Source: Novosphingobium sp.
GTDB taxonomy: Bacteria; Pseudomonadota; Alphaproteobacteria; Sphingomonadales; Sphingomonadaceae
Direction: 5' to 3'
DNA: 64,000 nucleotides
Assembly: GCA_024236215.1 (NCBI GenBank)
Contig: JACKKX010000002.1
Coordinates: 1 to 64,000 of the forward strand
The notes under the pieces are model-generated. The model did no database searches. It was not told where the DNA came from and worked only from the letters and a program-made list of their open reading frames with translations. The position numbers and the translations under genes are program-made. Shown one piece after another: positions 1 through 64,000 of the stretch; the stretch's first letter is position 1; every line of letters starts with the position of its first letter.

Positions 1-12
1 CCCCTGCGGGGT

Positions 13-106
13 CGCGTCAGGAAGGCCGCTGGCTGCGTCGTGTCGATTTGCAGGGGCAACCAGCCCCTGCTGCACGCCACTTCTGTCCAGCGGCCTTCCT
101 GACGCG
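13..106. repeat. Nested inverted repeat (large hairpin) downstream of the ABC permease gene
   Basis: Positions 13-32 and 87-106 are perfect 20-bp inverted copies of each other. Inside them, 51-57 and 63-69 form a second stem of 7 bp with a 5-nt loop. The whole element would fold into one long hairpin or cruciform of about 94 nt. It lies 32 bp beyond the stop codon of the permease gene. No T-run follows on either strand, so it is not a classical intrinsic terminator. It could be a structured 3' end, a small RNA or a short palindromic repeat element. No second copy was noticed in the window. Confidence 0.6.
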
Positions 107-138
107 ATGACGATGCATCCACCTAACCAGGACAGGCT

Positions 139-2652
139 CTAAAGCTCCCTCAGAGCCTGGGCCGGTTTCGCGCGTAGCAGCGGCAGCGAACCGGCCAGCG
201 CGAAGCCCACCACCAGTGTCAGGCCGAAGGCGAGCACGCCAAGCACCTGCCCCCAGGCGGGCAGCCAGTCGAAGGCGAACAGCTTGACCACCACCAGCCA
301 GGCCAGCGCGCTGCCTAGCGCCAGCGCGACCCCGGCCAGCAGCAGGCCCAGCAGCGCATATTCGGCCAGTTGCAGCGCCAGCAGCTGGCGGCGGCTGGCG
401 CCCAGCACGCGCAGGATCACGTTGTCGTAAAGCCGGCTGGCCCGCGCCGCCGCTATCGCGCCCAGCAGCACCGCGATCCCGGCCAGCACCGCCACCGATG
501 CCGCGGAAAGGATCGCCAGACTGACCTGTCGCAGCAGGTCGCGCGCCTGGGTAAGGATGCCGCCAACCTCGATCACCGAGCTGGCGGGAAAGGCGCGGAC
601 CAGCGCGCGCAGCAGTTCCCCGCGCGGCTGGCCCCTGGGCAGATCGATCGTCGCGGCCATGTTGTGCGGGGCGTCGGCAATTGCGTTGGGGCTGAACACC
701 AGCACATAGTTGAAGCCCATCGAATCCCAGTCGATCCGCCGCAGCGAGGCGATCCGCGCCGTGCGCTCCACGCCCAGCAGGCCGATGGTCAGTTCGTCCC
801 CGATCTTGAGGTCGAGTGCTTCGGCCAGCTTCTCGTCGATCGAAACCAGCGGCTCTCCGGCATAGCCGCGCGGCCACCATGCGCCCTTGGTCACAACGTT
901 TCCTTCGGGCACTTCGTCGCTGTAGGTCAGCCCGCGCTCACCGCGCAGCGGCCAGGCTTCGTCGGGAATTTGCTTGAGATCGGCCACGCGGGTCATCCGC
1001 CCGGCCGGGCCATAGGCCAGGATCGCGCCGCGCAGCGAAGGCACGGTGCGGACCCGGGCCGCTGGTGCCACCTGTGCCACGGCCTGGCGGAATTCGCCCA
1101 CCCGCTCGCGCGGCACGTCGAGCACGAAATAGTCGGGCGCGCGCTGGGGTACCCGCGCGGCGATATTGCCATCGAGGCTGGTCTGGATCGCGGCCAGCAT
1201 GACGAAGGCGGAAAGGCCAAAGCCCAGCGCGGTCACCAGCGCCCCGGTCTGCGCGCCGGGCCGGTGCAGATTGGCGAGCGCGAGGCGCAGCAGCGGGCGC
1301 TCGGGCCGGGGCAGGTGCGCGGCGAGGCGGCGGATCCCCAGCCCCAGTGCGCCCAGCAGCACGAGCAGACCCAGCGCACCTGCCAGGAACCATAGCGCCA
1401 GCATCGGCTGCCGGGCGGTGGCAAGCGCCAGCGCGGCGATTCCCGCCATTCCAATCCCCACCGGCAGCACCGCATCGCGCCAGCGCCGTGCCAAAGGAGA
1501 TACCCGCGCCCGCATGAGTGCCATCGCCGGGAAATGCCGCGCGGCCAGCAAGGGCGGCGCGGCGAATACCAGCGCCACCAGCAACCCATAGAGCGCCGCG
1601 CGGGCCAGCGCGCCGGGATCGATCACCAGTCCCGGCGCCACCGGCAGCAGGCTGCCCAGCGCCGCGCCGAGCAAGGGGGTGACCAGCACCCCGGCTACCA
1701 GCCCCGCGCCGCTTCCGACCAGCGCCGCCGTAGCGATCTGCAACAGATAGATCCGGGCGATGTCGCCGCTGGTCGCGCCCAGCACCTTGAAGGTCGCGAC
1801 GCTGGTGCGGCGCGCCTCGAGGTAGGAGGAAACCCCGCCGCCGATCCCGATCCCGGCGATCACCAGCGCGGCAAGGCCCACCAGCACCAGAAAATCGCCC
1901 ATCCGGCCGACAAACCGCTCGGCCCCCGGCGCGGCCTTGTCGCGGGTGCGGATCTCGAACCCGGCGGAAGGGAATGCGGCCTTGAGGCTGTCCGCCGCGC
2001 CTTGCGGATCGCGGGCCGCAGGCAGGGCGATGCGATATTTCGAGCGGTACATTGCCCCTGGTGCGGTCAGTCCGGCCTGCGCCGGGAAAGCCGCGTCGAC
2101 GATCACCACTGGGCCCAGCGTAAAACCTTCGCCCAGCCGGTCAGGCTCATCGGCAATGATCCCGCCAACCTTGAGGGTCGCGGTGCCGATCAGGAAGATG
2201 TCATCCACGCGCACACCCAGCCGCTCCGCCGCACCTTCGGCCAGCCAGGCCGTCCCCGGTGCGGGCGCGCCGAGCAGGCGGCCATCCTTGAGCGCAAGGC
2301 GCCCGACCAGCGGCCAGTTCGGCTCGACCGCCTTCAGCTCGACTGGCGCAGCCAGTTCGCCGGCGCGAGCCATCGCCTGCATTCTGAGCCCGCCCGACAC
2401 CGGGCCGAATTCTGCGAACGCGGCGCGCTCTTGCGCGCTGGCGGCGCGCTGCCACACCGCAACCTCGATATCGCCGCCCAGGATCGTCCGGCCCCGGCTC
2501 GACAGTTCCTGCTCTATCGCCCCGGTCAGGGTGCCGATCGCGGAGAGCGCGCCCACCCCCAGGAACAGGCACACCAGCAGCAGCCTCAGCCCCCGGAACC
2601 GGGCTGAAAGATCGCGCCGGGCAATCGCCCAGGCCGTGGCCCAGCCGGTCAT
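139..2652 (-). CDS. FtsX-like ABC transporter permease (YbbP family)
   Basis: This 837-residue integral membrane protein is the permease partner of the ATPase encoded just upstream. A first membrane helix lies near residues 22-40. A long extracytoplasmic region follows, then FtsX-type membrane blocks near residues 255-440 and 715-835. The second block carries the ILRVLGASRRQ motif typical of MacB/FtsX permeases. The start overlaps the ATPase stop by 4 nt (ATGA), so translation is coupled. The neighbouring esterase gene reproduces the tesA-ybbA-ybbP arrangement known in proteobacteria; the substrate is unknown, with lipid or envelope export inferred from that context. An 8-bp inverted repeat (133-140 and 152-159) straddles the stop codon. 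Confidence 0.9.
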   Translation of the reverse strand: MTGWATAWAIARRDLSARFRGLRLLLVCLFLGVGALSAIGTLTGAIEQELSSRGRTILGGDIEVAVWQRAASAQERAAFAEFGPVSGGLRMQAMARAGELAAPVELKAVEPNWPLVGRLALKDGRLLGAPAPGTAWLAEGAAERLGVRVDDIFLIGTATLKVGGIIADEPDRLGEGFTLGPVVIVDAAFPAQAGLTAPGAMYRSKYRIALPAARDPQGAADSLKAAFPSAGFEIRTRDKAAPGAERFVGRMGDFLVLVGLAALVIAGIGIGGGVSSYLEARRTSVATFKVLGATSGDIARIYLLQIATAALVGSGAGLVAGVLVTPLLGAALGSLLPVAPGLVIDPGALARAALYGLLVALVFAAPPLLAARHFPAMALMRARVSPLARRWRDAVLPVGIGMAGIAALALATARQPMLALWFLAGALGLLVLLGALGLGIRRLAAHLPRPERPLLRLALANLHRPGAQTGALVTALGFGLSAFVMLAAIQTSLDGNIAARVPQRAPDYFVLDVPRERVGEFRQAVAQVAPAARVRTVPSLRGAILAYGPAGRMTRVADLKQIPDEAWPLRGERGLTYSDEVPEGNVVTKGAWWPRGYAGEPLVSIDEKLAEALDLKIGDELTIGLLGVERTARIASLRRIDWDSMGFNYVLVFSPNAIADAPHNMAATIDLPRGQPRGELLRALVRAFPASSVIEVGGILTQARDLLRQVSLAILSAASVAVLAGIAVLLGAIAAARASRLYDNVILRVLGASRRQLLALQLAEYALLGLLLAGVALALGSALAWLVVVKLFAFDWLPAWGQVLGVLAFGLTLVVGFALAGSLPLLRAKPAQALREL

Positions 2653-3356
2653 GCCCGGGCGTTGTCGCTGGGGGCGGTGTCGCTGGCCACGCGCCCATCG
2701 GCCAGCGTGACGACCCGTTCGCAGCGGCGCGCCAGTTCGGGATCATGGGTTATCACCACCAGCGTCGCGCCGGTTTCGGCCCGGCGGGCAAACAGCAGGT
2801 CCATCACCGCCGCGCCGGTCGCAGCATCGAGGTTGCCGGTCGGTTCATCGGCGAAGACCAGCGCCGGGCGCGGGGCCAGCGCGCGGGCGATCGCCACCCG
2901 CTGCTGTTCGCCCCCGGAAAGCTGGGCGGGATAGTGGTGCAGCCGGTGGCCCAGCCCGACACTTTCCAGTTCGGCCTCTGCGCGCGAACGCGCATCCGTC
3001 ATTCCGGCCAGTTCCATCGGGGTCATCACGTTTTCGAGCGCGGTCATGGTGGGCAGGAGGTGAAAAGCCTGCAGCACGATCCCGATCCGGCCGCGCCGGG
3101 CAGCGGCCAGCGCATCTTCGGTCAAGGCGGCAAAATCGGCTCCGGCGATCCGCAGGCTGCCCGAAGTGGCCCGCTCAAGCCCGGAAAGCAGCGCCATCAG
3201 GCTGCTCTTGCCCGATCCCGAAGGACCGAGCAGGGCAAGCGTCTGGCCCTGGGGCACGGCAAGGTCGATCCCGCGCAGGATATCCACCGCGCCGCCGCCT
3301 TCGCCAAGGGTGAGAACAAGATTGGAAGCCTCGATGGCCAGGGGGGGACTTGTCAC
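2649..3356 (-). CDS. ABC transporter ATP-binding protein (YbbA/LolD family)
   Basis: This 235-residue cytoplasmic ATPase has a Walker A motif GPSGSGKS at residues 44-51, the signature LSGGEQQRVAIARAL, and Walker B with VFADEPTGNLD. Length and motif order fit the MacB/LolD/YbbA group that pairs with FtsX-type permeases. The start is GTG at 3356. It is divergent from the esterase gene (start 3404), so the two promoters share 47 bp. The 3' end overlaps the permease start by 4 nt, so the pair forms an operon and probably one transporter. Confidence 0.93.
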   Translation of the reverse strand: MTSPPLAIEASNLVLTLGEGGGAVDILRGIDLAVPQGQTLALLGPSGSGKSSLMALLSGLERATSGSLRIAGADFAALTEDALAAARRGRIGIVLQAFHLLPTMTALENVMTPMELAGMTDARSRAEAELESVGLGHRLHHYPAQLSGGEQQRVAIARALAPRPALVFADEPTGNLDAATGAAVMDLLFARRAETGATLVVITHDPELARRCERVVTLADGRVASDTAPSDNARA

Positions 3357-3403
3357 TGCGCGGGGATGCCATAGCTAGGGGGTGGAGCCAAGGAGGTTGC
3401 ACG

Positions 3404-4120
3404 ATGAAATGGAAATTGCCGCTCGCACTTGCAACCCTGGCGCTTGCTGCCTGTGGGCAGGATCGGGCGCCCCCGGCCCCCGTGGCCAGCGATGCGGAAC
3501 AAATGCCCGCGCTGCCGGTGGTGGGCGAGGAGGTGACGATCCTTGCCCTGGGGGACAGCCTGTTCGCCGGCTACGGGCTCGATCCGGGGCAGAGCTATCC
3601 GGCCCGGCTCGAAGCGGCGCTGCGCGCGCGCGGGATCAACGCCCGGATCGTCAATGCGGGGGTTTCCGGCGATACTACCGCCGATGGGCTGGCGCGGATC
3701 GATTTTGCGCTCGATAGCCTCAAGCAGCCCCCCGCACTGGTTCTGGTCAGCCTGGGCGGCAATGATATGCTGCGCGCTGTCCCGCCCGAGCAGACCCGCG
3801 CCAATATCGATGCACTGCTGGGCAAGCTTGATGCCCGCAAGGTGCCGGTGCTGGTGCTGGGGATGAAGGCCGCGCCCAATCTCGGCCCGGATTATCAGCG
3901 CGCTTTCGATGCGCTCTACCCCGAACTGACCAAAAAGCACGGCGATGCACTGGTCCCGTTCTTTCTTGAACCGGTCTATGACAAGCCGCAGCTACTCCAG
4001 GCCGATCACATTCACCCGACGCTGCAAGGGATCGACGCGCTGGTGGGATCGACGGCTGACCAGGTGGTGGCGGCTCTGCCCGCCAAGGCCGTCAAAGGTG
4101 CTCCGCCCGCCCCTCGCTGA
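3404..4120 (+). CDS. tesA: Arylesterase / lysophospholipase-type SGNH hydrolase, lipoprotein form (TesA-like)
   Basis: This 238-residue SGNH-fold hydrolase has block I GDSLFAGYGLDPG carrying the catalytic serine, a GGND block, and DHIHPT near the C-terminus carrying the Asp-His pair. The N-terminus is a lipoprotein signal with lipobox LAAC (Cys17), so the enzyme is probably anchored in the envelope; E. coli TesA by contrast is soluble and periplasmic. The ATG at 3404 is chosen because AGGAGG lies just upstream and the signal peptide begins there; an in-frame ATG at 3350 would bury the signal. It probably cleaves acyl esters or thioesters. The 3' end overlaps recF convergently by 29 nt. Confidence 0.88.
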   Translation: MKWKLPLALATLALAACGQDRAPPAPVASDAEQMPALPVVGEEVTILALGDSLFAGYGLDPGQSYPARLEAALRARGINARIVNAGVSGDTTADGLARIDFALDSLKQPPALVLVSLGGNDMLRAVPPEQTRANIDALLGKLDARKVPVLVLGMKAAPNLGPDYQRAFDALYPELTKKHGDALVPFFLEPVYDKPQLLQADHIHPTLQGIDALVGSTADQVVAALPAKAVKGAPPAPR

Positions 4121-5162
4121 CCTGCCAGGCTGCCGCTTCGGCCAGGATTGCCGCGAATGGAGCGGGTTCGGTGCCGGTCAGCCAGACCTGTGCGCGTCCC
4201 GCTCGCAGCCGCTCGAACAGCGCCTCGCGGCGTAGCGGATCGAGGTGGGCCGCCACCTCGTCTAGCAGCAGCAGCCCCGGACGATCCGGATCGAGCAGGT
4301 CGGCATGGGCCAGGGTGATCGCGATCAGCATCGCCTTTTGCTCGCCAGTCGAACATTCGGCGGCGGGCATGGCCTTGCTCGCCATGGTCACGGCCAGTTC
4401 GTCGCGGTGCGGCCCGGTAAGGGTGCGTCCGGCGGCACGGTCACGGCGGCGTGTAGCGGCAAGGGCGGCGGCGAGTTCTTGTGCTTCGCGCGGACCGCCG
4501 GCCTGGTAGTGCAGCTCGGGCCGCGCGAAGGGCGCATCGGGCAGGGCGGCGAGGGCCGCGCCAAGCTGCTCCACCAGCCGAGCCCGCGCCTGCGCAACCA
4601 GCGCGCCAGCTTCGGCCAGCTGTGCTTCGATCGCTTCGAGCCAGGCCGGCTCGGGCTCGGCATCGGCGGACAGCAGGCGGTTGCGTTCGCGCAGCGCGGC
4701 TTCGGCCCGCGCGGCGATCCGGGCATGGCCGGGTTCCAGCGCCAAGACCAGCCGGTCAAGATAGCGCCGCCGCGATCCCGCGCCCTCGGCGAAAAGCCGG
4801 TCCATCGCCGGGGTAAGCCAGCCGATCGATAGCCATTCCCCCAACCGCACAGCGGGCACTTCGGCGCCGTTGACTTGAACGGCGCGGCGTCCCGGCCGGT
4901 CCGGCACAAGCCCGGTGCCCAGCCGCACCGCCTCACCCAGATCGGCGCTGACCGCGAATCCGCCGTCGCCCCGCTGCGCGGGCAGATCGGTGAGCGCGGC
5001 GCGTCGCAGTCCGCGCCCCGGGGCGAGCAGCGACAGCGCTTCGAGCACATTGGTTTTTCCGGCACCGTTTTCTCCGACCAGCAGGTTGAAGTGGGTCGTA
5101 CCCTCCAGCCGGGTGGCCAGGTGGTTGCGGAAGCCGGTGAGGGTGATGCGATCGAGCGCCAT
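4092..5162 (-). CDS. recF: DNA replication and repair protein RecF
   Basis: RecF is an SMC-like ATPase that loads RecA at single-strand gaps with RecO and RecR. The 356-residue product shows Walker A GENGAGKT at residues 30-37, the GFRN element near the N-terminus, a signature of the form STGEQKAMLIAITLAHA, and Walker B LLLLDEVAAHLD. Length is normal for the family. Unlike the classical dnaA-dnaN-recF order, it stands alone here, between the esterase gene and a stress-regulated small operon. Its 3' end overlaps the esterase gene convergently. Confidence 0.95.
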   Translation of the reverse strand: MALDRITLTGFRNHLATRLEGTTHFNLLVGENGAGKTNVLEALSLLAPGRGLRRAALTDLPAQRGDGGFAVSADLGEAVRLGTGLVPDRPGRRAVQVNGAEVPAVRLGEWLSIGWLTPAMDRLFAEGAGSRRRYLDRLVLALEPGHARIAARAEAALRERNRLLSADAEPEPAWLEAIEAQLAEAGALVAQARARLVEQLGAALAALPDAPFARPELHYQAGGPREAQELAAALAATRRRDRAAGRTLTGPHRDELAVTMASKAMPAAECSTGEQKAMLIAITLAHADLLDPDRPGLLLLDEVAAHLDPLRREALFERLRAGRAQVWLTGTEPAPFAAILAEAAAWQVSEGRAEHL

Positions 5163-5214
5163 GAGCCGGATCAGCGATAGAATGGGCGCGGTGTCGCTGT
5201 CACGCGAAAGCGCA

Positions 5215-5240
5215 TTCCCGAAAGTTGGTAAGAAATCCCA
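5215..5240 (+). promoter_or_regulatory. Candidate PspF upstream activating sequence, degenerate
   Basis: Three hexamers lie at exact 10-bp spacing: TTCCCG (5215-5220), TTGGTA (5225-5230) and ATCCCA (5235-5240). They match the alternating TTCCCA/TGGGAA pattern upstream of the pspA operon at 14 of 18 positions. The array is about 80-100 bp upstream of the sigma-54 -24 element at 5317. This is inference from pattern and spacing; the middle site is weak. Confidence 0.45.
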
Positions 5241-5316
5241 CTAGTTGTTGATTGCAAATAGCTGCGAAATTCGTTCACGAAGCAGAAAGCTTGGATTTCT
5301 GCGGGTTTCCGCAAAT

Positions 5317-5332
5317 TGGCACGGCATCTGCA
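5317..5332 (+). promoter_or_regulatory. Sigma-54 (-24/-12) promoter of the 46-aa peptide/pspC operon
   Basis: TGGCACGGCATCTGCA matches the sigma-54 consensus TGGCACG-N4-TTGC with one mismatch (CTGC). The -24 GG is at 5318-5319 and the -12 GC at 5330-5331, giving a predicted start of transcription near 5342. The first gene begins at 5389. The core closely resembles the pspA-operon promoter at 18885-18899. Confidence 0.75.
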
Positions 5333-5388
5333 AACAGTCTGGCATCCGCGCAAAAGGACGCGGGACCCAATTCAACGAGGAAAAGACC

Positions 5389-5529
5389 ATGACTGCTTTT
5401 GACATTATCGCCAACCGCCTGACCGCTGCGGTCTCCGCGCTTGCCCTTTCGCTGGTGCTCGTCACCGGCACGATGACCACCCCGGCAACGGCCTATGCCC
5501 AGACCGCCTATGTGGGTGTCGTGGCGTGA
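5389..5529 (+). CDS. 46-residue single-helix membrane peptide, first gene of a sigma-54 operon
   Basis: The short product begins MTAFDIIANRL and has one hydrophobic helix (about residues 12-28, rich in Ala, Leu and Val), then a Thr/Ala-rich tail ending near TAYAQTAY. It may be an inner-membrane peptide or a secreted peptide with a cleavable signal (candidate AYA-Q site). The ATG at 5389 follows GAGGAAAAG; a longer in-frame start at 5245 would precede the predicted transcription start. Its stop overlaps the next start as GTGA, so the two are translationally coupled. No family is recognised. In position and architecture it resembles the 53-residue peptide heading the pspA operon. Confidence 0.72.
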   Translation: MTAFDIIANRLTAAVSALALSLVLVTGTMTTPATAYAQTAYVGVVA

Positions 5530-5744
5530 GCGCGCTCGATCGCCAGGGCGGCATGAACAGCCCCGCAGGCGGCGGCTTCCGCCTCGGCAAGGACAACGCC
5601 AAGCTGATGGGCGTGTGCTCGGGCATCGCCAACCACTTCGGCTGGGATGTGACGCTGGTCCGCATCGCCTGGGTGGTTGCCACCCTGGTCGGCGTCGGCT
5701 CGCTGATCCCGATCTACCTCGCGATCGGCCTCATCGCCGATTGA
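5526..5744 (+). CDS. PspC-domain membrane protein (second copy)
   Basis: This 72-residue protein consists of a single PspC domain: the GFRLGKDNAKLMGVCSGIA stretch, then WDVTLVRIAWVV and a second hydrophobic segment ending IYLAIGLIAD. PspC proteins are inner-membrane parts of the phage-shock response. The start is GTG at 5526, overlapping the 46-aa peptide stop. It lacks the C-terminal coiled-coil extension of the larger PspC at 17058-17435. The sigma-54 promoter and phased upstream sites suggest control by the PspF encoded at 18970. Confidence 0.88.
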   Translation: MSALDRQGGMNSPAGGGFRLGKDNAKLMGVCSGIANHFGWDVTLVRIAWVVATLVGVGSLIPIYLAIGLIAD

Positions 5745-5760
5745 CGAAGATCGCCGGTGA

Positions 5761-5785
5761 GGTCCCGCCCCGCAAGGGCGGGACC
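5761..5785. terminator. Hairpin between convergent pspC-type and queuosine transporter genes
   Basis: A perfect 10-bp stem, GGTCCCGCCC (5761-5770) and GGGCGGGACC (5776-5785), with a 5-nt loop sits between two convergent genes. There is no strong T-run, so it may act as a bidirectional terminator or 3'-end stabiliser. Confidence 0.6.
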
Positions 5786-6507
5786 TATACCGCCTCGGCC
5801 TTCGCAAAAGGCGAAAAGTCGGTCCCGGTATCGAAAACATCGACCCCTTCGCGGGCCTTGAGATAGCCTACAACGGCATAGGTCACCGGGGTCAGCAGCG
5901 CTTCCCACAGCACTTTTAGCGCCCAGTTGGTGACCATCACCGTCAGCACCTGCTGCTCTGACCAGATCCCCCAGAACGCCACCGGATAGAAGATCACGCT
6001 GTCAACCGCTTGCCCGAACAGGGTCGATCCGATCGTGCGGCTCCACAGATGCCTGCCCCCGGTCAGCAGCTTCATCTTCGCCATCACGAAGCTGTTGACG
6101 AATTCCCCCGCCCAGAATGCCGTAACCGAGGCGGCAACGATCCGCCAGGTGTTGCCGAACACGCTCTCATACGCGGCCTGTCCGCTCCAGCCTTCGGCCG
6201 GGGGCAGGGCGACCACCACGGTGCTCATGAAGGCCATGAACAGCATCGCGGCAAACCCGGTCCACACGCAGCGCCGGGCATTGGCATAGCCGTATACCTC
6301 GGTCAGTACGTCGCCCAGCACATAGGAGACCGGGAAGAACAGGATCCCGGCGCCGAAGGTATAGCCCCACAGCGTCGCCAGCTTTGCCGCCCCGATCAGG
6401 TTGGAAAGCAGCAGGATCGCGACGAAAGCCGCCATCAGGTAATCGAAGTAACGGAAATGGCGGCGCGCGCCGGCCTGGCCGTCGATGCGGGAAAGTTCAT
6501 GGCTCAT
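5785..6507 (-). CDS. Queuosine precursor transporter (YhhQ / VUT family)
   Basis: This 240-residue inner-membrane protein has about six hydrophobic segments (for example FDYLMAAFVAILLLSNLIG and FFPVSYVLGDVLTEVYGYA). The SYVLGDVLTEVYGY block is characteristic of the YhhQ family, which imports preQ0/preQ1 for queuosine tRNA modification. The start is placed at 6507 (MSHELSR), which fits the family length; an upstream ATG at 6543 would add 12 poorly fitting residues. No preQ1 riboswitch was seen in the 61 bp between this start and the divergent tRNA-Arg gene. Confidence 0.88.
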   Translation of the reverse strand: MSHELSRIDGQAGARRHFRYFDYLMAAFVAILLLSNLIGAAKLATLWGYTFGAGILFFPVSYVLGDVLTEVYGYANARRCVWTGFAAMLFMAFMSTVVVALPPAEGWSGQAAYESVFGNTWRIVAASVTAFWAGEFVNSFVMAKMKLLTGGRHLWSRTIGSTLFGQAVDSVIFYPVAFWGIWSEQQVLTVMVTNWALKVLWEALLTPVTYAVVGYLKAREGVDVFDTGTDFSPFAKAEAV

Positions 6508-6568
6508 GGCGCCCTTGCTAACCGGTGTTTGCGTGCCGCGCAAAGCATGCTTATGGCAAGCGCGGCGC

Positions 6569-6645
<77 letters not shown>

Positions 6646-6756
6646 TTTCCGATTTCGTGCGCCATTCCGCGTGATCGCCGTCACGGCAATGTCACGGGCC
6701 ATAGGGCAAGGGTCCTTGCGCGACCCGACCCGGCGGCCTTCCTGCCGGGCAACTTG

Positions 6757-6791
6757 CCCCGGCGCGTGGCGAATGCGCCGGGGTGCCTTTT
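6757..6791 (+). terminator. Intrinsic terminator for tRNA-Arg
   Basis: A perfect 9-bp stem CCCCGGCGC (6757-6765) and GCGCCGGGG (6775-6783) is followed by TGCCTTTT on the plus strand. It sits just beyond tRNA-Arg and abuts the 3' end of the convergent NUDIX gene. Confidence 0.7.
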
Positions 6792-7594
6792 CAGCCGCGC
6801 GAGGCGCTGTCGAGTCTCTCTCCGTCGACCGGGTAACCCGCGTCCGGAGGAATCAGCAGCCAAGGTTCGCCATCGCGCAGTTCCATGAACGGGGTGATCA
6901 TCCGCACAGGATAGTCGGCGACATGGCCCAGCGCGTCGGCATAGCTGGCGAACAGCGCCAGCCGTTCGAGGTTGCGGCGGGTCGGGAAGATCACCTTGAT
7001 CTCGCCGCGATCGGCCATGTCCAGCGCCTCGGCCGCTCCGGCCCAGAACAGGCGGGTGTTTTCGGTTGCATCGACCAGCAGCTCAACCGCGCCGGTGCCA
7101 AGATCCGCCAGGTAAAAGCGGGTGTCGAACACCCGCACTTCGCGGTGCTTGGGCCGCCAGCGGGCGAAGGGCACCAAGGCTTCGAGGTCCAGCGTCCAAT
7201 TCATTTCCTCAAGCACCGGTGCCAGCCTGCCGCGTTCGAGCAGCAATGCGCGCGCGTGCCGTGCATCATCAAGGCCCGGTTGCTGGTGCAAGCCCACGAC
7301 GAGCCCCGTTTCCTCAAGCGTTTCACGCACCGCCGCGATCCGCGCTGCCAGCTCGTCAAGCGCGTCCTCATCGTCGTTTCCGCCGTGCGCGCGGGCCAGG
7401 TCGCGGTCGGCGTCGTCGACCCGCCCGCCGGGAAACACCGCCGCCCCGCCGGCAAAGCGCATTTCCTTGGCGCGCTGAACCATCAAGAGTTGTGGTGCTC
7501 CGCCCGCCGGATCGCGCCGAAAGATCACCAGGGTTGCGGCCGGTGTTGCGGGCGGCGGCTCGCCGCTTTGGTCAAAATATCGTTCGAGGGTCAT
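6791..7594 (-). CDS. NUDIX hydrolase (NUDT8/NUDT19-like)
   Basis: This 267-residue protein has a NUDIX fold. The FPGGRVDDAD part of the NUDIX box is separated by an acidic insertion from the catalytic helix RETLEETGLVV (about residues 85-95). This long-box form is typical of NUDT8/NUDT19-like enzymes that cleave CoA or related nucleotides; the substrate here is not known. The ATG at 7594 (MTLERYFDQ) is chosen because the upstream in-frame sequence does not look like the family. The gene is monocistronic, convergent with tRNA-Arg. Confidence 0.85.
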   Translation of the reverse strand: MTLERYFDQSGEPPPATPAATLVIFRRDPAGGAPQLLMVQRAKEMRFAGGAAVFPGGRVDDADRDLARAHGGNDDEDALDELAARIAAVRETLEETGLVVGLHQQPGLDDARHARALLLERGRLAPVLEEMNWTLDLEALVPFARWRPKHREVRVFDTRFYLADLGTGAVELLVDATENTRLFWAGAAEALDMADRGEIKVIFPTRRNLERLALFASYADALGHVADYPVRMITPFMELRDGEPWLLIPPDAGYPVDGERLDSASRG

Positions 7595-7705
7595 CGCCGC
7601 ACAGGTTGCAGGGAGCGATCGCGGTTTGGCAAGGGCAAACACCATTCCTGGCCACCCCGATATGTCGGAAATTATTACATCCGCACGATGGTTGCGCGCG
7701 CCTTC

Positions 7706-7727
7706 ATTTTTCAAGCGATTGAAAAAT
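7706..7727. promoter_or_regulatory. Perfect 9+9 bp inverted repeat, candidate operator
   Basis: ATTTTTCAA (7706-7714), a GCGA spacer, then TTGAAAAAT (7719-7727) form a perfect dyad. The AT-rich arms stand out in this GC-rich sequence. The dyad ends 16 bp upstream of the sigma-54-like -24 element at 7744. It could bind a dimeric regulator of the cyclic-di-GMP gene or of the NUDIX gene. Confidence 0.5.
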
Positions 7728-7743
7728 AGCTCTTTGCTTGAAC

Positions 7744-7759
7744 TGGCACGGACCATGCA
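7744..7759 (+). promoter_or_regulatory. Possible sigma-54 promoter upstream of the CHASE4-GGDEF-EAL gene
   Basis: TGGCACGGACCATGCA matches TGGCACG-N4-TTGC with one mismatch (ATGC), keeping the essential GG and GC dinucleotides at the correct spacing. It is about 150 bp before the coding start. No TGGGAA array was seen upstream, so if used it would need an activator other than PspF. Confidence 0.4.
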
Positions 7760-7906
7760 TGGATTGGATCACCCAAAGCAGTCTCGAATGAGGCGGGGCC
7801 GCACCCTGGTCTCCGCGGTCCCGCCTCCCCGAGCCCCCCTGTCTTCCCGGGGTTCCCCATCAAGCTTTCCTTGAGGATTCGGCGCTAGTTTCCGCCTGTC
7901 GGGCAT

Positions 7907-10165
7907 GTGCCGCAGGGGGCGGCAGTGGCCTGTTTTTGGGGGGCGGGTTTGACAGGACTCGCGAAGCAGTACCGGGATCGGCGCAAGTCGAGGCTGTTCG
8001 GGCCCATCGTGGTGATGGCGCTCGGCGCTGCGCTGTTGCTCGTGGCGCTCGCGGTGTTCCTGCTCCACCGGTTCGACGCCGCCGCCGCCGAGCGCGAACA
8101 GCACATGGTGGAAAACGGGCTTGAGCGCCAGTTGCATGAGTTTGACGCGGTGATCGTGCCCCAGGTCAACTGGGATGATGCGGTCAAAAAGCTCGACCAC
8201 CAGTTCGATCCGGCCTGGGCCGATTTCAATGTCGGCAATTATCTCTACACTTTCAACGGCTTCACCCGGACCTTCATCGTAGATGGCGAGGGCAAGCCGT
8301 TCTATGCGTCGATCGACGGAGAGCGGGTGGGAACCGAAAATTTTGCACGGTTTTCGGCCATCGCTTCGCAGCTGCTGCCAGAGATTCGCAAGGCCGAGGC
8401 CGCGCGTCCTGCGCTGAAGCCACGGCCAGGCAAGGACAACATCCTGACCGTGCCGATCCAGGCCAATGGCTTTGCCACGGTCGATGGCCAGGTCTATCTG
8501 GTGGTTGCGACGCTGGTGCAACCGGACTTCGGCCGAATTCTGCCCCGCCACGCCCGCGCCCCGGTCACCTTCACCGCGCTGCCGTTCGATGCCGCCATGC
8601 TCAAGGCCTTTTCCGAACGCTATCTGCTCGACAGGCTCGAGCTGGTCGCTCCGGGCCGTTCGCCGCAAGGCAATGCCCAGGTCGCGTTGCATTCGCCCAA
8701 GGGACAGGCCTTGGCGCTGCTGACGTGGCAACCGCGCGAGCCTGGAACGATGCTGCTCGACCAGCTGCGGCTGCCGATGCTCGGCGTCCTCGCCCTCATT
8801 GCCTTTACCGCTTTCACAATCGTGCGGCGCGGGTCGCGGGTGCTCAATGATCTGTTCGCCAGCGAAGCGCGCGCGCGCGAACTGGCCCTGCACGATACGC
8901 TGACCGGCCTGCCCAACCGCGCGAAGCTGTTTGAGCGGCTGGGCGCGTTGCTAGGGCAAATCGACGGAAAGGGCGGGGCCGTGGCGGTGCTGTGCGTCGA
9001 TCTCGATCGGTTCAAGGATGTCAACGACACCCTCGGCCACGGTGCCGGCGATGTGTTGATCGAGCAGGTGGCCGAGCGGCTGCGCCGGGTCTGCACCGAT
9101 GCAGCGCTGATTTCGCGGCTGGGCGGCGATGAATTCGTTGTTGTCTGCGACAGAAGCTCGCGCGAGTGGGTTGAGGCCCTGGGCCTGCGGATCCTCACCG
9201 CAGTGCGCGAACCGGTCGTGAGCGCCTATGGCAAGATCGAGGCTTCGTGCTCGATTGGCATGGCGATCATCGACGATGCCGGTGTCGTCCCCGGCGAGGC
9301 GCTGCGCCGCGCGGACCTGGCACTGTATCGCTCGAAAGAGCTGGGGCGAATGCAGGCCAGTTTCTTCGAACCGGCCATGGACAATGCTCTGCGCGAACGG
9401 CGCGCACTCGAGGCTGACCTGCGCCTAGGCTTGAGCCGCGATCAGCTGGAGATGGTCTATCAGCCACAGGTCGACGAGGCTGGGCGGATCATCGCCTATG
9501 AAGCGCTGGTGCGCTGGAACCACCCCGATCGCGGCGTGATCCCTCCGGCGGTCTTCGTGCCGTTGGCCGAGGAAAGCGGATTGATCCAGCCGCTGGGGGA
9601 ATTCGTGCTGCGCCGGGTTTTTGCCGAGACGGCCGCCTGGAAGGACAAGCGGATCGCGATCAATGTTTCGCCCTTGCAGATTCGCCTACCGGGTTTCGTC
9701 GCACTGGTTACCCGTCTTGCGGCAAGAGCCGGGGCCGATCCCGCCCGCTATGAGATCGAGCTGACCGAAACCGCGCTGCTGGCGGATGGCCCGGTCACAG
9801 CAGCCAATTTTGATGCGCTCAAGCGTCTGGGGCTTACCATTGCGCTCGACGATTTCGGCACCGGTTATTCAAGCCTGTCGGTGCTGCAACGCTTTCCGGT
9901 CGACAAGATCAAGATCGATCGCGCCTTCGTCGGCTGCATGGAGGAAAGCGCCGAATCCGAAGCGCTGGTCGAAGCGATCATCAAGCTGGCCGACGCCCTC
10001 GACCTGGCAGTGATCGCCGAGGGCGTAGAAACCGAGGAGCAGATGGCGCGGCTGAGCGCGCTTGGCTGCCACGAATTCCAGGGGCACCTGACTGGTCTGC
10101 CGATTTCCGCGGCGGCGATCGAGACGACTCGCTTGCGCGCGCGGCGGATCAGGCGGCGGGCGTAA
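7907..10165 (+). CDS. CHASE4-GGDEF-EAL membrane cyclic-di-GMP signalling protein
   Basis: Up to 752 residues. A membrane helix near residues 33-53 and another near 285-303 bracket a periplasmic CHASE4 sensor region that contains NWDDAVKK. A cytoplasmic GGDEF domain follows with an intact RLGGDEF motif, then an EAL domain with [29 protein letters not shown] and EGVETEEQ. Both synthesis and hydrolysis motifs look complete, so direction cannot be told from sequence. No RxxD inhibitory site is seen at the usual spacing before GGDEF. The start is uncertain: GTG at 7907, or TTG at 7949 after a G-rich stretch. The 3' end overlaps grxD convergently by 17 nt. Confidence 0.92.
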
Positions 10166-10478
10166 GCCCGGCGGCAGCGACCAGTTCCTGGAGCTCGCCA
10201 GCCTCGTACATTTCCATCATGATGTCGCTGCCACCTACGAATTCACCCATGACGTAGAGCTGGGGAATGGTCGGCCAGTCGGAAAATTCCTTGATCCCCT
10301 GGCGCACCTCCATGTCCTGCAACACGTCGACACCTTCGTAGGGAACGCCAAGATGTTCGAGGATCGCCACCGCGCGGCTCGAAAAGCCGCACTGCGGGAA
10401 CAGCGGGGTTCCCTTCATGAACAGCACCACCGGATTGGCGCCGACGATCTGGGCAATGCGGGTCTGGGTATCGGACAT
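10149..10478 (-). CDS. grxD: Monothiol glutaredoxin (Grx4 family)
   Basis: This 109-residue protein has the CGFS active site ([10 protein letters not shown], about residues 29-38), the upstream VLFMKGTP motif, and WPTIPQLYV with the cis-proline. It binds a [2Fe-2S] cluster with glutathione and works in iron-sulfur delivery. The bolA gene lies 20 bp upstream in the same direction, and Grx4-BolA heterodimers are an established partnership. Length is normal. Confidence 0.95.
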
Positions 10479-10498
10479 CGGTTCGGCTCCTTGCCGCC

Positions 10499-10732
10499 TC
10501 AGGTGGGGACGGCGGTGGTCAGTTGCAAGGCGTGGAGTTCACCGCCCATCCGCCCGCCCAGCGCCGCATAGACCAGCTTGTGCTGGGCAACGCGCGGCTT
10601 TCCGGCGAACTGAGCGGAAACCACGTGGGCAGCGTAGTGATCGCCATCGCCGGCAAGGTCGGTGATGGTGACCTGGGCATCGGGCAGGGCCGCATGGATC
10701 ATCGCCTCGATATCGGCGGCCCGCATCGCCAT
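10499..10732 (-). CDS. BolA family protein
   Basis: This 77-residue BolA/YrbA-type protein has the class II KH-like fold, with the [23 protein letters not shown] core containing the conserved His of RVAQHKLVY. It lies between DUF1476 (3 bp upstream) and grxD (20 bp downstream), so the three form an operon. Its likely partner is the monothiol glutaredoxin in handling [2Fe-2S] clusters. Confidence 0.92.
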
Positions 10733-10735
10733 GCT

Positions 10736-11059
10736 TCAGGCCTCGCCCATCAACTGGCGCCGGGCCTCGACGGATTTGGCGTCCAGAGCGGCGCGAATAT
10801 CGGCCTCGCTCACATCGAGTCCGGCGGAAACCAGGTCACCGAGCAGTTTGCGCACCACGTCCTCGTCGCCCGCTTCCTCGAAATCGGCCTGGACCACTGC
10901 CTTGGCATAGGCTTCTGCTTCTACCGCCGAAAGGCCCATGCGTTCCGCCGCCCATTGGCCCAGCAGGCGGTTGCGACGCGCCTGGACGCGAAAGTGCATA
11001 TCCTCGTCGCGGGCGAATTTGGCCTCTTCGGCGCGCTCGCGGTCATTGAAGTCGGTCAT
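10736..11059 (-). CDS. DUF1476 protein, ATP synthase zeta-type inhibitor
   Basis: This 107-residue, highly charged, mostly helical protein starts MTDFNDRERAEEAKFARDE. This pattern and length define DUF1476, whose Paracoccus member is the zeta subunit that blocks reverse rotation of F1-ATPase in alphaproteobacteria. The N-terminal inhibitory stretch is present. It is the first gene of the DUF1476-bolA-grxD operon. Its role here is inferred from the family. Confidence 0.9.
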   Translation of the reverse strand: MTDFNDRERAEEAKFARDEDMHFRVQARRNRLLGQWAAERMGLSAVEAEAYAKAVVQADFEEAGDEDVVRKLLGDLVSAGLDVSEADIRAALDAKSVEARRQLMGEA

Positions 11060-11179
11060 CGCTGTCCTCGTGTTTGCTGTCGTCGCCGATCGCCTCTGGC
11101 GTGCGACAGGCCGCAGGGAAGAATCGCCTGACGCCTTACACGCCGTGCCGGTGCTGGCAAGCGTCCGGATGGCAGGCGG

Positions 11180-12178
11180 TCATTCCATCGTCACCACCAC
11201 CTTGCCGATCGCCTTGCGGTCAGCCAGCAACTGGATTGCCTCTGCGCCGCGTTCGAGCGGGAAGGTGGCGGAAACGCGCGGCTTGATCTTGCCGGCCTTG
11301 AGCAGTTCGAACAGCGTGGCGATATGGGCGGCATTGGCCTTGGGATCGCGCGCGGCAAAGGCGCCCCAGAATACCCCGCAGACATCGCAGCTCTTGAGCA
11401 GGGTGAGGTTGAGCGGCAGCCTGGCGATCCCCGCCGGAAAGCCGACCACGCAGAAGCGCCCCTCCCAGGCGATCGAGCGCAGCGCCGGTTCGGAATAGTC
11501 ACCCCCGACGATATCGTAGATCACGTTGGCGCCATCGGGGCCGCAAGCCGCCTTGAAGGCTTCGGCCAGCGCCTTGGACTGGTCCTTGTCGAACGGAGCA
11601 CGGGGATAGATCACCACCTCGTCCGCGCCGTGTTCGCGGGCCGCCGCAGCTTTTTCCTCGCTCGAAACTGCCGCCACCACGCGTGCGCCGTAGGCCTTGC
11701 CCAGCTCTACCGCCGACAGCCCGACCCCGCCCGCCGCGCCCAGCACCAGCAGGGTATCCCCGGCCTTGAGGTGCCCGCGATCGAGCAGCCCGTGCATGTT
11801 GGTGCCATAGGTCATCAGCAGCGAGGCGCCGGTCTCGAAGCTGACGCCGTCGGGCAGCGGAAACAGCTTGGCCGCATCGGCCAGAACTTCGGTGGCGAGC
11901 CCGCCGTTGCCCATCATGGCGATTACCCGGTCGCCCGGCTGCCACTGGCTGACGCCCTCGCCCACCGCCTCGATCACGCCCGAAAGCTCGCCGCCCGGGG
12001 CGAAGGGGCGCGGGGGCTTGAACTGGTACATGTCGCGGATGATCAGCACGTCGGGATAGTTGATCGCGCAGGCCCGAACCGCGATCCGCACCTGGCCGGG
12101 GCCGGGCTGAGGGCTTTCGAGTTCGTCGAGGGTCAGGGTCTCTGGCCCACCGACTGCGTGGCTGAGCAATGCCTTCAT
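11180..12178 (-). CDS. NADPH:quinone oxidoreductase / zinc-type alcohol dehydrogenase-like protein
   Basis: This 332-residue medium-chain dehydrogenase/reductase has an N-terminal GroES-like domain ([17 protein letters not shown]) and a nucleotide-binding motif [19 protein letters not shown] near residues 145-163. The usual zinc-ligand cysteines are absent, as in zeta-crystallin/QorA-type NADPH quinone reductases. The start overlaps the leuD stop by 4 nt (ATGA), so it is translationally coupled to leucine biosynthesis, although no functional link is known. The electron acceptor cannot be assigned. Confidence 0.87.
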
Positions 12179-12774
12179 GCTGCGACTACTCCCTTGTTGA
12201 GCCAGGGCATCGTGGCCCCGGCTTCGTTTTCATAGGCCGATATGGCTTCATCGCGGGCCAGCGTCAGCCCGACCTCGTCAAGCCCACCCAGCAGGCAGTG
12301 CTTGCGGAACGGATCGATCTCGAAAGTGAAACGATCCTGGAACGGGGTGGTGACGGTCTGGCTTTCAAGGTCGATGTGCACCGGATCGGTCTGGGCCACG
12401 TCCATCAGCCGGTCGATCGCCGCCTGGGGCAGGACCACGGTGAGGATTCCGTTCTTGAAGGCATTGCCCGAGAAGATGTCGGAAAAGCTGGGCGCGATCA
12501 CCGCCTTGATGCCCAGATCCATCAGCGCCCAAGCGGCGTGCTCGCGGCTCGATCCGCAGCCGAAATTGTCGCCCGCGATCAGGATCGGGGCGCCCTTGAA
12601 AGTCTCGCTGTCAAACAGGTTGGCGGGATCCTGGCGCAGCGTCTCGAACGCGCCCTTGCTCATCCCCTCGCGGGTGATGGTCTTTAGCCAGTGCGCGGGA
12701 ATGATCACGTCGGTATCGACGTTCTTGGCGCCAAACGGGATTGCCCGGCCCTCAACCTGTTTGAGCGGCTCCAT
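12175..12774 (-). CDS. leuD: 3-isopropylmalate dehydratase small subunit
   Basis: LeuD pairs with LeuC to isomerise 2-isopropylmalate to 3-isopropylmalate in leucine synthesis. The 199-residue product shows [10 protein letters not shown] near the N-terminus, [12 protein letters not shown] and [14 protein letters not shown], all diagnostic. The start at 12774 (MEPLKQVEG) is the family start and overlaps the stop of the upstream 63-aa gene as TGATG. LeuC lies upstream in the same direction, separated by the small membrane gene. Confidence 0.95.
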
Positions 12775-12965
12775 CAATCGGTCTCCGGTGCGTCTTCGGG
12801 GCGGGAAGGCGGAGAAGTGGGCTTCTTCGCCTGCTCCTTGCGGCGCGAGGCATAGAGCAGCGCCGCGGCGAGCGCCGCCGATCCGATTGCGGCACCTGCC
12901 AGCGCGGCCTTGCCGGTCCATCCGGACTTCTCGCCCTTTTCGGGCTTTTCGGGTTTGTCGGTCAT
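12774..12965 (-). CDS. Small single-helix membrane protein between leuC and leuD
   Basis: This 63-residue protein has a Lys/Glu/Pro-rich N-terminus, one membrane helix (about residues 20-41, rich in Ala/Gly/Leu) and a basic then acidic Pro-rich tail. No family is recognised. It overlaps leuD by 1 nt and lies 45 bp after leuC, so it is probably co-transcribed with both. Such linker genes are often lineage-specific. Confidence 0.75.
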
Positions 12966-13010
12966 GATCTTGTTATGTGGGTCGTGGGTTGCACATGCAA
13001 GGGGCGCCGC

Positions 13011-14462
13011 TCAACCAAGTTCCCGTACATCGGCCAAATCCCGCACATCGGTAAGCCGTCCGGTCACCGCGGCGGCGGCGGCCATCGCCGGGGAGACGAG
13101 GTGCGTGCGGCTACCCGGGCCCTGCCGGCCAACGAAATTGCGGTTGCTGGTCGAGGCGCAGCGTTCACCGGCGGGAACCTTGTCGGGGTTCATGCCCAGG
13201 CAGGCCGAACAGCCCGGCTCGCGCCATTCGAGACCCGCCTCGATGAAGATCCGGTCGAGCCCTTCGGCCTCTGCCTGACGCTTGACCAGCCCGGAACCCG
13301 GCACGACGATCGCCCAGCGCACGGTTGGTGCCTTGGTCCGCCCCTTGAGTACCCTTGCAGCGGCTCTCAAGTCCTCTATGCGGCTGTTGGTGCATGAACC
13401 GATGAACACGTTCTGCACTTCCACATCCTGCATCGGCGTGCCCGGGGTCAGGCCCATATAGGCCAGGCTCTTGGCGGCGGCTTCCTGCTTGGAAGGATCG
13501 GCAAAGTCATCGGGCGAGGGGACCGTGCCGGTGATCGGCACGGTATCCTCGGGGCTGGTGCCCCAGGTGACCGTGGGCGCAATATCGGCGGCCTGGATTA
13601 CCACCACCTTGTCATAGGTTGCACCGGGATCGGTGGCGAGGTTCTTCCACCAGGCCACGGCGGCCTCCCATTCGTCACCCTTGGGGGCATAGGGGCGGCC
13701 CTTGACGTAGGCGAAGGTCTTGTCATCCGGCGCGATCAGCCCGGCGCGCGCGCCGTGTTCGATTGCCATGTTGGATACGGTCAGCCGCCCCTCGACACTG
13801 AGATCGCGGATCGCCTCGCCAGTATATTCGATCACATAGCCGGTGCCGCCCGAAGCGCGCAGCACTCCGCAGATGTGCAGCACCAGATCCTTGGCCGAAA
13901 CGCCCGGGCCAAGCTGGCCCTCGACCCGCACCTCCATGGTCTTGGAACGGCTGAGCAGCAGGGTTTGGGTGGCCAGCACATGCTCGACCTCGCTGGTGCC
14001 GATCCCGAAGGCCAGCGCGCCCAGCCCGCCGTGGCAGGCAGTGTGGCTATCGCCGCAGACTATCGTCGCGCCGGGCAGCGAAAAGCCCTGTTCCGGGCCG
14101 ACCACGTGGACGATCCCCTGCTCGGCATCGGCGTCGCCGATCAGGCGCACGCCGAATTCCGGCGCGTTGCGCTCCAGCGCGGCGAGCTGCTGCGCGCTTT
14201 CGGGATCGGCGATCGGGATGCGATGGCCGGCAGAGTCGCGCCGGGCGGTGGTCGGCAGGTTGTGATCGGGCACCGCCAGGGTCAGATCGGGCCGACGCAC
14301 CTTGCGCCCCGAAAGGCGCAGCGCCTCAAAGGCCTGCGGGCTGGTCACCTCGTGAACCAGATGGCGGTCGATATAGATCAGGCAGGTCCCGTCCTCGCGG
14401 CGCTCAACCACGTGGGCGTCCCAGATCTTTTCGTAAAGCGTGCGCGGTTTGCCGGTCGTCAT
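13011..14462 (-). CDS. leuC: 3-isopropylmalate dehydratase large subunit
   Basis: This 483-residue aconitase-family subunit carries the [4Fe-4S] cluster. Cluster cysteines are visible in [14 protein letters not shown] and in [13 protein letters not shown]. The N-terminus [19 protein letters not shown] and the VPDHNLPT and [20 protein letters not shown] blocks are typical of LeuC. Length is normal for the bacterial LeuC1 class. It is followed by a small membrane gene, then leuD. Confidence 0.96.
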
Positions 14463-14505
14463 GCTACGCGCCTAGGAAGACAGGGCGAGTCTGGCAAGCG
14501 CGAAA

Positions 14506-14530
14506 CGGGGCGAAGCAGGCCTTCGCCCCG
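14506..14530 (-). terminator. Terminator downstream of the small exported coiled-coil gene
   Basis: A perfect 10-bp stem CGGGGCGAAG (14506-14515) and CTTCGCCCCG (14521-14530) with a 5-nt loop is followed on the minus strand by TTTCGCG. It lies 10 bp after the stop at 14541 and upstream of leuC. Confidence 0.6.
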
Positions 14531-14540
14531 GCGTACCGGA

Positions 14541-14876
14541 TCAGCCGCGATGATGGTCGCGATCGTGGCGCTCGTTGCGCAGACGGTGGCGCAGCTTTTC
14601 GATCCGGCGTTCGATAGTCGAAGCCTCGGCGGGGCTCAGCCCGTTGGCGTTGTAGCGGCGATAGAGCGCCTTGAGCTCGCGCATCTCCTTGCGCAGCCCG
14701 GCGGCCTCGCGCTCGGAAATCGTATCGCGCGCATCGGCGCGGTTCACGTCGTTTTCGAGCTGGACGATGTCGTGCCAGACCTCGCCGCTGCGGACAGGTG
14801 TCGGCTTGGCCTCGGCTGCGACTGACATGGTCAGTCCGGCGGCAAGCGCGGCGGCAAGAAGAACGGATCGGGTCAT
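14541..14876 (-). CDS. Small exported alpha-helical protein of unknown function
   Basis: This 111-residue protein has a cleavable signal peptide (MTRSVLLAAALAAGLTMSVAAEA) and a mature part predicted to be charged and helical, with repeated Arg/Glu/Leu patterns and an HDRDHHRG tail that could bind metal. The start at 14876 is preceded by AAGGAGG; an upstream ATG at 14951 would mask the signal. No family is recognised. It is the last gene before a terminator and lies 89 bp after sufE. Confidence 0.75.
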   Translation of the reverse strand: MTRSVLLAAALAAGLTMSVAAEAKPTPVRSGEVWHDIVQLENDVNRADARDTISEREAAGLRKEMRELKALYRRYNANGLSPAEASTIERRIEKLRHRLRNERHDRDHHRG

Positions 14877-14965
14877 GCAAACCTCCTTGGAATGTGGTCG
14901 CACGCTGTGTGAGCCAGGCCAGCCAAACCTGGCTTGAACGCTTTGTCGCAAATTGTCGAAAACGA

Positions 14966-15370
14966 TCAGGCCAGTCGGGCGGCATGATCGCGGATCAGCG
15001 CGATCATGTTTGGCACACCCTGGGTGCGGTTGGAGGAGAGCTGGTTCCCGAGATCGAAGGGTTCGAGCAGAGCCGCGATGTCGGTCGCAGCCACTTCGGC
15101 GGCGGGGCGATCCTGCACCGCGGCAATCACCAGCGCGACGATCCCCTTGGTGATCGCGGCATTGCTGTCGGCCAGAAAATGCAGATTTCCGCTGTCATCG
15201 CGGGTCGGATAGACCCAGACCGAGGCAGAGCAACCGCGCACCAGTGTGGCATCGGTCTTGAGCGCATCGGGCATCGGCTCAAGCTCGCGGCCGAGTTCGA
15301 TCAGCAGGCGATAGCGTTCGTCGCCCTCAAGAAATTCGTATTCGTCGAGGATATCGGCCAGGCTGCGCAT
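14966..15370 (-). CDS. sufE: Cysteine desulfuration protein SufE
   Basis: This 134-residue protein has the SufE fold. The conserved sulfur-acceptor cysteine is in LVRGCSASVWV (about residue 47). C-terminal motifs include GIVALVIAAVQDRP and LSSNRTQGVPNMIALIR. SufE takes persulfide from SufS for iron-sulfur cluster assembly. It lies 37 bp downstream of the last small Psp-associated gene; read-through from that operon is possible but not shown. Confidence 0.94.
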   Translation of the reverse strand: MRSLADILDEYEFLEGDERYRLLIELGRELEPMPDALKTDATLVRGCSASVWVYPTRDDSGNLHFLADSNAAITKGIVALVIAAVQDRPAAEVAATDIAALLEPFDLGNQLSSNRTQGVPNMIALIRDHAARLA

Positions 15371-15407
15371 CGCACGCCCTTAGCCGCGTGCGTGCGCAGG
15401 GTCCAGC

Positions 15408-15584
15408 CTAGCCCGCCAGACCGCCGGGGCGGGAGAGGGCGAAATAGATCACGTAGAACCACGAAAACACGCCGTGCAGGATCGCCCAGAGGATCGACTT
15501 GTTGACGCTCCACGAGATCGTCACGGCAAGCGCCGAACCGAGGCCGATCCCGGCCTTGGCCGCGCCTCCCGCGCCGCAGCTCAC
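15408..15584 (-). CDS. 58-residue membrane protein at the end of the Psp operon
   Basis: The product begins with a Gly/Ala-rich stretch (SCGAGGAAKAGIGLG) followed by a hydrophobic region of about 33 residues containing SWSVNKSILWAIL and FSWFYVIYFAL, probably two short helices or a re-entrant hairpin. The GTG start at 15584 overlaps the upstream stop as GTGA, strong evidence of coupled translation. No named family is recognised. Being last in the operon and membrane-bound, it may be part of the envelope-stress complex. Confidence 0.72.
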   Translation of the reverse strand: MSCGAGGAAKAGIGLGSALAVTISWSVNKSILWAILHGVFSWFYVIYFALSRPGGLAG

Positions 15585-15814
15585 AGGTCAACTCCCGCAG
15601 CGATGGCTTCGAGCTTGCGGATCCGTTCCTTGAGGTCGGCAATCTCGATCCGCGCCGCACCGCTACCGGCGCCGCCCTCGATTTCGGGACGGTGCATTTC
15701 AAGCTCACGCAGCTTGAGCTTGAGCCAGCCCTGCCAGCCACGCAGCCCGGCGAGAGCAAGGATCGCCACAGCAACAAGCGAGGTGGCGGAAACGATCAGG
15801 TTTGCACTGTTCAC
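15581..15814 (-). CDS. Small membrane/coiled-coil protein, divergent PspB-like
   Basis: This 77-residue protein has an N-terminal membrane helix (about residues 5-24) and a cytoplasmic charged helix ending IADLKERIRKLEAIAAG. The KERIRKLE segment resembles the coiled-coil signature shared by the PspB-like proteins upstream, but this member lacks the IEALRD C-terminus. It overlaps the 58-aa gene by 4 nt. Assignment as PspB-like is inferred from architecture and neighbourhood. Confidence 0.7.
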   Translation of the reverse strand: MNSANLIVSATSLVAVAILALAGLRGWQGWLKLKLRELEMHRPEIEGGAGSGAARIEIADLKERIRKLEAIAAGVDL

Positions 15815-15841
15815 GGCGGTTACTCCTCTCCGGCCCGGCGC

Positions 15842-16120
15842 CTAACGGTCGCGCAGGCTTTCGATCTCGTCGGCGAGCGCACGGGTGGTGCGCCCATCGG
15901 TGGCAATGCGTTCGAGCACATGGACACGCTCGCGCAGGGCTTCGACTTCCTTTTGCAGCTCGGCCTCGCGCGGGCTCGGCTGGACCGGATCGAGCAGGGC
16001 CTGAGCGCCGCGCATGTGGCGGCGCCCGCTCCGGTCGGTTCCCGCCCTGATCCTGGCCATTTTGATTGAACCGAACGCTCCGATCGCGGCGATCACAACG
16101 AAAGTGGTTCCGATATCCAT
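15842..16120 (-). CDS. PspB-like small membrane/coiled-coil protein
   Basis: This 92-residue protein starts with a short hydrophobic helix (MDIGTTFVVIAAIGAFG), then a basic linker and a coiled coil with LRERVHVLERIATDG followed by LADEIESLRDR. The same signature occurs in the three genes upstream. E. coli PspB has the same layout (membrane helix, then an amphipathic R-rich helix with an RERIxxLE core), so this is read as a diverged PspB paralogue. It is in the pspA operon. Confidence 0.75.
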   Translation of the reverse strand: MDIGTTFVVIAAIGAFGSIKMARIRAGTDRSGRRHMRGAQALLDPVQPSPREAELQKEVEALRERVHVLERIATDGRTTRALADEIESLRDR

Positions 16121-16134
16121 CTTTCTCAGTTCCC

Positions 16135-16464
16135 TCAGTTGGTAGTCTTGTTGTCGCGCAATGCCTCGATCTGGTGGGTTAAGGCATAGCCGCTGTCGGT
16201 GACGATGCGCTCGACATTGGCGAGGCGGTCCTTGATAGAGCCAAGTTCAGCATGAAGCTGGGCGTTTTCCTGGGTCAGTAGGCGGATGCGCTCCTTTTCC
16301 TCGCTGCCCTGCGGATAGATCGGCTTGCCCCACGAGTTCTCGAGCGGGTAGCCGTTCCTGATCCGCATCCAGGTGGTGATCACCCAGCCGCCGACACCGA
16401 AGCCGGTGACTGCGACGACCATCGGGGCGATGTCGCCCAGTGCGGTCAGCACTTCGGGGCTCAT
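16135..16464 (-). CDS. PspB-like small membrane/coiled-coil protein
   Basis: This 109-residue protein has a membrane helix near residues 8-30 (MVVAVTGFGVGGWVITTWM), a linker with NSWGKPIYPQGSEEK, and a coiled coil with IKDRLANVERIVTDSG followed by LTHQIEALRDN. It overlaps its upstream neighbour by 4 nt (ATGA). The domain order and the ERIVTD...IEALRD signature place it in the same paralogous set as the flanking genes. Confidence 0.75.
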   Translation of the reverse strand: MSPEVLTALGDIAPMVVAVTGFGVGGWVITTWMRIRNGYPLENSWGKPIYPQGSEEKERIRLLTQENAQLHAELGSIKDRLANVERIVTDSGYALTHQIEALRDNKTTN

Positions 16465-16745
16465 TTGCGCAGATCCTCGATTTCCGCGGCGAGCCTGGTC
16501 GATCCTTCGGTGGCGATGCGCTCAAGCACTTTCACACGGTCCGCAAAATGGGAAAGCTGCTCGCGCAGTTCGGCATTTTCGGCGCGCAGCTGGGCAGTGT
16601 CGGCACTGTCGCGCGGGCCGGTCTTGCCGCCCCACTCGTCCTCCAGGGCATAGCCGTGGCGGGCGCGGATCCAGTTATTGACCAGCCATCCGCAAGTGGA
16701 AATGGCGATGATCGCGATGACGAATTCAGGGCTGCCCCAGCTCAT
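16461..16745 (-). CDS. PspB-like small membrane/coiled-coil protein
   Basis: This 94-residue protein has a membrane helix near residues 6-25, a linker containing DEWGGKTGPRDS that resembles the NSWGKP linker of the next gene, then FADRVKVLERIATEG and LAAEIEDLRK. Both ends overlap neighbours by 4 nt. This linker similarity suggests it and the 109-residue protein arose by a recent tandem duplication. Confidence 0.75.
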   Translation of the reverse strand: MSWGSPEFVIAIIAISTCGWLVNNWIRARHGYALEDEWGGKTGPRDSADTAQLRAENAELREQLSHFADRVKVLERIATEGSTRLAAEIEDLRK

Positions 16746-17032
16746 TTGCGCAGCTCCTCTTCGCGCCGGTCAAGCAAGGCCTCGACCTTGCGGGCATCGC
16801 GCAGCGCCTCGATCTGGGTGGCGACGTCATAGCCCTTGTCGGTAACGATCCGCTCGAGAACACGTACGCGTTCTTCCAGCTCGCTGTTGTTGGTGGCGTA
16901 CTGCGCGGCCTTTTCGGCGGCGGCCTTGATATGCAGCTCGGCCATCTTGCGCTGGTGCGCGGTCCAGATCGCGACGATCGGGATCGAAACGCCGATGATC
17001 GGGATCAGGAGGGCGATATTTCCGGCGGACAT
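16742..17032 (-). CDS. PspB-like small membrane/coiled-coil protein
   Basis: This 96-residue protein has an N-terminal membrane helix (IALLIPIIGVSIPIVAIW), a charged helix with AELHIKAAAEKAAQ, and the signature LEERVRVLERIVTDKG followed by VATQIEALRDARK. Of the extra copies it is closest in feel to canonical PspB. It lies 25 bp after pspC and overlaps the next gene by 4 nt. Confidence 0.75.
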   Translation of the reverse strand: MSAGNIALLIPIIGVSIPIVAIWTAHQRKMAELHIKAAAEKAAQYATNNSELEERVRVLERIVTDKGYDVATQIEALRDARKVEALLDRREEELRK

Positions 17033-17057
17033 GTCTTGGTTTCCCCTGTTTCAGGCT

Positions 17058-17435
17058 TCAGCGCAGGCGATCGATTTCAGCCGAAAGCCGCGGGTTGGAA
17101 GTGACGTAGAAGGCTTCGACCTCGGCCAGGCGGCGGTCGATATCGCGGAACTGGGCGCGCACCTGCTTGGCGCTGCGGGCGGGCGACTGGCGCACCCCCT
17201 GCCAGAACTGCTGTTCGATCCGGTCGCCATAGAAGCTGGCGGGCTTCTTCGGGGCGAACATGCCGATCGCGAAATAGGCCAGCAGCGGTAGCCCCGAACC
17301 CATCAGCGTCAGTCCCACGGCGCCCAGCCGCAGCCACATCACGTCGATCCCGGTGTAGTCGGCAATACCGGCGCAGACGCCCAGGAACTTGCCGTTGACC
17401 TTGTCGCGGTAAAAGCGGGTGCGCGGGCTGTTCAC
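17058..17435 (-). CDS. pspC: Phage shock protein C homologue with C-terminal coiled-coil extension
   Basis: This 125-residue protein has a PspC domain (FYRDKVNGKFLGVCAGIADY, then DVMWLRLGAVGLTL and the second helix LLAYFAIGMFAPKK). A cytoplasmic extension ends with RDIDRRLAEVEAFYV and LSAEIDRLR, which echoes the coiled-coil tail of the PspB-like proteins. PspC and PspB form the inner-membrane sensor that relieves PspA inhibition of PspF. The start is GTG at 17435, overlapping the pspB stop (GTGA). Confidence 0.92.
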   Translation of the reverse strand: MNSPRTRFYRDKVNGKFLGVCAGIADYTGIDVMWLRLGAVGLTLMGSGLPLLAYFAIGMFAPKKPASFYGDRIEQQFWQGVRQSPARSAKQVRAQFRDIDRRLAEVEAFYVTSNPRLSAEIDRLR

Positions 17436-17749
17436 TTTGCAATCCTCCCCTTGAGCTGGCTCATCGTGCGCAGCTGTTCGATTTCCTCAAGTGCCACATT
17501 GTCGGTTGCGCGGTCGGGCAGCAGACGGCCCGGGCTGAACTCGGGATGATCGCTGGCAACCAGGCGTTCGACCGTGTCCATCCGCTCGTCGAGGCGGCGG
17601 GCCAGCTGGTGCAGCTCTTCGAGCAGCGCTTCGTCGTCGTTGGTCAGCGTGGCCGAAGTCTTCCACTTGGTGACATAGTGAAGGATGATCCACGGCATGC
17701 CGACAAAGATCGCCAGCACCGCGATCAGCGGGATAATCATCTCGTCCAT
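17432..17749 (-). CDS. pspB: Phage shock protein B homologue
   Basis: This 105-residue protein has a membrane helix near residues 5-27 (IPLIAVLAIFVGMPWIILHYV), then a coiled coil with LARRLDERMDTVERLVASDHPEFSPG, close to the PspB pattern of R-rich helix, LE core and a D.HP motif. It is longer than E. coli PspB (74 residues), with a tail ending in EEIEQLR. It is 4 bp downstream of pspA and overlaps pspC. Confidence 0.85.
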   Translation of the reverse strand: MDEMIIPLIAVLAIFVGMPWIILHYVTKWKTSATLTNDDEALLEELHQLARRLDERMDTVERLVASDHPEFSPGRLLPDRATDNVALEEIEQLRTMSQLKGRIAK

Positions 17750-17753
17750 CGGC

Positions 17754-18446
17754 TCAGTCTTCCTTCTTGGGTTCGTTCGCGGCGCTCAGCGCGCGCTTCA
17801 TTTCCTCGAGCTCCTCGTCGATCTTGTCGGCTCCGGCGAGCGCGGCGATCTCATCGGCAAGGCTGGGCTTTGCGGAGCCGTCTGCCAGGCTCAGCGCGTC
17901 GGCGCGGCCTTCGGCATAGTCGACCCGGCGCTCAAGCTGGTCGAAGCGCGCCATGGCATCGTCGACCCGCTCACTGGCCAGCAGCGTGCGCAGCTTGACG
18001 CGGTTTTCAGCGCTTTCCAGCCGCGCGGCGATTGCGCCCTGACGGGTGCGGGCCTCGCGCAGGCGGGTCTGGAGCTTTTCGATATCGACCTCGTAAGCGC
18101 GCAGCGCATCGTCGAGCACGGCGATTTCGGCCTTGAGCTGTTCGGCCATGTCGGCGGCCTTTTTCTTTTCGACCAGCGCCGCACGGGCCAGATCCTCGCG
18201 ATCCTTGGACAGCGCCAGCTGGGCCTTCTCGCCCCAGTCGGCCTGGAGCCGGTCAAGCTTGACGGTGTGGCGGTGCATTTCCTTCTGATCGGCGATGGTG
18301 CGGGCCGCGCTGGCGCGAACCTCGACCAGGGTTTCCTCCATCTCGAGGATGATCATCCGGATCATCTTCGCGGGATCGTCGGCCTTGTCGAGCAGATCGT
18401 TGAAATTGGCGGCGATAATGTCACGCGTGCGGCTGAAAATGCCCAT
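17754..18446 (-). CDS. pspA: Phage shock protein A
   Basis: PspA is an IM30/ESCRT-III-family peripheral membrane protein that binds damaged inner membrane and holds PspF inactive in the resting state. The 230-residue product begins MGIFSRTRDIIAANFNDLLDKADDP in the canonical manner and is helical throughout, with long charged heptad-like stretches. The start at 18446 follows GGAG at 8-nt spacing and matches family length. The same frame stays open back to GTG 18677, which would add a 77-residue Pro/Ser-rich N-terminal tail. It is the second gene of the sigma-54 operon. Confidence 0.93.
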   Translation of the reverse strand: MGIFSRTRDIIAANFNDLLDKADDPAKMIRMIILEMEETLVEVRASAARTIADQKEMHRHTVKLDRLQADWGEKAQLALSKDREDLARAALVEKKKAADMAEQLKAEIAVLDDALRAYEVDIEKLQTRLREARTRQGAIAARLESAENRVKLRTLLASERVDDAMARFDQLERRVDYAEGRADALSLADGSAKPSLADEIAALAGADKIDEELEEMKRALSAANEPKKED

Positions 18447-18685
18447 CCAGGGAACTCCGGCGGTTGATTGCGAAAGGGTAGGGGTGGGAGACTTGCGGAG
18501 GCGTTCAACCTCCGCGTCGAGGCGCGAAGCCCGCCGCGCACCGCCCGCGAAGGGGTCGGCGGCGGCGGTCTGGGCCGGAACACCCGAGCGGCGGGGGGAC
18601 TGGGAGCCGCTTTGGGGGCTTGCCTGGGGTTCCGGCCCAAGCGGGTTGAAGGGATCGTGGCCCATCTTGTCGTTCACCGCGCCGC

Positions 18686-18847
18686 TCAGGCCTGCTGAGC
18701 CGCGACGCTGCCCTGCGAAAGGGCCAGCGTCGGGCTGGGCTGAAGCTGCTGGGCAAGGACGAAGAGGTTCATCGCCAGCATGGCGCCGACCGAAAGGGTG
18801 ATCGCCCGGTCAAGGCTGGTGGCGGGGTTGAGAAGCTTGTTGAGCAT
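18686..18847 (-). CDS. 53-residue single-helix membrane peptide heading the pspA operon
   Basis: The product starts MLNKLLNPATSLDRA, has one hydrophobic helix (about residues 15-33, LSVGAMLAMNLFVLA) and a short polar tail ending SVAAQQA. The ATG at 18847 is about 27 nt after the predicted sigma-54 transcription start, so it is the first gene of the Psp operon. No known family is recognised. Its size, order and layout parallel the 46-residue peptide of the second sigma-54 operon (5389-5529). A regulatory or membrane-stress role is inferred only from context. Confidence 0.68.
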   Translation of the reverse strand: MLNKLLNPATSLDRAITLSVGAMLAMNLFVLAQQLQPSPTLALSQGSVAAQQA

Positions 18848-18884
18848 GGTGTGCCTCGTGCGAAGTGCGTTTGTCCGGATATTC

Positions 18885-18899
18885 GCAAAGGCCGTGCCA
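18885..18899 (-). promoter_or_regulatory. Sigma-54 (-24/-12) promoter of the psp operon
   Basis: On the minus strand, TGGCACGGCCTTTGC is an exact match to TGGCACG-N4-TTGC. The -24 element is plus-strand 18894-18899 and the -12 element 18885-18888, predicting transcription from about 18874 toward the peptide gene at 18847. Location between divergent pspF and pspA agrees with the known E. coli arrangement. Confidence 0.88.
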
Positions 18900-18954
18900 A
18901 ATTGCCCAAGTGGCGCAATTTCGTGCCTTTCCGGGGAATTCGACCAGCGACATG

Positions 18955-19000
18955 TGGGAAGGAGTTCCCATGCTTGGGAAATTTCACTATATCTTGGGAA
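18955..19000. promoter_or_regulatory. Candidate PspF binding array (10-bp phased TGGGAA half-sites)
   Basis: Half-sites TGGGAA (18955-18960), TTCCCA (18965-18970), TGGGAA (18975-18980) and TGGGAA (18995-19000) start at offsets of 0, 10, 20 and 40 bp, so all lie on one face of the helix. Adjacent pairs form two perfect dyads, TGGGAA-N4-TTCCCA and TTCCCA-N4-TGGGAA. Relative to the predicted psp transcription start they lie at about -81 to -126, where PspF sites lie in E. coli. The array overlaps the pspF ribosome-binding site and start codon (18970), suggesting negative autoregulation. Confidence 0.7.
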
Positions 19001-20040
19001 TGGATCGCGGAACGCAATTCGTCGGCCAGTCGGGCGCCTTTTTGGATGCGGTGGAACGCGCCAGCCGCGCCGCGCCGATGCGCCGTCCGGTGCTGGTGAT
19101 CGGTGAGCGCGGCACCGGCAAGGAACTGATCGCCGAACGCCTCCACCGCCTCTCCGCCCGCTGGGGCGAGCCGCTGATCACGCTCAACTGTGCAGCCTTG
19201 CCGGAAACGCTGATCGAGGCGGAGCTTTTCGGTCATGAGCAGGGCGCCTTCACCGGCGCTACCAGAGCCCGCGCGGGCCGGTTCGAGGAAGCCGACAAAG
19301 GCACCTTGTTTCTCGACGAACTGGCCACGCTATCGATGGCCGCGCAGGAGCGCTTGCTCCGCGCGGTCGAATACGGCGAGGTGACGCGGATCGGCGCGTC
19401 GAAGCCTGTGCGGGTCGACGTGCGGATCGTGGCGGCCACCAACGAGGACCTTCCCGCGCTGGCCGAAGCGGGTAAATTCCGCGCCGACCTGCTCGACCGG
19501 CTGAGCTTCGAGGTTATCACGCTCCCCCCGCTGCGGGTGCGCGATGGCGATATTCCCGTGCTGGCCGACTATTTCGGGCGCCGCATGGGCACCGAACTGG
19601 GGTGGGAGCGCTGGCCAGGCTTTTCCGACCATGCGATGGCCGCGCTCGAGGAGCACCAATGGCCCGGCAACGTACGCGAACTGCGCAACGTGATCGAGCG
19701 CGCGGTCTATCGCTGGGACGATTGGGAACGGCCGATCGCGCACATCGTGTTCGATCCTTTTGAAAGCCCGTGGAAGCCGCTCCCGCCGGTCCATCCCGGC
19801 GAAGCGCAGACAGATGCTCCCGCCCGTATTCCCCAGGCCGCGCCGGCCGCGCGGCTCGATACCGTGGCCGATCTCAGGGCCGCGGTCGATGCGCACGAAA
19901 AGGCGATCCTCGAACAAGCGCTCGGGCGCCATCGCTACAACCAGCGTCAAACCGCCAAGGCGCTCAACCTCAGCTACGATCAGCTTCGCCATGCGATGAA
20001 GAAGCACGGGCTTAGCGACAGCCGGGTCGACCCGGCCTGA
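18970..20040 (+). CDS. pspF: PspF, sigma-54-dependent activator of the phage shock operon
   Basis: This 356-residue AAA+ activator lacks an N-terminal receiver domain, as PspF does. It shows Walker A GERGTGKELIAERLH, the sigma-54 contact loop GAFTGA, Walker B GTLFLDELA, the arginine-finger region FRADLLDRLSFEVI, and a C-terminal Fis-type helix-turn-helix (RYNQRQTAKALNLSYDQLRHAM). ATG 18970 has GGAAGGAG upstream; a second ATG at 19000 is possible and would follow the whole operator array. It is divergent from the operon it should activate, with PspA as its expected inhibitor. Confidence 0.94.
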   Translation: MLGKFHYILGMDRGTQFVGQSGAFLDAVERASRAAPMRRPVLVIGERGTGKELIAERLHRLSARWGEPLITLNCAALPETLIEAELFGHEQGAFTGATRARAGRFEEADKGTLFLDELATLSMAAQERLLRAVEYGEVTRIGASKPVRVDVRIVAATNEDLPALAEAGKFRADLLDRLSFEVITLPPLRVRDGDIPVLADYFGRRMGTELGWERWPGFSDHAMAALEEHQWPGNVRELRNVIERAVYRWDDWERPIAHIVFDPFESPWKPLPPVHPGEAQTDAPARIPQAAPAARLDTVADLRAAVDAHEKAILEQALGRHRYNQRQTAKALNLSYDQLRHAMKKHGLSDSRVDPA

Positions 20041-20047
20041 GCATCGC

Positions 20048-20257
20048 TCACTTCATCAGATATTGCCCGGCCTTGGCGTTGAAGTTGTTGCGGGCCCAGG
20101 TCTTGGCGGCGGCAGCGGTGGCGAACAGCTCGGTTTCGCGGGTGCCCGAAACGATCGGATAGCCTTGCGAATTGTACCGCACGTCGCGCACGGTCAGGCG
20201 AAAGTTGCCTTCGTCGTCGCGGTCGATCAGGAAAGGCCGGGTCGCTTCATCAGACAT
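20048..20257 (-). CDS. Hypothetical 69-residue protein
   Basis: A small soluble protein starting MSDEATRPFLIDRDDEGNFR, with a beta-rich looking middle (LTVRDVRYNSQGYPIVSG) and a short helix TAAAAKTWARNNF. No family is recognised. The start at 20257 is chosen because the upstream in-frame stretch to 20299 overlaps the previous gene. It overlaps the upstream 70-aa gene by 8 nt and converges on pspF 7 bp away. Confidence 0.65.
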   Translation of the reverse strand: MSDEATRPFLIDRDDEGNFRLTVRDVRYNSQGYPIVSGTRETELFATAAAAKTWARNNFNAKAGQYLMK

Positions 20258-20462
20258 GGGTCGGTTCCTTTTGCTGCGCCTGGATGCGCTCGTGGTCACG
20301 CTTGATGCGCTCGGCCTGAATCTTGAGCTCGCGATTGGCCAGTGCCATCCAGGCCGCGTGCGAGCGCATCAGCGTTTCGCGTTGGTTGTCGAGCAATGCC
20401 ACGCTGGCCGCTTTCTCGCAGATTGCAGCCTGATCGAGGTAGAACTGCGCTGAAGCGGCCAT
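20250..20462 (-). CDS. Hypothetical 70-residue helical protein
   Basis: The product begins MAASAQFYLDQAAICEKAAS and is predicted to be almost entirely helical, with alternating Ala, Arg, Glu and Gln (MALANRELKIQAERIKRDHERI). No membrane segment, signal or known domain is seen. It is probably co-transcribed with the 69-residue gene it overlaps. Function unknown. Confidence 0.65.
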   Translation of the reverse strand: MAASAQFYLDQAAICEKAASVALLDNQRETLMRSHAAWMALANRELKIQAERIKRDHERIQAQQKEPTHV

Positions 20463-20495
20463 GGCTTTGCAAGCCCTTTCGGTGTGGTGCGGGCC

Positions 20496-20642
20496 TCAGC
20501 CCAGAATGGCGATCACCGCTTCGCGCAGTTCGCTGCGCGAGAGGGTGGAATTGCGCCGCGCCGGGCGAGTGAGCTCACCCTGGCGGCGGGCGGCGCGTGC
20601 GGGCGATTGCCGGGCACGGGCCAGAATTGGGTCATGGTACAA
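20496..20642 (-). CDS. Small basic protein, possible 48-residue ORF downstream of infA
   Basis: From a TTG at 20642 the frame encodes an Arg-rich 48-residue protein whose C-terminus (STLSRSELREAVIAILG) looks like a real amphipathic helix. The frame stays open further upstream to a CTG at 20696 that overlaps the infA stop as CTGA, mirroring the xTGA overlaps common in this genome; that version would be 66 residues ([15 protein letters not shown]...). There is no ATG. Coding status is inferred from amino-acid composition and context. Confidence 0.4.
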   Translation of the reverse strand: MYHDPILARARQSPARAARRQGELTRPARRNSTLSRSELREAVIAILG

Positions 20643-20692
20643 ATCAATTGGTCTTTCCGGCGCCTCTTGCGCCGCTGGATTAGGCAGGCGGC

Positions 20693-20962
20693 TCAGCGCC
20701 GGTTGCCCTTGCGTTTGCCTGGCGGGCCGGCACCGCCTCCGGGACCGCGGTCCCGGAACACGATGCGGCCCTTGCTCAGGTCATAGGGGGTCATTTCGAC
20801 GCGAACCCGGTCGCCCACCACCGAGCGGATGCGGAACTTGCGCATCTTGCCCGCCGTGTAGGCGATGATCCGGTGGTCGTTTTCCAGCATGACGCCGAAG
20901 CGTCCGTCCGGAAGGATCTCGTCGATCTGGCCTTCAAGCGTGAGGAGATCCTCCTTGGCCAC
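20693..20962 (-). CDS. infA: Translation initiation factor IF-1 with C-terminal extension
   Basis: This 89-residue S1/OB-fold protein contains [36 protein letters not shown], the standard IF-1 core. A basic Gly/Pro-rich tail of about 17 residues ([17 protein letters not shown]) follows, absent from the usual 71-72-residue IF-1. The start is GTG at 20962 (VAKEDLL), 4 bp after the cspA stop, so it is part of a cold-shock operon. A second, canonical infA may exist elsewhere in the genome; this could then be a paralogue. Confidence 0.9.
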
Positions 20963-20966
20963 CGCG

Positions 20967-21173
20967 TCAGGCTGCTTCGAGCTGCACTGCCGAGGTTTTG
21001 CCGCGCTTGTCTGTTTCCAGCTCGTACTTGACGCGCTGGTTCTTATCGAGGGTTCCCATCCCGGCGGCTTCGACCGCGCTGATGTGAACAAAGGCGTCGC
21101 CGCCGCCCTCATCAGGCGCGATGAAGCCATAACCTTTGTCGGGATTGAAGAATTTTACTGTGCCTACCGGCAT
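20967..21173 (-). CDS. Cold shock protein, CspA family
   Basis: This 68-residue single cold-shock domain has RNP1 KGYGFIAPD and RNP2 DAFVHIS, starting [10 protein letters not shown]. It binds single-stranded nucleic acid and melts RNA structure at low temperature. A long leader (about 120 nt from the predicted promoter) is consistent with the usual 5'-UTR control of csp genes. It is followed 4 bp later by infA in the same operon. Confidence 0.95.
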
Positions 21174-21300
21174 ATCCTGTTCCTTTCACGAAACACGGGT
21201 GACCCGCAGGCAATGGGCCTACGGAGCGTAGAAGCGTGAAAGGGAACGAAGGGGCGCCGAGCGCCGAAAAGTTCCGTCGCAAGCGACGTTAGCAACGATG

Positions 21301-21328
21301 TATATAGGCCCGTTTGACGAAAAAGCAA
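21301..21328 (-). promoter_or_regulatory. Probable sigma-70-type promoter of cspA-infA
   Basis: On the minus strand TTGCTT (plus 21323-21328) and TATATA (plus 21301-21306) are separated by 16 bp. They lie about 130 bp upstream of the cspA start, leaving a leader typical of cold-shock genes. Confidence 0.5.
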
Positions 21329-21377
21329 CCTTGGCGGCAAAGTGGCGCTTGCCACCCGCCCTTCGCGACCAATCAGC

Positions 21378-21403
21378 TATCGCGCGCCTGACCCAGGTGA
21401 TCG
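21378..21403 (+). repeat. Degenerate copy of the rimP 5' end
   Basis: This 26-bp stretch matches 24650s rimP sequence (24652-24677) at 24 of 26 positions. Translated, both read IARLTQVI in the same frame, and the two differences are third-codon changes (CGC/CGT, CTG/CTT). The two copies flank the 3.2-kb segment carrying the pspF-tail relic and the phosphoesterase gene. Confidence 0.6.
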
Positions 21404-21437
21404 TTCACCCCGTACACATTTCCAAAACCGCGCGCTC

Positions 21438-21600
21438 AGCCGATTCCGCGCCCGATCTGAAAGCCGCAGTCGACGCCCACGAGAAGGCCATGCTCGAAAC
21501 CGCTCCGGGCCGTCACCGTTACAACCAGCGCCAAACCGCCAAGGCCCTGGGGCAGAGCTACGACCAGCTACACCATACGGTGAGGAGACTCGGACGGTTA
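21438..21600 (+). pseudogene. Relic of a pspF C-terminal helix-turn-helix
   Basis: The plus-strand frame reads DLKAAVDAHEKAMLE, then GRHRYNQRQTAKALGQSYDQL. About 33 of 45 positions equal the C-terminal end of PspF (19870-20010). There is no AAA+ domain upstream and no stop where the gene should end, since the frame runs into the antisense strand of the phosphoesterase gene. It is read as a decayed partial duplication of pspF or of a related Fis-type activator. Confidence 0.65.
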
Positions 21601-24435
21601 GTCGCGGGGGCAGGTGCGGGCGCTGCCGGCCAGCAGTGCCTCGCGATCCGCGCTGAGATCGGCGCCACTGCGTCCGGTCGGCTCCGATCCGGAGCCAAGC
21701 CCGGCCCACAGCGCGGAATTGAAGGCATCGGTATCGAGCCGGTCTTCCTGGGCGAATTCCTGCCCGGCCATGGCCGCGCTCCAATAAGCGGAGCTGCGTC
21801 CCGCACAGTCCGCCAAAGCCTGGGCCTTGGGAACGAACCGTTCTGGCTCAATCGGCAGCTGGGTGGAACGCAGGGCATCGGCAGCTTCGGCGCGAAAGGT
21901 CCAGCTGGTCTGGGCCGGATCGAACAGGTCGGCCATCGGCACGGCCAGCGCATCGTTGAGGCCCAGCGGCTTGATACCCAGCACCGCGCCGATTGTGCGC
22001 AGCACCGAAACCGTGGTGTAGCGGGTCGAAATCACCTTGCCCTGCTTGACATAGGGACCCACGAAGTAGGCGAGCGAGCGGCGCGCATCGACATGGTCGG
22101 CGCCGTTCTGCGCATCGTCCTCGATCACCACGATCAGCGTCGAATTCGCTGCCTTGCCATTGGCGACGCGCTCGACCACGCGGCCCAGGGCATAGTCGTT
22201 ATCGGCCATCTGGGTCTCGACCGTGTTCACCCCGTCGATAGCGTGGGCGAAATCGCCAAAATGATCGTTGCCCAGCCGCAAAAGGGTCAGCGCGGGCAGC
22301 GACCCGGCCGCTTCCATTTCCCCGTATTCGCGTTCCCACTCGCGTTCGCGCCAGAAGTCGGGAAGCTTGAGGTCAAACCCGCGATAATAGGGATCGCTGC
22401 GCCCGGTCAGATCGCGGTCGCCAGAGGTAAAGATGCGCCGCCCTTCCTTGGCGGGTTCGCGGATTACCGGGACCGCGCCGGGGGCATCGGTGTCGTAAAC
22501 CGATACGTCGGCAAAACCGTAGTTGCGCACCGAAATTCCCGCCCGGATCGCCGCATCCCACAGATAGCCTTGGCCTTCCATCTCGTCTTCCTCGCCGTCG
22601 GGCGCGGTCAGCAGCGCGGAACCGGGCAGGAGGTCGGGATCTTTCGACATCGAAGGGTTGGTCTGGTGGCGCTCGGCCATGGTCTGTCCGGTGGCGACGA
22701 AACGGTCGGTCTGTTCGGCCTCGTAGGCAAGCCCGCGCCGGGCATAGTTGACCGAGGCGTTGCGCTCAAGCAGATCGGGACTGCGCGCGGCGGTCGACCA
22801 GGTCCAGCCGGTGCTCGATTGCTCGCCGCTGTTGTAGAAATTGTCGAGCGTGACAAAGTTGCGCGCCAGCGCCTGGTGGTTGGGTGAAAGCGCCCGGCCA
22901 AGGATAGCCAGATGCGGATCGCCGTTGCCGCGATCGAGATCGCCGAGCACCTGATCGTAGGTGCGGTTTTCCTTGATGATAAAGATCACGTGGCGGATCC
23001 TGGGCTTTATCTGAGCCATGATCTGTTCAGCGGCGGCGCGCGCCGGACCATCATCAAGCCCGATATTGGCTGCGACCTGGCGCGTCGTTGCCACCAGCTG
23101 CTCCTGCGAGGGCAGCGGAAATTCCAGCAATCCGGCCTTTTCCAGCTGGAAGATATACTGGTTGGCCGGTCCGCAGGCATCGCCCTGGCTACGATAGGTC
23201 GCAATCTGCGGTCGGCAGCCTTCAGGGTTCGGGCCCGGAGGGCTCTTGCGGTTGGCGACGAAAATCCACTTGCCGTCGCGGCTGGCGGCAACCGTGCTGG
23301 GGTACCAGCCGGTCGGCACCAGTGCCTCGACCGCATAGCTTTCCTCGATTGGCGCCAGCACGGCCAGCGCGTTGATCCCGCCCAGCGTCACCAGCACCCG
23401 TCCATCGGGAAGCAGCGCCAAGCCGTTGGGGTTGAAGCCCTTGCCGGGCGAGGTGCCGAGCGCATCGGGCAGACCCACGCGGGGTTCCGCCACGATCCGG
23501 CCCGCCGCAAGATCGATTACCGCCAGCCGGTCGGCATTGTCTTCGGTGGCCAGCAGACGGCCCCGCTGGCGGTCAAGCAACAGTGAGGTCGGTTCGCCGA
23601 TAGTGGCGAGGCGCCCGGCCACGCGGACTGTGCTGCCGTCGATCACCAGCGCCACAACCTCGCGGTCGCGCGGCGAGGAGACCCAGGCCCGGCCGGGATC
23701 GCTCCACACCAGCGCAAGCGGATATTCGCCGCCCGGCTTGCCGACATCGGCGGGGTCGATCTTGCCGGGGCGCAGGTCCTGCTCGGCGATCACGCTGTTG
23801 GTGCCGAGATCGAGCAGACTGACCGAATCGTTGTAGTAATTGGCGACAAGCGCCCGCTTGCCGTCGGGGCTGACCGCAACTCCCGCCGCCTGCGGCTTGA
23901 CGTCCACGCCGTTGCCTGCGGTGTGGCCGAGAGCCACCGTGCCGGTTTCGGCAAATTTGCCGCCCTTGCGGCGGAAGACGTGGACATTGTCATCCACCCC
24001 GCCACCGACCACGAAGCCGCTGCCATCGGGCAGCCAGGCGACCCCGCCATAGCTGTTGGGGACGATGAGGGTCTGGATCAGTTTGCTGCCCTTGGCTCCG
24101 ATCGCATAGCGGAAGACGTATTGACCGCTTTGCGCGGGCACGATCTTGCCATCGGCGCCAACAAAGCGATTGAAGCCGCTGGTCAGGATCAGCATCTCGC
24201 GCCCGTCGGGGCTGACGGCGGTTGCCGCCGCTCCGTCGGCAACGAATTCCGGGTGCGGCCCGGCATGGGCCACCAGCGGTGCAAAGCTTGCGCCGGGCGC
24301 GGCAAGCGGGGTCAGGGATTGTCCGGTGGGAAGCGGCTGCCCTTGCGTCACAGCGGCCGGTTCGGCCAGGGCAGGCGATGCGGCGAGAGCGGGAATGGTC
24401 AGCGCCAGAACGGCAGCCAGGGTGATCGGGCGCAT
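21598..24435 (-). CDS. Secreted YncE-like beta-propeller / phosphoesterase (alkaline-phosphatase superfamily)
   Basis: This 945-residue protein has a signal peptide ending SPALAEP, an N-terminal half with propeller-type repeats (AVSPDGRE, VAWLPDGSG, VAVSPDGKRALVANYYND), and a C-terminal phosphoesterase domain (VIFIIKENRTYDQVLGD, LDNFYNSGEQSSTGW, VVIEDDAQNGADHVDARRS). This fusion is known in proteobacteria; the natural substrate is unsettled. It probably acts in the periplasm or outside the cell. It is divergent from rimP across a 208-bp spacer. Confidence 0.88.
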   Translation of the reverse strand: MRPITLAAVLALTIPALAASPALAEPAAVTQGQPLPTGQSLTPLAAPGASFAPLVAHAGPHPEFVADGAAATAVSPDGREMLILTSGFNRFVGADGKIVPAQSGQYVFRYAIGAKGSKLIQTLIVPNSYGGVAWLPDGSGFVVGGGVDDNVHVFRRKGGKFAETGTVALGHTAGNGVDVKPQAAGVAVSPDGKRALVANYYNDSVSLLDLGTNSVIAEQDLRPGKIDPADVGKPGGEYPLALVWSDPGRAWVSSPRDREVVALVIDGSTVRVAGRLATIGEPTSLLLDRQRGRLLATEDNADRLAVIDLAAGRIVAEPRVGLPDALGTSPGKGFNPNGLALLPDGRVLVTLGGINALAVLAPIEESYAVEALVPTGWYPSTVAASRDGKWIFVANRKSPPGPNPEGCRPQIATYRSQGDACGPANQYIFQLEKAGLLEFPLPSQEQLVATTRQVAANIGLDDGPARAAAEQIMAQIKPRIRHVIFIIKENRTYDQVLGDLDRGNGDPHLAILGRALSPNHQALARNFVTLDNFYNSGEQSSTGWTWSTAARSPDLLERNASVNYARRGLAYEAEQTDRFVATGQTMAERHQTNPSMSKDPDLLPGSALLTAPDGEEDEMEGQGYLWDAAIRAGISVRNYGFADVSVYDTDAPGAVPVIREPAKEGRRIFTSGDRDLTGRSDPYYRGFDLKLPDFWREREWEREYGEMEAAGSLPALTLLRLGNDHFGDFAHAIDGVNTVETQMADNDYALGRVVERVANGKAANSTLIVVIEDDAQNGADHVDARRSLAYFVGPYVKQGKVISTRYTTVSVLRTIGAVLGIKPLGLNDALAVPMADLFDPAQTSWTFRAEAADALRSTQLPIEPERFVPKAQALADCAGRSSAYWSAAMAGQEFAQEDRLDTDAFNSALWAGLGSGSEPTGRSGADLSADREALLAGSARTCPRD

Positions 24436-24470
24436 CGGGTACCTCTCTTGACCGGAATGGAATTAGCCTG

Positions 24471-24481
24471 CTGTCCGACAG
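24471..24481. promoter_or_regulatory. Short palindrome upstream of the phosphoesterase gene
   Basis: CTGTCCGACAG is a palindrome around a central C, 36 bp upstream of the phosphoesterase start. The CTGTC half is reminiscent of Pho-box repeats, but spacing and number do not fit a classical PhoB site. It could be an operator; support is weak. Confidence 0.3.
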
Positions 24482-24643
24482 GTGCGCGCGCAGGTCAAGC
24501 CGGGCTCCATTCTAATGCTTGCAATTCCATTGCCACCCGCCTATCTGGCCGCCATCCCGACATTGTGAAGCAAGGTCAGGGCTGGCGCCGCAAGGGGCCG
24601 GCACCAAGGAGCTTTGCCACCGTGTCGCGACAATGGAGTTACA

Positions 24644-25204
24644 GTGGCGGATATCGCGCGTCTTACCCAGGTGATCGAACCCGAGGCCAAGGCCCTGGGC
24701 TTCGAACTTGTGCGCGTACGCTATTACAAGGGCGGTGAGATCGGGGACGAAGAGCATACGCTCCAGATCATGGCCGAACGGCCCGAGACCGGGCAGCTGG
24801 TGATCGAGGACTGCGCCGCGCTGTCGCACCGGATTTCCGACGCGCTCGATGCGCTTGAGGACAAGGGTGAAGTGCTGATCGACGAGGCCTATCGGCTCGA
24901 GGTTTCCTCGCCGGGGATCGATCGTCCGCTGACCCGTGCCAGGGACTTTGCCCAGTGGGCGGGGCATGAGGCACGCATATCGCTGATCAATCCCGTCGAA
25001 GGCAATCGCAAGTCGCTTCAGGGCGACCTGATCGCCATCGAAGGCGAACTGGTGACCTTGGCCGACAAGAAGTCCGGCCAGGTTTCTTTCCCGCTCGCCG
25101 ATATCCATTCCGCCAAGCTGGTCCTGACCGACAAGCTGATCGCTGCCACCCGCCCTCTGGACACGTCCGGGGCCGACGATTTCGTTGAAGAACAGGAAGA
25201 CTGA
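24644..25204 (+). CDS. rimP: Ribosome maturation factor RimP
   Basis: This 186-residue factor for 30S subunit maturation has an N-terminal alpha/beta domain (EPEAKALGFELVRVRYY), the motif RLEVSSPGIDRPL, and a C-terminal SH3-like barrel. The GTG at 24644 is chosen because GGAG lies at 24635-24638 and the start DIARLTQVIEPEA matches the family. It is the first gene of the rimP-nusA-ylxR-infB-rbfA cluster; nusA follows after 2 bp. Confidence 0.93.
   Translation: MADIARLTQVIEPEAKALGFELVRVRYYKGGEIGDEEHTLQIMAERPETGQLVIEDCAALSHRISDALDALEDKGEVLIDEAYRLEVSSPGIDRPLTRARDFAQWAGHEARISLINPVEGNRKSLQGDLIAIEGELVTLADKKSGQVSFPLADIHSAKLVLTDKLIAATRPLDTSGADDFVEEQED
24652..24677 (+). repeat. Second copy of the 26-bp repeat (within rimP)
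   Basis: This is the authentic rimP 5' coding sequence whose degenerate copy lies at 21378-21403. The copies agree at 24 of 26 bases in the same orientation and reading frame. They flank a 3.2-kb segment. Confidence 0.6.
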
Positions 25205-25206
25205 AA

Positions 25207-26826
25207 ATGGCCAGTCCGATTTCCGCCAACCGCGCAGAACTGCTCGCGATCGCCAACTCGGTCGCGACCGAGAAGATGATCGACAAGGCGATCGTCATCG
25301 AGGCGATGGAAGAGGCGATCCAGAAGAGCGCGCGCAACCGCTACGGCGCCGAGAACGACATTCGCGCCAAGCTCGATCCGCGCACCGGCGACCTGCGCCT
25401 GTGGCGCGTTGTCGAGGTGGTCGAGGAGGTTGAGGACTACTTCAAGCAGGTCGATCTCAAGGCCGCGCAGAAACTTCAGGCCGATGCCAAGCTGGGCGAT
25501 TTCATCGTCGATCCGCTGCCCCCGGTCGACCTGGGGCGGATCGACGCGCAGTCGGCCAAGCAGGTGATCTTCCAGAAGGTCCGCGATGCCGAGCGTGAGC
25601 GCCAGTATGAGGAATTCAAGGACCGCGCCGGTGAACTGGTGACGGGCGTGATCAAGTCGGTCGAATTCGGCCATGTGATCGTCAACCTCGGCCGCGCCGA
25701 AGGTGTGATCCGCCGCGATCAGCAGATCCCGCGCGAGGTTGCCCGGGTGGGCGAGCGCGTCCGCGCGCTGATCATGAAGGTTGAGCGCCAGAATCGTGGG
25801 CCGCAGATTTTCCTTTCCCGCGCGCACCCCGAATTCATGAAGAAGCTGTTCGCGCAGGAAGTGCCCGAAATCTACGACAACATCATCGAGATCAAGGCTG
25901 CCGCCCGCGATCCGGGCAGCCGCGCCAAGATCGGCGTCATCAGCCGCGACAGCTCGATCGACCCGGTCGGCGCCTGTGTCGGCATGAAGGGCAGCCGCGT
26001 ACAGGCAGTTGTTCAGGAAATGCAGGGCGAAAAGATCGACATCATCCCCTGGTCCGAAGACACCGCAACCTTCGTGGTCAACGCGCTCCAGCCCGCCACC
26101 GTCAGCCGCGTGGTGATCGATGAGGAGGAAAGCCGGATCGAGGTGGTGGTTCCCGACGATCAGCTCAGCCTGGCGATCGGCCGCCGCGGCCAGAACGTGC
26201 GCCTCGCCAGCCAGCTCACCGGCTCACAGATCGACATCTTGACCGAGGCCGAGGCTTCGGAAAAGCGCCAGAAGGAATTCGCCGAGCGCTCCAAGATGTT
26301 CGAGGAAGAGCTCGACGTCGATGAAACCCTTTCGCAGCTGCTGGTCGCCGAAGGCTTCAGTGAGCTGGAAGAAGTCGCCTATATCGAACTTGCCGAACTG
26401 GCGACGATCGAAGGCTTCGATGAGGAACTGGCCGAAGAGCTGCAGAGCCGCGCCGCCGAAGCGCTGGAACGGCGCGAGGAAGCCAGCCGCGAGCAGCGCC
26501 GCGCGCTGGGCGTGGAAGATGCCCTCGCGGAAATGCCGCATCTGACCGAAGCCATGCTTGTCACTCTGGGCAAGGCCGGGATCAAGACGCTCGACGATCT
26601 GGCCGATCTTGCCACCGATGAGCTGATCGCCAAGAAGCGCACCGAGCAGCGCCGCCGCGACGGGGCCGTGCCCCTGCGCCGCGAGCGCAGCGAACGCAGC
26701 GAAGACAAGGGCGGCGTGCTGGGCGAATACGGCCTGAGCGAAGAGCAGGGCAACGAGATCATTATGGCTGCCCGCGCCCACTGGTTCGAAGATGAGGAGG
26801 CCGCCGATGCGGATTCCTCGCAATGA
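25207..26826 (+). CDS. nusA: Transcription termination/antitermination protein NusA
   Basis: This 539-residue protein has NusA domains in order: N-terminal RNA-polymerase-binding domain (MASPISANRAELLAIANSV onward), S1 (GELVTGVIKSVEFGHVIVNLG, about residue 140), two KH domains (GVISRDSSIDPVGACVG and LAIGRRGQNVRLA), and C-terminal helical repeats (SQLLVAEGFSELEEVAYI). It controls pausing, termination and antitermination. The last 20 bp contain the ribosome-binding site and start of the ylxR gene. Confidence 0.96.
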   Translation: MASPISANRAELLAIANSVATEKMIDKAIVIEAMEEAIQKSARNRYGAENDIRAKLDPRTGDLRLWRVVEVVEEVEDYFKQVDLKAAQKLQADAKLGDFIVDPLPPVDLGRIDAQSAKQVIFQKVRDAERERQYEEFKDRAGELVTGVIKSVEFGHVIVNLGRAEGVIRRDQQIPREVARVGERVRALIMKVERQNRGPQIFLSRAHPEFMKKLFAQEVPEIYDNIIEIKAAARDPGSRAKIGVISRDSSIDPVGACVGMKGSRVQAVVQEMQGEKIDIIPWSEDTATFVVNALQPATVSRVVIDEEESRIEVVVPDDQLSLAIGRRGQNVRLASQLTGSQIDILTEAEASEKRQKEFAERSKMFEEELDVDETLSQLLVAEGFSELEEVAYIELAELATIEGFDEELAEELQSRAAEALERREEASREQRRALGVEDALAEMPHLTEAMLVTLGKAGIKTLDDLADLATDELIAKKRTEQRRRDGAVPLRRERSERSEDKGGVLGEYGLSEEQGNEIIMAARAHWFEDEEAADADSSQ

Positions 26827-27556
26827 GCGCCTAGGCTCTGACATCGCCGAAAGCACGTCGGAGCGGAAATGCATCCTCTCCGGAGAGCATGACGCGCGCG
26901 ACGACCTGGTGCGGCTGGCGATCTCACCCGAGGGTGAGGTGCTGCCCGACGCCTTGGCGCGCGCGCCGGGGCGCGGCGCCTGGATCGGGATAAGCCGCGC
27001 GGAGCTTGAGGTCGCGATCGCCAAGGGTAAGCTCAAAGGTGCACTGGCGCGGGCTTTCAAGGGCGCGCCAATCAGTGTTCCGGAAGACCTTGGCGCCCGG
27101 ATTGAGGCGGCGCTGACCCGCGCCTTCACCGACCGGCTGGGGCTGGAAATGAAGGCCGGCAAACTGCTGCTGGGTTCGGACCGGATCGCAGAGAACGCGC
27201 GCGGCGGCAATGTCGCCTGGCTGGCCCATGCCGCCGATGCCAGCCCCGATGGCTCGGGCAAGCTCGATCAGGCCTGGCGGGTGGGGCGCGAGGCTGAAGG
27301 GAGCGGACTGGCGGGCATGACCTTGCCACTGGACCGGGCGGCACTGTCTGTGGCATTGGGCCGCGACAATGTCGTCCATCTGGCGCTGACCGATCCGGCG
27401 GCGGCCGCACGGATAGCCATCCCGTTGCAGCGTTTGCTGCGCTTTTTGGGCCCGGCAAGCGAGACCGGACAGAACCAAGGCAAGCGGACGGCCAGCAAGG
27501 CCGCACCCGTGCGCCGTGACGACGCGATTGATGTGAAGGACGTAGCGAAGCAATGA
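26807..27556 (+). CDS. YlxR (DUF448) domain fused to an L7Ae-like RNA-binding domain
   Basis: This 249-residue protein has an N-terminal YlxR/DUF448 domain (SERKCILSGEHDARDDLVRL and GRGAWIGISRAELE). The C-terminal half resembles the L7Ae/L30e fold (AGKLLLGSDRIAENARGG, with ALGRDNVVHLAL). YlxR proteins bind RNA or RNase P in other bacteria; the fusion is usual in alphaproteobacteria. The start at 26807 has GAGGAGG upstream and overlaps nusA by 20 nt. Its stop overlaps infB (ATGA). Confidence 0.87.
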   Translation: MRIPRNERLGSDIAESTSERKCILSGEHDARDDLVRLAISPEGEVLPDALARAPGRGAWIGISRAELEVAIAKGKLKGALARAFKGAPISVPEDLGARIEAALTRAFTDRLGLEMKAGKLLLGSDRIAENARGGNVAWLAHAADASPDGSGKLDQAWRVGREAEGSGLAGMTLPLDRAALSVALGRDNVVHLALTDPAAAARIAIPLQRLLRFLGPASETGQNQGKRTASKAAPVRRDDAIDVKDVAKQ

Positions 27557-30054
27557 GCGATAGCGAAAACAAGCCGACTCTGGGCCGCAAGCCGCTGGGC
27601 CTGAAGAAGTCGGTCGAAGCGGGCGAGGTCAAGCAGACCTTCAGCCACGGCCGCACCAACAAGGTGGTGGTCGAGGTCAAGCGCCGCAAGCTGATCGGCA
27701 AGCCCGGTGCGCCCGAGGCGGCAGCTCCGCCGCCTCCACCCGCTCCGGCTCCCGCTGCGCCCGCGCCCAAGCCCGCGCCCAAGCCTTCGGCCCCGGCTGG
27801 GGAAACCCCGCAGGAGCGTGTCGCGCGTCTGCAGCGCGAGGCCGAGGAAGCCCGCCTGGCCATGCTCGCCGAGCAGACCGAGCGCGAGGCCGAAGAGCGC
27901 ACCCGCGCGCTTGAGGAAGAGCGCCGCCGGGCCGAGGAAAACCGCAAGGCCGAGGCGGAAGCGGCGGCCAAGCCGGCTCCCGCTCCCGAACCGGTGACCG
28001 AAGAGGAAGCCGCGCCAGAGAAAGCGGACGAAGGAGAGGCCCCGCGCGCCGGTGCCCCGGCGCCGCGCCGCTTCACTCCCGTCGCTGCGCCCAAGCGTCC
28101 CGAACCGGCGGCCAAGAAAACGGCCCATCCGCGCGACAAGACCGGCGATCAGCGCCGCCATGCCGGCAAGCTGACCGTCAGCCGTGCGCTCAACGAGGAT
28201 GAGGGCGCGCGCGCCCGCAGCCTCGCCGCGCTCAAGCGCGCCCGCGAAAAGGAGCGCCGCGCGCACTTTGCCGGGCAGAGCCAGCCGCGCGAGAAGCAGG
28301 CCCGCGATGTCGTGGTACCCGAGGCGATCACGGTTCAGGAACTCGCCAACCGCATGGCCGAAAAGGGTGCCGATCTGGTCAAGGCGCTGTTCAAGATGGG
28401 CATGATGGTCACCGTCAACCAGACCATCGATGCCGATACCGCCGAACTGCTGGTCGAGGAATTCGGTCACAACATCCAGCGCGTGTCGGAAAGCGATGTC
28501 GATATCGACACCGCCGAGGACGTCGATGCGCCCGAAACGCTCAAGGCGCGCCCGCCGGTGGTGACGATCATGGGCCATGTCGATCACGGCAAGACCAGTC
28601 TGCTCGATGCGCTGCGCGGAACCGATGTGGTCAAGGGCGAAGCGGGCGGGATCACCCAGCATATCGGCGCCTATCAGATCAAGACCAAGGGCGGGGATCT
28701 GATCACGTTCCTCGATACCCCGGGCCACGAAGCCTTCACCGAAATGCGCCAGCGCGGCGCCAATGTGACCGATATCGTGATCCTGGTCGTGGCGGGTGAC
28801 GACGGGCTGATGCCGCAGACGATCGAGGCGATCAATCACACCAAGGCCGCAGGCGTGCCGATGATCGTGGCGATCACCAAGGCCGACAAGCCCGAGTTCA
28901 ACGCCCAGAAGATCCGCGAGCGTTTGCTTGAGCACGAGATCGTCGTCGAGGCGATGTCGGGCGATGTTCAGGACGTCGAGGTTTCGGCCAAGAGCGGTGC
29001 CGGGCTTGACCAGCTGATCGAGAAGATCCTGCTCCAGGCCGAGCTGATGGAGCTCAAGGCCAATCCCGACCGCGCCGCCGAGGCGACCGTGATCGAGGCC
29101 AAGCTCGACAAGGGCAAGGGGCCGCTCGCCACGGTGCTGATCAATCGCGGCACGCTCAAGACCGGAGACATTCTGGTGGTGGGCACCCATTCGGGCCGTG
29201 TGCGCGCGATGCTTGATGACAAGGGCCGCCAGATCAAGGCTGCGCCGCCGGCCATGCCGGTCGAAGTGCTGGGGATCGGCGGGGTGCCGATGGCCGGCGA
29301 TACGCTGACCGTGGTCGAAAGCGAAGCTCGCGCCCGCGAAGTTGCCGCCTATCGTCAGGAAAAGGCCACCGCCAAGCGCACCACCAGTGCCCCGGCCAGC
29401 CTCGACACGATGTTCTCGGCGCTGACCGCCAAGCAGAACGTGATCGAATACCCGGTGGTGGTGAAGAGTGACGTGCAGGGTTCGACCGAAGCGATCGTCA
29501 ACGCGCTGCACAAGCTTTCCAACGATGAGATCAAGGTCAAGGTGCTGCAATCGGGGGTCGGCGCGATCACCGAAAGCGACGTCACCCTGGCCTCGGCCTC
29601 GGGTGCGCCGATCATCGGCTTCCATGTCCGCCCCAACGCCAAGGCGCGCGAGATGATCGAACGCCACAAGGTGCGGATGAAGTACTTCGACGTGATCTAT
29701 CACCTGACCGACGATGTCGCCAAGGAAATGGCCGGGATCTGGGGTCCGGAACGGATCGAACACGTGGTCGGTCGCGCCGAGGTCAAGGAAGTGTTCCCGG
29801 CCGGCAAGCGCGACAAGGCCGCAGGTCTGCTGGTGCTCGAAGGCTATATCAAGAAGGGCATCAACGCGCGCCTTACCCGCCAGGATGTCATCATCAGCAA
29901 GACCACGATCGCTTCGCTGCGCCGCTTCAAGGACGATGTCCCCGAAGTGCGCGCGGGCCTCGAATGCGGTGTGGTGCTGGCCGATACCAACGATATCCGG
30001 CCGGGCGATCACCTCGAAGTGTTCGAGGTGGAGGAACGCGAACGGACCCTGTAA
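27553..30054 (+). CDS. infB: Translation initiation factor IF-2
   Basis: This 833-residue GTPase has a long charged N-terminal region rich in Ala, Glu, Arg and Pro, an IF2_N domain ([20 protein letters not shown], near residue 258), G motifs [17 protein letters not shown] and TKAD, then domains II-IV with [13 protein letters not shown]. It places fMet-tRNA on the 30S subunit. The cluster order after nusA and ylxR is conserved. The repetitive N-terminus is low-complexity and variable between species. Confidence 0.97.
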
Positions 30055-30078
30055 GGGTCGGTTCGCGCCCGGTTCGCG

Positions 30079-30468
30079 GTGTCCCGCCAGCACTCCACCC
30101 CCGAAACCCGCTCGGTCCGCCTGCTCAAGGTGGGCGAGCAAGTGCGCCATGTGATCTCGGAGCTGCTCACCCGCCAGCAGGTGCATGACGACGTGCTCAG
30201 CGCCCATTCGGTCAGCGTGACCGAGGTGCGGATGTCGCCCGATCTGCGCCATGCCACGGTGTTTGTGAAGCCGCTACTGGGGGCGGACGAGGAGGCGGTG
30301 CTCAAGGCGCTGCGCACCAATACCGCCTATTTCCAGAAGGAAGTGGCGGGCAAGCTGCGGCTCAAATATGCCGCGCGGATCAAGTTCCTGCCCGATGAGA
30401 GCTTCGATGAGGCAAGCCGGATCGATTCGCTGCTCGACGATCCGAGGGTTCGGCGCGATCTGGGCTGA
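30079..30468 (+). CDS. rbfA: Ribosome-binding factor A
   Basis: This 129-residue KH-type 30S maturation factor has [17 protein letters not shown] at the N-terminus, [18 protein letters not shown] in the middle and the C-terminal [17 protein letters not shown]. It has a role in cold adaptation and 16S processing. The GTG at 30079 fits family length. It closes the rimP-to-rbfA cluster, 24 bp after infB. Confidence 0.95.
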
Positions 30469-30477
30469 CCTTATTTT

Positions 30478-30515
30478 ATCCGGGTATATTGACCTGAATT
30501 TCATCCGGGTATAAT
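30478..30515 (+). promoter_or_regulatory. Promoter with two direct repeats upstream of the DUF2239 gene
   Basis: TTGACC (30489-30494) and TATAAT (30510-30515) form a sigma-70-like promoter with a short 15-bp spacer. ATCCGGGTATA occurs twice, at 30478-30488 and 30503-30513, 25 bp apart; one copy abuts the -35 element and the other overlaps the -10. The repeats are therefore placed like operator sites for a repressor. The AT-rich patch stands out from its surroundings. Confidence 0.6.
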
Positions 30516-30539
30516 CGGCGCCGTGAAAGGGAGCCGATC

Positions 30540-31079
30540 ATGTCCACTTATACCGCATTCGCCCAGGATATGTGGCTTGCCACCGGCAGCCGCGACCATA
30601 TCGTCCAGACGCTTCGCGACCTGCCCGAAATGCCCAAATCATCGGACCTGCTGGTGTTCGACGACGAGTCCGGGCGGCAGATCGATTTCGATCTGCGTTC
30701 GGCTGCAAGCGAGCCTGGGGCTGGGCCGGGACGCCCACGGCTGGGGGTGGTTGCGCGCGAGGTCACCCTGCTGCCGCGCCATTGGGACTGGCTCCGGCGC
30801 CAGCCGGGCGGGGCTTCATCGGCGCTGCGGCGACTGGTCGAGGAGGCGAGCCGCCAACCGCAAAGCGCGGCATCGCGGCGTGACGCGGCGTTCCAGTTCC
30901 TGACTGTCATGGCCGGTGACCGCCCGCACTACGAGGAGGCAATTCGCGCGCTCTACCGCGACGATCGCGACGGTTTCCGCAAGCTGGCGCTGGCCTGGCC
31001 CCCCGCGGTCCGCGATCACGCGCTGGCGCTGGCCTGGCCTGCCGCCGAAGCTCTCAGTCGGGCACCATCCGCGCCTTGA
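30540..31079 (+). CDS. DUF2239 family protein
   Basis: This 179-residue cytoplasmic protein matches the DUF2239 pattern: TAFAQDMWLATGS at the start, LLVFDDESGRQIDFDLR, then GRPRLGVVAREVTLLPRHWDWLRRQPGG, which is the most conserved stretch. Biochemical function is unknown. The start at 30540 follows AAAGGGAG. The promoter carries paired operator-like repeats, so it is probably an inducible single gene. It overlaps the convergent YceI gene by 26 nt. Confidence 0.85.
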   Translation: MSTYTAFAQDMWLATGSRDHIVQTLRDLPEMPKSSDLLVFDDESGRQIDFDLRSAASEPGAGPGRPRLGVVAREVTLLPRHWDWLRRQPGGASSALRRLVEEASRQPQSAASRRDAAFQFLTVMAGDRPHYEEAIRALYRDDRDGFRKLALAWPPAVRDHALALAWPAAEALSRAPSAP

Positions 31080-31614
31080 TGGTGATCGTCACGTTGCGGC
31101 CCACCACCACCGAATGGCTGTTCATCCCGAACTGACGGCGATCGATGGTGGTGCGGGCGACGATCTGCACCGGCTCTCGTCCGTTGGCCTGTGCTGGCGG
31201 AGCGGCAAAGCTCACCTGAAGGACGGCCGGGCGCGTGGTACCGCGTGCGGTGAGCTGGCCGCTCACCAGCCCGGAAGAAGGCCCGGTCATGGTCAGGTGC
31301 TGGCCGGAAAAGCTGATCGTCGGATGGCGCGCGACGTCGAGGAAATCCTCGCTCTTGAGCTGCTGCTCGACATCCTTGTCCTTGGTTGAGAGGGCGCGCG
31401 CATCGACGGCTACCGCCAGGGACATGGCATCGAGATTGCCTGGAGACAGGGCAATGGCCCCACTCATCCGCGGAAACTGTGCCGATTTCTGCGCGATGCC
31501 CAGCACCGTCACCCGCGCGTCGATCGCGCTGCGGCTGCCGTCAAGCTCATAGCGGAAAACCGGCGGCGCGGCTCCGGTTGCAAGCAGTGGCACCAGGGCA
31601 AGCAGGATGCGCAT
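31054..31614 (-). CDS. YceI family periplasmic protein
   Basis: This 186-residue protein has a signal peptide (MRILLALVPLLATGAAP) and a lipocalin-like YceI barrel: YELDGSRSAIDARV, HPTISFSGQHL and RQFGMNSHSVVVGRNVTITI. YceI proteins bind isoprenoid-type lipids such as polyprenols or ubiquinone-8 in the periplasm. It lies 69 bp downstream of a paralogue of the same length, suggesting tandem duplication. Confidence 0.88.
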   Translation of the reverse strand: MRILLALVPLLATGAAPPVFRYELDGSRSAIDARVTVLGIAQKSAQFPRMSGAIALSPGNLDAMSLAVAVDARALSTKDKDVEQQLKSEDFLDVARHPTISFSGQHLTMTGPSSGLVSGQLTARGTTRPAVLQVSFAAPPAQANGREPVQIVARTTIDRRQFGMNSHSVVVGRNVTITIKARMVPD

Positions 31615-31683
31615 GCGAAATCCCTTTCTCAGCAGTTAAGGGAGGATCGCCAAGCATCCTTAAATAATCGCTAACAGCCGCGC

Positions 31684-32244
31684 TTAACCGGGCACCAGCC
31701 GGGCATTTATCGTCACCGCGACCTTCTTGCCCACCACGAAGGGATAGGCCGTCATCCCGAAATCGCGGCGGTTGATCGTCGTGCGGGCAGTAAGCACCAC
31801 CGGATCGTGCCCGGTGCTGCGCGCCGGGGGATCGCGAAAGGCAACCGAGAGCTGGGCCGGCCGGGTGATGCCGCGCGCGGTGATTTCACCCGCGACGGTT
31901 GCCGTGACCGGACCAGTCATGGTCATCCGGTGCCCGCTGAAACGGACCGCGGGATAGTGCGCGACATCGAAGAAATCCTGCCCCTTGAGCCGGTCCTGGG
32001 TAACGCTATCGCCCGCGGTCAGCGCGCGGGCATCAAGCTCTACATCGAGGTCGATCGTATCGAGGCGATCGGGCGAAAGGCGGATCGATCCCTTGATGCG
32101 CGGGAAATGCGCGGTCTTGCTGGCAAGGCCGAAAAAGGCGACCCGTGCGTTGACCTCGCTTCCTGCCTCATCGAGCCGGAAACTGTAAGCAGGATTGGCC
32201 GCGCCGCTGCTCAGCAGCAGCACCAAGCCAAGCGCGATGCGCAA
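31684..32244 (-). CDS. YceI family periplasmic protein (paralogue)
   Basis: The barrel has YSFRLDEAGSEVNARV, YPAVRFSGHRM and RRDFGMTAYPFVVGKKVAVTI. The TTG at 32244 is preferred: it follows GGGGAGA, gives a clean signal peptide (MRIALGLVLLLSSGAANP) and yields 186 residues, equal to the neighbour. An ATG at 32292 would add 16 Pro/Arg residues that do not fit a signal sequence. Probably co-transcribed with the paralogue downstream. Confidence 0.87.
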   Translation of the reverse strand: MRIALGLVLLLSSGAANPAYSFRLDEAGSEVNARVAFFGLASKTAHFPRIKGSIRLSPDRLDTIDLDVELDARALTAGDSVTQDRLKGQDFFDVAHYPAVRFSGHRMTMTGPVTATVAGEITARGITRPAQLSVAFRDPPARSTGHDPVVLTARTTINRRDFGMTAYPFVVGKKVAVTINARLVPG

Positions 32245-32347
32245 GCGGTGTCTCCCCGGGTCTGGACTTCGCGGCTGCAATGGACCTTCCACAGGGCCGC
32301 GTCAAACGCACTGGTCTTTCGCGAAGGACGCCCTATCTCAAGGCGGC

Positions 32348-32926
32348 ATGGCAAAGCTCTATTTCTACTACGCCAGCATGAACGCGGGCAAATCGACCAC
32401 ACTGCTGCAAGCCGATTTCAACTATCGCGAACGCGGCATGGCGACCATGCTGTGGACCGCCGCGCTTGACCATCGCTCTGACCACCACGCGATCGAAAGC
32501 CGGATCGGGCTGGGGGCCGATGCGCACCGTTATTCACCCGATACCGACCTGTGGGACCGTGTCAGCGCTGCGCACCGGGTTGAGCCTCTGGCCTGCGTCC
32601 TGGTCGACGAGGCACAATTCCTGACCGAGGCACAGGTCTGGCAGCTCGCCCGGCTGGCCGACAGCGCCAACATTCCGGTGTTGTGTTATGGTCTGCGCAC
32701 CGATTTCCAGGGCGAACTGTTCCCTGGCTCGAAAGTGCTGCTGGGAATCGCGGATTCGCTGGTCGAGCTCAAGGCAGTGTGCCACTGCGGGCGCAAGTCG
32801 ACCATGAACCTGCGCGTCGATGGCTCGGGCGCGGCCGTCAGGGACGGTGCCCAGACCGAGATTGGCGGGAACGACCGTTATGTCGCGTTGTGCCGCCGCC
32901 ATTTCGTCGAGGCGCTGGGATGGTGA
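32348..32926 (+). CDS. tdk: Thymidine kinase
   Basis: This 192-residue type II thymidine kinase phosphorylates thymidine with ATP in the salvage pathway. It has the P-loop YASMNAGKSTTLL at the start, the DEAQF motif (VLVDEAQFL), the lasso zinc ligands CHC and CRRH, and YGLRTDFQGELFPGS. The start at 32348 is the family start (MAKLYFYYASMNAGKS). It overlaps the acetyltransferase gene by 7 nt. Confidence 0.95.
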   Translation: MAKLYFYYASMNAGKSTTLLQADFNYRERGMATMLWTAALDHRSDHHAIESRIGLGADAHRYSPDTDLWDRVSAAHRVEPLACVLVDEAQFLTEAQVWQLARLADSANIPVLCYGLRTDFQGELFPGSKVLLGIADSLVELKAVCHCGRKSTMNLRVDGSGAAVRDGAQTEIGGNDRYVALCRRHFVEALGW

Positions 32927-33477
32927 AGGACGATCCGCTTGGCCTGCACGCGGTGCTGGAAGACGGCCCGCTCAGGATCGAACCGCTGGAGGAGCGGCAC
33001 CGCGAGGCGCTGCGCGAAGCTTGTGCCGAGGACCGGACGATATGGGAGATGTACGGCATTTCCTATGATCCCGACCACTTCGATGCCAGCTTCGCCAGTC
33101 TGCTCGCCAATCCCGAACGCCTGCCATTCGCGATCCTGGTCGATGGCGAAATGGCCGGGATGACCGCCTGGATCGGCACCCATGTGGTCTGGCGCACCAG
33201 CGAGATCGGCAACACCTATCTGCGCCCGCGCCATCGCGGCGGGCAGGTCAACGGGCCGCTCAAGCGGATGATGCTCGCCCACGGCTTTGCTTGCGGGCTC
33301 AAGCGAATGTTCTTTTCGGTCGATACCCGCAACCAGCGCAGCCAGGCGGCCTGCGCCAAGATCGGGGCGACGTTGGAAGGGGTGCTGCGCAACCACATGA
33401 TTACCTGGACCGGATACCTGCGCGACAGCGCGATCTTCTCGGTGGTCGAACGCGATCGCGAAAGGCTGGGGTTATGA
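32920..33477 (+). CDS. GNAT family N-acetyltransferase (RimJ/RimL type)
   Basis: This 185-residue acetyltransferase has the GNAT core: the first strand region LRIEPLEERHREAL, the acetyl-CoA region EIGNTYLRPRHRGGQVNGPLKRMML, and the C-terminal RSQAACAKIGATLEGVLRNHM typical of the RimJ/RimL subgroup. The acceptor is unknown. It overlaps tdk upstream and the M50 protease gene downstream (ATGA), so it is in the middle of a coupled operon. Confidence 0.88.
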   Translation: MVKDDPLGLHAVLEDGPLRIEPLEERHREALREACAEDRTIWEMYGISYDPDHFDASFASLLANPERLPFAILVDGEMAGMTAWIGTHVVWRTSEIGNTYLRPRHRGGQVNGPLKRMMLAHGFACGLKRMFFSVDTRNQRSQAACAKIGATLEGVLRNHMITWTGYLRDSAIFSVVERDRERLGL

Positions 33478-34166
33478 ACCAAACCGTGATGCAGGCCGCT
33501 GCGCTGATCTTGCCGCTGGTCTTCGCGATCGTGTTTCACGAGGTGGCGCACGGCTGGGTGGCGCGCGCGCTGGGCGATCCTACCGCGAGCGAACTCAACC
33601 GGCTCAGCCTCAACCCGCTGCGCCATGTCGATCCGGTTGGCACGGTTATCCTGCCAGGGATGCTGGCGCTGGCCAAGGCGCCGGTGTTTGGCTGGGCCAA
33701 GCCGGTGCCGATCGATGCCCGCCGCCTGCGCAATCCGCGCCGCGACATGATGCTGGTGGCCGCGGCAGGGCCGGGGATGAACCTGGCGATGGGCGCTCTC
33801 AGCGCGGTATTGCTGGGACTACTGGCGCGGGCCTATGGCGGGGTGCAGGAGCCGACCGGGCCGGTGCTATTCGTGCGCGACAATCTGATCAACTTCATCC
33901 AGCTCAATGTGTTCCTCGCGCTGTTCAACCTGATCCCGATCCCGCCTTTCGATGGTTCGCACATCATGGAGGGGCTGCTCCCGCGCGCGCTGGCCCGGCC
34001 CTATGCGAAGATCCGCCAGCTTGGCATGTTATTGCCGATCCTGCTGCTGATCGTCCTGCCCTCCCTGATCCCTTCGTTCGATCTGCTGCAGGTGGTCTAT
34101 GGCCCGTTCGAATGGGTGATCGGGCTCTATCGGGATCTGGCTGCCATGGTTTCCGGGGGCTGGTGA
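33474..34166 (+). CDS. Site-2-type membrane metalloprotease (M50 family)
   Basis: This 230-residue polytopic inner-membrane protein has zinc ligands HEVAH (about residues 21-25) within the first helix and the third ligand region NLIPIPPFDGSHI near residue 155. It belongs to the short M50B group without a PDZ domain; members cleave within membranes, but the substrate is not evident. It overlaps the acetyltransferase stop (ATGA) and directly abuts truB. Confidence 0.9.
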   Translation: MNQTVMQAAALILPLVFAIVFHEVAHGWVARALGDPTASELNRLSLNPLRHVDPVGTVILPGMLALAKAPVFGWAKPVPIDARRLRNPRRDMMLVAAAGPGMNLAMGALSAVLLGLLARAYGGVQEPTGPVLFVRDNLINFIQLNVFLALFNLIPIPPFDGSHIMEGLLPRALARPYAKIRQLGMLLPILLLIVLPSLIPSFDLLQVVYGPFEWVIGLYRDLAAMVSGGW

Positions 34167-35066
34167 TTGCCCCACGGCTGGATCATTCTCGATAAACCGC
34201 ACGGCCTGGGCAGCACTCAGGCCGTGGCGGCGGTGAAGCGCAACCTGCGTCAGGGCGGCCACGGCAAGGTCAAGGTCGGTCACGGCGGTACGCTCGATCC
34301 GCTCGCGACCGGCGTGCTGCCGATCGCGCTGGGCGAGGCAACCAAGCTCGCGGGGCGGATGCTCGATGCGAGCAAGGTCTACACCTTCACCGTGGCCTTC
34401 GGGGAAGAGACGGATACGCTCGATCTTGAAGGCAAGGTGATTGCCACCAGTGATGCGCGGCCGACACGAAGCGAGATCGAGGCTGTCCTGCCGTGCTTTA
34501 CCGGCCCGATCGAACAGGTGCCGCCGGCCTATTCGGCGCTGATGGTCGATGGCGAGCGGGCCTATGACCGCGCCCGGGCGGGCGAGGCGGTAGAGCTGAA
34601 GGCACGGCAGGTAACGGTCCATTCGCTGCGCCTCGATGCGGCCGACAGGGAAGCCGCAACCTTCACCGCCCACGTCTCGAAGGGCACCTATATCCGTAGC
34701 CTCGCGCGCGACATCGCCCAGGCGCTGCGCACGGTGGGCCATGTCACCATGCTGCGCCGGTTGAAGACCGGGCCGTTCGACCTCGAAGCGGCGATTTCGC
34801 TGGACATTCTGAACGAAGTGGGTAAGGGCGCCCCCCTTGAGAACGTACTCTTGCCGCTGGAGGCAGGGCTGGACGACATCCCGGCTCTCGACCTCGGCCC
34901 GGAACAGGCAAGCATGGTCCGACAGGGCCGGGTTCTGACCGGGCTGCCCCCGATGCAAGGGCTTTGCTGGGCGAGGGCGGGCAACAGGCCCGTCGCGCTG
35001 ATGGAGGTTTCCTCCGGCGAGGCCCGCGTGGTCAGGGGTTTCAATCTTCCCGATGTCGCGGAGTAA
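34167..35066 (+). CDS. truB: tRNA pseudouridine(55) synthase
   Basis: This 299-residue TruB makes pseudouridine at position 55 of the T-loop of tRNAs. It has the catalytic-aspartate motif [18 protein letters not shown] (about residues 39-57), [15 protein letters not shown] and [15 protein letters not shown]-type sequence ([14 protein letters not shown]). The TTG at 34167 directly follows the M50 stop; there is no ATG near the conserved N-terminus [13 protein letters not shown]. It is followed by rpsO. Confidence 0.94.
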
Positions 35067-35071
35067 ATGAC

Positions 35072-35341
35072 ATGTCGGTTAGCGCCGAAAAGAAGGCAGA
35101 GATCATCAAGGACAACGCACGCGCGGCGGGCGACACCGGATCTCCCGAAGTCCAGGTTGCGATCCTGACCAGCCGCATCAACACGCTGCAGGGCCACTTC
35201 AAGGACCACCACAAGGACAACCACTCGCGCCGGGGCCTACTGACCATGGTCAACAAGCGCCGCAGTCTGCTTGACTATCTCAAGCGCAAGGATGTGGATC
35301 GCTACAACGCGCTGATCGCAAAGCTCGGTCTGCGCAAGTAA
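35072..35341 (+). CDS. rpsO: 30S ribosomal protein S15
   Basis: This 89-residue S15 matches the family: [33 protein letters not shown] and [12 protein letters not shown]. It binds the central domain of 16S rRNA. The start at 35072 gives the usual length. The order truB-rpsO-pnp is widely conserved. A terminator follows within 10 bp. Confidence 0.97.
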
Positions 35342-35350
35342 CCAAAGCGG

Positions 35351-35375
35351 AGCGGCCCCCCAGCGGGCCGCTTTT
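35351..35375 (+). terminator. Intrinsic terminator after rpsO
   Basis: The stem AGCGGCCC (35351-35358) and GGGCCGCT (35365-35372) is followed by a T-run, so it ends the truB-rpsO transcript. The pnp gene then begins 138 bp on, in a 172-bp spacer expected to hold its own promoter and leader. Confidence 0.8.
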
Positions 35376-35513
35376 GCTATCCGGGGTCCGTTCGCAATCC
35401 GGCGACGGGCCTCTTCCAAGGGGCGCACAACGGCCCCGCACCGGACCGGGACGGTACTCCCCGGCAGCAAAACCCGCCTGAGCAATAGGGCCACGCGGGC
35501 TGAAGGAAACGAA

Positions 35514-37829
35514 ATGTTCGACGTCAAAACCGTATCGATGGAGTGGGGCGGAAAGACCCTCACCCTGGAAACCGGCCGCATTGCCCGTCAGGCTGACGGC
35601 GCGGTCCTCGCCACCTATGGCGAAACCGTTGTGCTCTGCGCGGTGACCGCCGCCAAGAGCGTCAAGGAAGGGCAGGATTTCTTCCCGCTCACCGTCCATT
35701 ATCAGGAAAAGTTCTTTGCCGCCGGGCGCATCCCAGGCGGCTTCTTCAAGCGTGAGCGCGGCGCGACCGAAAAGGAAACCCTGGTTTCCCGCCTGATCGA
35801 CCGTCCGGTCCGGCCGCTGTTCCCCGAAGGTTTCTATAACGAAATCAACGTAATCGCCCAGGTTCTGAGCTTCGATGGCGAATGCGAACCCGATGTGCTG
35901 GCGATGATCGCCGCCTCGGCCGCGCTGACCATTTCGGGCGTGCCATTCATGGGCCCGATCGGCGCCTGCCGGGTGGGCTACAAGGATGGCGAATACCTCC
36001 TCAACCCCAAGCAGGACGTGGCGATCGGCGAGGGCGAGCTCGATCTGGTTGTTGCCGCCACCGGCAATGCCGTGATGATGGTCGAATCCGAAGCCAAGGA
36101 GCTTTCGGAAGAAGTCATGCTCGGCGCCGTGATGTTCGCGCACGATGAGTGCAAGAAGGTCTGCAACCTGATCATCGATCTGGCCGAAAAGGCCGCCAAG
36201 GATCCCTGGGAAGTTGCCGCCAGCGACAATTCGGCGATCAAGGACCAGCTCAAGAAGCTGATCGGCAAGGACGTTGCCGCGGCCTACAAGCTGACCGACA
36301 AGTCAGCCCGCTCGAACGCGCTCAATGCCGCGCGCGACAAGGCCAAGGAAGCCTTCGCCGGCGAGGATGCCCAGACCCAGATGGTCGCGATCAAGACCAT
36401 GAAGAAGGTCGAGGCCGACATCGTGCGCGGCGCGATCCTCAAGGACGGCACCCGTATCGACGGGCGCAAGGTCGATCAGGTCCGCCCGATCGAATCGATG
36501 GTCGGCTTCCTGCCGCGCACCCACGGCTCGGCGCTGTTCACCCGCGGTGAAACCCAGTCGATCTGCACCACCACCCTTGGCACCAAGGATGCGGAGCAGA
36601 TGATCGACGGGCTGGAAGGCCTCTCCTATTCCAGCTTCATGCTGCACTACAACTTCCCGCCCTATTCGGTCGGCGAAGTGGGCCGCTTCGGCGCTCCCAG
36701 CCGCCGCGATACCGGCCACGGCAAGCTGGCCTGGCGAGCGCTGCAGGCGGTGCTGCCCAAGAAGGAAGACTTCCCCTACACGATCCGCGTGGTCTCGGAC
36801 ATCACCGAGTCCAACGGTTCCTCCTCGATGGCCACCGTCTGCGGCGGTTCGCTCTCGATGATGGACGCGGGCGTGCCGATCACGCGGCCCGTTTCGGGCA
36901 TCGCGATGGGCCTGATCCTCGAAGGCGACGAATTCACCGTGCTGTCCGACATCCTGGGTGACGAAGATCATCTGGGCGACATGGACTTCAAGGTGGCCGG
37001 AACCAGCGAAGGCATCACCACGATGCAGATGGACATCAAGGTTGCCGGGATCACCAAGGAAATCTTCGAGGCCGCGCTGCAGCAGGCCAAGGGCGGCCGC
37101 GCCCACATCCTGGGTGAGATGACCAAGGCCCTGGGCACCGCCCGGACCGAGCTTTCGGCCCATGCCCCGCGGATCGAGACGATCCAGATCGACAAGTCGA
37201 AGATCCGCGACGTGATCGGCACCGGCGGCAAGGTGATCCGCGAGATCGTCGCCGAAACCGGCGCAAAGGTCGACATCGACGACGAAGGCGTGATCAAGAT
37301 CTCGTCGAGCGATCTCAGCCAGATCGAAGCCGCGAAGAAGTGGATCCTCGGCATCGTCGAGGAACCCGAGGTTGGCAAGATCTATGACGGCAAGGTTGTT
37401 ACCATAGTCGATTTCGGCGCCTTCGTGAACTTCATGGGCGGCAAGGACGGCCTCGTCCACGTCAGCGAAATGAAGAACGAGCGCGTGGAAAAGCCCACCG
37501 ACGTCGTTTCCGAGGGCCAGGCCGTGAAGGTCAAGGTTCTGGAAATCGATCCGCGCGGCAAGGTCCGCCTGTCGATGCGCGTCGTCGATCAGGAAACCGG
37601 TGCCGAGCTGGAAGACACCCGCCCGCCGCGCGAGCCGCGCGGTGACCGGGGCGATCGTGGCGACCGCCGCGGCCCCAGGGGCGACCGGGGTGGAGATCGC
37701 GGTCCGCGCCGTGACGATCGCGGCCCCCGCCGGGACCGCGACGATCGTGGTCCGCGGCGTGAGCGCAGCGATCGCGATGACGGTCCGGCGCCCGATCACG
37801 TCCCCGCGTTCCTCAAGGGCGACGACTAG
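35514..37829 (+). CDS. pnp: Polyribonucleotide nucleotidyltransferase (PNPase)
   Basis: This 771-residue 3'-5' phosphorolytic exoribonuclease has two RNase PH domains ([51 protein letters not shown]), a KH domain ([15 protein letters not shown]) and an S1 domain ([25 protein letters not shown]). After S1 comes a tail of about 55 residues built from GDRGDR and GPRRDRDD-type repeats, probably disordered and RNA-binding. It trims and degrades RNA as part of the degradosome. Confidence 0.97.
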
Positions 37830-37856
37830 CACCGGAACGGTCATTGGCCGGAACAG

Positions 37857-37896
37857 GGGCCGCGCGGGGGTAACCTCGCGCGGCCCTTGCCTTTTT
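37857..37896 (+). terminator. Intrinsic terminator after pnp
   Basis: A perfect 10-bp stem GGGCCGCGCG (37857-37866) and CGCGCGGCCC (37877-37886) is followed by TTGCCTTTTT. Confidence 0.85.
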
Positions 37897-37984
37897 GACG
37901 GCCAGACATTTGGCACTTGCCAACCGGCATGGTTCAAACGCACTTTCGGCCAGTTGCGCGTCCCACCGAGCAGAGTCGTCAAAC

Positions 37985-40288
37985 ATGAAGTTCAAGCCTT
38001 TGCATGCCCTGGCCGGAGCCGGTCTGGCCGCGATTTCGACCTATGCCTGGGCCTGCACCGATTTCGGCTGCTCGCCCAACTGGACCCTGTCCGCGTCCGG
38101 GCCGGGCTGCGCCAGTCTGGCGGTGCTCGCCCCTGGTAATGACAGCCGCGTCAACCTGCTGCTGATGTTGCGGGCCAAGGCCGGGCTGAAGATGCCTTCC
38201 GGCGCCTATCCACAGCACGATTACGATACCCAGGCTTTCGGCCATACCTTCATCGACTGGGGGCTGCTCAAAAATGGTCTGTTTCCACAGCCCGCCGAAG
38301 TCGACTACGATCCCGACGCTCCCGTGCCGCCGAGCGGGGCGACCCTGGCCTTCCTCGCCGCACTCGATCAGGCCAGGAACCTGCCCGCCGCCGAGCGGCA
38401 GGCGCTTGGCGATTTGCGCAAGGCGCTCGACGGCTATGACCACGGGCTGAGCGAATGGCAGAACAGGAAGCGCTGGGCCGACGAAGGTGCGGCCTATGGC
38501 GCCGCGCGAGAAGCGGCCGAAGCTGCAGCTGCTGCCGCTGCCGCCGGGTCAGAGAGTCCTGCCAGCGATCCCTCCTATGCAGAGGCAACCGCATCCGCGA
38601 GCCTCGATGCGCCGGGCCCGGAGCCGGTCAAGCCGAGCTTCGACATTCCGGTCACCAGTGCCACCGGCCGGGCCTATCTCGCCTACCTTAAGGCCGCCGA
38701 TGCCTTCAACGCCGAAAAGTGGGATGAAGCCCGCACCGGTTTTGCCGCGCTGGGCAAGGCGCCCGATCCGTGGCTGCGCGAGGTTTCGACCTATCTGATC
38801 GGGCGCACCCTGCTGCGCCAGGCACTGGCCGAGAGTTATGAGGCCGACGGTTGGAGCGAGCAGCTCGACAAGATCGACAAGTCGCGGGTCGAAGCGGGCG
38901 AGACGGCGCTGGCGGCCTATCTCAAGGCTTTCCCGCAGGGCACCTTCGCGGCTTCGGCGCGCGGGCTTCAGCGCCGCGCGCTGTGGCTCAAGGGCGACAG
39001 AGACGGGCTTGCAAAGGCCTATGCAGCTTTGCTTGGCGCAACCGACGCGGCCAGTGAGGATGCCCTGGCGCTGGTCGAAGAGATCGACAACAAGCTGCTG
39101 TTCTATCCGGGGCGCGATCCTGCCGCGCAGGGGCCGCTGCTGCTGGCAACGCTCGATCTGGTGCGGATGCGCAACTGGACCGAGACGGAATACAATTATG
39201 ACGAGGATACCGGCAAGACCACCGAGAAGCCGGTCAAGGTAGAGGCTAGGATCACCCAGGCCGAGATCGAAGCCCAGGCCCAGGCTTTTGCCGCAGAGCC
39301 AGCGCTCTACGGTCTGATTCAGGCGAGCTATGCCTACTATGTGGCGCGGGATTATCGCAAGGTGCTGGCGCTGATCCCCGACGATGCGCGGCGCAGCGCC
39401 TACGATACCGTTGGGCTCAGCCGTCAGGTGCTACGCGGCAATGCCCTGGCCGCGCTGGGGGATCGCAACGAGGAAGGCTTCTGGCGCGAGTTGCTGGGCG
39501 GGGCCACAGACAAGTGGCAGCGCCCGGCGATCGAGTTGGGCCTGGCGATGGCGATGGAGCGCAAGGGCAAGGTGGCCGAGGCGCTGGGGCGCGCATCGCC
39601 GCTTGAAGACGTGATGGTGCGCAAGGTGCTGCTGACCCATTCGGCCGGGGCGGATACCCTGCGCGATGTCGCCACCAACTCCGCGCGCCCTCAGGAGGAA
39701 CGCGACGCTGCGCTGTTCGCCCTGCTTTACAAGCAACTGACCCGCGGCGACTATGCCGGGTTTGTCGCCAACCGCCCGCTGGTGCGCAAGGATGCCGATA
39801 CCGATTCCGGACTGTGGGGCTTCATCGATCAGGAGCAGATTCCGCTCGGGCTGTTCAGCAAGGGGCGCTGGTCGGACGGCTATGCCTGCCCCGATATCAC
39901 CCAGACCGCGCGCAAGCTTGCCGCCGCACCGCAGGATCCCTCGGCGCGGCTGTGTCTGGGAGATTTCTTGCGGCTCAACGGGTTCGACGGCTTTGCCGCG
40001 CTCGATGACGATCCGGGCAAGGGCGAACTTGGCGGGATGGCACGCGATTTCAAGGGCAGGCCTCTGGCGCGGGGAACCATCTATGAGGGGCTGATCGCCA
40101 ACAAGGCCATCCCGGCCAACGAACGCGCCTATGCGCTTTACCGCATGGTGCGTTGCTATGCCCCCTCGGGCAACAACGGCTGCGGCGGCAACGATGTCGA
40201 GGTTGCGCAGCGCAAGGCCTGGTTCCAGCAGCTCAAGCGCGAGTATCCCAAGAGCGTCTGGGCACGGAAGCTGGAATACTATTGGTAG
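37985..40288 (+). CDS. Large secreted protein with helical repeats, partner of the DUF3142 gene
   Basis: This 767-residue protein starts with a signal-like segment (residues 1-23, ending STYAWAC) with four early cysteines. If Cys23 were lipidated the lipobox would be atypical, so a cleaved signal is as likely. The remainder is Ala/Leu-rich and probably helical solenoid (TPR-like), with an insertion rich in Ala around residue 180. No catalytic motif was found. It is translationally coupled to the DUF3142 lipoprotein gene, so the two probably act together in the envelope. Confidence 0.75.
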   Translation: MKFKPLHALAGAGLAAISTYAWACTDFGCSPNWTLSASGPGCASLAVLAPGNDSRVNLLLMLRAKAGLKMPSGAYPQHDYDTQAFGHTFIDWGLLKNGLFPQPAEVDYDPDAPVPPSGATLAFLAALDQARNLPAAERQALGDLRKALDGYDHGLSEWQNRKRWADEGAAYGAAREAAEAAAAAAAAGSESPASDPSYAEATASASLDAPGPEPVKPSFDIPVTSATGRAYLAYLKAADAFNAEKWDEARTGFAALGKAPDPWLREVSTYLIGRTLLRQALAESYEADGWSEQLDKIDKSRVEAGETALAAYLKAFPQGTFAASARGLQRRALWLKGDRDGLAKAYAALLGATDAASEDALALVEEIDNKLLFYPGRDPAAQGPLLLATLDLVRMRNWTETEYNYDEDTGKTTEKPVKVEARITQAEIEAQAQAFAAEPALYGLIQASYAYYVARDYRKVLALIPDDARRSAYDTVGLSRQVLRGNALAALGDRNEEGFWRELLGGATDKWQRPAIELGLAMAMERKGKVAEALGRASPLEDVMVRKVLLTHSAGADTLRDVATNSARPQEERDAALFALLYKQLTRGDYAGFVANRPLVRKDADTDSGLWGFIDQEQIPLGLFSKGRWSDGYACPDITQTARKLAAAPQDPSARLCLGDFLRLNGFDGFAALDDDPGKGELGGMARDFKGRPLARGTIYEGLIANKAIPANERAYALYRMVRCYAPSGNNGCGGNDVEVAQRKAWFQQLKREYPKSVWARKLEYYW

Positions 40289-40995
40289 GGCGGGGGATCA
40301 TTGCGGCGCTGCTCGGCGCGCTGCTTGTTTCGGCTTGCGGTGACAAGGAATCCGGGCGGGTCGATCCCGCGGACCATGCGGCGTTCTACCTGTGGGCCGG
40401 GGTCAGGCCGGGGCCGGAGGTCGCCAGGGCGAGCGAACTCTACATCCTCGATGGCGAGGTGCGCCGGAATGGGGAAAGGCTTGTCGCGCTCCACCCGCAA
40501 GCGCCGCGCCTTGCGGACAAACGCCTGTGGCTGGTGGTGCGCACCCAGACGCTGGAATGGAACCCGGCAGTACGTAGCGTGATCCTGCGCGACCTCGCAC
40601 ATTGGGCGGCGGCCAGCCCTGGTCTGCAAGGGCTACAAGTCGACTTCGATGCCGCGACCGCGCACCTCGATGACTATGCGGCGTTTCTCAGGGAATTGCG
40701 GGCAGTGCTTCCGCCGCGCTACCGCCTTTCGATCACCGGGCTGATGGACTGGAGCGCCAATGCCGATCCGACCGTGCTGGCGAGGCTCAAGGGCACGGTC
40801 GATGAGGTGGTGGTGCAAAGCTATCAGGGCCGCACGACGATCCCGGGCTATGAGCGCTATCTTGAACGCCTCGCGCGTGTCCCGGTGCCGCACAAGGTCG
40901 CGCTGGTCGAAGGGGGCGCGTGGCGGGAGCCAGCCGCGCTCCGTTCCGATCCGCTGTTTCGGGGCTATGTGGTGTTCCTGTTGAACCCCAGCTAG
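40282..40995 (+). CDS. DUF3142 domain lipoprotein
   Basis: This 237-residue protein has a lipoprotein signal (ALLVSAC lipobox) and a DUF3142 domain resembling a TIM-barrel glycosidase fold: LYILDGEVRR, GLQVDFDAAT, YRLSITGLMDWS, VVVQSYQGRTT. The DFDA pair is a candidate for acidic catalytic residues. No ATG precedes the signal; TTG at 40282 is chosen because it overlaps the preceding gene by 7 nt. It overlaps the convergent GGDEF gene by 4 nt. Confidence 0.82.
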   Translation: MVGRGIIAALLGALLVSACGDKESGRVDPADHAAFYLWAGVRPGPEVARASELYILDGEVRRNGERLVALHPQAPRLADKRLWLVVRTQTLEWNPAVRSVILRDLAHWAAASPGLQGLQVDFDAATAHLDDYAAFLRELRAVLPPRYRLSITGLMDWSANADPTVLARLKGTVDEVVVQSYQGRTTIPGYERYLERLARVPVPHKVALVEGGAWREPAALRSDPLFRGYVVFLLNPS

Positions 40996-42155
40996 GCGGC
41001 GGCAAGCGGCATCATCAGGTCTTCGGCTCCAGCCACCAGGATGCGGTTGCGACCCTGCTGTTTGGCGCGGTAGAGCGCGGCGTCGGCGGCCCTCAGCGCG
41101 GCGCGGCGGTCGGGGAAGGCAAAGGCATCTGCCACCCCGCCCGAAAAGGTGATCTGGCCAAAGGGCACATCGGTCGCCCGGTTGACCAGCCTACGCTCGG
41201 CGAGCTGCTCGCGCAGTTGGTCGAGCCGGGTGCGCGCTTCCTCCACCGGCATATCGCGCAGCAGCACCACGAATTCCTCGCCGCCGTGGCGCGAGACGTG
41301 GCAGCGATCGTTCGAGATCCGCGAAAGGCATTCGGCCACCACCTTGAGCACCCGGTCGCCGGCTTCGTGACCGTGGCTGTCGTTGATCCGCTTGAAATTA
41401 TCGATATCGCAGAACGCGACGCAGAGCTGCTCGGCGGCGGCGCGGGCCTGGCGGTATTCCTCTTCGAAACGGGCTTCAAAAGCGCGTCGGTTAGGCAATC
41501 CGGTCAGCGCATCTTCCTCGGCGGAGCGGCGGGCTTCCTCGAGCCTGCGTTTGAGGCTGCGGGTCTGGGCCTCGCTGCGCTGCATCTGCTTTTCTATTTC
41601 GCGGGTGCGTTTGAGCATCACCTTGGCGATCGTCGCCAGCTCGGAGATCACTTCGCCGGCAAGATTGACCTGCTCGAGTTCGCTGACGTGCTCCTCCAGC
41701 GCCGAGTGGTAATCGCTGGTCGCCTTGTGCGCATCCTGGCTGGTGCGGCCGAACTCGTCGATACTGGTCTCGAGGCGCTCCATCAGCTGTGAGAGCTGGG
41801 CCAGGTCGTCGCCCTGGCCGTGGCGCGCCGCGATCTCGTCCAGCCATTCGGCGGTGACCGGCTTGCGTGCCTGGACCTGGCGGTCGATCAGCCGGGCAAG
41901 CTGGGGTTCCTCGCCGGACAGGTAGCCGTGGGCGATCGCCAGCGATTGTCCGGTCAGCTCAAGCTGGTGGGTCGCCAGAAACGTCCCGATTTCTTCAAGC
42001 TGGCGCCGCCGCGCGGTATCGCGCCGGTCGGTCCGGGGCGGTTCCGCCAGCGTTTCGGGGAGGGGCATTGGCTCGGCCCCGGCGCGATTGCCAAAACCAA
42101 GCCAGCCGAGCAGGCCGCTGCGATTGCGGCCAAGCGAGGGATCATGCGCAGTCAT
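40992..42155 (-). CDS. Soluble GGDEF diguanylate cyclase
   Basis: This 387-residue protein has no membrane segment. Residues 45-215 are helical, with a coiled coil (KRTREIEKQMQRSEAQTRSLKRR) leading into the GGDEF domain (DALTGLPNRRAFEARF) and active-site RHGGEEF. The four residues at the usual inhibitory site are NDRC rather than RxxD, so product inhibition through that site is unlikely. The N-terminal helical part probably senses a signal or promotes dimerisation. No regulator is adjacent. Confidence 0.92.
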   Translation of the reverse strand: MTAHDPSLGRNRSGLLGWLGFGNRAGAEPMPLPETLAEPPRTDRRDTARRRQLEEIGTFLATHQLELTGQSLAIAHGYLSGEEPQLARLIDRQVQARKPVTAEWLDEIAARHGQGDDLAQLSQLMERLETSIDEFGRTSQDAHKATSDYHSALEEHVSELEQVNLAGEVISELATIAKVMLKRTREIEKQMQRSEAQTRSLKRRLEEARRSAEEDALTGLPNRRAFEARFEEEYRQARAAAEQLCVAFCDIDNFKRINDSHGHEAGDRVLKVVAECLSRISNDRCHVSRHGGEEFVVLLRDMPVEEARTRLDQLREQLAERRLVNRATDVPFGQITFSGGVADAFAFPDRRAALRAADAALYRAKQQGRNRILVAGAEDLMMPLAAA

Positions 42156-42211
42156 GCCATGGTTAACGGCAGACTATCGCCTGGGTTAAGCCCCAGGCAG
42201 AGAAATTCCGC

Positions 42212-42871
42212 TCAGCGCACCCGGGGGCCGCCGAAAGGCAGCGGCGGGGGAGGGCGCCGGTGGCCGCGCGGAAGCTGCGCTTGATAGGCGCGCCCGCAGT
42301 GCTCGACGCAATAGGGGAAGCCGGGGTTCACCTTCTCGCCGCAGAAGTGGAAATCGGGTTCGCCAGGATGGCCCATCGGCCAGCGGCAGATCCGATCGTT
42401 GAGATCGAGCAGGCTGGTCTTGTCCGCCACCTCGGCGCTGGGCTTGGCCGGAACCAGGCGGCGCGGCGGGGCCGGCGGGATCGGGGCCTGCTGATCGCCC
42501 GGGCCCTGACGCAGGAAGCCGCCAGGGCCGACCGAGACGATCCGCGGCTGCGGCGGGGATGCGGGAGCCGCATCCGTCGTGGGCGCGGCAGAAGGCGCTG
42601 CTGCCGGACGCGGCGCGGGCGCGGCGCGCGAAGCCGGCTGGGCTGCGCGCGGTGCGGCTTCGGCCTTGGGGGCCTTGGCCGGAGCGGGGGCAGGAGCCTC
42701 CTTCTCGTTGGGCTTGACCGGAGAGGGCCGTGCCTTGAGGCCCAGGCGGTGCGCCTTGCCGATCACGGCGTTGCGGCTCACCCCGCCAAGCTCGTCCGCG
42801 ATCTGGCTGGCGGTGGCGCCGCCTTCCCACATCTTGGTCAGCTTTTCGATCCGTTCGTCGGTCCAGCTCAT
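42212..42871 (-). CDS. gcrA: GcrA cell cycle regulator
   Basis: This 219-residue protein has the N-terminal GcrA DNA-binding domain (SWTDERIEKLTKMWEGGATA and SRNAVIGKAHRLGL), a long Pro/Ala linker (about residues 50-140), and a C-terminal region with CRWPMGHPGEPDFHFCG, which binds sigma-70 domain 2 in Caulobacter. GcrA with the CcrM methylase drives cell-cycle transcription in alphaproteobacteria. The start at 42871 is the conserved MSWTDER. A 7-bp hairpin lies just downstream (42179-42198). Confidence 0.93.
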   Translation of the reverse strand: MSWTDERIEKLTKMWEGGATASQIADELGGVSRNAVIGKAHRLGLKARPSPVKPNEKEAPAPAPAKAPKAEAAPRAAQPASRAAPAPRPAAAPSAAPTTDAAPASPPQPRIVSVGPGGFLRQGPGDQQAPIPPAPPRRLVPAKPSAEVADKTSLLDLNDRICRWPMGHPGEPDFHFCGEKVNPGFPYCVEHCGRAYQAQLPRGHRRPPPPLPFGGPRVR

Positions 42872-42949
42872 CGCCTGTCCACTTTCATTCCTTGGCCGGC
42901 ACGCCGCTCCGGCTTGCCACGCACGCGGCAAGCCGATAGTCGCTGCACC

Positions 42950-43840
42950 ATGGCCGATCAACCTCAAACGCTCTCCGATGCCGCTGCCGCCCGCCCGCCG
43001 CTTGGCGGTTTGGGGCTAGGCAGTTTTCCGGCCCGGGGAGTGCCCCTGATCCACCGGATCAACCGGCTGGGGCTGTGGACCCTCTATATGAAGGAGGTGC
43101 GCCGGTTCTTCAAGGTCCAGACCCAGACGATCTGGGCCCCGGCGATGACCACGCTGCTCTATCTGATGATCTTCACCGTCGCGATGGGACGCGGCGGGCG
43201 CGAGGTGCTGGGCGTGCCCTTTGCCACCTTCGTCGCGCCGGGGCTGATCGTGATGGGGATGATGGGCAATGCCTTCGCCAACACCAGCTTCAACTTCCTG
43301 GCGGGCAAGATCCAGGGGACGATTGTCGACTATCTGATGCCCCCGCTCTCCAATGGCGAGCTGATCCTGGGGCTGATCGGGGCGGCGGTGACCCGCGCGG
43401 TGCTGGTTGGCCTGGCGATCAGCGCGGCGATGCTGCTGTGGCCGGGGGTGAGCCTGGCAGTAGCCCATCCCTGGGCGGTGCTGTGGTTCGGGCTGATGGG
43501 CTCGGTGATGCTGGCGGTCGTCGGGCTGATTACCTCGATCTGGGCGGAAAAGTTCGATCACGCGGCGATGATCACCAACTTCGTGGTCACCCCGCTGACC
43601 ATGCTTTCGGGCACCTTCTACGTGATCCACAACCTTGCGCCGGTTTTCCAGGCGATCAGCCGCGCCAACCCGTTCTTCTACGTCATCAGCGGCTTCCGCT
43701 TCGGTTTCCTGGGCCAGAGCGATATGGGCAGCACCAACGCCGCCGTGTTCAACGGGGCGCTCTACATCGGGGTGCTCAACCTGGTGCTGTGCGGCGCGCT
43801 CTACATTCTGCTGCGCAGCGGTTGGAAGCTCAAGAGCTGA
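42950..43840 (+). CDS. ABC-2 type transporter permease
   Basis: This 296-residue protein has about six membrane helices and an ABC-2 pattern (TLYMKEVRRFFKVQTQTIWAP, GKIQGTIVDYLMPPL, LSGTFYVIHNLAPVFQ, NPFFYVISGFRFG). The last two are typical of the NodJ/YadH-like group. No ATP-binding gene is adjacent, so its ATPase is encoded elsewhere. The start at 42950 lies 78 bp from the divergent gcrA start. Substrate unknown. Confidence 0.9.
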   Translation: MADQPQTLSDAAAARPPLGGLGLGSFPARGVPLIHRINRLGLWTLYMKEVRRFFKVQTQTIWAPAMTTLLYLMIFTVAMGRGGREVLGVPFATFVAPGLIVMGMMGNAFANTSFNFLAGKIQGTIVDYLMPPLSNGELILGLIGAAVTRAVLVGLAISAAMLLWPGVSLAVAHPWAVLWFGLMGSVMLAVVGLITSIWAEKFDHAAMITNFVVTPLTMLSGTFYVIHNLAPVFQAISRANPFFYVISGFRFGFLGQSDMGSTNAAVFNGALYIGVLNLVLCGALYILLRSGWKLKS

Positions 43841-43849
43841 TACTTTAAC

Positions 43850-44452
43850 CTACCGGTGCGGCGAAACAATCCAGCTGAAAGCCAGGCGCTCTCCGCTTCC
43901 TTTGGCAGTCTCTTCCAGCAGGGCTGTGATGGCGTCCAGATGCGCGTTGATCCTGGCGAGAGTGGCCGGGTCGGGCCGTGCCATCAGCCTGGCAAAGCGA
44001 AGATTGCGCTCTTCGCCAAGGGTGCAGCGATACGGTGAGCGCAAGCCCTGCGCAAAATCGCGCGCGGCGCGTTTGGCGATAGCGCCGACCTGTTCGCCGA
44101 TCAGCGAATTGTTGGCAGGATCCTGCAAGGCCTCAAGCATTCGCATTTTGCGTGCCGGGGTAGAATAGAGCTTTTCGGGTTTGCGCGCCGTAGGTCAGGA
44201 TCCGTCCTCAACCAGCAGGCCAACCGCCAGCAGCTGCTCGATATGGTAATAGAGTGAGGATGCGCTTGCCCCCAGCAGGTCCGCAATATCGCTGACCGCA
44301 AGCGGTCCAAACGCAGAAACCTGATCTAGAATGTCATGGCGCACGGTCGATACAACTGCGCGCAGTTGCGCCTGGTCGACAACCTGGATCGTAGCTTCGG
44401 CCGACTCTGATTGTTTCTCCTGATTGCCCACGGGCCAGGCATCCTCCCGCAA
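43850..44452 (-). pseudogene. ArsR-like winged-helix regulator interrupted by an in-frame TGA
   Basis: The frame encodes an N-terminal winged helix (LRAVVSTVRHDILDQ, SDIADLLGASASSLYYHIEQL) that ends at TGA (44195-44197). In the same frame, with no shift, it continues PTARKPEKLYSTPARKMRMLEAL and 90 more residues to a normal stop. Together they give 199 sense codons, a usual length for this regulator type. An alternative reading is two genes, 44195-44452 (85 aa) and 43850-44146 (98 aa). It could be a recent nonsense mutation, a sequencing error or read-through. Confidence 0.75.
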
Positions 44453-44486
44453 AGCACTCAGGAGGGGATTTGGGTTTGATTCAAAA

Positions 44487-44510
44487 AATTGTCGAGTCTT
44501 AAATTGTCGT
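44487..44510. promoter_or_regulatory. Direct repeat upstream of the broken HTH gene
   Basis: AAATTGTCG occurs at 44487-44495 and 44502-44510, a spacing of 15 bp, in an AT-rich patch 35-58 bp before the HTH start codon. It may be part of the promoter or an autoregulatory site. Confidence 0.4.
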
Positions 44511-44542
44511 GGCCAAAGCCGGAGCCTTGATGGGCGCTGCCA

Positions 44543-44923
44543 TCAATGCGTCATGGAGCGCCGCAAGCGGTAGCGGCCCTTGTCGAAGCGATCGAACAGC
44601 TCGGACACGTTGGGATGATCGACCGGTCCGCCATCGCCGTCCTCAAGCAGGTTCTGCTGGCTGACATAGGCGACATAGCTCGAATCCCCGTTCTCGGCGA
44701 GCAGGTGATAGAACGGCTGTTCGCGCGCAGGGCGCACCTCGGCGGGGATCGATTCGTACCATTCCTCGCTGTTGGCGAAGACCGGATCGATATCGAAAAC
44801 CACCCCGCGAAAGTCGAAAATGCGATGGCGCACGATATCGCCGATGCCAAAGCGCGCGCGGCTGGAACGCGGGGTTTCGACAAGACGGCCAGCTTGCGGG
44901 GAAAAGAACGTCGAGCGATCCAT
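44543..44923 (-). CDS. hspQ: Heat shock protein HspQ (hemimethylated-DNA-binding-like)
   Basis: This 126-residue protein has the HspQ/YccV fold: FGIGDIVRHRIFDFRGVVFDIDP, EWYESIP, QPFYHLLAENGDSSYVAYVSQQNL. In E. coli HspQ affects DnaA stability and is a specificity factor for the Lon protease. The first 20 residues are variable and may not be translated. It stands alone between the HTH pseudogene and tRNA-Ser. Confidence 0.88.
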   Translation of the reverse strand: MDRSTFFSPQAGRLVETPRSSRARFGIGDIVRHRIFDFRGVVFDIDPVFANSEEWYESIPAEVRPAREQPFYHLLAENGDSSYVAYVSQQNLLEDGDGGPVDHPNVSELFDRFDKGRYRLRRSMTH

Positions 44924-45077
44924 GCGGCCAATATAGGGATTGTGCGGCTGCGAAACAACAATCTCGCTAACCCGATCCCCCGGTTTCGTGCGTCAGGGGC
45001 TTGGCAAGCCGCGATCCTTGGGCTAACCGCGCGCTTCCCCGACCGGACGGGCCCAGCCCGCTCAACGGCGATCTCGC

Positions 45078-45167
45078 GGAGAGGTGGCAGAGAGGTCGAA
45101 TGCGCCGCACTCGAAATGCGGTTTACGGGCAACCGTAACGTGGGTTCGAATCCCACCCTCTCCGCCA
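45078..45167 (+). tRNA. tRNA-Ser (anticodon CGA)
   Basis: This 90-nt class II tRNA has acceptor arms GGAGAGG (45078-45084) and CCTCTCC (45157-45163), a long variable arm (TTTACGGGCAACCGTAA), an anticodon loop with CGA reading TCG codons, a T-loop TTCGAAT and encoded CCA at 45165-45167. Confidence 0.95.
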
Positions 45168-45177
45168 TATTCCTGCC

Positions 45178-47946
45178 TTATCCGTGGGCGCCGAACTCGT
45201 TGGCGATAGCTTCGCCGATCCGCAGGCACAGCTGCCATGATTTCTCGATCGGTTCGATGAAGGCGGCGCGGATGCCGGAATAGTCGGTGGCTTCGGCGTT
45301 GGGATAATCACTCGGTTCGGCCACCGTGAAGTCCGCAATCCGCGTCACGCTGGCGGGGAAGGCGCGGCGCAGCTGCGCCAGGGCTTCTTCGATCCGCAAC
45401 GAAAAGACCATTTCCCACACGTCCTCGCGGGCGATGTCGTTGGCCCGGCTGAAGGCCGGCGCGGCCACCGCGCGCAGGAACATGTGCTGCATCAGCGCCA
45501 GCCGCAGTGCCTGGAGCACTCCGATCGAGCGGCGGATCCGCTCGCGCCCTGCAAGCGGCGCTTCGTCGGGGATCAGCTCGAGCAGACGGTGCAGCTTGAG
45601 GGCATCGACCCTTAGGCGCGAGGCCAGTCGACGAAATACGCCGGTACGGTCGTCCCTGGTCAGGTATTCCGCCAGGGTCAGGCAGGGGTCGGACAGATGC
45701 TGCTCGGCACCGCGATAGGTCCGGCTGGCCCAGAATGCCGAGTTGAACAGCTCTCCATAGGCGGCGACGGTTTTGATGCTGGCAAGGGCATTGGCCGACC
45801 GCACCAGCCGTACGATCTGGCGCCCGCGCTCGCTCTGGGCAAGCAACTCGGCCAGATCTTCCTCGCTGCCCTCGGCCGCGGTGCCGAACCCGCCGATCAC
45901 ATTGACCGGATAGCCCAGCTGCTGAAGCACGGCATTGTGCGGGATCGCGCGAATCTGGCGCAGGCTCATCGTCCGGTCGGCGGCCAGATCCGACTGGCGC
46001 CGCGATTTGCGGCTGCCCGTGTCGTTGAGCAGACCAAGGCCGAACGCGGTCACCGCGCGCGAATAGGTGGCGCTTTGCAGGTGTTCCTGCTGGACCTTGC
46101 GGATCGCGCGGTAGAAATCGAGGCTGAGATCGGTGCGGCGGTAGAACGGATCGGCGGGCGCATCAGGATCGCCGTGGGCCGGACGCTCCTCGACAAAGCG
46201 GGTGAGAGTGGCGAACGCCAGCTCATCCGATCCGAACGGCAGATAGCCATCGCCGCCCTGAAAACTCACCTCTGGCTCAAGGCGGATCGCAGCGCGGGCG
46301 AAACGCCGCCGCGCCCAGGGGGAGAGCGGCCAGCGCGCGCGATCGGCAAAGCTCGACGGATGGGCTCCGCGTCCCATAGATTCGCCGTGGGTGTTGAAAA
46401 TCAGCGCCGCGACGTCGGTCAGGCCATTGGCCCGCATCGCCTCGCACAGCCGTCCTTGCAGACGCTCGATCGCCAGCGCGGCGGGGATCTGGCCGACGAA
46501 ACGCCCAGCGTCGGAAAATCCGGTCTGAATCGAAACCCGGCCGCGGGCGCGGGCATAGTCCTGGTAGTGCGGCTCGGCCAGCACCGCGTCGAGGAAGCGG
46601 CCGCCGTGTTCGAGCGCGCTTTCGGTCTCGAACAGCGGCGAGACGTCGACCTTGTCCGCGACGTCGAACAGCTTGGCGAAATAGAGCGCGGCCAGCACGG
46701 TGCTGGGCTGCTCGCATTCGGCGATCAGCATACGGATCGGGCTGTCGGCATCGATATGGCGCAGGATCTGCGCCATGATCAGGAACTGGCGGATCGCGGT
46801 CGAATTCTCGATCGCCAAGGCGGCCATATTGGTGCGCAGCGGACGCACCTCGCCGAGCAGCTCGCGCAGCCGCGCCAGCGCGGCCTGGCTGCCTAGATCG
46901 AGCGTGCCATCGGGATCGATCCGCAAGCGGATCGCGTTCTGAAGCTGCGAATTGTTGACCCGGAAATGGACCCAGCCCATCCCCAGTCCATCGGCGCGCA
47001 TCGCCGAAATCGTAACCAGCAGCTGGCGAGCGGTCTCACCCGTTTCTCCCCGCGCGCTCTGCTCGAGCGCGGCGATCACCGGGGCAAGGTTGACCAGCTT
47101 GTCGGGGTGTTCGGCGGCCAGCAGATTGGCGGCGGTGGATACCCGTGCGGGTTCGGTCAGGGCCTCGGCGAACTGGTCGGCCAGCCCCTGGGCGTGATCC
47201 GAGGCGCGCGAAAGCTGCGCGGCGATCTCAGGCGCAAGCGCGGCCAGGTCGCGGGCATAGCTGCGCAGCCGCCGCGCCTTTTCGCCAAGGCGAAAGCGCA
47301 GGCACGTGAACCAGCCGATATCGGTGCGCCCGTCCATGTCGTAGCCGACCCAGCTCGCGAAACGGAACGGCATGGGGCGCAGTTCACCCCACCGGTCGGG
47401 CCAGCGCTGACAGGCGGTGGCGAGGAACTGGCCGACGATCCGTGCGCGCGCGGCCTGCCCGCGTTCGATCGCCTGCATCGCCGCTTCGTGTTCATAATCG
47501 AGCGTGATCTCGTCGCGCTCGTGGTTTGCGTTGCGAAAGGCTTGCGGGTTCTCATCGCCGCTCAAGGCGCCTTTCGCCACGGCCTCGGCTTCGCTGCGGT
47601 TGAGCAGGAAGGTGGGATGCGCGGTAAAGACGATGTGCGCGAAGGGGTGATTCCAGCGTTCGGCTGCTTCGACGAAGCTGTCTCCCGTGGCCGCCGCAAT
47701 AGCCCTATCGTTATGTGTGGGATCGAGCGGGCCGAGCAGTCCGGCAAGGCGCTGGGCGCGGGTTTGCAGTCCTTCGGCCTCAAGCTCGGCGACCATCGCC
47801 TCAATCTCGCCAAGCGCAAGCGAGCCATCCTCGATCAGCCGTGAAAGCTCGAAACTGAGCTGGAATACCGGGTTGAAGAGCGGCGTTTCGGCGGTCCTTT
47901 GGTGCAGGACCTGGAGGCGTTCGGAAAGGTCGGCAACCGTCTTCAT
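45178..47946 (-). CDS. ppc: Phosphoenolpyruvate carboxylase family protein, divergent
   Basis: The 922-residue product has PEPC length and motif order but departs from the canonical sites. FTAHPT (about 107-112) is kept. GYDMDGRT (201-208) stands for GGDRDGNP, FSDAGRFVG (about 478) for SDSxKDxG, and THGESMGRGAHP (about 515-525) for HGRGGxxGRGG. GSRKSRRQSD and QIRAIPHNAV keep parts of the C-terminal arginine motifs. If active it would carboxylate PEP to oxaloacetate next to pyruvate from the Entner-Doudoroff pathway; otherwise it may be regulatory. The start at 47946 overlaps eda (ATGA). Confidence 0.82.
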   Translation of the reverse strand: MKTVADLSERLQVLHQRTAETPLFNPVFQLSFELSRLIEDGSLALGEIEAMVAELEAEGLQTRAQRLAGLLGPLDPTHNDRAIAAATGDSFVEAAERWNHPFAHIVFTAHPTFLLNRSEAEAVAKGALSGDENPQAFRNANHERDEITLDYEHEAAMQAIERGQAARARIVGQFLATACQRWPDRWGELRPMPFRFASWVGYDMDGRTDIGWFTCLRFRLGEKARRLRSYARDLAALAPEIAAQLSRASDHAQGLADQFAEALTEPARVSTAANLLAAEHPDKLVNLAPVIAALEQSARGETGETARQLLVTISAMRADGLGMGWVHFRVNNSQLQNAIRLRIDPDGTLDLGSQAALARLRELLGEVRPLRTNMAALAIENSTAIRQFLIMAQILRHIDADSPIRMLIAECEQPSTVLAALYFAKLFDVADKVDVSPLFETESALEHGGRFLDAVLAEPHYQDYARARGRVSIQTGFSDAGRFVGQIPAALAIERLQGRLCEAMRANGLTDVAALIFNTHGESMGRGAHPSSFADRARWPLSPWARRRFARAAIRLEPEVSFQGGDGYLPFGSDELAFATLTRFVEERPAHGDPDAPADPFYRRTDLSLDFYRAIRKVQQEHLQSATYSRAVTAFGLGLLNDTGSRKSRRQSDLAADRTMSLRQIRAIPHNAVLQQLGYPVNVIGGFGTAAEGSEEDLAELLAQSERGRQIVRLVRSANALASIKTVAAYGELFNSAFWASRTYRGAEQHLSDPCLTLAEYLTRDDRTGVFRRLASRLRVDALKLHRLLELIPDEAPLAGRERIRRSIGVLQALRLALMQHMFLRAVAAPAFSRANDIAREDVWEMVFSLRIEEALAQLRRAFPASVTRIADFTVAEPSDYPNAEATDYSGIRAAFIEPIEKSWQLCLRIGEAIANEFGAHG

Positions 47947-48557
47947 CGGGCAAGTCCGGCGGCGCGCGCGGCGGCCGCCTCGATGGCGGCTAGATCGGGC
48001 GCGGTGGCGGGAACCAGCCAGCTTCCGCCCACACACAGCACCGGCTCGATCGCCAGCCAGTCAGGCGCAGTGTCCTGCGTGATGCCGCCGGTCGGGCAGA
48101 AGCGCACATCGCCGAACGGGCCGGTCAATGCCTTCAGCGCGGGGATTCCGCCACTGGTTGCGGCAGGGAAGAACTTGAAGTGCGCCAGGCCAAGTTCAAG
48201 CCCGCGCATGATGTCACCGGCTGTGGCGGTGCCGGGCAGGAACGGCACACCGGCGGCGATCGCGGCCTTGCCCAGTGCGCTCGTCAATCCCGGCGAAACG
48301 ATGAATTCAGCCCCCGCCTCAAGCGCCTGATCGAGGGTGCGCTCGTCCACCACCGTGCCCGCGCCGACAATCGCGCCGGGCACCTGCTTCATCGCGTGGA
48401 TCACATCGAGCGCGGCGGGGGTGCGCAGCGTGACTTCCAGAACCCGCAGCCCGCCCGCGACCAGTGCCTGCGCGATCGGCTGGGCCTGAGCGGCATCGTG
48501 GATCACCAGCACCGGGATCACCGGCGCGGTACGCATGATCGTTTCGATCGGACTCAC
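47943..48557 (-). CDS. eda: 2-dehydro-3-deoxyphosphogluconate aldolase
   Basis: This 204-residue class I aldolase cleaves KDPG to pyruvate and glyceraldehyde 3-phosphate. It has EVTLRTPAALDVI, VGAGTVVDERTLDQA, and the Schiff-base lysine in AHFKFFPA, followed by GPFGDVRFCPTGGI. The GTG at 48557 overlaps the glk stop (GTGA). Last dedicated step of the Entner-Doudoroff cluster. Confidence 0.95.
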   Translation of the reverse strand: MSPIETIMRTAPVIPVLVIHDAAQAQPIAQALVAGGLRVLEVTLRTPAALDVIHAMKQVPGAIVGAGTVVDERTLDQALEAGAEFIVSPGLTSALGKAAIAAGVPFLPGTATAGDIMRGLELGLAHFKFFPAATSGGIPALKALTGPFGDVRFCPTGGITQDTAPDWLAIEPVLCVGGSWLVPATAPDLAAIEAAAARAAGLAR

Positions 48558-49528
48558 GAAAGATGCTCCTTGGCAAAGGCGGCTGCCGCACCGAACAGGC
48601 CGGGCTGGGGATGGGTAATGAGCTTGACCGGGATCGTCGCCATCAGTTCGGCAAAGCGGCCCTTGGCGGTGAAACGGTTGGCAAAGCCCGAGCGCAGCAG
48701 CGTGTCCTTGATCCTCAGCCCCAGACCGCCCGCGATCACCACCCCCGATGCCCCCTGCGCCAACGCCATGTCGCCCGCGAACGAGCCAAGCGAAAGGCAT
48801 AAGCGATCGACCGCTGCTGCGGCGAGGCTGTCATCCCCGCTGGTGCCGAGCGCCCACAGCGTGCGATCATCACGCGGCTGGATCGCACGGCCCTCCATCT
48901 GGGCCAGTGCCTCGTGAATATCGACCAGCCCGGGCCCCGAAACCACCCGCTCCGCCGAAACGCGGCGGTAGCGCTGGCGCAGCCGGACAAGGATTGCATC
49001 CTCGATCGAATCGACCGGGGCAAAGTCGACATGCCCGCCCTCGGTCGCCTGAACGCGGTAACCCGCATCGCCGCGCCACACATGGGCGACGCCAAGCCCG
49101 GTGCCCGGTCCGACCACGCTGATCGTCCCATTGACGGGGAGATCGATTTCGGGTCCGCACAGGTGCGTGAATTCATCGGGTCCGGCGCAGGCCACGGCGT
49201 GGCCCACCGCGCCGAAATCGTTGATGAGCGTGTAGGCTTCCACCCCCAGCTTGTCGGGGATCAGCGCGGGCCGGATCACCCAGGGATTGTTGGTGAAGCG
49301 GATAACCTCACCCCCTACCGGGCCGGCGATGGCGATGGCGCAGTGGCGCGGCTTGATCCCGCCCTGGCGGGCAACGAAATCCTCCCAGGCCGTCTGGAAA
49401 CTGGCGTGATCGCTGGTGTGCAGCGTGACCGGATCGCCGAGGTCGATCGCGCCATGTCCATCGAGCGTGGCGAGGGCGAAGCGGGCGTGGGTTCCACCGA
49501 TGTCGACGGTGACGATTTCGGTGCTCAC
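48554..49528 (-). CDS. glk: Glucokinase
   Basis: This 324-residue Glk-family (not ROK) kinase phosphorylates glucose to glucose 6-phosphate. It has the phosphate motif [10 protein letters not shown] at residues 9-18, [36 protein letters not shown] and [12 protein letters not shown]. The start is GTG at 49528, overlapping the edd stop by 4 nt. It feeds zwf in the same operon. Confidence 0.94.
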
Positions 49529-51354
49529 AATCCCGCCTCCGCCAGCATGGCCGATCCGCCCGCTTCGGCGCTGTCGCTATGATGGCGCATCAGCGCGAAG
49601 AGTTCGCGGCCCATTCCTTGCCCATCCGCCGGGGCGGCGCAATCCCCGCGCGCGGCAAGATCCGTGGCATCAACGAGCGCTTCCAGCAGGCCTTCATGTG
49701 CACACAAGCGCACCCTGTCACCATCGCGCAGCCTGGCCAGCAGCCCGCCGCGCGCGGCTTCGGGAGTGACGTGGATCGCGGCGGGCACCTTGCCGCTCGC
49801 GCCCGACATCCGCCCGTCGGTCACCAACGCGACCTTGAAGCCGCGGTCCTGCAACACCCCGAGCGGTGGGGTCAGCTTGTGCAGTTCGGGCATGCCGTTG
49901 GCGGCCGGCCCCTGCCAGCGCACCACCACCACCACGTCGCGATCAAGTTCGCCGGCCTTGAACGCGGCGACCACCTGGTCCTGATCGTCAAACACCCGGC
50001 ACTCGGCCTCGATCGTCCAGCGTGCTGGATCGACCGCGCTGGTCTTGAAGGTCGCGCGGCCGAGGTTGCCCCTGACCAGCCGCATTCCGCCATCGGGGGC
50101 AAAAGCTTCGCCAGCCCCGCGCAGTATTTCCGGGTTGCCGCTTTCGTTCGGCGCATCGTGCCAGCCCAGGGCATCATCATCGAGCCGTGGTTCGCGTGCA
50201 CCCTCGGACAGGCTCTTGCCGTAAACGGTCAGGATATCGTCGTGGGCCAGCCCGGCGCCCACCAGCTCGCGGATCACGAAGGGCATTCCCCCCGCCGCGG
50301 CAAAGGCGTTCACGTCACCCGCGCCATTGGGATAGACCCGCGCGATCAGCGGGACCACGGCGGAGAGCCGGTCAATATCCTCCCAATCGATCGCGATCCC
50401 CGCCGCGCGGGCGATCGCCGGGATGTGCAGCACATGGTTGGTCGACCCGCCGGTGGCGAGCAGGCCGACCACCGCGTTGACGATCGCCTTTTCATCGACG
50501 CAGCGGCCCAGCGGGCGCCAGTCCGCACCGCCGTGGCCGATCTCGGTCAGCCGGTGGGTGGCGGCGCGGGTCAATTCCTGGCGCAGCCGGGTGCCTGGGG
50601 GCACGAAGCTGGAGCCGGGCATGTGCAGCCCCATCATCTCCATCATCATCTGGTTGGAATTGGCCGTGCCATAGAAGGTGCAGGTGCCGATCCCGTGATA
50701 GCTCTGCGCTTCTGCTTCGAGCAGTTCCTCGCGCCCGACCTTGCCCTCGGCATAGAGCTGGCGCACTCGCGCCTTCTCGCGGTTGGCAAGGCCCGAAGCC
50801 ATCGGTCCCGCCGGGACCAGGATCGCGGGCAGGTGGCCAAAACGCAGCGCCCCGATCAGCAGTCCGGGCACGATCTTGTCGCAGATCCCCAGCAGCAGGG
50901 CGCCCTCGAACATCGCGTGGCTCAGGCCGATCGCTGTGGACAGGGCGATGGTATCGCGGCTGAACAGCGAAAGCTGCATTCCCGCCTGGCCCTGGGTTAC
51001 CCCATCGCACATCGCCGGAACCCCGCCCGCGACCTGCGCGGTTGCGCCGCGTTCGCGCGCGAACAGCTTGATCTGCTCGGGATAGCGGCCATAGGGCTGA
51101 TGCGCCGAAAGCATGTCGTTATAGGCGGTGACAATGCCGATGTTCATCGCCGTTCCCGCGCGGATCGCGGCCTTGTCATCCTCGGCGGCGGCAAAGCCGT
51201 GGGCCAGATTGCCGCACGACAGGCGCGGGCGGCCGTTGCCCTGGTCTGCCGCGCGCTCGATCAGATCGAGATAGCGCGCCCGGCCCTGGCGCGAACGCGC
51301 GGCGATGGATTGGGTGACGGCGGCGACAACGGGGTTGAGCGGCTGGGGCATCAT
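49525..51354 (-). CDS. edd: Phosphogluconate dehydratase
   Basis: This 609-residue IlvD/Edd-family dehydratase converts 6-phosphogluconate to KDPG. It has [41 protein letters not shown] and [14 protein letters not shown], which carry the iron-sulfur ligand cysteines, and C-terminal [20 protein letters not shown]. The start at 51354 is the first of two ATGs; its first bases overlap the pgl stop (ATGA). Confidence 0.96.
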
Positions 51355-51962
51355 GCGGTCCAGAAAATGGTAACGGGTGAGGTGGCGGCGGCGAGCAGCC
51401 GGGCAATCGGCAGGTCGCTTTGTCCGGCGATGGCACCTTGCAGCACGGCGCGCTTTGCCTCGCCGCGCACCACCAGCGCGATTTCGTCGGTATCGGTCAG
51501 CGCCGCATAGGTCATGGTCAGACGCGCGAACGGAGCCTCTGGCGGAAGCGGATCGGGCACGGTGCGCACCACCGCCGCCGGCAGATCGGGGCCAGGCCCG
51601 CTGCCAGGGAAGATCGAGGCGATGTGGCCATCCGCGCCCATGCCCAGCCAGACCAGATCGAAGCGCGCGCCGCTGCAAGGTCCTTCTGCCAATGGCTCGA
51701 TCTGCACCGGCTTGCCCGCTAGCGCGCGGGAAAGCAGGCCGAAGTTGCTTGCGGGATGATCGGGCGGAACCAGCCGGTCATCGACCAGCGCCAGGGTCAA
51801 ATCCGCCCACGGCAGGTCGGCCTGGGCCAGCAGATCGAGGATTCCGATCGGGGTCTTGCCGCCGGGCAGGGCGATCCGCCGCGCGCCCGCGCCGATCCGC
51901 GCGGCAAGGTAATCGGCCACCGCGCGGTCGCTGCCGTCCTCGGCCCAGCGCAGCTCAGTCAT
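51351..51962 (-). CDS. pgl: 6-phosphogluconolactonase
   Basis: This 203-residue DevB-type lactonase hydrolyses 6-phosphogluconolactone. It has [36 protein letters not shown] and [19 protein letters not shown], the classical motifs. It is shorter than E. coli-type relatives (about 230) because of N- and C-terminal trimming, as in other sphingomonads. It overlaps zwf by 8 nt and edd by 4 nt. Confidence 0.93.
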
Positions 51963-53418
51963 TCCAGCTCACCCCGTCGCGCTCGGTCAGCGCGATCGCC
52001 GCGCTCGGCCCCCAGGTTCCTGCGCCATAGGGCTTGGGCGCGGCCTGGGCGCGGTCCCACTGGGCGCGGATCGCGTCGATCCATTGCCACTGGGCCTCCA
52101 CCTCGTCGCGGCGCACGAACAGCGTCTGGTCACCCTCGATCAGATCCAGCAGCAGCCGTTCGTAGGCGATCCGCCGCACCGTGCCCGAAAAGGCATTGGT
52201 CAGCGAAAGATCGAGCGGCACCTCGCGCAGCACGATCCCGGCGCCGTCGATCCCCGGTTCCTTGGCCATCACCAGCAGGCGGACATATTCCTCGGGCTGG
52301 AGGCGGATCACCAGCCGGTTGGCCACGGCCTGTCCGCCGCGCGCGGCGAAGATGTTGTGCGGCACTTCCTTGAACTGGATCACGATCTCGCTGCGGCGTT
52401 CGCCCAGCCGCTTGCCGGTGCGCAGGTAGAACGGCACTCCGCGCCAGCGCCAGTTGTCGATATGGGCCTTGATCGCGACAAAGGTTTCGGTGCGCGAAGG
52501 CTTGCCCAGCTCGTCGAGATAGCCCTTGACCGGCTGACCGCCGACAGCGCCTTCGCCATACTGGCCGATCACCCATTCGTGCTCGCCCACCGGGCGAAGC
52601 GAGCGCAAGACCTTGACCTTCTCGTCGCGGATCGCGGTGGCATCGAACTCGGCCGGGGGTTCCATCGCTGTCAGCGCGAGCAGCTGGAGCATGTGGTTCT
52701 GCACCATGTCGCGCAGCGCGCCCGCGCCGTCATAGAAATCGGCCCGGCCTTCAAGGCCCACCGTCTCGCTGATGGTAATCTGGACGTGCTCGATCGTCTG
52801 GGCCTTCCACAACGGCTCGAACAGGACGTTGGCAAAGCGCAGCGCCATCAGGTTCTGCACCGTTTCCTTGCCCAGGTAATGGTCGATGCGAAACGTCTGC
52901 GCCTCGCTGAAGGCCTCTGCCACGGCATCGTTGATCTGGCGCGAGCTGCCAAGATCGGTGCCCAGCGGCTTTTCCAGCCCGATCCGCACGTTGGGCGCGG
53001 TCAGCCCGGCGGCGCTGAGCCCGCGAATGGTCGGCTCGAACAGCGAGGGCGCGGTCGAGAGGAAGATCGAGAGGCCATCGTCGATCGGGCCGATCCGCTC
53101 GGCCAGCAGGTGAAAGTCCGCGACTTGCGAGGCATCGAGCGGATGGTAGCGCAGCCGCGCCACGAAGGCGCGCATCGCCTCCGTATTCCTGCGGCTTTCA
53201 GGCAGGAATTCCTCCAGGGCTTCCAGCGCCATCGCCTGAAATCCGGGATCGTCGAGATCGCGCCGGGCGGTCCCGAAAATGCGCAGATCCGGGGAAATCA
53301 GCCCGTCGAGGCTGAGCGCATAGAGCGAGGGCAGCAACATGCGCCGGGCGAGATCGCCGGTGGCGCCGAACAACAGGATTGCGCCAGAGTGATGGCGGTG
53401 GGCGGACGGCTGGTTCAT
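51955..53418 (-). CDS. zwf: Glucose-6-phosphate 1-dehydrogenase
   Basis: This 487-residue dehydrogenase oxidises glucose 6-phosphate with NADP. It has the nucleotide-binding start ILLFGATGDLARRMLLPSLY, the substrate motif RIDHYLGKETVQNLMALRF and EKPLGTDLGSSRQIN. The start at 53418 (MNQPSAHRHHSG) gives normal length; the in-frame upstream stretch to 53505 lacks support. It is the first gene of the zwf-pgl-edd-glk-eda-ppc operon. Confidence 0.96.
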   Translation of the reverse strand: MNQPSAHRHHSGAILLFGATGDLARRMLLPSLYALSLDGLISPDLRIFGTARRDLDDPGFQAMALEALEEFLPESRRNTEAMRAFVARLRYHPLDASQVADFHLLAERIGPIDDGLSIFLSTAPSLFEPTIRGLSAAGLTAPNVRIGLEKPLGTDLGSSRQINDAVAEAFSEAQTFRIDHYLGKETVQNLMALRFANVLFEPLWKAQTIEHVQITISETVGLEGRADFYDGAGALRDMVQNHMLQLLALTAMEPPAEFDATAIRDEKVKVLRSLRPVGEHEWVIGQYGEGAVGGQPVKGYLDELGKPSRTETFVAIKAHIDNWRWRGVPFYLRTGKRLGERRSEIVIQFKEVPHNIFAARGGQAVANRLVIRLQPEEYVRLLVMAKEPGIDGAGIVLREVPLDLSLTNAFSGTVRRIAYERLLLDLIEGDQTLFVRRDEVEAQWQWIDAIRAQWDRAQAAPKPYGAGTWGPSAAIALTERDGVSWND

Positions 53419-53521
53419 CGCATCTTCCCGGCGGCTTGCTGCTGAGCGGGGGTCAGGCCGATCGGACCTCTCGCATGGGTAAGCGCAGTGGGATTCTAGG
53501 GCCAAGAGTTCAACATGAATA

Positions 53522-53539
53522 GCTTTGCAGCGGCAAAGC
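53522..53539. promoter_or_regulatory. Hairpin/dyad in the zwf-matB divergent region
   Basis: GCTTTGC (53522-53528) and GCAAAGC (53533-53539) form a perfect 7-bp dyad with a 4-bp centre, in the 187-bp spacer between zwf (leftward) and the AMP-ligase gene (rightward). It is about 104 bp upstream of the zwf start and could be an operator. It does not resemble a HexR site. Confidence 0.35.
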
Positions 53540-53605
53540 CAGGCCGGGCGCCGGAATCCCCGGCAAACCCTTGTCCGGCACGCGGGGATCAGTCATGGCC
53601 GGGGG

Positions 53606-55123
53606 ATGAGCGCCAATCTCTATCTCCAGCTAGCCGCCCGCATGCCGGGCGACGGCGAAACTTTCCTCCGGATGCCCGATGAGTACGTGTGGACTTATGG
53701 CGATCTGCGCCAATGGAGCGGGCGGCTGGCCAATACGCTGGTATCGCTTGGGGTAGGGCGCGGTGACCGGGTGGCGGTGCAGGCGCCCAAATCGCCGCAT
53801 TTCCTCTTTCTCTACCTCGCCTGTCTGCGCGCCGGCGCGGCGATCCTGCCGCTCAACACCGACTATACGCCGCGCGAAGTCGGCTATTTCCTCGCCAATG
53901 CCGGGGCGCGGATCTTCATCTGCACACCGGGCCGCGAAGACGATTTTGCCGAGATTGCACCGCAAGCCGGGGTTTCGCGGGTGCTGACCCTGGGCGAGCA
54001 GGGCGATGGCACCCTGATCGAGGCCAGCCGGGGGAAGGGGGAGGCGTTCGAGGCCGCCGCTGTCGCCCCCAACGATCTGGCCGCGATCCTCTATACCTCG
54101 GGGACCACGGGGGTTTCCAAGGGGGCGATGCTGAGCCACGAAAATCTCGCCAGCAATGCCCGGGTGCTGGTCGATTACTGGCGCTTCACCGGCGATGACG
54201 TGCTGCTGCATCCGCTGCCGGTCTATCACACGCACGGGCTGTTTGTGGCGACCAACGTGTGCCTGATGGCGGGCTGTTCGATGTTGTTCATGCCGCGCTT
54301 TTCCGCCGCCGAGGCGCTGCGGCTGCTGCCGGGCGCCACGGCGATGATGGGGGTGCCGACCCATTACCTGCGGATGCTGGCCGAGCCGGGATTGACCCGC
54401 GATCTGGTCAAGGGAATGCGGCTGTTCGTTTCGGGATCGGCACCGCTTTCGGCCGAAACCCATCGCGAATTCGAAGCGCGCACCGGGCACCGTATCCTTG
54501 AACGCTACGGGATGACCGAAACCAACATGATAACCTCCAACCCCTATGACGCAGAGCGCCGCGCGGGCACGGTCGGCTTTCCGCTGCCGGGGGTGGAGGT
54601 GCGGATTGCAGACGCGGTGAGCGGCGCAATCCTGCCCCAGGGTGAGATCGGGGTGATCGAGGTGCGCGGCCCCAACGTGTTCAGGGGCTATTGGCAGATG
54701 CCCGAAAAGACCGCGCAGGAATTCCGCCCCGATGGCTTTTTCATCACCGGCGACATGGGGCGGATCGACGCCCAGGGCTATGTCAGCATCGTCGGGCGGG
54801 AGAAGGATCTCGTGATCACCGGCGGGCTCAACGTCTATCCCGCCGAGGTGGAGGCCCTGCTCGATGCCTTGCCCGCAGTGCGCGAAAGCGCGGTGATCGG
54901 CCTGCCGCACCCCGATTTTGGCGAGGCGGTAACCGCAGTGGTGGTCGCGGCCGATCCGGCCGGGTTCGACGAAGCCGCGATCCGCACTCAACTCGGCCAC
55001 GATCTTGCCGCTTTCAAGGTGCCCAAGCGGATCATCGCGGTGCCCGAACTGCCGCGCAACGCGATGGCCAAGATCCAGAAAAAGGCCCTGCGCGAAACCT
55101 ATGCCGGATTGTACTCCGGTTGA
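53606..55123 (+). CDS. Malonyl-CoA synthetase-like AMP-dependent ligase
   Basis: This 505-residue adenylating enzyme has ILYTSGTTGVSKGAMLSH (P-loop motif, about residues 160-178), ERYGMTETNMITSNP, GYWQMPEKTAQEF, and FITGDMGRID; the C-terminal lysine is in NAMAKIQKKAL. The overall pattern, with SNPYDAERRAGTVGFPLPG, is closest to MatB malonyl-CoA synthetases. The start at 53606 follows GCCGGGGG. It overlaps or abuts the CoA-ester lyase gene, so the two may handle a dicarboxylic acyl-CoA. Confidence 0.86.
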   Translation: MSANLYLQLAARMPGDGETFLRMPDEYVWTYGDLRQWSGRLANTLVSLGVGRGDRVAVQAPKSPHFLFLYLACLRAGAAILPLNTDYTPREVGYFLANAGARIFICTPGREDDFAEIAPQAGVSRVLTLGEQGDGTLIEASRGKGEAFEAAAVAPNDLAAILYTSGTTGVSKGAMLSHENLASNARVLVDYWRFTGDDVLLHPLPVYHTHGLFVATNVCLMAGCSMLFMPRFSAAEALRLLPGATAMMGVPTHYLRMLAEPGLTRDLVKGMRLFVSGSAPLSAETHREFEARTGHRILERYGMTETNMITSNPYDAERRAGTVGFPLPGVEVRIADAVSGAILPQGEIGVIEVRGPNVFRGYWQMPEKTAQEFRPDGFFITGDMGRIDAQGYVSIVGREKDLVITGGLNVYPAEVEALLDALPAVRESAVIGLPHPDFGEAVTAVVVAADPAGFDEAAIRTQLGHDLAAFKVPKRIIAVPELPRNAMAKIQKKALRETYAGLYSG

Positions 55124-55179
55124 TCAATCCTCCGCGGGCGGCCCTTGTCGCAAACCGGGCAAAGGTGCATGGGCAGGGC

Positions 55180-56040
55180 ATGACCGCCTATCGACCGCGC
55201 CGCTCCGCCTTGTTTCTGCCCGCATCGAACGCCAAGGCGATCGACAAGGCGCGAATGCTCGATGCCGATGTGGTGATCCTCGACCTCGAGGATGCAGTCG
55301 CGCCGGAATTCAAGGAGGAGGCCCGCGTAGCCGCCGTTGCTGCAGTGCGCGAGGGCGGCTTCGGGCGGCGCGAGCTGGTGATCCGCGCCAATGGGATCGA
55401 CACGCCCTGGGGGCGCGAGGATCTGGCGGCGATTGCCGAGGCCGGGCCCGATGCGGTGCTGGTTCCGAAGATCGCATCTCCGGAAGATATCTTGCAGTAC
55501 AATGCGTTGATCTCAAAGGCTCCAGCACATTCGAAGCTGTGGGTGATGATCGAAACCTGCGCCGCCGTGGCCCGGCTCGATGCCATTGCGGCCTGTGTGG
55601 GATCGACCCGGCTCTCGGCCTTCGTGATGGGCACCAACGATCTCGCCAAGGAAATGCGCGCCCGGCTGCGCCCCGGTCGCGCGCCGTTCCTGCCGATCCT
55701 TAGCCTGACAGTGGCGGCGGCACGCGCCCACGGATTGATAGTACTCGATGGAGTGTGCAATGAATTCCGGGATTCCAGTGTATTGCAAGCCGAAGCTGAG
55801 CAAGGACTTGAATGGGGTTTCGATGGCAAGAGCCTGATCCATCCCGATCAGATCGGGGTGACCAACGCGGTCTTCACTCCTTCAGCCGATGAACTGGCCT
55901 GGGCCGGCGCGGTGGTTGCTGCCTTCGGTCTGCCCGAAAATGCGGGCAAGGGCGCGATCAGGGTGGAAGGCAAGATGGCCGAACTGCTGCACCTCGATCT
56001 GGCACGGCGGATTCTCGCCGTGGCCGAAGCGATCGGCTAG
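55180..56040 (+). CDS. CoA-ester lyase of the HpcH/HpaI / citrate lyase beta family
   Basis: This 286-residue TIM-barrel lyase has RSALFLPASNAKAIDKA, DVVILDLEDAV (metal-binding Glu/Asp), VLVPKIASPED, MIETCAAV and GFDGKSLIHPDQI. It is of the CitE-like group that cleaves or forms malyl-, citramalyl- or beta-methylmalyl-CoA. The ATG at 55180 is the conserved start; a TTG at 55120 overlapping the ligase stop is also possible. The nearby isocitrate lyase suggests a role with glyoxylate or C4 thioesters, by inference. Confidence 0.88.
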   Translation: MTAYRPRRSALFLPASNAKAIDKARMLDADVVILDLEDAVAPEFKEEARVAAVAAVREGGFGRRELVIRANGIDTPWGREDLAAIAEAGPDAVLVPKIASPEDILQYNALISKAPAHSKLWVMIETCAAVARLDAIAACVGSTRLSAFVMGTNDLAKEMRARLRPGRAPFLPILSLTVAAARAHGLIVLDGVCNEFRDSSVLQAEAEQGLEWGFDGKSLIHPDQIGVTNAVFTPSADELAWAGAVVAAFGLPENAGKGAIRVEGKMAELLHLDLARRILAVAEAIG

Positions 56041-56498
56041 CCCCGCAGCTTCTTGATCGTTGCCGAAAATGTCAGCACCGGTTCCGCCCCATCGCTGATC
56101 TTGCCGCGCACGAAGATCAGGCTTCCCCCCTTGCGGGTTACCTCGCCGCGCGCGGTGAGCAGTGCCCCGGCGCGGCCCGGGCCGACGAATTCGCTCGCCA
56201 TGGTCACGGTCACCCCGCCCACCGGCGCTCCGTTTTCGGCAATCATGAACAGCGCATAGTCGGCAAAGGTCAGCAGCGCGCCGCCGTGGCAATTGCCCCA
56301 GCCGTTGAGATTCTTAGGTTCGACGCGAAAGCCGCAGACCACCTGGCCATCTTCCCAGCGCAGGTGGAAGGGGCCGGTGAGATCCTCGAAAGGTTCCTCG
56401 GCTGCCCAGCGGTGCCACCCGGTCCATTCGCCATCGGTGACAAGCACGAGGCGCGAGGTATTGACCCCTTCGGGTGCGGTGGACTGGGTTTCGGGCAT
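56037..56498 (-). CDS. PaaI-type hotdog thioesterase
   Basis: This 153-residue hotdog-fold protein has the PaaI motif NGWGNCHGGALLTFADYALF (active-site Asn/His/Gly region) and EFVGPGRAGALLTARGEV. It is expected to hydrolyse acyl-CoA thioesters. The start at 56498 (MPETQS) follows GAGGTG; ATG 56510 is less well placed. It overlaps the CoA-lyase gene convergently by 4 nt. Confidence 0.88.
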   Translation of the reverse strand: MPETQSTAPEGVNTSRLVLVTDGEWTGWHRWAAEEPFEDLTGPFHLRWEDGQVVCGFRVEPKNLNGWGNCHGGALLTFADYALFMIAENGAPVGGVTVTMASEFVGPGRAGALLTARGEVTRKGGSLIFVRGKISDGAEPVLTFSATIKKLRG

Positions 56499-56548
56499 GG
56501 CACACCTCATGGCAGGGAATCGCGAGCCCGCGTCCCTAGCGAGCCGGG

Positions 56549-57931
56549 CTAGTGATCGTCAAAGCCGAACGGAGCGGCATCGCGGCGGTAATCGTCGGCA
56601 AGGATCTCGCGCCCGACCGGCGGCGCGGAGCGGGCGGTGCAGGACGGGCGGTTGCACAGCCGGCAGGTGACCCCGATCGGGGTCGGCTCGGGCAGGCCCT
56701 GGCGGGCATAGGCAAGCTTGTCGGCATGTTCGGCCGAGCAGGCCAGCGCGATCGCGCGGGTGACCGGCGGTCGGTCGATGCTGCCGCCGCCCGCGCGCAC
56801 CGTCCGTGCGATCGAGAAAAAGCGCTGGCCGTCTGGCAGTTCCAGCATCTGGGTGACGATTTCGCCGGGTGTGCGGAACACCGAATGGACGCTCCACAAG
56901 GGGCAGCCCCCGCCGTGCGCGGCAAAGGGAAACCCCGCCCCGTCGAGCCGCTTGGATACGTTGCCCGCAGGATCGACCCGGATGAAGAAGAAGGGAACGC
57001 GCAGCATGCCCGGCTTGTTGAGCGTGGTCAGCCGGTGCGCCACTTGCTCGAAACTGGTCGAGAACTGGCGCGAAAGTGCCTCCACATCGTAGGCGCGCGC
57101 CTCAACCGCGCGGGCGAAGCGATCATAGGGCATCAGGATCGCGGCCGCGCCGTAGCTCGCCAGCGCGCGGCGCACCAGGGCGGCGGCGGTGGGGGTTGCG
57201 AAGGACTGCGAAGCGGTTGCCGCCGCGATCTCCTTGCGCAGCGCGGTGTAGGCGATGTGGGTGGCGACCTGAAAGGCACGGCTGGCGCCGTCGAGCGTAT
57301 CGTCGATTAGCAACTGCTCGTTATGCCGGTCATAGCGGCGCATCGCCCCCATCAGTACATCGGGCGGCAGATAGCGCACCCGCGCACCGCTGCGCGCCTT
57401 GAGCCATTCGGCGGCACTCCCGGCCCGGGCGATTTCTGCGGCCAGTTCCTCGGCACGGGTGTCCAGCGCGTGGAAATAGTTGCGCTCACGCGCGACGAAG
57501 CGGCGGGCTTCGGCCACCGGATCGTTCTCATCGGGCGTGTCGCGGCGTTCGGCCAGCGCGCGCTGTTCGCGGGTATAGGCACCGTAAAGCCGCAGCAGCG
57601 CCTCGCTCACGCCGGGAAAGCTGGTGGCGAGATCGGCAATCTCCAGCGTCGGCAGATCGATGTCGGCAAAAATCGGATCGCGCAGCGCATCGCCGATCCG
57701 GCGGGCATAGTCCTCGCTGTCCTCCCCCGCGAACTCGGCAAGATCGAACTTGTAGCTTTTGGCCAGGCGCAGCAGCAGGTCGGCGGTCAGCGGGCGCTGG
57801 TTGCGTTCGAGCAGGGCGACATAGCTGGGCGAAATGCCAAGGTCCGCGCCCATCGCCTGCTGGGTCAGCCCCAATTCGCGGCGCAGCCGACGCAGACGCG
57901 GGCCTAGATAGAGCGGGCGGGATTCGGCCAT
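56549..57931 (-). CDS. RamB/ScfR-type transcriptional regulator of short-chain fatty acid metabolism
   Basis: This 460-residue protein has an N-terminal XRE helix-turn-helix (LGLTQQAMGADLGISPSYVALLERNQRP, about residues 19-46), a central IrrE/ImmA-like domain and a C-terminal zinc-like cluster CRLCNRPSCTARSAPPVG. This order defines ScfR/RamB regulators, which control isocitrate lyase and the glyoxylate cycle in response to acyl-CoA. It is divergent from aceA, its probable target. Confidence 0.92.
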   Translation of the reverse strand: MAESRPLYLGPRLRRLRRELGLTQQAMGADLGISPSYVALLERNQRPLTADLLLRLAKSYKFDLAEFAGEDSEDYARRIGDALRDPIFADIDLPTLEIADLATSFPGVSEALLRLYGAYTREQRALAERRDTPDENDPVAEARRFVARERNYFHALDTRAEELAAEIARAGSAAEWLKARSGARVRYLPPDVLMGAMRRYDRHNEQLLIDDTLDGASRAFQVATHIAYTALRKEIAAATASQSFATPTAAALVRRALASYGAAAILMPYDRFARAVEARAYDVEALSRQFSTSFEQVAHRLTTLNKPGMLRVPFFFIRVDPAGNVSKRLDGAGFPFAAHGGGCPLWSVHSVFRTPGEIVTQMLELPDGQRFFSIARTVRAGGGSIDRPPVTRAIALACSAEHADKLAYARQGLPEPTPIGVTCRLCNRPSCTARSAPPVGREILADDYRRDAAPFGFDDH

Positions 57932-58074
57932 GAAGGTGTTTTGTCATAGCAGCACAACATTACAAGGAAAATATGTAAAGAATTACAAATCGACTCCGGC
58001 GGCGGTTTTGCAGCGCAGCAAGCCAGCATAAGCGGGGCCATACCGCTTCCTCCCATGTTCAAGGATTTCGAGAC
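57932..58074. promoter_or_regulatory. scfR/aceA divergent promoter region with repeated AT-rich motifs
   Basis: In this 143-bp spacer TTACAA occurs in the plus strand at 57960-57965 and again at 57983-57988 (ATTACAAAT), with a related TGTAAAG between (57974-57980). The resulting direct repeats spaced 23 bp apart are candidate binding sites for the ScfR regulator. AT-rich compared with its surroundings. Confidence 0.45.
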
Positions 58075-59664
58075 GTGACCTATCAGCAGACCATTGCCGA
58101 GGCCGGCCAGACGATCGCCCCCAACCAGACGAGCTGGAGCGGGATCGACGCCGAAAGCGTTGCCCGCATGCGGCTGCAGAACCGGTTCAAGACCGGGCTG
58201 GACATCGCCAAGTACACCGCCAAGATCATGCGGGCGGACATGGCTGCCTATGATGCCGATCCGGCCCAGTACACCCAGTCGCTGGGCTGTTGGCACGGTT
58301 TCATCGGCCAGCAGAAGCTGATTTCGATCAAGAAGCATTTCGGCACCACCAAGCGCCGTTATCTCTACCTCTCGGGCTGGATGGTCGCCGCGCTGCGCAG
58401 CGAATTCGGCCCGCTGCCCGACCAGTCGATGCACGAAAAGACTTCGGTCCCCGCGCTGATCGAGGAGCTCTACACCTTCCTGCGCCAGGCCGATGCCCGT
58501 GAGCTGGGCATGATGTTCCGCGATCTTGACGCGGCACGCGACGCCGGTGACGAGGTCAAGGCCAAGCAGATCCAGACCGCGATCGACAACTATGAAACCC
58601 ACGTGGTTCCGATCGTCGCCGATATCGACGCGGGCTTCGGCAACGCCGAGGCGACCTACCTGCTGGCCAAGAAGTTCATCGAGGCCGGGGCCTGCTGCAT
58701 CCAGATCGAAAACCAGGTTTCGGATGAAAAGCAGTGCGGCCACCAGGATGGCAAGGTGACCGTCCCGCACGAGGACTTCATCGCGAAGATCCGCGCCGTG
58801 CGCTATGCCTTCATGGAGCTGGGCGTCGACGATGGGATCATCGTTGCCCGCACCGACTCGCTGGGTGCCGGGCTGACCAAGCAGATCGCCTTCACCCGCG
58901 TGGCGGGCGACATCGGCGATCAGTACAACAGCTTCCTCGATTGCGACGAAGTGACCGAGGTGGGCCACGGCGACGTCCTCATCTCGCGCGGCGGCAAGCT
59001 GCTCAAGCCCAAGCGGCTGCCCAGCAATCTCTATCAATTCCGCCCCGGAACCGGTGAAGACCGCTGCGTGCTCGATTGCATCACCAGCCTCCAGAACGGC
59101 GCCGACCTCTTGTGGATCGAAACCGAAAAGCCGCACATCGGCCAGATCGGCGGCATGGTCAGCCGGATCCGCGAAGTGATCCCCAATGCCAAACTGGTCT
59201 ACAACAATTCGCCCAGCTTCAACTGGACGCTCAACTTCCGCCAGCAGGTGTTCGATGCCTGGAGTGCCGAGGGCAAGGACGTTTCGGCCTATGACCGGGC
59301 CAGGCTGATGAGCGTGGACTATGACGGCAGCGAGCTCGCCGCCGAAGCCGATGAGCGCATCCGCACCTTCCAGAAGGACGCGGCGCGCGAGGCGGGGATC
59401 TTCCACCACCTCATCACCCTGCCGACCTATCACACCGCGGCGCTCAGCACCGACAATCTGGCGAAGGAATACTTCGGCGATGCGGGCATGCTGGGCTACG
59501 TCAAGAACGTCCAGCGCCAGGAAATCCGCCAGGGGATCGCCTGCGTCAAGCACCAGAACATGGCCGGCAGCGACATCGGCGACGACCACAAGGAATACTT
59601 TGCCGGCGAAGCGGCCCTCAAGGCCGGTGGCAAGGACAACACGATGAACCAATTCGCGGCTTAA
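58075..59664 (+). CDS. aceA: Isocitrate lyase
   Basis: This 529-residue isocitrate lyase splits isocitrate to glyoxylate and succinate. It has the catalytic motif KQCGH (in DEKQCGHQDGK) with KKCGH replaced, as is usual in the long 525-540-residue Pseudomonas-type subgroup, plus PIVADIDAGFGNAEATYLLAK and VYNNSPSFNWT. The start is GTG at 58075. It is divergent from the ScfR-type regulator. Malate synthase is not in the window. Confidence 0.95.
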   Translation: MTYQQTIAEAGQTIAPNQTSWSGIDAESVARMRLQNRFKTGLDIAKYTAKIMRADMAAYDADPAQYTQSLGCWHGFIGQQKLISIKKHFGTTKRRYLYLSGWMVAALRSEFGPLPDQSMHEKTSVPALIEELYTFLRQADARELGMMFRDLDAARDAGDEVKAKQIQTAIDNYETHVVPIVADIDAGFGNAEATYLLAKKFIEAGACCIQIENQVSDEKQCGHQDGKVTVPHEDFIAKIRAVRYAFMELGVDDGIIVARTDSLGAGLTKQIAFTRVAGDIGDQYNSFLDCDEVTEVGHGDVLISRGGKLLKPKRLPSNLYQFRPGTGEDRCVLDCITSLQNGADLLWIETEKPHIGQIGGMVSRIREVIPNAKLVYNNSPSFNWTLNFRQQVFDAWSAEGKDVSAYDRARLMSVDYDGSELAAEADERIRTFQKDAAREAGIFHHLITLPTYHTAALSTDNLAKEYFGDAGMLGYVKNVQRQEIRQGIACVKHQNMAGSDIGDDHKEYFAGEAALKAGGKDNTMNQFAA

Positions 59665-59697
59665 CACCCGCCTAAGAGCTTCCTGGGGAGGAAGTTT

Positions 59698-59738
59698 GGC
59701 CCGTCACGCGCCCCTTTCGCGTGGCGGGCCATTTCTTT
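59698..59738 (+). terminator. Intrinsic terminator after aceA
   Basis: The stem GGCCCGTCACGC (59698-59709) pairs with GCGTGGCGGGCC (59719-59730) with one mismatch, followed by ATTTCTTT. Confidence 0.75.
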
Positions 59739-59769
59739 GTCCGGTGAAGCGGGCTAGGGGCGGGCGACG

Positions 59770-61377
59770 ATGCTGCGCCTCAACGAACTGAAACTGCCGC
59801 TGGATCACGTGGCCGAAGACCTGCCCGCGGCGATTTGCGCGCGGCTGGGCATTGCCGCCGATGAGCTTGAACGCTTCACCGTGGTCCGGCGCGGCAACGA
59901 TGCCCGCAAGAAGGGCGCGATTCTGCTGGTTTACGCGCTCGATGTCACGGTGCGCGACGAGGCGGCGGTGCTGGCGCGCCATGCTGGCGATCACAACGTC
60001 CGCCCCGCACCCGACACAGCCTACCGTTTTCCCGTCCGCGCACCCGAAGGCTGGGATGGGCCGCGCCCGGTGGTGATCGGCGCGGGTCCTTGCGGGTTGA
60101 TGGCGGCGCTGATCCTGGCGCAGATGGGGCTGCGCCCGATCATCGTCGAGCGCGGCAAGGCGGTGCGCGAACGCACCAAGGATACCTGGGCGCTTTGGCG
60201 CCGTTCGGTGCTGACGCCGGAAAGCAACGTCCAGTTCGGCGAGGGCGGGGCGGGGACCTTTTCCGATGGAAAGCTCTATTCGCGGATCAAGGACCCTCGC
60301 CACCTGGCGCGCAAGGTGCTGGTCGAATTCGTCAAGGCCGGCGCGCCCGATGACATCCTGACCGAGGCCCACCCCCACATCGGCACTTTCCGGCTGGTGA
60401 CCATGGTGATGAGCATCCGCGAGACGATCGAGAGCCTCGGCGGCGAATACCGTTTCGGCACGCGGGTGGAGGATTTCGCGGTCGAGGACGGGCAACTCAA
60501 GGGACTGCACCTCTCGGACGGGCAGTTTCTTGCGGCCGAGCATGTGATCCTCGCGGTCGGTCATTCGGCCCGCGATACCTTCGCGAAGCTGCACGAGCGT
60601 GGAGTGTTCGTCGAGGCCAAGCCCTTTGCCATCGGGGTTCGGATCGAACACCCGCAGAGCTGGATCGACCAGGCGCGCTATGGCGCGGCGGCGGGCAATC
60701 CGATCCTGGGCGCGGCGGCCTATTCGATCGCGCACCAGGCATCGAACGGGCGCGCGGTCTATTCGTTCTGCATGTGCCCTGGCGGCCGGGTGGTCGCCGC
60801 CACCAGCGAGGAAGGCCGTGTGGTGACCAACGGGATGAGCCAGTATTCGCGCGCCGAATTCAACGCCAATTCGGGACTGGTGGTGGACATCAGCCCCGAG
60901 CGCGATTTTCCCGGCGATCCGCTGGCCGGGGTGACGCTACAATGCCGGCTTGAGGAGCTGGCCTTTGCCGCCGGGGGATCGGACTACCGCGCGCCGGGCC
61001 AGCGAGTGGAGGACTTCTTGGCCGGGCGGCCCTCGGACCATTTCGGGGTTGTCACGCCCTCCTACAAGCCAGGGGTCAAGCCCACCGATCTGGCCGGGTG
61101 CCTGCCCGGCTTCGTGATCGAGGCGATCCGCGAGGCGCTACCGGTGTTCGGGCGCCAGATCCCCGGATACGATCATCCCGATGCAGTGATGACCGGGGTG
61201 GAAACCCGCACCTCGTCGCCAATTCGCATCCGGCGCGGGGCCGATTTCCAGTCGATCAACACCCGCGGGCTGTATCCGGCGGGCGAAGGTGCGGGCTATG
61301 CCGGGGGCATCCTTTCCGCGGCGGTCGATGGGATCAAGGTGGCCGAGGCGCTGGCGCTGGAACTGGTGGGAGCGTGA
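59770..61377 (+). CDS. FAD-dependent dehydrogenase (COG2509 family)
   Basis: This 535-residue flavoprotein has a short N-terminal domain, then an FAD-binding Rossmann motif VVIGAGPCGLMAALILAQMG (about residues 101-120), SNVQFGEGGAGTFSDGKLY, and the C-terminal TSSPIRIRRG and YPAGEGAGYAGGILSAAVDG typical of COG2509 dehydrogenases. Substrate unknown. Its stop overlaps the next start as GTGA, so it is coupled to a second flavoprotein. Confidence 0.9.
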   Translation: MLRLNELKLPLDHVAEDLPAAICARLGIAADELERFTVVRRGNDARKKGAILLVYALDVTVRDEAAVLARHAGDHNVRPAPDTAYRFPVRAPEGWDGPRPVVIGAGPCGLMAALILAQMGLRPIIVERGKAVRERTKDTWALWRRSVLTPESNVQFGEGGAGTFSDGKLYSRIKDPRHLARKVLVEFVKAGAPDDILTEAHPHIGTFRLVTMVMSIRETIESLGGEYRFGTRVEDFAVEDGQLKGLHLSDGQFLAAEHVILAVGHSARDTFAKLHERGVFVEAKPFAIGVRIEHPQSWIDQARYGAAAGNPILGAAAYSIAHQASNGRAVYSFCMCPGGRVVAATSEEGRVVTNGMSQYSRAEFNANSGLVVDISPERDFPGDPLAGVTLQCRLEELAFAAGGSDYRAPGQRVEDFLAGRPSDHFGVVTPSYKPGVKPTDLAGCLPGFVIEAIREALPVFGRQIPGYDHPDAVMTGVETRTSSPIRIRRGADFQSINTRGLYPAGEGAGYAGGILSAAVDGIKVAEALALELVGA

Positions 61378-62540
61378 GCGAAACCTTCGACGCAATTGTG
61401 CTTGGCGCCGGTGCCGCAGGGATGATGTGCGCGGCGGTGGCCGGGCAGCGCGGGCGGCGGGTGGCGCTGCTCGACCGGGCCGAGGCGCCGGGCAAGAAGA
61501 TCCTGATCTCGGGCGGGGGGCGGTGCAATTTCACAAACCTGCATGCCGCGCCCGAGCGCTACATTTCGGCCAATCCTCATTTCGCCAAATCGGCGCTGAG
61601 CCGCTACACCCCGGCCGATTTCCTCGCCCTGGTCGAAGCCTATGGGATCGCCTGGCACGAAAAGACCCTGGGCCAGCTGTTCTGCGATGGCTCGGCGCGG
61701 CAAATCCTCGATCTGCTGCTGGCTGAATGCGCCAAGGGGCAGGTCGATTTGCGCTGCGGAGTAGAAACTGGGGTGGTCGAACAGCGCGAAGGACTATTTC
61801 ATGTCGCGGGAGTTGCCGCGCCCCGGCTGGTGATCGCCACCGGCGGGCCGTCAATCCCGAAGATGGGGGCCAGCGCCTTCGCCTATGAACTGGCGCGCCA
61901 ATTCGGACTCAAGGTGGTTGAGCCGCGGCCCGCATTGGTGCCGCTGACACTGGGCGGCGATGACCTGCTGTTTCGCGAGCTTTCGGGGGTATCGGCCGAG
62001 GTGTTAGCGCGCTGCGGCAAGGCGTCCTTCCGCGAGGCTGCGCTGTTCACCCATCGCGGGCTGTCGGGCCCGGCGATCCTGCAAATCTCATCCTACTGGA
62101 AGCGCGGCGATGCGGTGCGGATCGATTTCCTGCCCGATGCCACGCCTGGCTGGCTGGTGGAGGCAAAGCGCGTCAATCCCCGCGCATCTCCGCGCCGGGC
62201 GCTGCCACTGCCCGAGCGGCTGGCGACTGTTCTGGCCGAACGGCTGGCCCTGCCTGGCGAGCTGGGACAGGCTTCGGACAAGGCGCTGCGCGCCGCCGAA
62301 GCACGGCTGGCCGACTGGCACTTCACACCCACCGGCTCCGAAGGCTTCGCCAAGGCTGAGGTTACGGTCGGCGGGATCGCCACTTCCGAACTGTCGAGCC
62401 GGACGATGGAAGCGCGCAAGATTCCGGGGCTCTACGCGATTGGCGAGGCAGTGGACGTTACCGGCTGGCTGGGCGGCTACAATTTCCAGTGGGCCTGGGC
62501 CAGCGGGCAGGCGGCGGGATTGGCGATTGCCGAAGTTTAA
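61374..62540 (+). CDS. NAD(P)/FAD-dependent oxidoreductase of the HI0933/BaiN family
   Basis: This 388-residue flavoprotein begins with an FAD motif VLGAGAAGMMCAAVAGQRG, followed by KKILISGGGRCNFTN and FAKSALSRYTPADFL. The C-terminal part includes AEVTVGGIATSELSSRTMEA and GLYAIGEAVDVTGWLGGYNFQWAW, all family hallmarks. Function is poorly known. The GTG at 61374 overlaps the COG2509 stop. Confidence 0.9.
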   Translation: MSETFDAIVLGAGAAGMMCAAVAGQRGRRVALLDRAEAPGKKILISGGGRCNFTNLHAAPERYISANPHFAKSALSRYTPADFLALVEAYGIAWHEKTLGQLFCDGSARQILDLLLAECAKGQVDLRCGVETGVVEQREGLFHVAGVAAPRLVIATGGPSIPKMGASAFAYELARQFGLKVVEPRPALVPLTLGGDDLLFRELSGVSAEVLARCGKASFREAALFTHRGLSGPAILQISSYWKRGDAVRIDFLPDATPGWLVEAKRVNPRASPRRALPLPERLATVLAERLALPGELGQASDKALRAAEARLADWHFTPTGSEGFAKAEVTVGGIATSELSSRTMEARKIPGLYAIGEAVDVTGWLGGYNFQWAWASGQAAGLAIAEV

Positions 62541-62566
62541 TTGATCGATTAAACCCCCTGCGGTAG

Positions 62567-63565
<999 letters not shown>

Positions 63566-63589
63566 CCTGCCCGTTCAAGGAGAACCCAC

Positions 63590-64000
63590 ATGGCCGAAGC
63601 CTATATCATCGATGCAGTCCGCACCCCGCGCGGGATCGGCAAGCCCGGCAAGGGCGCGCTTTCGCACCTCCACCCCCAGCACCTCGCGATGACGGTGCTC
63701 AAGGCGATCCGCGACCGCAACGGCATCGATACCACCACGGTCGATGACATCATCTGGTCGTGCTCGTCGCAGAACGGCAAGCAGGGCGGAGATCTGGGCC
63801 GGATGGCCGCGCTGGCCGCCGGGTATGACATCACCGCCAGCGGCACCACGCTCGATCGGTTCTGCGGCGGCGGGATCACCTCGGTCAACCTCGCCGCCGC
63901 CTCGGTGATGAGCGGGATGGAAGACTGCGTGATCGCCGGTGGCACCGAGATGATGAGCTACACCGCGGCCTATGCCGCCGAGCAGGCCAACGCCGGGCTG
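63590..64000 (+). CDS. Acetyl-CoA C-acyltransferase (thiolase), 5' part only
   Basis: The 137 codons inside the window encode the N-terminal region of a thiolase: EAYIIDAVRTPRGIGKPGKGAL at the start and the active-site cysteine loop LDRFCGGGITSVNLAAASVMSG (Cys about residue 93), then EDCVIAGGTEMMS. Thiolases degrade or form beta-ketoacyl-CoA. The gene continues beyond the right edge. GGAG lies just upstream of the ATG. Confidence 0.92.
   Translation, partial: MAEAYIIDAVRTPRGIGKPGKGALSHLHPQHLAMTVLKAIRDRNGIDTTTVDDIIWSCSSQNGKQGGDLGRMAALAAGYDITASGTTLDRFCGGGITSVNLAAASVMSGMEDCVIAGGTEMMSYTAAYAAEQANAGL

Follow-up and report, generated by a model that had tools for sequence, protein, structure and literature searches.

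A putative PspF enhancer that may enclose a leaderless pspF promoter across much of Sphingomonadales

We propose that the region immediately upstream of pspF acts as a composite element, in which PspF, a membrane-stress activator, would from its enhancer activate the divergent psp operon at a distance and block the predicted leaderless promoter of its own gene (probability roughly 0.7). In its full form, the proposal holds that in much of Sphingomonadales one stretch of about 46 bp would serve psp as its sigma-54 enhancer and at once be the sigma-70 core promoter of a pspF that is translated leaderless, with each occupancy amounting to occlusion; we judge its chances to be somewhat better than even. 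Negative autoregulation is already known in E. coli (PMC3709507), and the new part is the predicted merging of enhancer and leaderless promoter into one layout. Throughout, the window denotes the whole 64-kb stretch of DNA that was analyzed, and the features of its psp locus are collected in Table 1.

Table 1. Features of the psp locus in the window; the pspF promoter elements and both transcription start sites (TSS) are predictions.
Feature	Sequence	Coordinates	Strand	Remarks
UAS1	GTGG-GAAGGAGTT-CCCA	18954..18970	+	First TTGG-N9-CCAA unit
UAS2	TTGG-GAAATTTCA-CTAT	18974..18990	+	Second unit, 20 bp downstream; most conserved block
Third half-site	TTGG	18994..18997	+	Another 20 bp on; discriminator of predicted pspF promoter
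Predicted −35 of pspF	TTCCCA	18965..18970	+	Overlaps UAS1 right arm
Predicted −10 of pspF	TATATC	18988..18993	+	Overlaps UAS2 right arm; 17-nt spacer, 6-nt discriminator
Sigma-54 promoter of psp operon	TGGCACGGCCTTTGC	18885..18899	−	Exact match; TSS expected at ~18873
pspF		19000..20040	+	346 aa; predicted leaderless, +1 at A of ATG
Small protein, 53 aa, single TM	MLNKLLNPATSLDRAI... (protein)	18686..18847	−	Unannotated; first ORF after sigma-54 TSS, heads operon
pspA	MGIFSR start (protein)	17754..18446	−	TIGR02977, 275.2 bits (cut-off 242.95)
pspB		17432..17749	−	TIGR02976, PF06667
pspC		17058..17435	−	TIGR02978, PF04024

The locus can be classed as a probable PspF-dependent psp divergon, as it combines a pspF orthologue divergent to pspABC, a sigma-54 promoter together with an rpoN gene in the 3.08-Mb genome of the window strain, and E. 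coli-type UAS dyads upstream of pspA. All four gene products exceed their NCBIfam cut-offs, with PspF reaching 481.3 bits against TIGR02974 (cut-off 443.55; scanned from 18970) and sharing 50% identity with E. coli PspF, the C-terminal HTH included. In a family search, PspF was detected at E ≤ 1e-130 in 290 of 297 Sphingomonadales genomes. The 53-aa membrane protein at the head of the operon is a candidate for a new Psp component. The comparative set described below holds 162 candidate ORFs, and a profile made with 122 of these matched 132 (E < 1e-3), a crude pN/pS of 0.27 was obtained across 26 pairs, and no Pfam or NCBIfam match to the protein was returned at E ≤ 1. At the other end of the operon, five small ORFs lie in series 3′ of pspC (15581-17032, minus strand), each encoding an N-terminal hydrophobic stretch followed by a charged part. 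An LERIVTD-like motif occurs in four of the five, which are loosely alignable with PspB, and the two that were searched gave no Pfam match above cut-off.

Half-sites of the form TGGGAA/TTCCCA start at 18955 (+), 18965 (−), 18975 (+) and 18995 (+), exactly where an earlier, sequence-only reading of this DNA had placed a phased PspF operator array. The window is not rich in this hexamer (17 copies, 24 expected), yet the array accounts for four of the 17, and none of 60 simulated 64-kb sequences (first-order Markov) contained at least three half-site starts within 45 bp. With up to one mismatch allowed, the 3.08-Mb genome contains the palindrome TGGGAA-N4-TTCCCA twice and a reversed control pattern three times. 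The palindrome is thus not enriched genome-wide, and the clustering rather than the palindrome is the unusual feature. Inspection by eye recognized no psp-like context around the second genomic copy (L081).

The exact sigma-54 consensus named in that reading was also confirmed; it is the sole exact match in the window and one of ten in the genome (control, six). Standard consensus sequences were taken for sigma-54, Shine-Dalgarno (SD) and IHF sites. With the −12 element at 18885, we presume from the usual −12-to-TSS spacing that psp transcription starts near 18873, which puts the half-sites at about −82 to −127, in agreement with the distance first claimed for them. Among the ten exact sigma-54 sites, the psp site alone has a strong UAS match (25.1). 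The next-best UAS score, 13.0, belongs to a site (L246; G000:C1:445803) whose UAS-like sequence, GTGCGAAATTCCGCCAT, begins only 26 nt upstream.

To compare the array across the order, we assembled 211 pspF upstreams, consisting of the best 80 relatives, the best 30 of an order-wide search, 100 picked from the places found in that search to cover many genera, and the window. Removal of two without a pickable start and of ten duplicates left 199 distinct upstreams. These are not a random sample and the rows are related; moreover, the query against which the similarity of the best 80 relatives was ranked extended upstream as far as 18970. Conservation of the half-site phasing in other Sphingomonadales had been named as the check on the array, and the phasing is conserved. 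Matrix registration gave the consensus TTGCCAAnnnTTGGGAAATTTCACTATAnnTTGGnnATG, in which TTGG-N9-CCAA-N3 forms a 20-bp repeat present in two copies and followed by a third TTGG. TGGGAA, as originally described, is the version of this unit in the window strain; TGGGAA-N4-TTCCCA was replaced by TTGG-N9-CCAA as the true unit. The right arm of UAS1 reads CCAA in 96 of the 199 upstreams and CCCA, as in the window, in seven, while that of UAS2 reads CTAT in 93 and CCAA in 36. At the third half-site, T, T, G and G are found in 166, 160, 158 and 179 of the 199 aligned upstreams, and the motif is retained where the start codon shifts away (e.g., L162, L176). In one genus-level group of 23 genomes (L092-L094, L101, L113, L179 and relatives), the second dyad takes forms like TGGTGGGATTTGCCACCA.

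A further element, TTCGACGAACGACATG, lies at 18939-18954, directly beside UAS1. Its motif was drawn by eye from the 199 upstreams, of which 41 match at least 11 of its 16 positions (two when shuffled), 20-24 nt from the conserved block. It has eight genomic places at up to two mismatches, compared with three for the control.

The sequence comparisons lend good support to the view that the array is a PspF enhancer acting on the divergent sigma-54 promoter of psp, and with it to the suggestion that the array would activate the psp operon. A sigma-54 site scoring at least 6.8 of 8.3 accompanies the array in 199/199 upstreams, as opposed to 5/199 shuffled ones, and GG-N10-GC is present in 193. The distance from the array to the sigma-54 TSS is mostly 86-91 bp, with further classes at 77-79, 97-100, 106-111 and 130-132 bp; together these classes hold 194 of the 199, the remaining five lying at 18, 66, 83, 85 and 104 bp. 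A Rayleigh circular test at 10.5 bp gave z = 17.7 when applied to the 52 upstreams that fall outside the main mode, and 5.7 when each distinct value was counted once, with periods of 10.3-11 bp fitting about equally well. The distance class changed at least eight times on a FastTree protein tree. Distances stepped by about 10.5 bp are what a looping enhancer on one helix face predicts.

The enhancer interpretation also extends to E. coli, where the UAS2 matrix picked out TTAGTGTAATTCGCTAA with a score of 16.2 (15.4 for the opposite strand) and GTGGCGAATTTCATCAT with 11.6 in the pspF upstream region, dyads that we take to be the footprinted UASs. In 1000 shuffles, 99% of maxima fell below 12.9 and the highest reached 18.3, so that the second dyad is not significant by itself. 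We also took raw matrix scores for 18 genomes that belong to the same phylum but not to the order. In 16 of them, the top-scoring dyad in the 110 bp next to the pspF start reached at least 8; weak dyads were found in L266 (2.1) and L268 (7.5), and no pspF start was assigned in L284. These dyads often form 20-bp tandem pairs, at a varying distance from the pspF start. In E. coli and four of the 18, the downstream dyad reaches into the ATG, so contact between enhancer and pspF start is no novelty by itself.

Within the same array we predict a likely sigma-70 promoter for pspF, which the sequence-only reading, sound in its half-sites, overlooked. Relative to the codon homologous to the ATG at 19000, the ungapped columns of the 199 upstreams are conserved at −36 to −30, −26 to −17, −13 to −11 and −6 to −3. 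TTG occupies −36 to −34 in 162 (TTC in the window strain, a departure that counts against the promoter), TA occupies −12/−11 in 125, and both occur together in 104. Combined, the two features give TTGnnn-18-TAnnnn and, in the window, TTCCCA-17-TATATC, six bases before the ATG. Zymomonas mobilis is a member of Sphingomonadales. Its TSS-mapped sigma-A promoters follow the consensus TTGNNN/TANNNN with no conserved T−7, most often with a 17-bp spacer and a 6-bp discriminator, and 119 of 2,675 TSS-gene pairs are leaderless, according to the available part of PMC7566282. The −10/ATG geometry upstream of pspF is that of these mapped promoters, from which we predict +1 to be the A of the pspF ATG. In 111 of the 125 TA-bearing upstreams, the start codon follows the predicted +1 at a distance of 0-3 nt.

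No SD sequence was seen in the 12 nt before 19000 (TATATCTTGGGA). Under matrix registration, an SD-like motif precedes 3/166 short-spaced starts compared with 11/27 long-spaced ones, counts that come from related sequences, and three upstreams (L162, L176, L063) keep the TATA and third TTGG with an SD added behind. An SD would find little space beside the array in any case, so this argument for a leaderless pspF loses some of its weight. Among the long-spaced upstreams, an SD-like motif is present in 4/13 with TA and 7/14 without, a comparison that goes against the leaderless promoter. The tree-corrected test (129 proteins) was not significant, with a median sign-test p of 0.5 for six supported independent spacing pairs, in which the SD changed the same way in 2.3 and the opposite way in 0.1 on average.

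A different account of the region has pspF begin at 18970 and takes AAGGAG for its ribosome-binding site (RBS), both under the array (18961-18972), where PspF or RNA structure would limit translation. In the window strain this looks good, as AAGGAG stands 5 nt before an ATG that is in frame with 19000. The comparative evidence points instead to 19000 as the conserved start: among the 80 relatives the homologous codon is ATG in 69, GTG in nine and another codon in two, and the alignment of E. coli PspF places its first residue there. At −30, ATG is found in three of the 199 upstreams (the window, L169 and L197) and in one of 29 genus loci (L222), 15 of which are already within the 199, and 60 of the 199 have an in-frame stop within −30. 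The distance from array to start varies from 38 to 42, altering the frame. Compared with the nearest sister genome (G428, L216), the array (18953-19002) differs at 1 of 50 bp and the neighboring spacer at 8 of 53, and this single change, at 18972, turns the ATG into ATA. The start at 18970 was therefore rejected, and translational control at the array, with the start at 19000 and no supported RBS beneath it, is highly improbable.

Another possibility keeps the enhancer and the autorepression and moves the pspF promoter further upstream, giving a leadered mRNA translated without an SD from a start fixed by shared descent or intergenic packing. Of the 74 upstreams without TA at −12, 55 have the start in the same place, as do 19 of the 23 genomes in the genus-level group above, in which TA is present in none; a start kept in so many upstreams without TA suggests that something besides a promoter may account for the layout. 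A generic sigma-70 scan, which demands T−7, found no promoter at the array, and in Zymomonas about half of the leaderless units are served by an upstream promoter as well, as given in the available part of PMC7566282. Against this stands the conservation of TTG at −36 and TA at −12 beyond what the PspF dyad (TTGG, CCAA) explains. Furthermore, among starts 36-42 nt from the block, 0/111 with TA precede the predicted +1 compared with 6/55 without TA (p 0.001, relatedness ignored); outside that range, earlier starts occur in one TA-bearing upstream (L193, well before the predicted +1) and five without TA. We consider an upstream promoter unlikely on balance. That the repeats bind another regulator, their nearness to pspF being accidental, is scarcely credible: the TTCGACGAACGACATG element conserved beside the array in 41/199 upstreams suggests that another factor may bind nearby, but the matrix recognizes the dyads at the corresponding E. 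coli locus and the array is co-conserved with pspF and with a sigma-54 site at helical spacing.

In the composite element that we favor, two PspF dyads and a third half-site, 20 bp apart, would form the enhancer of the divergent sigma-54 operon. The sigma-70 promoter of pspF would occupy the same stretch, its −35 in the right arm of UAS1, its −10 in the right arm of UAS2 and its discriminator in the third half-site, with +1 on the A of the ATG and hence a leaderless mRNA. PspF bound to the array would touch the sigma-54 polymerase through a DNA loop and would shut the sigma-70 polymerase out of pspF, so that PspF would stay scarce. As the core promoter would lie wholly within the enhancer, binding of PspF and of sigma-70 polymerase is expected to be mutually exclusive, and pspF would be regulated at transcription rather than at the RBS. 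The sequence-only reading had the array limiting pspF translation or transcription; the transcriptional half remains plausible solely by analogy with E. coli (PMC3709507), and the translational half falls with the start codon.

If the model is correct, enhancer occupancy would directly set activator dosage, and pspF might remain translatable under stresses that favor leaderless mRNAs. It would be a compact case in which an enhancer and the promoter of its activator could not be bound simultaneously. The link between occupancy and dosage is addressable by changing single bases, and both leadered and leaderless forms exist among the natural variants. For one alphaproteobacterial order, the analysis also defines likely PspF sites at the level of a motif, and it corrects the pspF start.

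A search of one open-access collection returned no publication on PspF binding sites in Sphingomonadales, a result that speaks for that collection and not for print in general, and a search there for PspF together with leaderless surfaced only a Listeria bacteriocin paper. The Zymomonas promoter study does not mention sigma-54 enhancer overlap in its available part, and pspF appears zero times in its main text (PMC7566282). In E. coli, UAS-bound PspF activates the sigma-54 pspA promoter and represses sigma-70 transcription of pspF, with IHF assisting in psp control (available part of PMC3709507), and this feedback keeps PspF levels low (available part of PMC7229158). Inspection of the window by eye recognized no match to the IHF consensus between the UAS and the psp promoter. 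The locus resembles the E. coli pspF-pspA region in the divergent arrangement of pspF and a sigma-54 pspA operon, in an array that reaches the pspF start, in tandem N9 dyads 20 bp apart (at −35 and −15 from the ATG in E. coli) and in the distance from the sigma-54 TSS to the pspF ATG (127 bp, compared with about 126 bp read by eye in E. coli). The E. coli arms are TTAG/CTAA and GTGG/TCAT, whereas the Sphingomonadales unit is TTGG-N9-CCAA. The array in the window differs from that of E. coli in being set back from the ATG by about 11 bp more, in its third half-site and in containing a plausible sigma-70 promoter, spaced as for a leaderless mRNA. That promoter is predicted, whereas those of Zymomonas are TSS-mapped, and it shares with the leaderless promoters described in the available part of PMC7566282 the TTGNNN/TANNNN pattern, the spacer of 17, the lack of a conserved T−7 and the 6-bp discriminator.
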